NCBI GenBank assembly: GCA_011523155.1
Contig: WTHL01000042.1
Coordinates: 1 to 16,528, forward strand
From: Synechococcus sp. PL34863bin_39
Lineage (GTDB): Bacteria; Cyanobacteriota; Cyanobacteriia; PCC-6307; Cyanobiaceae
DNA length: 16,528 nt
Direction: 5' to 3'
Under the pieces are notes generated by a model. The model was not told the DNA's origin. It saw only the letters and a list, made by a program, of their open reading frames with translations, and made no database searches. Below are positions 1-16,528 of the stretch, piece after piece (positions within the stretch are counted from its first letter, which is position 1; each line of letters starts with the position of its first letter). The position numbers were made by a program, and so were the translations under genes.

Positions 1-431
1 CCATGGCCTTCTGGAGTGCCCTGCCGCAATTCACTTACACCAAGTTTGTGGTGGTCGTCGACAGCCACATCAATGTGCGGGACCCCAGGCAGGTGATCTG
101 GGCCATCGCCGGCCAGGTGGATCCGCAACGCGATCTGTTCGTGCTGGAGAACACGCCCTTCGACAGCCTTGATTTCGCCAGTGAGCAGCTGGGACTCGGC
201 GGTCGGATGGCGATCGATGCCACCACCAAGATCGGCCCTGAAAAGAACCACGACTGGGGGGAGCCTCTGCAACGGCCGGCCGAGCTCGAACAGCGTGTGA
301 CCGAGCGGATGGCCGAACTCGGACTCGATGATCTCGACGGACGCGAGCCGGATCCAGCCTTGTTCGGCTACGTGCTTGATCAGTTGCTGCAGATCCGGCC
401 CATAGGATCAAGCGCATCGAAAGACGACTGA
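1..431 (+). CDS. ubiD: UbiD-family decarboxylase, C-terminal part (5' end outside window)
   Basis: This is the last ~143 codons of a UbiD-type prenylated-FMN-dependent decarboxylase. The reading frame is open through the left edge, so the ATG at position 3 is internal. Family landmarks seen are [18 protein letters not shown], then [23 protein letters not shown], and [17 protein letters not shown] followed by WGEPL, all typical of the UbiD C-terminal domain. In cyanobacteria this enzyme is taken to decarboxylate 4-hydroxy-3-solanesylbenzoate on the route to plastoquinone, so it serves photosynthetic electron transport. The gene ends in TGA only a few bases before the aroA start, so the two are probably co-transcribed. 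The active-site N-terminal domains are not visible here, so catalytic residues cannot be checked. Confidence 0.9.
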
Positions 432-438
432 CTTGCAC

Positions 439-1761
439 GTGTCCGGATCAAATGGCGCGCCCCGGAATCTGAAGGCCGGTGGCGGACTGAACGGACGGGT
501 GCGGGTGCCCGGTGACAAATCGATCTCGCATCGAGCCCTCCTGTTCGGAGCGATTGCAGAGGGGACGACCACGATCGAGGGTCTGCTGCCTGCCGAGGAT
601 CCGATCAGCACTGCGGCCTGCCTCAGGGCCATGGGTGCGGTGATCAGTCCCATCGAAGACGGCCAGGTGATCACCGTTGAAGGTGTTGGTCTCGACGGAC
701 TGCAGGAACCTGGAAGCGTTCTGGACTGCGGCAACTCCGGAACCACCATGCGATTGATGCTGGGTCTGCTCGCAGGGCGAAACGGCCGCCATTTCGTGCT
801 CAGCGGCGATGCATCCTTGCGACGCAGGCCCATGCAGCGGGTGGGGCAGCCTCTGGCTCTGATGGGTGCGGAAGTGCGCGGTCGTGACGGGGGGAATCTC
901 GCGCCACTGGCCGTGCAGGGACGCAAACTCCATGGCGCCGTGGTCGGCACACCGGTGGCGAGTGCCCAGGTCAAGTCAGCACTGCTGCTGGCGGCGCTCA
1001 CCGCCGAAGGCAAAACGTCGGTGATTGAACCGGCACCGTCGCGCGACCACAGCGAACGGATGCTTCGGGCCTTCGGGGCGGATCTCGAAGTGGGTGGGGA
1101 GATGGGTCGCCACATCACGGTGCGTCCCGGTGCGCCGCTCCGGGGTCAGCATGTGGTGGTTCCTGGCGACATCAGCTCGGCGGCGTTCTGGCTCGTCGCC
1201 GGCGCCCTGATTCCAGGCGCCGACCTGACCATCGAGAACGTGGGACTGAATCCAACCCGAACCGGGGTGCTCGAGGTTCTTGACCAGATGGGTGCGCGGG
1301 TGGAGGTTCTCAACCGACGCGATGTGGCCGGGGAACCCGTGGGTGATCTGCGGGTGGTTCACGGCCCCCTGAAACCCTTCCATTTCGGTGAGGAGGTGAT
1401 GCCCCGTCTGGTTGATGAGGTGCCGATCCTCAGCGTCGCCGCCTGTTTCTGTGACGGGGAGAGTCGCATCACCGGAGCCGAAGAACTCCGGGTCAAGGAG
1501 ACTGACCGTCTGGCTGTGATGGCCCGCCAGCTCAAAGCGATGGGGGCCGACATCGAGGAGCATCCCGATGGACTCACCATCCGGGGTGGACGCCAGCTTC
1601 GCGGCACCGCCCTGGACAGCGAGACCGACCACCGGGTGGCGATGAGTCTGGCCATCGCAGCGATGATGGCCGAGGGTGATTCCACCCTGGCGCGGAGCGA
1701 GGCAGCAGCTGTCAGTTACCCCACGTTCTGGGATGACCTCGCACGACTCCGCTGCGGATGA
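439..1761 (+). CDS. aroA: 3-phosphoshikimate 1-carboxyvinyltransferase (EPSP synthase, class II-like)
   Basis: EPSP synthase joins shikimate-3-phosphate and phosphoenolpyruvate in the sixth step of the shikimate pathway, leading to aromatic amino acids and the quinone precursor chorismate. Seen: the N-terminal [12 protein letters not shown] substrate motif, [12 protein letters not shown] (PEP-loop region), the [13 protein letters not shown] motif, [13 protein letters not shown], and the RVKETDRL signature near the C-terminus. The wording of these motifs resembles class II enzymes. The PEP loop reads NSGTT, with glycine where glyphosate-insensitive CP4-type enzymes have alanine, so it looks like the ordinary form. 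The length, about 440 residues, is normal. GTG at 439 is preferred; an in-frame TTG at 433 is the alternative, and neither has a clear Shine-Dalgarno. It lies immediately behind ubiD and overlaps the next gene by 29 nt. Confidence 0.95.
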
Positions 1762-2698
1762 CGGCGCCGAGGCCCGTGCCCTCGGCCAGCTGACGCAGCG
1801 TCTCACCGCTGACGGAAGCCTGAGCCTCTTCAGCAGTGCCTTCAATGAAGACTTTCACAGTTCGGCGGGGGCCCTGGCAGAAGCCAAGGCCAAATTCGTC
1901 GCTCCCGCCGAGCTGTCACGCTTCGGCCAAGGGAAGCCGTTGCGCGTGCTCGATGTCTGCGTCGGCCTCGGCTACAACAGCGCAGCGCTGATGCAGGCCC
2001 TGCCCGACGACAGCCACCCGGCTCTGCAGTGGTGGGGGCTGGAACTGGATCGCCGCCCGCTGCAGCTCGCTCTTGCCCATGACGGTTTTCAGAACCTCTG
2101 GTTGCCAGTCGTGCGTGAACGACTGCAGAGCCTGCTTTGCGCTGACGGATGGGAGGACAGTCTCAGCAAGGGAACCATCCTCTGGGGTGATGCGCGCAGG
2201 CAGCTCCAGGCCCTGCCTGTTGACCTCAGGCTTGACCTGATCCTGCTCGATGCTTTCTCTCCGGGCTCCTGCCCGCAACTCTGGAGCGAGGAATTCCTGA
2301 AGGCCCTGGCGCGACGGCTTGCACCGGGCGGACGACTGCTCACCTACTGCCGCGCTGCGGCGGTGCGAGCCAGTCTGCAGCGGGCAGGGTTAACCATTCG
2401 GTCGCTGCTGCCAGCCCCGGGACAACGCAGGGAGTGGAGTTCCGGAACCCTTGCCTGCTGTGAGAACGGGCATGGGCACGATCCCCTCGCCCACTCAGGG
2501 CCAGGATGGGTGGCTCTCAGCACCATGGAAAACGAGCATCTGCTGACGCGTGCCGCAGTGCCTTACCGCGATCCCGATGGGACTGATGATGCGGAGCACA
2601 TCCAGCAGAGGCGCCGCGAAGAACAGCAGGGCTGCGGCCTTGAAAGCACCAGCAGCTGGCAGCGACGTTGGCTCCACGAGCGGGTTCGTTCGGGGTAG
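1733..2698 (+). CDS. MnmC/MnmD-like SAM-dependent methyltransferase (DUF752 type)
   Basis: This 321-residue protein has a Rossmann methyltransferase core: [12 protein letters not shown] (SAM motif I, residues 72-83), an acidic end of strand 2 in WGLELD, GDAR, and [10 protein letters not shown] (about 169-178). It then has [28 protein letters not shown]. The DAFSP motif with the opening [19 protein letters not shown] fits the methyltransferase domain of MnmC, or stand-alone MnmD, which completes 5-methylaminomethyl-uridine at the tRNA wobble base. The FAD-dependent oxidase half of E. coli MnmC is absent. The start is taken at ATG 1733, 29 nt inside aroA, which suggests translational coupling. 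A longer in-frame extension to 1676 is possible but lies deeper inside aroA. Family assignment is good; the exact tRNA substrate is inferred from the family. Confidence 0.8.
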
Positions 2699-2961
2699 GG
2701 CTCCCGCTCGAATGACCCGCCACGTGACCAGGCCTTGGCTTGCAACCGGTCACCCGTTCGTTCTCTCCCTGATTGCCATGGGTTTTCAAGAGCCCTCAAC
2801 AGTTTTTCAAATGCTTCTGCAGGACAAAAACCCACGAGCCGGCAGGTCATCGCGGGGGGCGTCACCCTGGGGCTGTGACCAAGATCACAGGCCACCGTGA
2901 GCCGGATCAACGCTGGAGACTCAAGGTCGGGCGATGGTTGATCCATCCCCGAACAGGACCC
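2699..2961. other. Intergenic region with CRP-type operator
   Basis: This 263-bp stretch without a convincing gene separates the methyltransferase gene from a small membrane-protein gene. It contains an A/T-richer patch around 2795-2832, a perfect CRP-type palindrome at 2874-2889, and an AGGA Shine-Dalgarno just before the ATG at 2962. No strong factor-independent terminator and no TAnnnT -10 box was found between the palindrome and the start. The open frame that crosses it from 2773 lacks any recognisable protein character and is treated as upstream read-through of the real 2962 gene. Confidence 0.6.
2874..2889. promoter_or_regulatory. Perfect CRP/SYCRP-type binding site
   Basis: The sequence reads TGTGA-CCAAGA-TCACA, exactly the consensus TGTGA-N6-TCACA of the cyclic-AMP receptor protein family. 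The symmetry extends one more base pair on each side (C...G at 2873 and 2890). It lies in an intergenic region, 72 bp upstream of the ATG at 2962. An NtcA site would need GTA-N8-TAC; here it is GTG-N8-CAC, so a CRP-type regulator fits better. Whether it activates or represses is not evident, because no clear -10 box could be placed. Confidence 0.65.
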
Positions 2962-3225
2962 ATGAAATACCTCCTCCTGACCACGACCGTTCTTGGTTTC
3001 GCCAGCAGTCTCCTGATTGCCAACGGCCGTACGGATCTTCAGGCAGCCGAGCAGGCCAGACGCACACAACAGCAGGTGGGCGTGGCGCTGACCTCTCCAG
3101 CATCTGAAGGCCTGGCGGGCCTGAAGTTAGGCGTGGGTGTTCTGCTTGCTGCTGGATGCCTGACTCAGATCAAAACGGTTGCGGAACGCTCCAGCAGCAA
3201 CAAAGTCGAGCCGGTTGCAGGCTGA
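2962..3225 (+). CDS. Small membrane or secreted hypothetical protein (87 aa)
   Basis: Not recognised. The protein opens MKYLLLTTTVLGFASSLLIANG, a hydrophobic stretch that could be a signal peptide or a membrane anchor. A polar segment rich in Gln, Ala and Arg follows. A second hydrophobic segment, GLKLGVGVLLAAGCLTQI (about residues 52-69), precedes a charged tail. Either two membrane spans or a signal peptide plus one span is possible. The ATG is chosen because AGGA stands five bases before it and the hydrophobic N-terminus begins there; a longer in-frame start at 2773 would add an implausible 63 residues. A perfect CRP-type palindrome sits 72 bp upstream, so expression may respond to cAMP or another CRP-family signal. 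Confidence 0.6.
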   Translation: MKYLLLTTTVLGFASSLLIANGRTDLQAAEQARRTQQQVGVALTSPASEGLAGLKLGVGVLLAAGCLTQIKTVAERSSSNKVEPVAG

Positions 3226-3275
3226 TGCTCCCTACGCAGGCCTCCGACTCCATCAAATCCCGGACGAACTCCCGG

Positions 3276-3281
3276 TAGATT
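3276..3281 (+). promoter_or_regulatory. Possible -10 element of glmU (TAGATT)
   Basis: TAGATT matches the TAnnnT pattern of cyanobacterial -10 boxes and lies 25 bp before the glmU ATG, implying a leader of roughly 20 nt. No good -35 match stands 17 bp upstream. The call is weak. Confidence 0.3.
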
Positions 3282-3306
3282 CCGGCGGTTTCCACCCCCA
3301 GGCCGC

Positions 3307-4647
3307 ATGCTCGCCGTTGCCGTTCTTGCCGCTGGAAAGGGCACACGCATGAAAAGCGCTCTTCCGAAGGTGCTGCAGCCCCTGGCAGGGGCCACCCTGG
3401 TGGAGCGGGTGCTGGCAAGCGCTGAACACCTGAAGCCCGATCGACGTCTTCTGATCGTGGGCCACCAGGCGGAACGTGTTGAAGAGCAGCTGGGAGGCCT
3501 GGACGGCCTGGAATTCGTCCTTCAGCAGCCGCAACAGGGAACCGGCCACGCGGTGCAGCAGCTGATCCCCTCCCTGGAGGGCTTCGATGGCGAGCTGCTT
3601 GTGCTCAACGGAGATGTGCCCCTGCTGAGGCCTGAAACCATCAACGCCCTGGTCAGCACGCACCGCAGCAGTGGCGCCGATGTGACCCTCCTCACCGCCC
3701 GGCTGAGTGATCCCACCGGCTATGGCCGGGTGTTCGCGGATGCCTCGGGCCAGGTCAGCGGCATCGTTGAACATCGCGACTGCAGTGAAGAGCAGCGTCA
3801 GAACAACCTCACCAACGCTGGGATCTACTGCTTCAACTGGAGCAAACTCGCCGAAGCTCTGCCGAAGCTGACCACGGACAACGACCAGGGCGAGCTCTAT
3901 CTCACCGACACCGTGGCCATGCTTGACAAAGCCATGCACGTGGAGGCGGAGGACCCCGACGAAGTGAACGGCATCAACAACCGCGCCCAGCTGGCTCAGT
4001 GCGAAGCCGTGCTCCAGGAGCGTCTGCGCCGTCACTGGATGAATGAGGGTGTGACCTTCGTGGACCCTGGCAGCTGCACACTCAGCGAACACTGCGACAT
4101 CGGGCGTGATGTGGTGATCGAGCCCCAGACACACCTGCGAGGGTCCTGCCGGATCGGTGACGGGTGTCGAATCGGGCCGGGGTCTGTACTGGAGGATGCC
4201 GGAATCGGCAACAACGTGACGGTGCTGCTTTCCGTTGTCCGTGATGCCGAGGTGGGCGATGACGTCAGCATCGGCCCCTACGCGCATCTGCGACCCGGTG
4301 CCCAGATCGCTGATGACTGCAGAATCGGCAACTTTGTGGAGGTGAAGAAGAGTCAGCTCGGCCAGGGCACCAAGGTGAATCACCTGAGCTACATCGGCGA
4401 CGCAGATCTCGGCGCAGGCGTCAACGTGGGAGCCGGAACCATCACCGCCAACTACGACGGCGTCAACAAGCATCAGACCGTGATCGGCGACGGCAGTAAA
4501 ACGGGTGCAAATTCTGTGCTCGTAGCCCCTGTCACCATCGGGTCCCAGGTCACGATCGGAGCCGGTTCCACCATCACCAAGCCTGTACCCGATGGAGCAC
4601 TGGCTCTGGGACGGGCCAAACAGTGGATCAAGGAGAACTGGCGCTGA
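3307..4647 (+). CDS. glmU: Bifunctional UDP-N-acetylglucosamine pyrophosphorylase / glucosamine-1-phosphate N-acetyltransferase
   Basis: GlmU acetylates glucosamine-1-phosphate and then adds UMP to give UDP-GlcNAc, the precursor of peptidoglycan and lipopolysaccharide. Seen: the N-terminal nucleotidyltransferase signature [20 protein letters not shown] (residues 7-26), [25 protein letters not shown] and [11 protein letters not shown]. From about residue 250 a left-handed beta-helix of hexapeptide repeats follows, with the acetyltransferase motifs [27 protein letters not shown] (catalytic His) and [11 protein letters not shown]. The length of 446 residues and both domains are complete. It is the first gene after the small membrane-protein gene, with an 81-bp gap that may hold its own promoter. 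Both halves look catalytically intact. Confidence 0.97.
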
Positions 4648-4666
4648 ATGCAACCATCACGCCAGT
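4637..4666 (+). terminator. Possible stem-loop at the 3' end of glmU
   Basis: ACTGGCG (4637-4643) and CGCCAGT (4660-4666) form a perfect 7-bp inverted repeat with a 16-nt loop that spans the glmU stop codon. No U-tract follows (GACTTG), so it could stabilise the transcript end rather than terminate transcription. Confidence 0.3.
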
Positions 4667-4790
4667 GACTTGTCGATAAGCCATGGCGTTGGGTCATGAG
4701 GCGATGATCACCAATCACCGGATTGTTTTCACAACTGGCGGATGGCATGCCTCCACGTTTGTGTGAGCGTGTGGATGTCGCCAGACCCCA

Positions 4791-4988
4791 ATGTCAGCCC
4801 AGAAGCGCTACACGGTGCGTTATCGCGATGCCGACAGCAGCTTGCGCGAAAGTTGCTACTACGCACGCGATGCCTACGAGGCGCGTGTGCTTGCCATGGA
4901 ATCGGTTCGCCATCTCCATGACCATCCGCATGCCATCGACCTGATCCGCTGCGAGAGCAACCCGTCCCTCGACCCTCAGGCGGCCTGA
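4791..4988 (+). CDS. Small hypothetical protein (65 aa)
   Basis: Not recognised. The sequence MSAQKRYTVRYRDADSSLRESCYYARDAYEARVLAMESVRHLHDHPHAIDLIRCE looks like a compact soluble alpha/beta protein. An N-terminal beta strand (KRYTVRYRD) is followed by a helix rich in Arg, Glu and Ala, and there is no membrane segment or signal peptide. The composition is that of a real protein and the ATG is the first start in frame after a 143-bp gap. No Shine-Dalgarno is seen. Its last 13 nt overlap the 3' end of the convergent gpgS gene. No function is proposed. Confidence 0.6.
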   Translation: MSAQKRYTVRYRDADSSLRESCYYARDAYEARVLAMESVRHLHDHPHAIDLIRCESNPSLDPQAA

Positions 4989-6217
4989 ACAAGGGGGTGT
5001 CCCTTCGCCATCACCCCAGAATTTCCGGAACGGTCCAGACCGGCTGCAGCCAGATCATCCTGAAGGCGTGGAGCACAGCTGAGCAGGCGCGACCAGCTGG
5101 GAAGCTGAATCGCCAGCGGGTCATTGAGGAACGACTGCACCCCCGGTCGAATGAGATTGGAGAAGTCCTGAACGGCGAGTTCCTCGCCGTGACGGTTGTA
5201 GGGCAGGTTGTTGACCGCAGAGTCGAGGGCAAACTGCCGGATCCTGTCCTCTCCGACCCTGCGGAAGAGCACCTCAAGGGTGGCGACCTGCTCGGCCGCA
5301 ATGGTGGTGCCCTGATGCTCCATCAGGCCGCGCAGAACACTGGCAAGAATTTCCGAGCACATCCTCTGCAATCCCTCACGGGGCGTGCTTCCAAGCGTCT
5401 TGTGTTTGTGGTCGAAGAGTCCCAGGTCCACCTGGGCGATGCGCGACAGTGCCACATGGCGATGGACCTCGGACAGCAGACCGATCTCAAGCCCCCAGTC
5501 ACAGGGGATGCGGAGGTTCACGGCCAGATCCCTGGTGAAGGCAAACTCACCGGCGAGGGGGTAGCGGAACGCCTGCAGATAGTTCAGAAACGGTGAGCCA
5601 TCCAGCAGCTGGGAGAGTGCGGTCAGCAGGGGACCGACGAACAGGCGGGTTCCACGACCCTGAAGCGCATGGGTTTCAAGGGAGAGCCGGCTGTAGAAAG
5701 CCTTGACATAGGCAACGCCGCTGGATGGAAGCAGAAGCGGAAGCAGCATCCGCTGCGGGTAGGCAGGGGTGAAGGTGCGGATGTCGGCATCGAACAGTGC
5801 GATCGCCTCCGCGCTTCGGGTCGCCACGCCGAGCCCCTGCCAGACAGCCCATCCCTTGCCAGGAGGCCCAGCGAGGTCAAGCCCCTGATCGCTGAAACTG
5901 CGAAGCAGTTCCTGAACGGCGGGCGCGTTGGTCCACTGGACATGCACGGGGAAGGGCATCTCCGCAAAGAACGCCTCCGCTTCGAGCACGTCGTCAACGC
6001 TTTCAGCCGCAAGAGCGATCACCAGCTGATGCAGACCCTCAAGGTCCTTCAGAACCGAACGGATCAGGCTGAGCGCCGGCCGCCGGAATTCCTCCATCAG
6101 GCAGGGAATCAGAATGGTGGTGGGCCGTTCTCGGAGTCCTTGGCGAAGCAGCTGCGGATCCTGCAGTGCCAGGGTGTAGTCGTGGATGGTGGTGATCAGA
6201 CCCTGTTGGAAATCCAT
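4976..6217 (-). CDS. gpgS: Glucosyl-3-phosphoglycerate synthase (GT81 family)
   Basis: GpgS transfers glucose from an NDP-glucose donor to 3-phosphoglycerate, the first step to the compatible solute glucosylglycerate. Seen in the 413-residue protein: ILIPCLMEEF (about residues 35-44), PGKGWAVWQG (119-128), the metal- and nucleotide-binding FDADIRTF (142-149, DxD), YPLAGEFAFTRDLA (219-232), DWGLEIGLLSEVH (240-252) and LFDHKHK (267-273), in the order of the GT81 family. ATG at 6217 is chosen because the family's N-terminal region starts there; the 82 in-frame codons upstream are Ser/Cys/Arg-rich and would run into the divergent gene. It is divergent from the phosphorylase-gpgP pair across 70 bp. 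In this family the solute responds to salt and nitrogen limitation. Confidence 0.88.
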   Translation of the reverse strand: MDFQQGLITTIHDYTLALQDPQLLRQGLRERPTTILIPCLMEEFRRPALSLIRSVLKDLEGLHQLVIALAAESVDDVLEAEAFFAEMPFPVHVQWTNAPAVQELLRSFSDQGLDLAGPPGKGWAVWQGLGVATRSAEAIALFDADIRTFTPAYPQRMLLPLLLPSSGVAYVKAFYSRLSLETHALQGRGTRLFVGPLLTALSQLLDGSPFLNYLQAFRYPLAGEFAFTRDLAVNLRIPCDWGLEIGLLSEVHRHVALSRIAQVDLGLFDHKHKTLGSTPREGLQRMCSEILASVLRGLMEHQGTTIAAEQVATLEVLFRRVGEDRIRQFALDSAVNNLPYNRHGEELAVQDFSNLIRPGVQSFLNDPLAIQLPSWSRLLSCAPRLQDDLAAAGLDRSGNSGVMAKGHPLVQAA

Positions 6218-6270
6218 TCCGTGATCAGCGCGACAACATGACTGGACGGCCACCGAGCAACCTGGGTCAC

Positions 6271-6283
6271 AATCCCTGGGATT
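6271..6283. promoter_or_regulatory. Short palindrome in the gpgS / phosphorylase divergent region
   Basis: AATCCC-T-GGGATT is a perfect 6-bp inverted repeat around one base. It sits in the only 70 bp shared by the two divergent glucosylglycerate genes, four bases before the phosphorylase GTG. The position suits an operator acting on one or both genes, but such a short palindrome can arise by chance. Confidence 0.3.
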
Positions 6284-6287
6284 AGCG

Positions 6288-8000
6288 GTGTTGGATGGAG
6301 AAGGGCAGGAGCGATTGGCTGCACTGCTCGAACGGTGGCGGCGTACCGACGATCGGAATGAGATCGAATCTCTGATGTCGTCGTTGCTGCAATTTGCGCA
6401 GACGGTCACAGAGCAGGAGCCCATCCACAGGCGTTGGGATCGATCCACATCCGTGCTGATCACCTACGGAGATTCGGTGAACCGCGCTGATGAAGCGACG
6501 TTGACAACCCTGAATCGGTTTCTGAACGATCACGCCCAGAGCCTGGCTGGTGTGGTGCACGTTCTTCCGTTCCTCAAGTCGACGAGCGATGGCGGCTTTG
6601 CGGTGTCGAGTCACGTGAGCCTTGAGGAGCATCTGGGCGGCTGGGACGAGCTGAAGACGCTGTCAACGGGGAGGACCCTGATGGCGGACCTGGTGCTCAA
6701 CCACGTCTCAGCGGCCCACCCCTGGGTGCAGCAATTCCGTCGGGGCCAACACCCAGGGGTGGAGTGTGTTCTGGCACCCGACCACACGGCGGACTGGACT
6801 CAGGTAGTGCGTCCCCGAAGCTCGGCGTTATTCACCCCTTTGCAAACAAGTCAGGGAATTCAACAGGTGTGGACCACCTTCGGACCCGACCAGGTGGATG
6901 TGAATTGGGACAGCACAGCGGTCCTCCAGGGGTTCGCCGACCTGGTCTCCCGCATGGTGAACAACGGCGTGAGCTGGCTGCGGCTGGATGCAGTCGGCTA
7001 CGTCTGGAAAGAGGCCGGCAGTCGCTGCATCCATCTCCCAAGAGCGCACCTGCTGGTGAAACTGCTGCGCGCGCTTCTGGAGGTTCAGCAGACGCAGGGC
7101 GTCGTGGTGACCGAAACGAATGTGCCCGAGGAGGAGAACCTCTCCTATCTGCGGACATCGGACGAAGCCCATCTGGCCTACAACTTCCCGCTCCCACCGC
7201 TGCTGTTGGAAGCGATTCTGCGGGAACGGACCGATCTCCTCAACACCTGGCTGAACCGCTGGCCCGACCTGCCAACCACCACCACGCTGCTGAACTTCAG
7301 CGCCAGTCATGACGGCGTGGGGCTCAGACCACTCGAAGGATTGATCGACAGTCAACGCCTGGAACAGCTGCTGGAGCAATGCGAACGGCGCGGTGGTCTG
7401 ATCAGTCACAGGCGACTGAGCGATGGCCAGGAACAGCCCTACGAAATCAACATCAGCTGGTGGTCAGCGATGGGAGATGGGGGACGGGATTCCGCGCTGC
7501 ACCAGCGCGAACGCTTTCTCCTCAGTCAGCGACTGGTGATGGCCTTGCCCGGGGTTCCGGCGTTCTATCTGCCGACGCTCCTGGCATCAGGCAATGACGA
7601 AGCACGGTTCCGTGCCAGTGGTCAACGGCGGGATCTCAACCGCGAACGCTTTCGTGCTGATGCTCTGGAACGTCGTCTGCAGGACCCAGACAGCGACTGC
7701 CGGTTCACGATGACGATGGTCAACCGGAGCATGGCCATACGGGCTTCACTGGCGGCCTTTGATCCCGAGGCCGACTTCTGCTGCCTCAGTGAGGGGCTCA
7801 CCGATCGGGTCGTGATCCGGCGAGGATCCGGCAGCGAGAGCCTCTGGGCCGTTCACAACTTCAGCGCCAATCGCATCAGCCTCAATCTGCGTTCGCTCGC
7901 CAATCAGGAGCATTGGTGCGATCGTCTTCAGGATTCAGCGGTCGTCCCGACCCTTCTCACCCTGGAGCCTTTTGCTGTGCATTGGTTGCAACCATGCTGA
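6288..8000 (+). CDS. GH13_18 glycoside phosphorylase, probably glucosylglycerate phosphorylase
   Basis: This is a TIM-barrel enzyme of the sucrose phosphorylase subfamily, 570 residues. All four GH13 regions are seen: DLVLNHVS (residues 134-141), WLRLDAVGYVWK with nucleophile Asp234, VVTETNVPEEENL with acid/base Glu276, and SASHDGVG with His341-Asp342. Sucrose phosphorylases are nearer 500 residues. The extra N-terminal ~60 residues resemble YcjM-type enzymes, which use phosphate to split glucosylglycerate into glucose-1-phosphate and glycerate. Location between gpgS and gpgP argues for that substrate here; sucrose is the alternative. The start is GTG at 6288 (TTG at 6291 also possible), with no Shine-Dalgarno. 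The stop overlaps the gpgP start as ATGCTGA, so the two are translationally coupled. Confidence 0.8.
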   Translation: MLDGEGQERLAALLERWRRTDDRNEIESLMSSLLQFAQTVTEQEPIHRRWDRSTSVLITYGDSVNRADEATLTTLNRFLNDHAQSLAGVVHVLPFLKSTSDGGFAVSSHVSLEEHLGGWDELKTLSTGRTLMADLVLNHVSAAHPWVQQFRRGQHPGVECVLAPDHTADWTQVVRPRSSALFTPLQTSQGIQQVWTTFGPDQVDVNWDSTAVLQGFADLVSRMVNNGVSWLRLDAVGYVWKEAGSRCIHLPRAHLLVKLLRALLEVQQTQGVVVTETNVPEEENLSYLRTSDEAHLAYNFPLPPLLLEAILRERTDLLNTWLNRWPDLPTTTTLLNFSASHDGVGLRPLEGLIDSQRLEQLLEQCERRGGLISHRRLSDGQEQPYEINISWWSAMGDGGRDSALHQRERFLLSQRLVMALPGVPAFYLPTLLASGNDEARFRASGQRRDLNRERFRADALERRLQDPDSDCRFTMTMVNRSMAIRASLAAFDPEADFCCLSEGLTDRVVIRRGSGSESLWAVHNFSANRISLNLRSLANQEHWCDRLQDSAVVPTLLTLEPFAVHWLQPC

Positions 8001-8845
8001 CACCGGGGCACATCGAACCATCCGACATCTGGGTGGTGACGGATCTTGACGGGACCCTCCTCGACCACGCCTACGACTGGAGCGCGGCGAAACCCGCCCT
8101 GCGTTGGCTGAAGCAGATCGGCGTCGCGGTGATTCCATGCACGAGCAAAACCGCCGAGGAAGTGCGTCGTTTCCGGCAGGACGCCGATCTCGATGGGCCT
8201 TTCATTGTCGAGAACGGCGGCGCAATTCACGGCGGAGCGGGCCAGTCCGCCTGGGAACGGGGCCTCGGTCAACCGCATCAGGCTTTGAAGAAACAGCTCA
8301 GGGCCCTGGAAACAAGGGTCGGCACACCACTCCGTGCCCTGGAGGACCTCAGTCCTGATGAGGTCACTGCGCTGACAGGTCTCAAGGGCGAGGCTGCGGC
8401 CATGGCTCAGCGGCGCTCCTGGAGCGTCCCCTTCCTGAACACGCCTGAAGCAATGCGGGATCGGCTCGAGGAGGAAGCCGAGGCACTCGACCTCACCGTG
8501 GTGCAGGGCAACCGGATGAGTCACCTCCTGCAGGCCGGAACAAGCAAGGGGCAGGCCCTCGAGGCTTTAAAAGACCACTTCGACCAGAAGGATGTTCACG
8601 TTCTGGCCCTTGGAGACTCCCCCAATGATCTGCCTCTTCTGAACGCTGGCGACCACAGTGTGGTGGTGCCTGGAGCGCAGGGGGCTCACCCGAAGCTGCG
8701 AGCTTCGGTGGCATCAGGTGACTTCGCGTTGGCCCCCGCCGCCCATGCCGTGGGCTGGGCCTGCAGCGTCTTGTCGCACGTCAGGACCCTCGTGCCTCCA
8801 GCACTGGCAGCAACCGCTCCAGAGCCACCCCACGACTGGCCTTGA
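7994..8845 (+). CDS. gpgP: Glucosyl-3-phosphoglycerate phosphatase (HAD, mannosyl-3-phosphoglycerate phosphatase family)
   Basis: This HAD-superfamily phosphatase of the MPGP type has 283 residues. Seen: motif I TDLDGTLLDH (nucleophile Asp17, general acid Asp19), motif II in PCTSKT, the lysine in TSKGQALEAL, and motif IV LALGDSPNDLPLL. In this setting it would dephosphorylate glucosyl-3-phosphoglycerate to glucosylglycerate after GpgS. ATG 7994 is chosen because it leads straight into the HAD domain; the longer frame from 7913 overlaps the phosphorylase. It shares ATGCTGA with the upstream stop codon. The family core ends near the FALAPAAHAVGW motif. The last 21 residues, Pro/Ala-rich, are encoded entirely within the antisense end of murF (8781-8845). 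Confidence 0.87.
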   Translation: MLTPGHIEPSDIWVVTDLDGTLLDHAYDWSAAKPALRWLKQIGVAVIPCTSKTAEEVRRFRQDADLDGPFIVENGGAIHGGAGQSAWERGLGQPHQALKKQLRALETRVGTPLRALEDLSPDEVTALTGLKGEAAAMAQRRSWSVPFLNTPEAMRDRLEEEAEALDLTVVQGNRMSHLLQAGTSKGQALEALKDHFDQKDVHVLALGDSPNDLPLLNAGDHSVVVPGAQGAHPKLRASVASGDFALAPAAHAVGWACSVLSHVRTLVPPALAATAPEPPHDWP

Positions 8846-10169
8846 GCAGCAGGGTGTCACCGTCTGCGAGCCACGCCTTGAGGGGGACTGCAGCCTGCTC
8901 GGGACTGTCGACCTGGCAGAACCGGGGCAACGATGATGCTGCCGCGGCCATGGCCTCGGCCTCCGCACCGGATGCGACAACCACCAGACCGTCGAGTCGT
9001 GCTTCAACAGCTCGCTCCACCACCATGCGATGCAGCCCGACGCTCCGCTCTCCCAGTTCCAGCATCGTGCCCAGCACGGCGAAGCGTCGCCCGCGCTCCC
9101 TGGAGAGCAGATCGAGGGACGCGAGAACGGCCTCCGGAGAGGCGTTGTAGGTCTCATCCAGCACGGTGAGCCCGCCGATCTGACGGCGACGACTCCTTCC
9201 CCCCGGAATGTCGACCACAAGGTCGGTGAGACAGGCTGGAGCAACGTTCAGGGATGCGGCAACGGCCCGGGCCAGAAGCCAGTTGCGGGCATTGTGTCGA
9301 CCGACCAACGGCATCCGGTAACGGAGTCCGGACAACAGCAGCTCAGTTGTCTGATCAGGGCTTTGCTCACAAACAACCGCGCAGTCATCGGCAACCCCTG
9401 ATCCGGGATCCCCTTCCAGTGCCACACGGTGCACACGTCCGCGCCAGACCCCGGCGAGAGTCTCCTCAAGCAATGGATCCCCGGCAGGAATCACCACCAG
9501 GGCCTCGGGCCTCAGGCCTGCCGTGATTTCGCATTTGGCGCTCGCGATCGCCTCCCGGCTTCCCAGTCGGCCGATATGGGCCGTGCCGATGTTGGTGATC
9601 ACGGCCACATCAGGTTCGGCACAACGGGAGAGCCGTTCGATTTCACCCCGACCACGCATCCCCATTTCGACCACCACGGCGGCATGGGAGGCATCGGCGC
9701 CCAGCAGTGTGAGGGGCACGCCGATGTCGTTGTTGTTGTTGCTGGCACTGGCGTGCACAGCCCCAAGGGGGGAAAGGGCTGCGCGAATCAGCTCGCGGGT
9801 GGTGGTTTTCCCGGCTGAGCCCGTCACTGCCACCACGGTGGCGCCGAGGGCACGGCGATGGACGTTGGCGAGCTGCTGATAAGCCGCCGTGGTGTCAGGG
9901 ACACGCCAGTGGGGCAAGCCATCAGGAACATTGAATGACGTCGCCTCAGCCACCAGTGCGGCCTGGGCACCACGGCCCAGGGCCTCGGGCAGAAAACAGT
10001 GACCATCAAAGGTCTCTCCGACCAGCGGAACGAACAGATCGCCTGCCTTGAGCCGACGGCTGTCGGTGCAGACAGGCCCCAGGGCCATCGTCCGCATTGC
10101 AGACCACTGTTCGGGGGAGACTCCAGCCGGTTCACCCCAGAGCTGCGTCAACTGACCGAGGTGCAACAC
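8781..10169 (-). CDS. murF: UDP-N-acetylmuramoyl-tripeptide--D-alanyl-D-alanine ligase
   Basis: MurF adds D-Ala-D-Ala to the UDP-MurNAc tripeptide in the cytoplasm, the last soluble step of peptidoglycan precursor synthesis. Seen in the 462-residue protein: CTDSRRLKAGDLFVPLVGETFDGHCFL in the N-terminal UDP-binding domain (about 34-60), the ATP loop VTGSAGKTTTRELI (115-128), NNNNDIGVPLTLL, and EMGMRGRGEI in the central domain. The C-terminal Mur domain has DETYNASPEAVLASLDLL. The length is normal and motifs are intact. The start is GTG at 10169 (TTG at 10166 is equally possible). It is divergent from the small-protein/symporter operon across 87 bp and convergent with gpgP, overlapping it by 65 bp. 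Confidence 0.95.
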   Translation of the reverse strand: MLHLGQLTQLWGEPAGVSPEQWSAMRTMALGPVCTDSRRLKAGDLFVPLVGETFDGHCFLPEALGRGAQAALVAEATSFNVPDGLPHWRVPDTTAAYQQLANVHRRALGATVVAVTGSAGKTTTRELIRAALSPLGAVHASASNNNNDIGVPLTLLGADASHAAVVVEMGMRGRGEIERLSRCAEPDVAVITNIGTAHIGRLGSREAIASAKCEITAGLRPEALVVIPAGDPLLEETLAGVWRGRVHRVALEGDPGSGVADDCAVVCEQSPDQTTELLLSGLRYRMPLVGRHNARNWLLARAVAASLNVAPACLTDLVVDIPGGRSRRRQIGGLTVLDETYNASPEAVLASLDLLSRERGRRFAVLGTMLELGERSVGLHRMVVERAVEARLDGLVVVASGAEAEAMAAAASSLPRFCQVDSPEQAAVPLKAWLADGDTLLLKASRGVALERLLPVLEARGS

Positions 10170-10203
10170 GCGGTAAGAAAGCTTTCGCGGCCTTGATCAT
10201 GCC

Positions 10204-10232
10204 GTTACAGGCGCGACCTGCAGGGGTAGGTT
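10204..10232 (+). promoter_or_regulatory. Candidate promoter for the micro-ORF / symporter operon
   Basis: GTTACA (10204-10209, four of six matches to TTGACA) and TAGGTT (10227-10232, TAnnnT) are separated by 17 bp. This places a start site near 10239. The promoter overlaps the 7-bp palindrome beginning at 10231, a usual position for repressor operators. Confidence 0.4.
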
Positions 10233-10252
10233 GCCAGCAGGGCGACTGGCAA
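10231..10252. repeat. Inverted repeat TTGCCAG-N8-CTGGCAA before the symporter operon
   Basis: A perfect 7-bp inverted repeat with an 8-base spacer, ending four bases before the ATG at 10257. Its right arm overlaps the AAGG Shine-Dalgarno (10251-10254). It can be read as an operator over the -10/+1 region. If transcription starts further upstream, it would be an RNA hairpin that hides the ribosome-binding site. Confidence 0.5.
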
Positions 10253-10256
10253 GGCC

Positions 10257-10400
10257 ATGAATGAATTCCAGCAAGCCCTGCTGATTTTCGGACTGGGGGG
10301 CCTCGTCACCCTGGCCACAGTTCTGATGATCTGGCGGGGACACCGGCAATGGAAGGGACGTGATCCCTTCGACGACACCCCGGGGAGCTTGTTCCGATGA
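10257..10400 (+). CDS. Single-pass membrane micro-protein (47 aa) coupled to the symporter
   Basis: Not recognised. The translation starts MNEFQQALLIFGLGGLVTLA and ends RDPFDDTPGSLFR. A hydrophobic helix of about residues 7-26 is followed by a basic, then acidic, tail that should face the cytoplasm. AAGG lies shortly before the ATG. The stop codon overlaps the symporter start as ATGA (10397-10400), the classic arrangement of translational coupling, which is the strongest evidence that this short frame is real. Several transporters work with tiny single-span partners, so a regulatory or stabilising subunit of the symporter is a reasonable guess, but only a guess. Confidence 0.65.
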   Translation: MNEFQQALLIFGLGGLVTLATVLMIWRGHRQWKGRDPFDDTPGSLFR

Positions 10401-11851
10401 TGGTTGGAACCACCACCAACGCTGTGGGACAGGCGACTTTTCTGGCGCCGGGGATCGCCTGGGCCCTGGTTGTGATTTTCTCGGTGCTCTGGATCGCCCT
10501 GGGAATGTCCTGGGGACGCAAGGGCAAGGGCGATGCCGATGACTACATGCTGGCGGGTCGCAACATCGGCCTGGCCCTCAGCACCGCCACCTTGATGGCC
10601 TCCTGGGTGACGGGAAACACAACACTTTTGGCACCCGAGTTCGGCTATCGCAACGGCCTCTGGGGCATGTTCAGCTACGCGCTGGCTGGGCTCGGCCTGA
10701 TCCTCTTCGCTCCGCTGGCTCTTCGGATCAAGCAGCTGATGCCAAGCGGACGCACCAGCGGAGACTTTTTCCGACTGCGCTACGGCCGCACCGCCTGGTG
10801 GGTCTTCATGGTGATCACGGCCGTCTACACCCTGGGGTTTCTGATGACTCAGGCCATGGGCGCAGGGATTCTCCTCGAGGCCCTGTCGGGCTTTGACTAC
10901 CGCCTCGGGATGCTGGTGGTGATCGGCGTCTCAACGGTTTACACCCTGTTCGGGGGCATGCGGGCCGTGGTCGGCACCGACTACATCCAGTCGCTTCTGA
11001 TCATGGTGCTGCTGGCGGTGGTGGCCGTGCTGGCCTTCCGCCAGTTCCCTGTGCCTGAACTGCATCAGCATCTGGTGCGTGACCATCCCGACCGCCTCAA
11101 CCTGCTGCTGCCGGCGGGGCTGCTGATCGCCTGGAACTCGGCCCTCTTTTCCATGGGCGAGGTGTTCCACAACAACATCTGGTGGTCACGGGTGTTCTCC
11201 AGCCGTGGATCGGTGGTGTTCCGTTCCTTCATCTTTGGTGGAATGGCCTGGATGACCGTTCCAGTCGTGACGGGATCCATCGGCCTCGTCGCCCTGGCCC
11301 AGGACATTGATGTGCCTCAGGTGAACATGGTCTTTCCGGTTGTCGCCTCACAGCTGCTCGGGGCTGGTGGCGCGGCGCTGGTGTTCGTTGTGGTGTTCGC
11401 GTCGTTGACCTCGACCCTGGATTCCCTGCTCGCCTCCACAGCGGATCTGGTGGCTGAAGACGTGGTGTTCAGACTGCTCAATCCAAGGATGAGCGATCAG
11501 CAGCTGAAGACAGCGACCCGTCTTGTTGTGATCGGGCTCGCCGCCGTGACGCTCCTGCTGTCCCTGCCGCGCCTTGATTCGCTGGCCTCCGTGCTCTTTT
11601 TCACAGGCGCTCTCGTGGCCTCGACCATCTGGCCCGTTGCCTATGGCCTCTACTGGGCCCATGCCAATCGCCATGCCGCCATCGCCGCGATGGTGAGCGG
11701 CAGCGTCTGCGGCCTGCTGGCGTACGTCCTGATCGCGCCCTACTGCGCAGCTCTGATCAGTGCCGCCATCTCAGCCCTGGTGATGGTGGTCGGCAGCGAA
11801 ATGCGACCGGAGCGCTTCTCCTGGCACACCCTGAGGGAAGGGGATGGATGA
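10397..11851 (+). CDS. Sodium:solute symporter family (SSS) permease, DUR3-like
   Basis: This polytopic inner-membrane protein has 484 residues and about a dozen or more hydrophobic helices, and should use the Na+ gradient to import a small solute. Seen: the SSS-type stretch DDYMLAGRNIGLALSTATLMASWVTGNTTLLAPE (about 48-81), the SGDFFRLRYGR loop (about 118-128), VSTVYTLFGGMRAVVGTDYIQSL in the mid-region, and FASLTSTLDSLLASTADLVAEDV. The last carries the Ser/Thr pair of the Na2 sodium site. By eye it is nearer the DUR3 urea-type branch than to proline (PutP) or pantothenate (PanF) carriers, but the substrate cannot be fixed. It is translationally coupled to the 47-aa protein upstream. The nitrogen-type genes downstream make an N-containing substrate attractive. 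Confidence 0.85.
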   Translation: MMVGTTTNAVGQATFLAPGIAWALVVIFSVLWIALGMSWGRKGKGDADDYMLAGRNIGLALSTATLMASWVTGNTTLLAPEFGYRNGLWGMFSYALAGLGLILFAPLALRIKQLMPSGRTSGDFFRLRYGRTAWWVFMVITAVYTLGFLMTQAMGAGILLEALSGFDYRLGMLVVIGVSTVYTLFGGMRAVVGTDYIQSLLIMVLLAVVAVLAFRQFPVPELHQHLVRDHPDRLNLLLPAGLLIAWNSALFSMGEVFHNNIWWSRVFSSRGSVVFRSFIFGGMAWMTVPVVTGSIGLVALAQDIDVPQVNMVFPVVASQLLGAGGAALVFVVVFASLTSTLDSLLASTADLVAEDVVFRLLNPRMSDQQLKTATRLVVIGLAAVTLLLSLPRLDSLASVLFFTGALVASTIWPVAYGLYWAHANRHAAIAAMVSGSVCGLLAYVLIAPYCAALISAAISALVMVVGSEMRPERFSWHTLREGDG

Positions 11852-11899
11852 CTCCGCTGTTCGACATCAGATGTTCAACACCTCGAGCCTGACAACACC

Positions 11900-12061
11900 A
11901 TGAGCCTGATTCTTCTGTCAGCGGCCGGCACCCCCACCTGGATCGCCGGCCCCGGCCTCTTCGGCCTGATCGTGAAAGGAAGTCTGGTCGGTCTGGCGAT
12001 CGCCGTTCTGGCGTTGGTGCTGATCTGGGTGATCGAATGGCGCCGCGGACGTGTCTGGTGA
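11900..12061 (+). CDS. Single-pass membrane micro-protein (53 aa) downstream of the symporter
   Basis: Not recognised. The reading frame starts MSLILLSAAGTPTW and ends VIEWRRGRVW. A hydrophobic helix of about residues 27-46 is closed by an Arg-rich tail, giving a typical N-out/C-in single-span protein. A first, weaker hydrophobic stretch lies at residues 2-9. It begins 48 bp after the symporter stop, with no clear Shine-Dalgarno, and is probably on the same transcript. It is too short for common gene-finding cut-offs. Support is its membrane-protein character and tidy position; without homologues it stays tentative. Confidence 0.5.
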   Translation: MSLILLSAAGTPTWIAGPGLFGLIVKGSLVGLAIAVLALVLIWVIEWRRGRVW

Positions 12062-12225
12062 TGCGAGGGATGCGCAATCCTGTAGTCATGGCTACAGAAC
12101 AGGCATCCATGCCTGAAGAAACCCATGGATACGCTGGCCGGAACCATCCCGACTGATCTAGGGATAAGGGATGCCTCCAGCGGGCTCTTGGCTGAACAGA
12201 GCTGAGTGTTGTTGCAGCCTTGCTT
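12062..12225. other. Intergenic leader of the transcarbamylase gene
   Basis: This is 164 bp between the 53-aa gene and the transcarbamylase ATG. It holds a perfect NtcA-type palindrome (12081-12096), a TACGCT box at 12130-12135 that could be a -10, and a small hairpin (GCTCT 12184-12188 with AGAGC 12198-12202). No terminator with a U-tract was found. Confidence 0.5.
12081..12096. promoter_or_regulatory. NtcA-type binding site (TGTA-N8-TACA)
   Basis: TGTAGTCATGGCTACA is a perfect match to the GTA-N8-TAC consensus of NtcA, the global nitrogen regulator of cyanobacteria, including the flanking T and A. The symmetry extends to CTGTAG...CTACAG (12080-12097). The nearest TAnnnT box (12130-12135) starts 34 bp after the site rather than the usual 20-24 bp. 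Classical class II activation is therefore not fitted exactly; an upstream activator position or repression remains possible. It lies 130 bp before the transcarbamylase ATG. Confidence 0.55.
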
Positions 12226-13344
12226 ATGACCATTTCCGCTTCGCTCGAACACCGGCTGCGTTCAGGAGCTCTGCGCTTCGATCGGCTCGACTCGCCGGAT
12301 GTATACGGCTCGAATCAGCCCCAGGCCCTGCTGGGCGCACTGCTCGAGGAGGGTGAAGCGCTTCAGGATCTGGCCGATCAGCACGTGATCTCGATCCGGC
12401 CCTTCCAACCGGCGTCGCTGCTGCAGCTATTCCGTCTGGCGGCGAAGTTCGAGAGCAATCCCAACCGATTCATCACCCACAACAGCCCTCTGAAGGGAAA
12501 AATTCTGATCAACGCCTTCTACGAGCCCAGCACGCGAACGCGACTGTCCTTCGACAGTGCCTGGCATCGCCTCGGAGGCGATTCGATCAACATCACCGAC
12601 CGCAGCAGCACGGGCATCGCCAAGGGAGAGTCGCTGGTGGATGTGGCGCACATGTTCAACAACTACGGCGACTGCGTCGTCCTGCGCGATAACCACGCCG
12701 ATGCGGTCTACGAAATGACGGAAGCACTGCGGATTCCGATCATCAACGCCGGCAATGGCATCGATGAGCACCCCACCCAGGCGATGGCCGATCTTTACAC
12801 GATTTTCAAGTGGAGGCCGGAACTCACCAACCCGGATCTGCCAGGGAGTGAGCGGATCAGAATCGGCGTGGTCGGGCTTCCCAGCCGGATGCGCACGGTG
12901 AGGTCGCTGCTGCGGATCCTTGGGAAATTCCCCCAGATCGTCGAGGAGGTGGTGATCATCCATGACCCGGGAGCCGAGGCCGATCAGGCACTGTTTGACC
13001 CGGGGCAGTTGGAGGAACTGCGCAGCGCGGGATTGGCGGTGCGCTGCACCAGTGCGCTCCATGACGAGCTTCCCTCGCTCGATGTGCTCTACGTCAACGC
13101 CATTGCCTGGGTGGGCGACAGCTACGAAACCCATGGCGACAGTTTCCGCATCACCAAGGATCTGCCGTTCAAGCAAGGAGCGATCGTGCTGCATCCGCTG
13201 GCCAGGGGCCAGGAGCTGAGCACCTGCATGGATGACACCCCCCACAACTGGTATTTCGCCCAGGCCCGAGGCGCGGTGTTTTTGCGGATGGCGCTGCTGA
13301 CCTGCATGGTCGAGCGCACTGACCGCGTGATGGATGTGATCTGA
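12226..13344 (+). CDS. ATCase/OTCase-superfamily transcarbamylase of unknown acceptor
   Basis: A 372-residue carbamoyltransferase. The carbamoyl-phosphate site is intact: STRTR (102-106), the 80s-loop lysine in AKGES (Lys133), Arg154, HPTQ (His182, Gln185) and Arg223 in SRMRTVRSL. The aspartate-recognition motif of ATCase (E. coli Arg229-x-Gln231 in YMTRVQ) reads YVNAIA here, with Ala292 and Ala294, and HPLPR has become HPLAR. About 50 extra residues precede the core. It would therefore be expected to carbamoylate something other than aspartate, though automated annotation would probably call it pyrB. ATG 12226 is preferred over TTG 12220. An NtcA-type palindrome lies upstream, and the AsnB-like gene begins 11 bp after its stop, probably one operon. 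Confidence 0.8.
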   Translation: MTISASLEHRLRSGALRFDRLDSPDVYGSNQPQALLGALLEEGEALQDLADQHVISIRPFQPASLLQLFRLAAKFESNPNRFITHNSPLKGKILINAFYEPSTRTRLSFDSAWHRLGGDSINITDRSSTGIAKGESLVDVAHMFNNYGDCVVLRDNHADAVYEMTEALRIPIINAGNGIDEHPTQAMADLYTIFKWRPELTNPDLPGSERIRIGVVGLPSRMRTVRSLLRILGKFPQIVEEVVIIHDPGAEADQALFDPGQLEELRSAGLAVRCTSALHDELPSLDVLYVNAIAWVGDSYETHGDSFRITKDLPFKQGAIVLHPLARGQELSTCMDDTPHNWYFAQARGAVFLRMALLTCMVERTDRVMDVI

Positions 13345-13355
13345 GGGCAGGCGGT

Positions 13356-15389
13356 ATGTGTGGCATCGGAGGCATCTTCAACGCATCAGCCCAGGAGAGG
13401 GTTGACCCTCAGCTGCTGGTCAACATGGCGGCGATCCAGGAGCATCGGGGTCCCGATGGATTCGGTTACCGGGTCATCGACACGGCCGGGGTGGGGTTCT
13501 GCCACGCACGGCTCTCCATCATCGACCTCAATGAATCGCGAGCCCGCCAACCGTTCCTGAGCGACCGGAACGGGAGTGGGGGTCGGATTCTCATGGCCCA
13601 CAACGGCGAGTTCTACGACTTCCAGCGCATCCGAGCCGACCTCACGGCCCGGGGGGTCCGCTTCAGCAGCAAAAGCGATTCGGAAATCCTGCTGCAGCTT
13701 TACCAGCAACAGGGACTGGAGGCGACCCTGCCCCAGCTGCGCGGGGAGTTCGCTTTCGCCATCTACGACGAAGCCGATGACGCGCTCCACCTCGTACGCG
13801 ACAGATTCGGCATCAAACCCCAGTACTGGAGCCTCACCCCACAGGGACTGGTCTTCGGCTCTGAATTGAAAGTGCTGTTCGCGCACCCCGCGGTGGAGCG
13901 TCGGTTCACCGCAGAGGGCCTGTTCCATCAGCTGATGCAGACGATGGTGCCGGGCACAACAGCCTTCGCCGGAGTCCATCAGGTGCCCCCTGGCCACGGA
14001 ATCACCGTGAAACGCGAGGGAGGGCAACTGTCGGTGTCGCAGTGGAAGTACTGGGACCTGAACTTCCCCCGCCAGGGGGAACGCGATCGCGGGCTCAGCG
14101 AGACCGACCACATCGATGCCGTCCGCGCCGCCTTGCTTGAAGCGGTGGAACTGCGCATGGTGGCTGACGTTCCGGTGGGGTGCTACCTCTCCGGAGGAAT
14201 CGACAGTTGCTCCATCCTCGGCCTTGCCTCCGCCGTCAGCCAGACCCCGGTGAAGGCGTTCACGATCGGCTTCGACGACGCCCGCTACGACGAATCAGCG
14301 ATCGCGAAGGAGATGGCGGATGCCACAGGAGCCGAACAGGATCTGATGCGTCTGTCGGGCAAGGAGCTCTACGGGTGGATGGAACGCACCCTCTGGCACA
14401 CCGAACGCACCATCTACAACACCCTGGCGGTGGCGAAGTTCCTGATGAGCCGGCATGTCAATGCCGTCAATTACAAGGTGGTGATGACCGGAGAAGGGTC
14501 GGATGAACTCTTCGGTGGCTACCCCGCCTTCCGGCGCGACATGTTTCTGCATGGCCTCGAGGATCTGCCGGCGGAGGAGCGGCAGACCTGGGAGGATCTG
14601 CTTCAACAATCCAATGCCCTGGTTCAGGGGGCGATGCTGGCCGCCGATCAGGTTGATGATCCCCACCTTGATGCCGTGGTGGGATTCACCCCGAGCTGCC
14701 TGCAGCCCTGGCTTGCCTGCGCTCCACTGGTGCCTGGGCTTCTGGCGTCCCATCACCGTGAGGCACTGGAGGACTACTCCCCCGGCCGCGCGATCGCTGA
14801 CACGCTGGACCGCGATCAGCTCGACGGTCGGCACGCCCTGGACAAGGCGCAGTACGTCTGGATCAAGACCATGCTCGAGGGGCAGATCCTCACCTGGGGA
14901 GGCGACAGGGTGGACATGGCCAATTCGATGGAAGCCCGCCCGGCATTCCTCGACCACCATCTCGCCGCCACAGCGGTGCAGGTACCACCGGAACTCCGGA
15001 TCAAGGGAAAAACCGAAAAATACGTGCTGCGAGAGGCGATGGCCGGCTTGCTTCCGGAGGTGCTCTACCGCAGGGAGAAATTCGCGTTCATGGCACCTCC
15101 GGCCCACACGGAGCCCGAGAAATGGGCGCAGATGCAGCAACTGGCGGCGGAGTATCTGAGCGACGAAGCGATCGAGGCTGCTGGTCTGCTGTCAGCCGCT
15201 GGTGTGCGCGCTCTGTTCGCACGCCACGAGGATCCGGGCACCAGCGATTCAGATCGGGTGCAGATGGATGCCCTGATCAACCATCTCCTCGGCGTGCAGA
15301 TGCTTCATCGCCTGTTCATCGCTGCGGATCTTCCGGCTCAGGCCCGCGCCAAGGCCGATGCGTTGGGCTGGACCGTCAAACCTTCCTAG
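13356..15389 (+). CDS. Glutamine-hydrolysing asparagine synthetase-like amidotransferase
   Basis: AsnB-type protein, 677 residues. The N-terminal glutaminase domain has the nucleophile Cys2 in MCGIGGIF, HRGPDGFG, RLSIIDL, HNGEFYDF (82-89) and SDSEILL. The synthetase domain has the pyrophosphate loop SGGIDS (279-284), TIGFDD and GEGSDELFGGYPAFRRD (379-395), then KYVLREAM near residue 550. Ammonia from glutamine would be used to amidate an adenylated carboxylate. Classical AsnB amidates aspartate and is about 550 residues; this longer form resembles AsnB-like enzymes that often act on other acids, so asparagine is not certain. GAGGG lies 8 bases before the ATG. The gene follows the transcarbamylase by 11 bp, suggesting consecutive steps. 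Confidence 0.85.
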   Translation: MCGIGGIFNASAQERVDPQLLVNMAAIQEHRGPDGFGYRVIDTAGVGFCHARLSIIDLNESRARQPFLSDRNGSGGRILMAHNGEFYDFQRIRADLTARGVRFSSKSDSEILLQLYQQQGLEATLPQLRGEFAFAIYDEADDALHLVRDRFGIKPQYWSLTPQGLVFGSELKVLFAHPAVERRFTAEGLFHQLMQTMVPGTTAFAGVHQVPPGHGITVKREGGQLSVSQWKYWDLNFPRQGERDRGLSETDHIDAVRAALLEAVELRMVADVPVGCYLSGGIDSCSILGLASAVSQTPVKAFTIGFDDARYDESAIAKEMADATGAEQDLMRLSGKELYGWMERTLWHTERTIYNTLAVAKFLMSRHVNAVNYKVVMTGEGSDELFGGYPAFRRDMFLHGLEDLPAEERQTWEDLLQQSNALVQGAMLAADQVDDPHLDAVVGFTPSCLQPWLACAPLVPGLLASHHREALEDYSPGRAIADTLDRDQLDGRHALDKAQYVWIKTMLEGQILTWGGDRVDMANSMEARPAFLDHHLAATAVQVPPELRIKGKTEKYVLREAMAGLLPEVLYRREKFAFMAPPAHTEPEKWAQMQQLAAEYLSDEAIEAAGLLSAAGVRALFARHEDPGTSDSDRVQMDALINHLLGVQMLHRLFIAADLPAQARAKADALGWTVKPS

Positions 15390-15416
15390 AGTCAATCCAC
15401 TGTGTGGTCTTCGCGA

Positions 15417-15680
15417 ATGGCGACTCCCTCAATGGCTGCTGGGTTGGTGATCACCGCCGCCGCAGCCTTCGTCGGCGGTGCGGCGGCCCTGGCCCAGCGA
15501 GAGATTCCCAAGGCCCCCGGCCATGATCAGTGCCCCCTCGGCTACGTGAACACACTGGGAACCACCTGCGTGTCACCCATTCACTACGAGGTCACCCCGA
15601 CCCACGGCAAAGCCTGTCCATCGGGATGGATGAACATCGGAGCGGGCTACTGCAAGAAGAAAACCCTGGGGATTTTCTGA
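15417..15680 (+). CDS. Secreted or membrane-anchored Cys-rich small protein (87 aa)
   Basis: Not recognised as a named family. From ATG 15417 the protein has a hydrophobic N-terminal segment (about residues 6-26, ending ALAQRE), like a signal peptide or anchor. Two copies of a 13-residue motif follow: CPLGYVNTLGTTC (39-51) and CPSGWMNIGAGYC (67-79), both CPxG-aromatic-xN-x5-C. The four cysteines could form two disulfide loops in the periplasm. A basic KKK follows the last cysteine. The GTG at 15402 would add five residues. It starts 27 bp after the AsnB-like gene and may be the last gene of that operon. Confidence 0.65.
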   Translation: MATPSMAAGLVITAAAAFVGGAAALAQREIPKAPGHDQCPLGYVNTLGTTCVSPIHYEVTPTHGKACPSGWMNIGAGYCKKKTLGIF

Positions 15681-15741
15681 CCGACGCGCCCGATGCCTCC
15701 TCGGCAGGCTTGTGCTTCTTCCAACTTTTTTCCAGCGGAAG

Positions 15742-15776
15742 CGTTTCAGGGACTACACACACGCTGAGCTGAAACG
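15742..15776. repeat. Inverted repeat CGTTTCAG-N19-CTGAAACG upstream of the amidohydrolase
   Basis: Perfect 8-bp arms at 15742-15749 and 15769-15776. A second, nested pairing exists: CAGCG 15733-15737 with CGCTG 15762-15766. It lies in the 124-bp gap before the M20 gene and after a T-run (15726-15731). No U-tract follows the right arm on the plus strand, so an operator or leader structure is likelier than a terminator of the upstream gene. Confidence 0.4.
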
Positions 15777-15804
15777 GAGATTGTGGGGGCCTCTTTGATG
15801 CGGG

Positions 15805-16528
15805 GTGAGGCACTTGACTCTGTTGGAAGCCAGGCAGGACATCTCCACCCAGAGCATTCCCAGACCCGCCCCACTGCTTGTACCGGACAGCACACGACTG
15901 GCTGCCAGCATTGAAGCGATGGCGGCCATCGGCCTCCAATCCGATGGAAGTGTGTGCCGGCGTGGCTTCAGTGATGAAGATCAGCTCGGACGGGACCGCC
16001 TCGCGGCCTGGATGAAGGATGCCGGCATGCGGGTTCGTGTTGATGCTGCAGGCAATCTCATCGGTCGATTGGATGGGCGCGACCCATCACGTCCAGCCCT
16101 GGTGACCGGATCGCACCTCGACACGGTTCCCACCGGCGGACGGTTTGATGGCGTGCTGGGCGTTCTCGCCGGACTTGAGGTGGTTCGCACACTGCAGTCC
16201 GCTGGCCGCTGCCTGAATCACCCCCTGGAGGTGATCGCTTTTGCCGACGAGGAGTCGACGATGGTGGGTTGCAAGGGCATGGCCGGCAGCGCCTGCTCGG
16301 ATCCAGACAGCTACGCGACAAGCAACGGCCAACCCATCGCGGAGAACCTCGAACGCATCGGCGGCCACTGGCCATCACTCGCGTCTGCCTGCCGCAGCGA
16401 TGGGGCGATCGCTGCCTTCGTGGAGCTCCACGTGGAACAGGGTGCTGTGCTGGAGCAACGGGGCGACACCATCGGTGTGGTGGAAGGTGTGGTCGGCCAG
16501 CGGCGGTTCAACGTGCGCATCGGTGGTC
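15805..16528 (+). CDS. M20-family Zn-dependent amidohydrolase (N-carbamoyl-amino acid / allantoate type), 3' end outside window
   Basis: This is the first ~241 codons of a dinuclear-zinc amidase. Seen: RGFSDED (53-59), GNLIGRLDG, the first metal ligands in TGSHLDTVPTGGRFDGVLGV (His104 and Asp115), ADEES (Glu149, Glu150), and FVELHVEQG with the next His ligand. This pattern marks the hydantoinase/carbamoylase branch, which includes allantoate amidohydrolase, N-carbamoyl-L-amino acid hydrolase and ureidoglycolate amidohydrolase. It should release ammonia and CO2 from a ureido compound. The start is uncertain: GTG 15805 is the furthest upstream after an in-frame stop, while TTG 15814 or a later start is possible. 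The right edge cuts the dimerisation and second catalytic part. Confidence 0.85.
   Translation, partial: MRHLTLLEARQDISTQSIPRPAPLLVPDSTRLAASIEAMAAIGLQSDGSVCRRGFSDEDQLGRDRLAAWMKDAGMRVRVDAAGNLIGRLDGRDPSRPALVTGSHLDTVPTGGRFDGVLGVLAGLEVVRTLQSAGRCLNHPLEVIAFADEESTMVGCKGMAGSACSDPDSYATSNGQPIAENLERIGGHWPSLASACRSDGAIAAFVELHVEQGAVLEQRGDTIGVVEGVVGQRRFNVRIGG

What the first reader, a model, noticed from the sequence alone, without database searches (positions are those of the whole stretch)
12226..13344. A pyrB-like gene that has lost the aspartate-binding residues
Every carbamoyl-phosphate residue I can align to E. coli ATCase is kept: STRTR, the 80s-loop Lys, Arg105, His134, Gln137 and Arg167 equivalents. 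The aspartate-clamping Arg229 and Gln231 are both Ala (YVNAIAWVG in place of YMTRVQ), Pro268 of HPLPR is Ala, and there is an N-terminal extension of about 50 residues. Residue roles are established for ATCase. That the acceptor is not aspartate is inference. Divergent transcarbamylases with new acceptors are known (putrescine, N-acetylornithine, YgeW type), so this could be another specificity, and a pyrB label would mislead.
Basis: partly seen in the sequence, partly recalled or inferred. Interest (0 to 1): 0.7.

Follow-up and report, generated by a model that had tools for sequence, protein, structure and literature searches.

The report
Likely genes for an orphan osmolyte
A gene usually labelled as a pyrimidine-pathway enzyme has lost its aspartate-binding residues and travels with an amide-forming enzyme, so the pair may well make carbamoyl-glutamine amide, a salt-protective compound described in 1991 from one bacterium.

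Summary
The 372-aa protein at 12226-13344 is a transcarbamylase with the carbamoyl-phosphate site intact and the aspartate clamp gone. The same change is fixed in all 81 family members read. All 18 relatives' genomes examined also carry a canonical PyrB, so this is very unlikely to be the pyrimidine enzyme.

The gene is half of a two-gene unit. In 78 of 80 related loci it is followed directly by an AsnB-like glutamine amidotransferase. The two co-occur almost perfectly across 47 Ectothiorhodospira-family and 201 picocyanobacterial genomes. An N-carbamoyl-amino-acid hydrolase is usually near, and often a sodium/solute symporter.

[quoted passage not shown] That type strain (DSM 4180) carries the unit (L074). 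Unit-bearing picocyanobacteria are mostly salt-adapted: 30 of 33 have the glucosylglycerol-phosphate phosphatase marker, against 74 of 168 without the unit.

Paralogue status, changed pocket and pairing are shown. The glutamine acceptor and CGA product are inferred; no chemistry was tested.

The parts
12226..13344 (+). Orphan transcarbamylase (CT), proposed glutamine N-alpha-carbamoyltransferase
12529..12543 (+). STRTR carbamoyl-phosphate motif (residues 102-106)
   Evidence: invariant in 81 of 81 members
12622..12624 (+). Lys133, equivalent of E. coli Lys84
   Evidence: invariant in 81 of 81
12892..12894 (+). Arg223, equivalent of E. coli Arg167 (alpha-carboxylate ligand; role recalled from ATCase)
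   Evidence: invariant in 81 of 81
13096..13110 (+). Asn291-Ala292-Ile293-Ala294-Trp295, replacing E. coli Thr228-Arg229-Val230-Gln231-Lys232
   Evidence: Arg229 and Gln231 absent in 81 of 81; Asn and Trp invariant
13356..15389 (+). AsnB-like glutamine amidotransferase (ASN), proposed to amidate the alpha-carboxylate of N-carbamoyl-glutamine
   Evidence: Asn_synthase 6.2e-91 and GATase domains; TIGR01536 414.7 bits, cut-off 267.1; own clade 100/98
15805..16528 (+). N-carbamoyl-amino-acid hydrolase / allantoate amidohydrolase family (HYU), cut by the window end; proposed CGA recycling
   Evidence: best NCBIfam hit ErtE N-carbamyl-L-glutamate amidohydrolase 5.6e-66, below its cut-off (222.8 of 520 bits; truncated protein)
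10397..11851 (+). Sodium/solute symporter (SSF), proposed CGA uptake or re-uptake
   Evidence: PF00474 2.6e-26; an SSF upstream of CT in 45 of 80 loci
11900..12061 (+). 53-aa small protein, by eye a single membrane helix; possible symporter partner
   Evidence: homologues in 7 of 80 loci, all Synechococcus/Cyanobium; no family hit

Best explanation
The gene encodes a transcarbamylase that transfers the carbamoyl group of carbamoyl phosphate to the alpha-amino group of L-glutamine. It keeps Arg167 and Lys84, which in ATCase help hold the alpha-carboxylate, and has replaced Arg229/Gln231, which help hold aspartate's second carboxylate, by a neutral Ala-Ile-Ala-Trp stretch suited to an uncharged side chain (ligand roles recalled, from no call). 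[quoted passage not shown] The symporter would retrieve CGA. The hydrolase, with DUF1028 in cyanobacteria or an isochorismatase-family amidase in Ectothiorhodospira, would take it apart to recover nitrogen. Shown: extra-copy status in relatives, altered pocket, tight pairing, presence in the type strain of the CGA producer. Inferred: acceptor, order of steps, product, roles of the hydrolases and transporter.
For: (1) Canonical PyrB in 18 of 18 relatives' genomes, so CT is an extra enzyme there. (2) Aspartate clamp absent, carbamoyl-phosphate residues and Arg167 kept, in 81 of 81. (3) CT followed by ASN in 78 of 80 loci (in L016 only the first 48 residues of ASN fit before the contig end). Of the two exceptions, L038 ends inside CT, and L069 (Thiorhodospira sibirica) has ASN elsewhere in its genome, in the same ASN clade (L128). 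(4) Co-occurrence: Ectothiorhodospira family 40 both, 1 CT only, 1 ASN only, 5 neither of 47; picocyanobacteria 33 both, 0 CT only, 1 ASN only (cut at a contig end), 167 neither of 201. (5) L074 is DSM 4180, listed as the E. marismortui type strain in PMC7824335 (passages), the species from which CGA was described (PMC1224877 passage). In that genome the transcarbamylase search finds one PyrB, this CT and one further member with the OTC motif HCLP, so CT is the only unassigned one found. (6) The other amidated osmolyte, NAGGN, has its own predicted amidotransferase in that genome (984.9 bits, cut-off 570.1). AsnB-like enzymes amidate alpha-carboxylates in NAGGN and peptide pathways (PMC13060819 passages). 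(7) The neighbouring hydrolase family acts on N-carbamoyl amino acids; the best specific hit of the window's copy is N-carbamyl-L-glutamate amidohydrolase, below cut-off. (8) 30 of 33 CT-bearing picocyanobacterial genomes have the glucosylglycerol-phosphate phosphatase family against 74 of 168 without CT, Fisher p = 2.9e-7. In the window the unit lies near a glucosyl-3-phosphoglycerate synthase relative (385 bits, below its cut-off of 700).
Against: No enzyme activity or metabolite was tested. CGA is described as found so far in one organism only and as a minor solute there; a later Raman study of that species saw no signal for it, though the compound was not in the reference library (PMC3857566 passages). 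Yet CT is in 41 of 47 Ectothiorhodospira-family genomes and 33 of 201 picocyanobacterial ones. A four-nitrogen solute is surprising in nitrogen-poor oceans. The hydrolases do not reach the ErtE cut-off, and in full-length relatives the best hit is an allantoate amidohydrolase subfamily. The salt-marker association is not corrected for kinship or genome completeness. Prochlorococcus-type loci lack the symporter, and four non-cyanobacterial loci with about 10 kb on both sides (L069, L070, L072, L076) lack the hydrolase nearby. Two papers on salinity responses of picocyanobacteria do not mention these genes in the main text.
Confidence: 0.6

Rival explanations
1. Same logic, different molecule: the pair makes another N-carbamoyl amino-acid amide (from asparagine, glutamate, or a non-protein amino acid) used as an osmolyte or nitrogen reserve.
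For: The pocket says only that the second carboxylate is no longer held by Arg229/Gln231; the pairing does not name the amino acid.
Against: CGA is the one natural compound of this type I know of (recalled), and the type strain of its source species carries the unit (L074); the window hydrolase's nearest specific family is for N-carbamoyl-glutamate, below cut-off.
Confidence: 0.2
2. ASN is simply the organism's asparagine synthetase and CT has an unrelated job, the two being neighbours for regulatory reasons.
For: ASN is above the asparagine synthase equivalog cut-off, and it is the only TIGR01536 match at E <= 1e-30 in three of 12 genomes searched (G002, G006, G007).
Against: ASN occurs almost only where CT occurs (exceptions G044, and G199 at a contig end), also when unlinked; 167 of 201 picocyanobacterial genomes have neither; ASN is a clade apart from E. 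coli AsnB and an AsnB-type enzyme of a relative.
Confidence: 0.08
3. A breakdown module: the symporter imports a ureido compound and CT runs backwards to give carbamoyl phosphate, like catabolic OTC or the YgeW type.
For: A symporter and an N-carbamoyl hydrolase are often near.
Against: No carbamate kinase among the 20 neighbour proteins scanned with Pfam, which is not every neighbour; the near-constant partner belongs to a family that spends ATP and glutamine to build amides; the hydrolase alone would suffice for breakdown; Prochlorococcus-type loci lack the symporter.
Confidence: 0.07
4. A divergent aspartate transcarbamylase serving as a spare PyrB.
Against: Both aspartate-clamp residues lost in 81 of 81; canonical PyrB in 18 of 18 genomes; the conserved partner is ASN.
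Confidence: 0.05

Closest known systems
Aspartate transcarbamylase catalytic chain (PyrB, TIGR00670)
   Same: Fold, carbamoyl-phosphate site, Arg167 and Lys84 equivalents
   Different: No Arg229/Gln231; invariant Asn228 and Trp232; N-terminal extension; below the equivalog cut-off; nearly always together with an amidotransferase
N-acetylglutaminylglutamine amide (NAGGN) pathway with its AsnB-like amidotransferase (TIGR03104; Sagot et al. 2010, seen only as a citation in PMC13060819)
   Same: Logic: mask the alpha-amino group, then amidate the alpha-carboxylate with an AsnB-like enzyme to make a neutral osmolyte
   Different: Here the amino group would be carbamoylated by a transcarbamylase rather than acetylated; the amidotransferase is a different clade; four of 18 genomes carry both systems
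[quoted passage not shown]
   Same: The unit is in the type strain of the producer species and its predicted chemistry gives this compound
   Different: CGA has been reported from that organism only (PMC3857566 passage), and my searches found no published genes for it
N-carbamoyl-L-amino-acid hydrolase / allantoate amidohydrolase family, incl. ErtE
   Same: Domain family of HYU; ErtE is the best specific match of the window copy
   Different: Below the ErtE cut-off; in this context it would recycle the product

Membership tests
Aspartate transcarbamylase (PyrB) | Carbamoyl-phosphate site (STRTR, Lys84, Arg105, His134, Gln137) | tested here: met
   81 of 81 members
Aspartate transcarbamylase (PyrB) | Aspartate clamp Arg229 and Gln231 | tested here: not met
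   0 of 81 members; kept in 17 of 17 correctly read canonical PyrBs and in the 18th
Aspartate transcarbamylase (PyrB) | Score over the TIGR00670 equivalog cut-off | tested here: not met
   196.3 against 236.95 bits; 180.3-201.6 in 18 relatives
Aspartate transcarbamylase (PyrB) | Uses aspartate; complements pyrB | not testable with these tools
   needs assay
Ornithine transcarbamylase | HCLP motif and equivalog score | tested here: not met
   HPLA instead; TIGR00658 93.1 against 280.85 bits; separate clade in the tree with 7 OTC-like rows
Putrescine, N-acetylornithine and YgeW transcarbamylases | Score over their NCBIfam cut-offs | tested here: not met
   62.3 of 500, 29.4 of 288, and 29.1 of 500 / 31.1 of 453 bits
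Asparagine synthase (glutamine-hydrolysing), for ASN | Class-II amidotransferase plus synthetase domain, over TIGR01536 cut-off | tested here: met
   414.7 against 267.1 bits
NAGGN amidotransferase, for ASN | Over TIGR03104 cut-off and in its clade | tested here: not met
   289.1 against 570.1 bits; separate clades
N-carbamoyl-amino-acid hydrolase, for HYU | Over TIGR01879 cut-off | tested here: inconclusive
   197.5 against 204 for the window's truncated copy; four fuller relatives 341.6-380.1
CGA biosynthesis | Unit present in the known producer species | tested here: met
   L074, DSM 4180
CGA biosynthesis | Makes CGA | not testable with these tools
   needs assay and metabolite analysis

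The most novel reading that the evidence does not exclude
This two-enzyme unit is the missing biosynthetic route to CGA. A solute known from one purple bacterium would then be made, and recycled as a nitrogen reserve, by many salt-adapted picocyanobacteria including some Prochlorococcus, by most of the Ectothiorhodospira family, and by marine Kangiella, Pseudoalteromonas and Alteromonas relatives.
Probability: 0.55. Interest if true: 0.85.

Novelty: new variant of a known kind. Interest (0 to 1): 0.75.

Why it matters
If right, it gives genes to an osmolyte described in 1991 for which my searches found none, adds a glutamine-type transcarbamylase to the family, and predicts a nitrogen-rich solute in abundant ocean phototrophs, where I found no report of it. 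It also corrects an 'aspartate carbamoyltransferase' label that sources give to several close relatives. Metabolic models built on such labels would count two pyrimidine enzymes.

Tried and rejected
Spare PyrB, OTC, putrescine, N-acetylornithine and YgeW types were rejected on residues, scores and tree. Pro268 to Ala was dropped as evidence because the position varies among canonical PyrBs. The NAGGN amidotransferase was considered for ASN and rejected as membership, kept as analogy. The first structure model, from a single sequence, was poor (pLDDT 37.5) and not used; the second, from 36 sequences, was good (87.7). The fold list shows ATCases only among its 50 rows; I do not use the absence of other transcarbamylases as evidence.

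Literature: full-text searches for carbamoylglutamine spellings, carbamoyltransferase with compatible solute and amidotransferase, aspartate carbamoyltransferase with asparagine synthase, Ectothiorhodospira terms (no paper), NAGGN genes, picocyanobacterial solutes and glutamine amide listed no paper that, from titles, abstracts and the passages I looked at, names CGA genes. Only open-licence PubMed Central papers are covered, and most listed papers I saw as listings only. I looked at passages of PMC7824335, PMC1224877, PMC13060819 (a preprint), PMC12834511, PMC9361551, PMC9606707, PMC5818414 and PMC3857566, and read one whole section of PMC9361551. PMC12834511, PMC9361551 and PMC9606707 do not mention carbamoyl, asparagine synth-, asnB or pyrB in the main text; supplements could not be read. 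A PHROGs search of the 149-aa protein before the symporter found nothing.

Full report

It is very unlikely to be the pyrimidine enzyme. The window's own genome is not held. In 18 of 18 genomes of relatives a canonical PyrB scores over the equivalog cut-off (279.3-311.9 bits), while this family's member scores 180.3-201.6 bits, below it. In 17 of 18 a third, lower-scoring member was also found at E <= 1e-10; of eight such regions fetched, seven could be read and carry the OTC motif HCLP. Fifteen CT sequences form one clade at 100/100 support, nested among 19 ATCases and apart from 7 OTC-like rows. Long branches were flagged in that tree, so the exact sister group is unsure.

It is half of a pair. 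In 78 of 80 loci the next gene is an AsnB-like amidotransferase (median gap between called ORFs 5 bases in the 41 cyanobacterial-type loci, 53.5 in the other 39). In one of the 78 (L016) only its first 48 residues fit before the contig end. The exceptions are a contig that ends inside CT (L038) and Thiorhodospira sibirica (L069), whose amidotransferase lies elsewhere but falls in the same clade with the Ectothiorhodospira ones (L128). Across genomes the two genes come and go together: of 47 Ectothiorhodospira-family genomes 40 have both, 1 CT only, 1 ASN only and 5 neither. Of 201 picocyanobacterial genomes 33 have both, none CT only, 1 ASN only (cut at a contig end) and 167 neither. In an even sample of 369 Gammaproteobacteria 23 have CT. 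The amidotransferase clade (16 rows, 100/98) is separate from AsnB and from the NAGGN amidotransferase; some long branches were flagged there too.

Neighbours. A symporter is upstream of CT in 14 of 41 cyanobacterial-type loci and 31 of 39 others. Of the 27 cyanobacterial-type loci without it, 22 have at least 2 kb of room; 19 of these 22 are labelled Prochlorococcus and 3 Synechococcaceae. The N-carbamoyl hydrolase is within 9 kb in 35 of 41 (the other six contigs end within 2.3 kb after CT) and 34 of 39. A DUF1028 family is present in 31 loci, all cyanobacterial-type (three of them scanned). In five Ectothiorhodospira loci an isochorismatase-family protein, nearest to biuret hydrolase but below its cut-off, stands between hydrolase and CT (one of them scanned). 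These would fit removal of the 1-amide and then of the carbamoyl group, but that is inference.

Which product. A carbamoyl group on the alpha-amino group and an amide on the alpha-carboxylate of glutamine is exactly CGA. Reviews describe CGA from E. marismortui, also known as E. mobilis (PMC1224877 passage; PMC7824335 passages; PMC3857566 passages). The strain DSM 4180, listed as E. marismortui type strain, is locus L074 and has the hydrolase, the isochorismatase-family gene, CT and ASN. In that genome this CT is the only transcarbamylase-family member found without an assigned pathway. The predicted NAGGN amidotransferase is a separate gene there. The retained Arg167 and Lys84 equivalents fit an acceptor with a free alpha-carboxylate, so carbamoylation would come before amidation; the ATCase ligand roles are recalled, not from a call.

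Salt link. In the window the unit lies near a glucosyl-3-phosphoglycerate synthase relative (below its NCBIfam cut-off), and a second Synechococcus genome (L002) has homologues of it and of the next two ORFs beside the unit in another arrangement. Of 33 CT-bearing picocyanobacterial genomes 30 carry the glucosylglycerol-phosphate phosphatase family, against 74 of 168 without CT (Fisher p = 2.9e-7). PMC9361551 (section read) reports the glucosylglycerol genes in all marine strains, 16 of 17 brackish and 2 of 67 freshwater strains; one of those two, ATX 6A2, is our L009. The association is not corrected for kinship or genome completeness.

Limits. No activity or metabolite was tested. CGA is called a minor solute found in one organism, so the wide spread of the unit is either the discovery or a warning that the product is a cousin of CGA. 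I therefore give CGA 0.6 and another N-carbamoyl amino-acid amide 0.2.

Noticed in passing
window 4976-8845: Probable glucosylglycerate compatible-solute cluster: a glucosyl-3-phosphoglycerate synthase relative (minus strand), then two ORFs that look by eye like a sugar hydrolase/phosphorylase and a phosphatase (not scanned); homologues lie beside the same unit in L002.
   Followed up: partly
window 15402-15680: 92-aa ORF between ASN and the hydrolase with a marginal CPW_WPC hit; no match in the 80 loci.
   Followed up: no
L052:8006-8455 and family 5 in 27 loci: A protein of about 134-209 aa as called, by eye with signal peptide and C-terminal helix, precedes the symporter in non-cyanobacterial loci; one member scanned, no family hit; perhaps a symporter subunit.
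   Followed up: partly
L012, L014: MAG contigs labelled Gammaproteobacteria and Trichodesmium carry Synechococcus- and Prochlorococcus-like versions of the unit, probably binning errors.
   Followed up: no
G241: One picocyanobacterial genome has two copies of both CT and ASN.
   Followed up: no
L013:7324-8535: Glucosylglycerol-phosphate phosphatase lies about 1.4 kb upstream of the unit in one Prochlorococcus-labelled contig; none of the other loci shows it.
   Followed up: partly
L009 / PMC9361551: That paper reports a sodium:solute symporter, 'possibly a glucose transporter', in all marine strains and in only two freshwater strains, one being ATX 6A2 (L009). Whether it is the symporter of this unit was not checked.
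   Followed up: no
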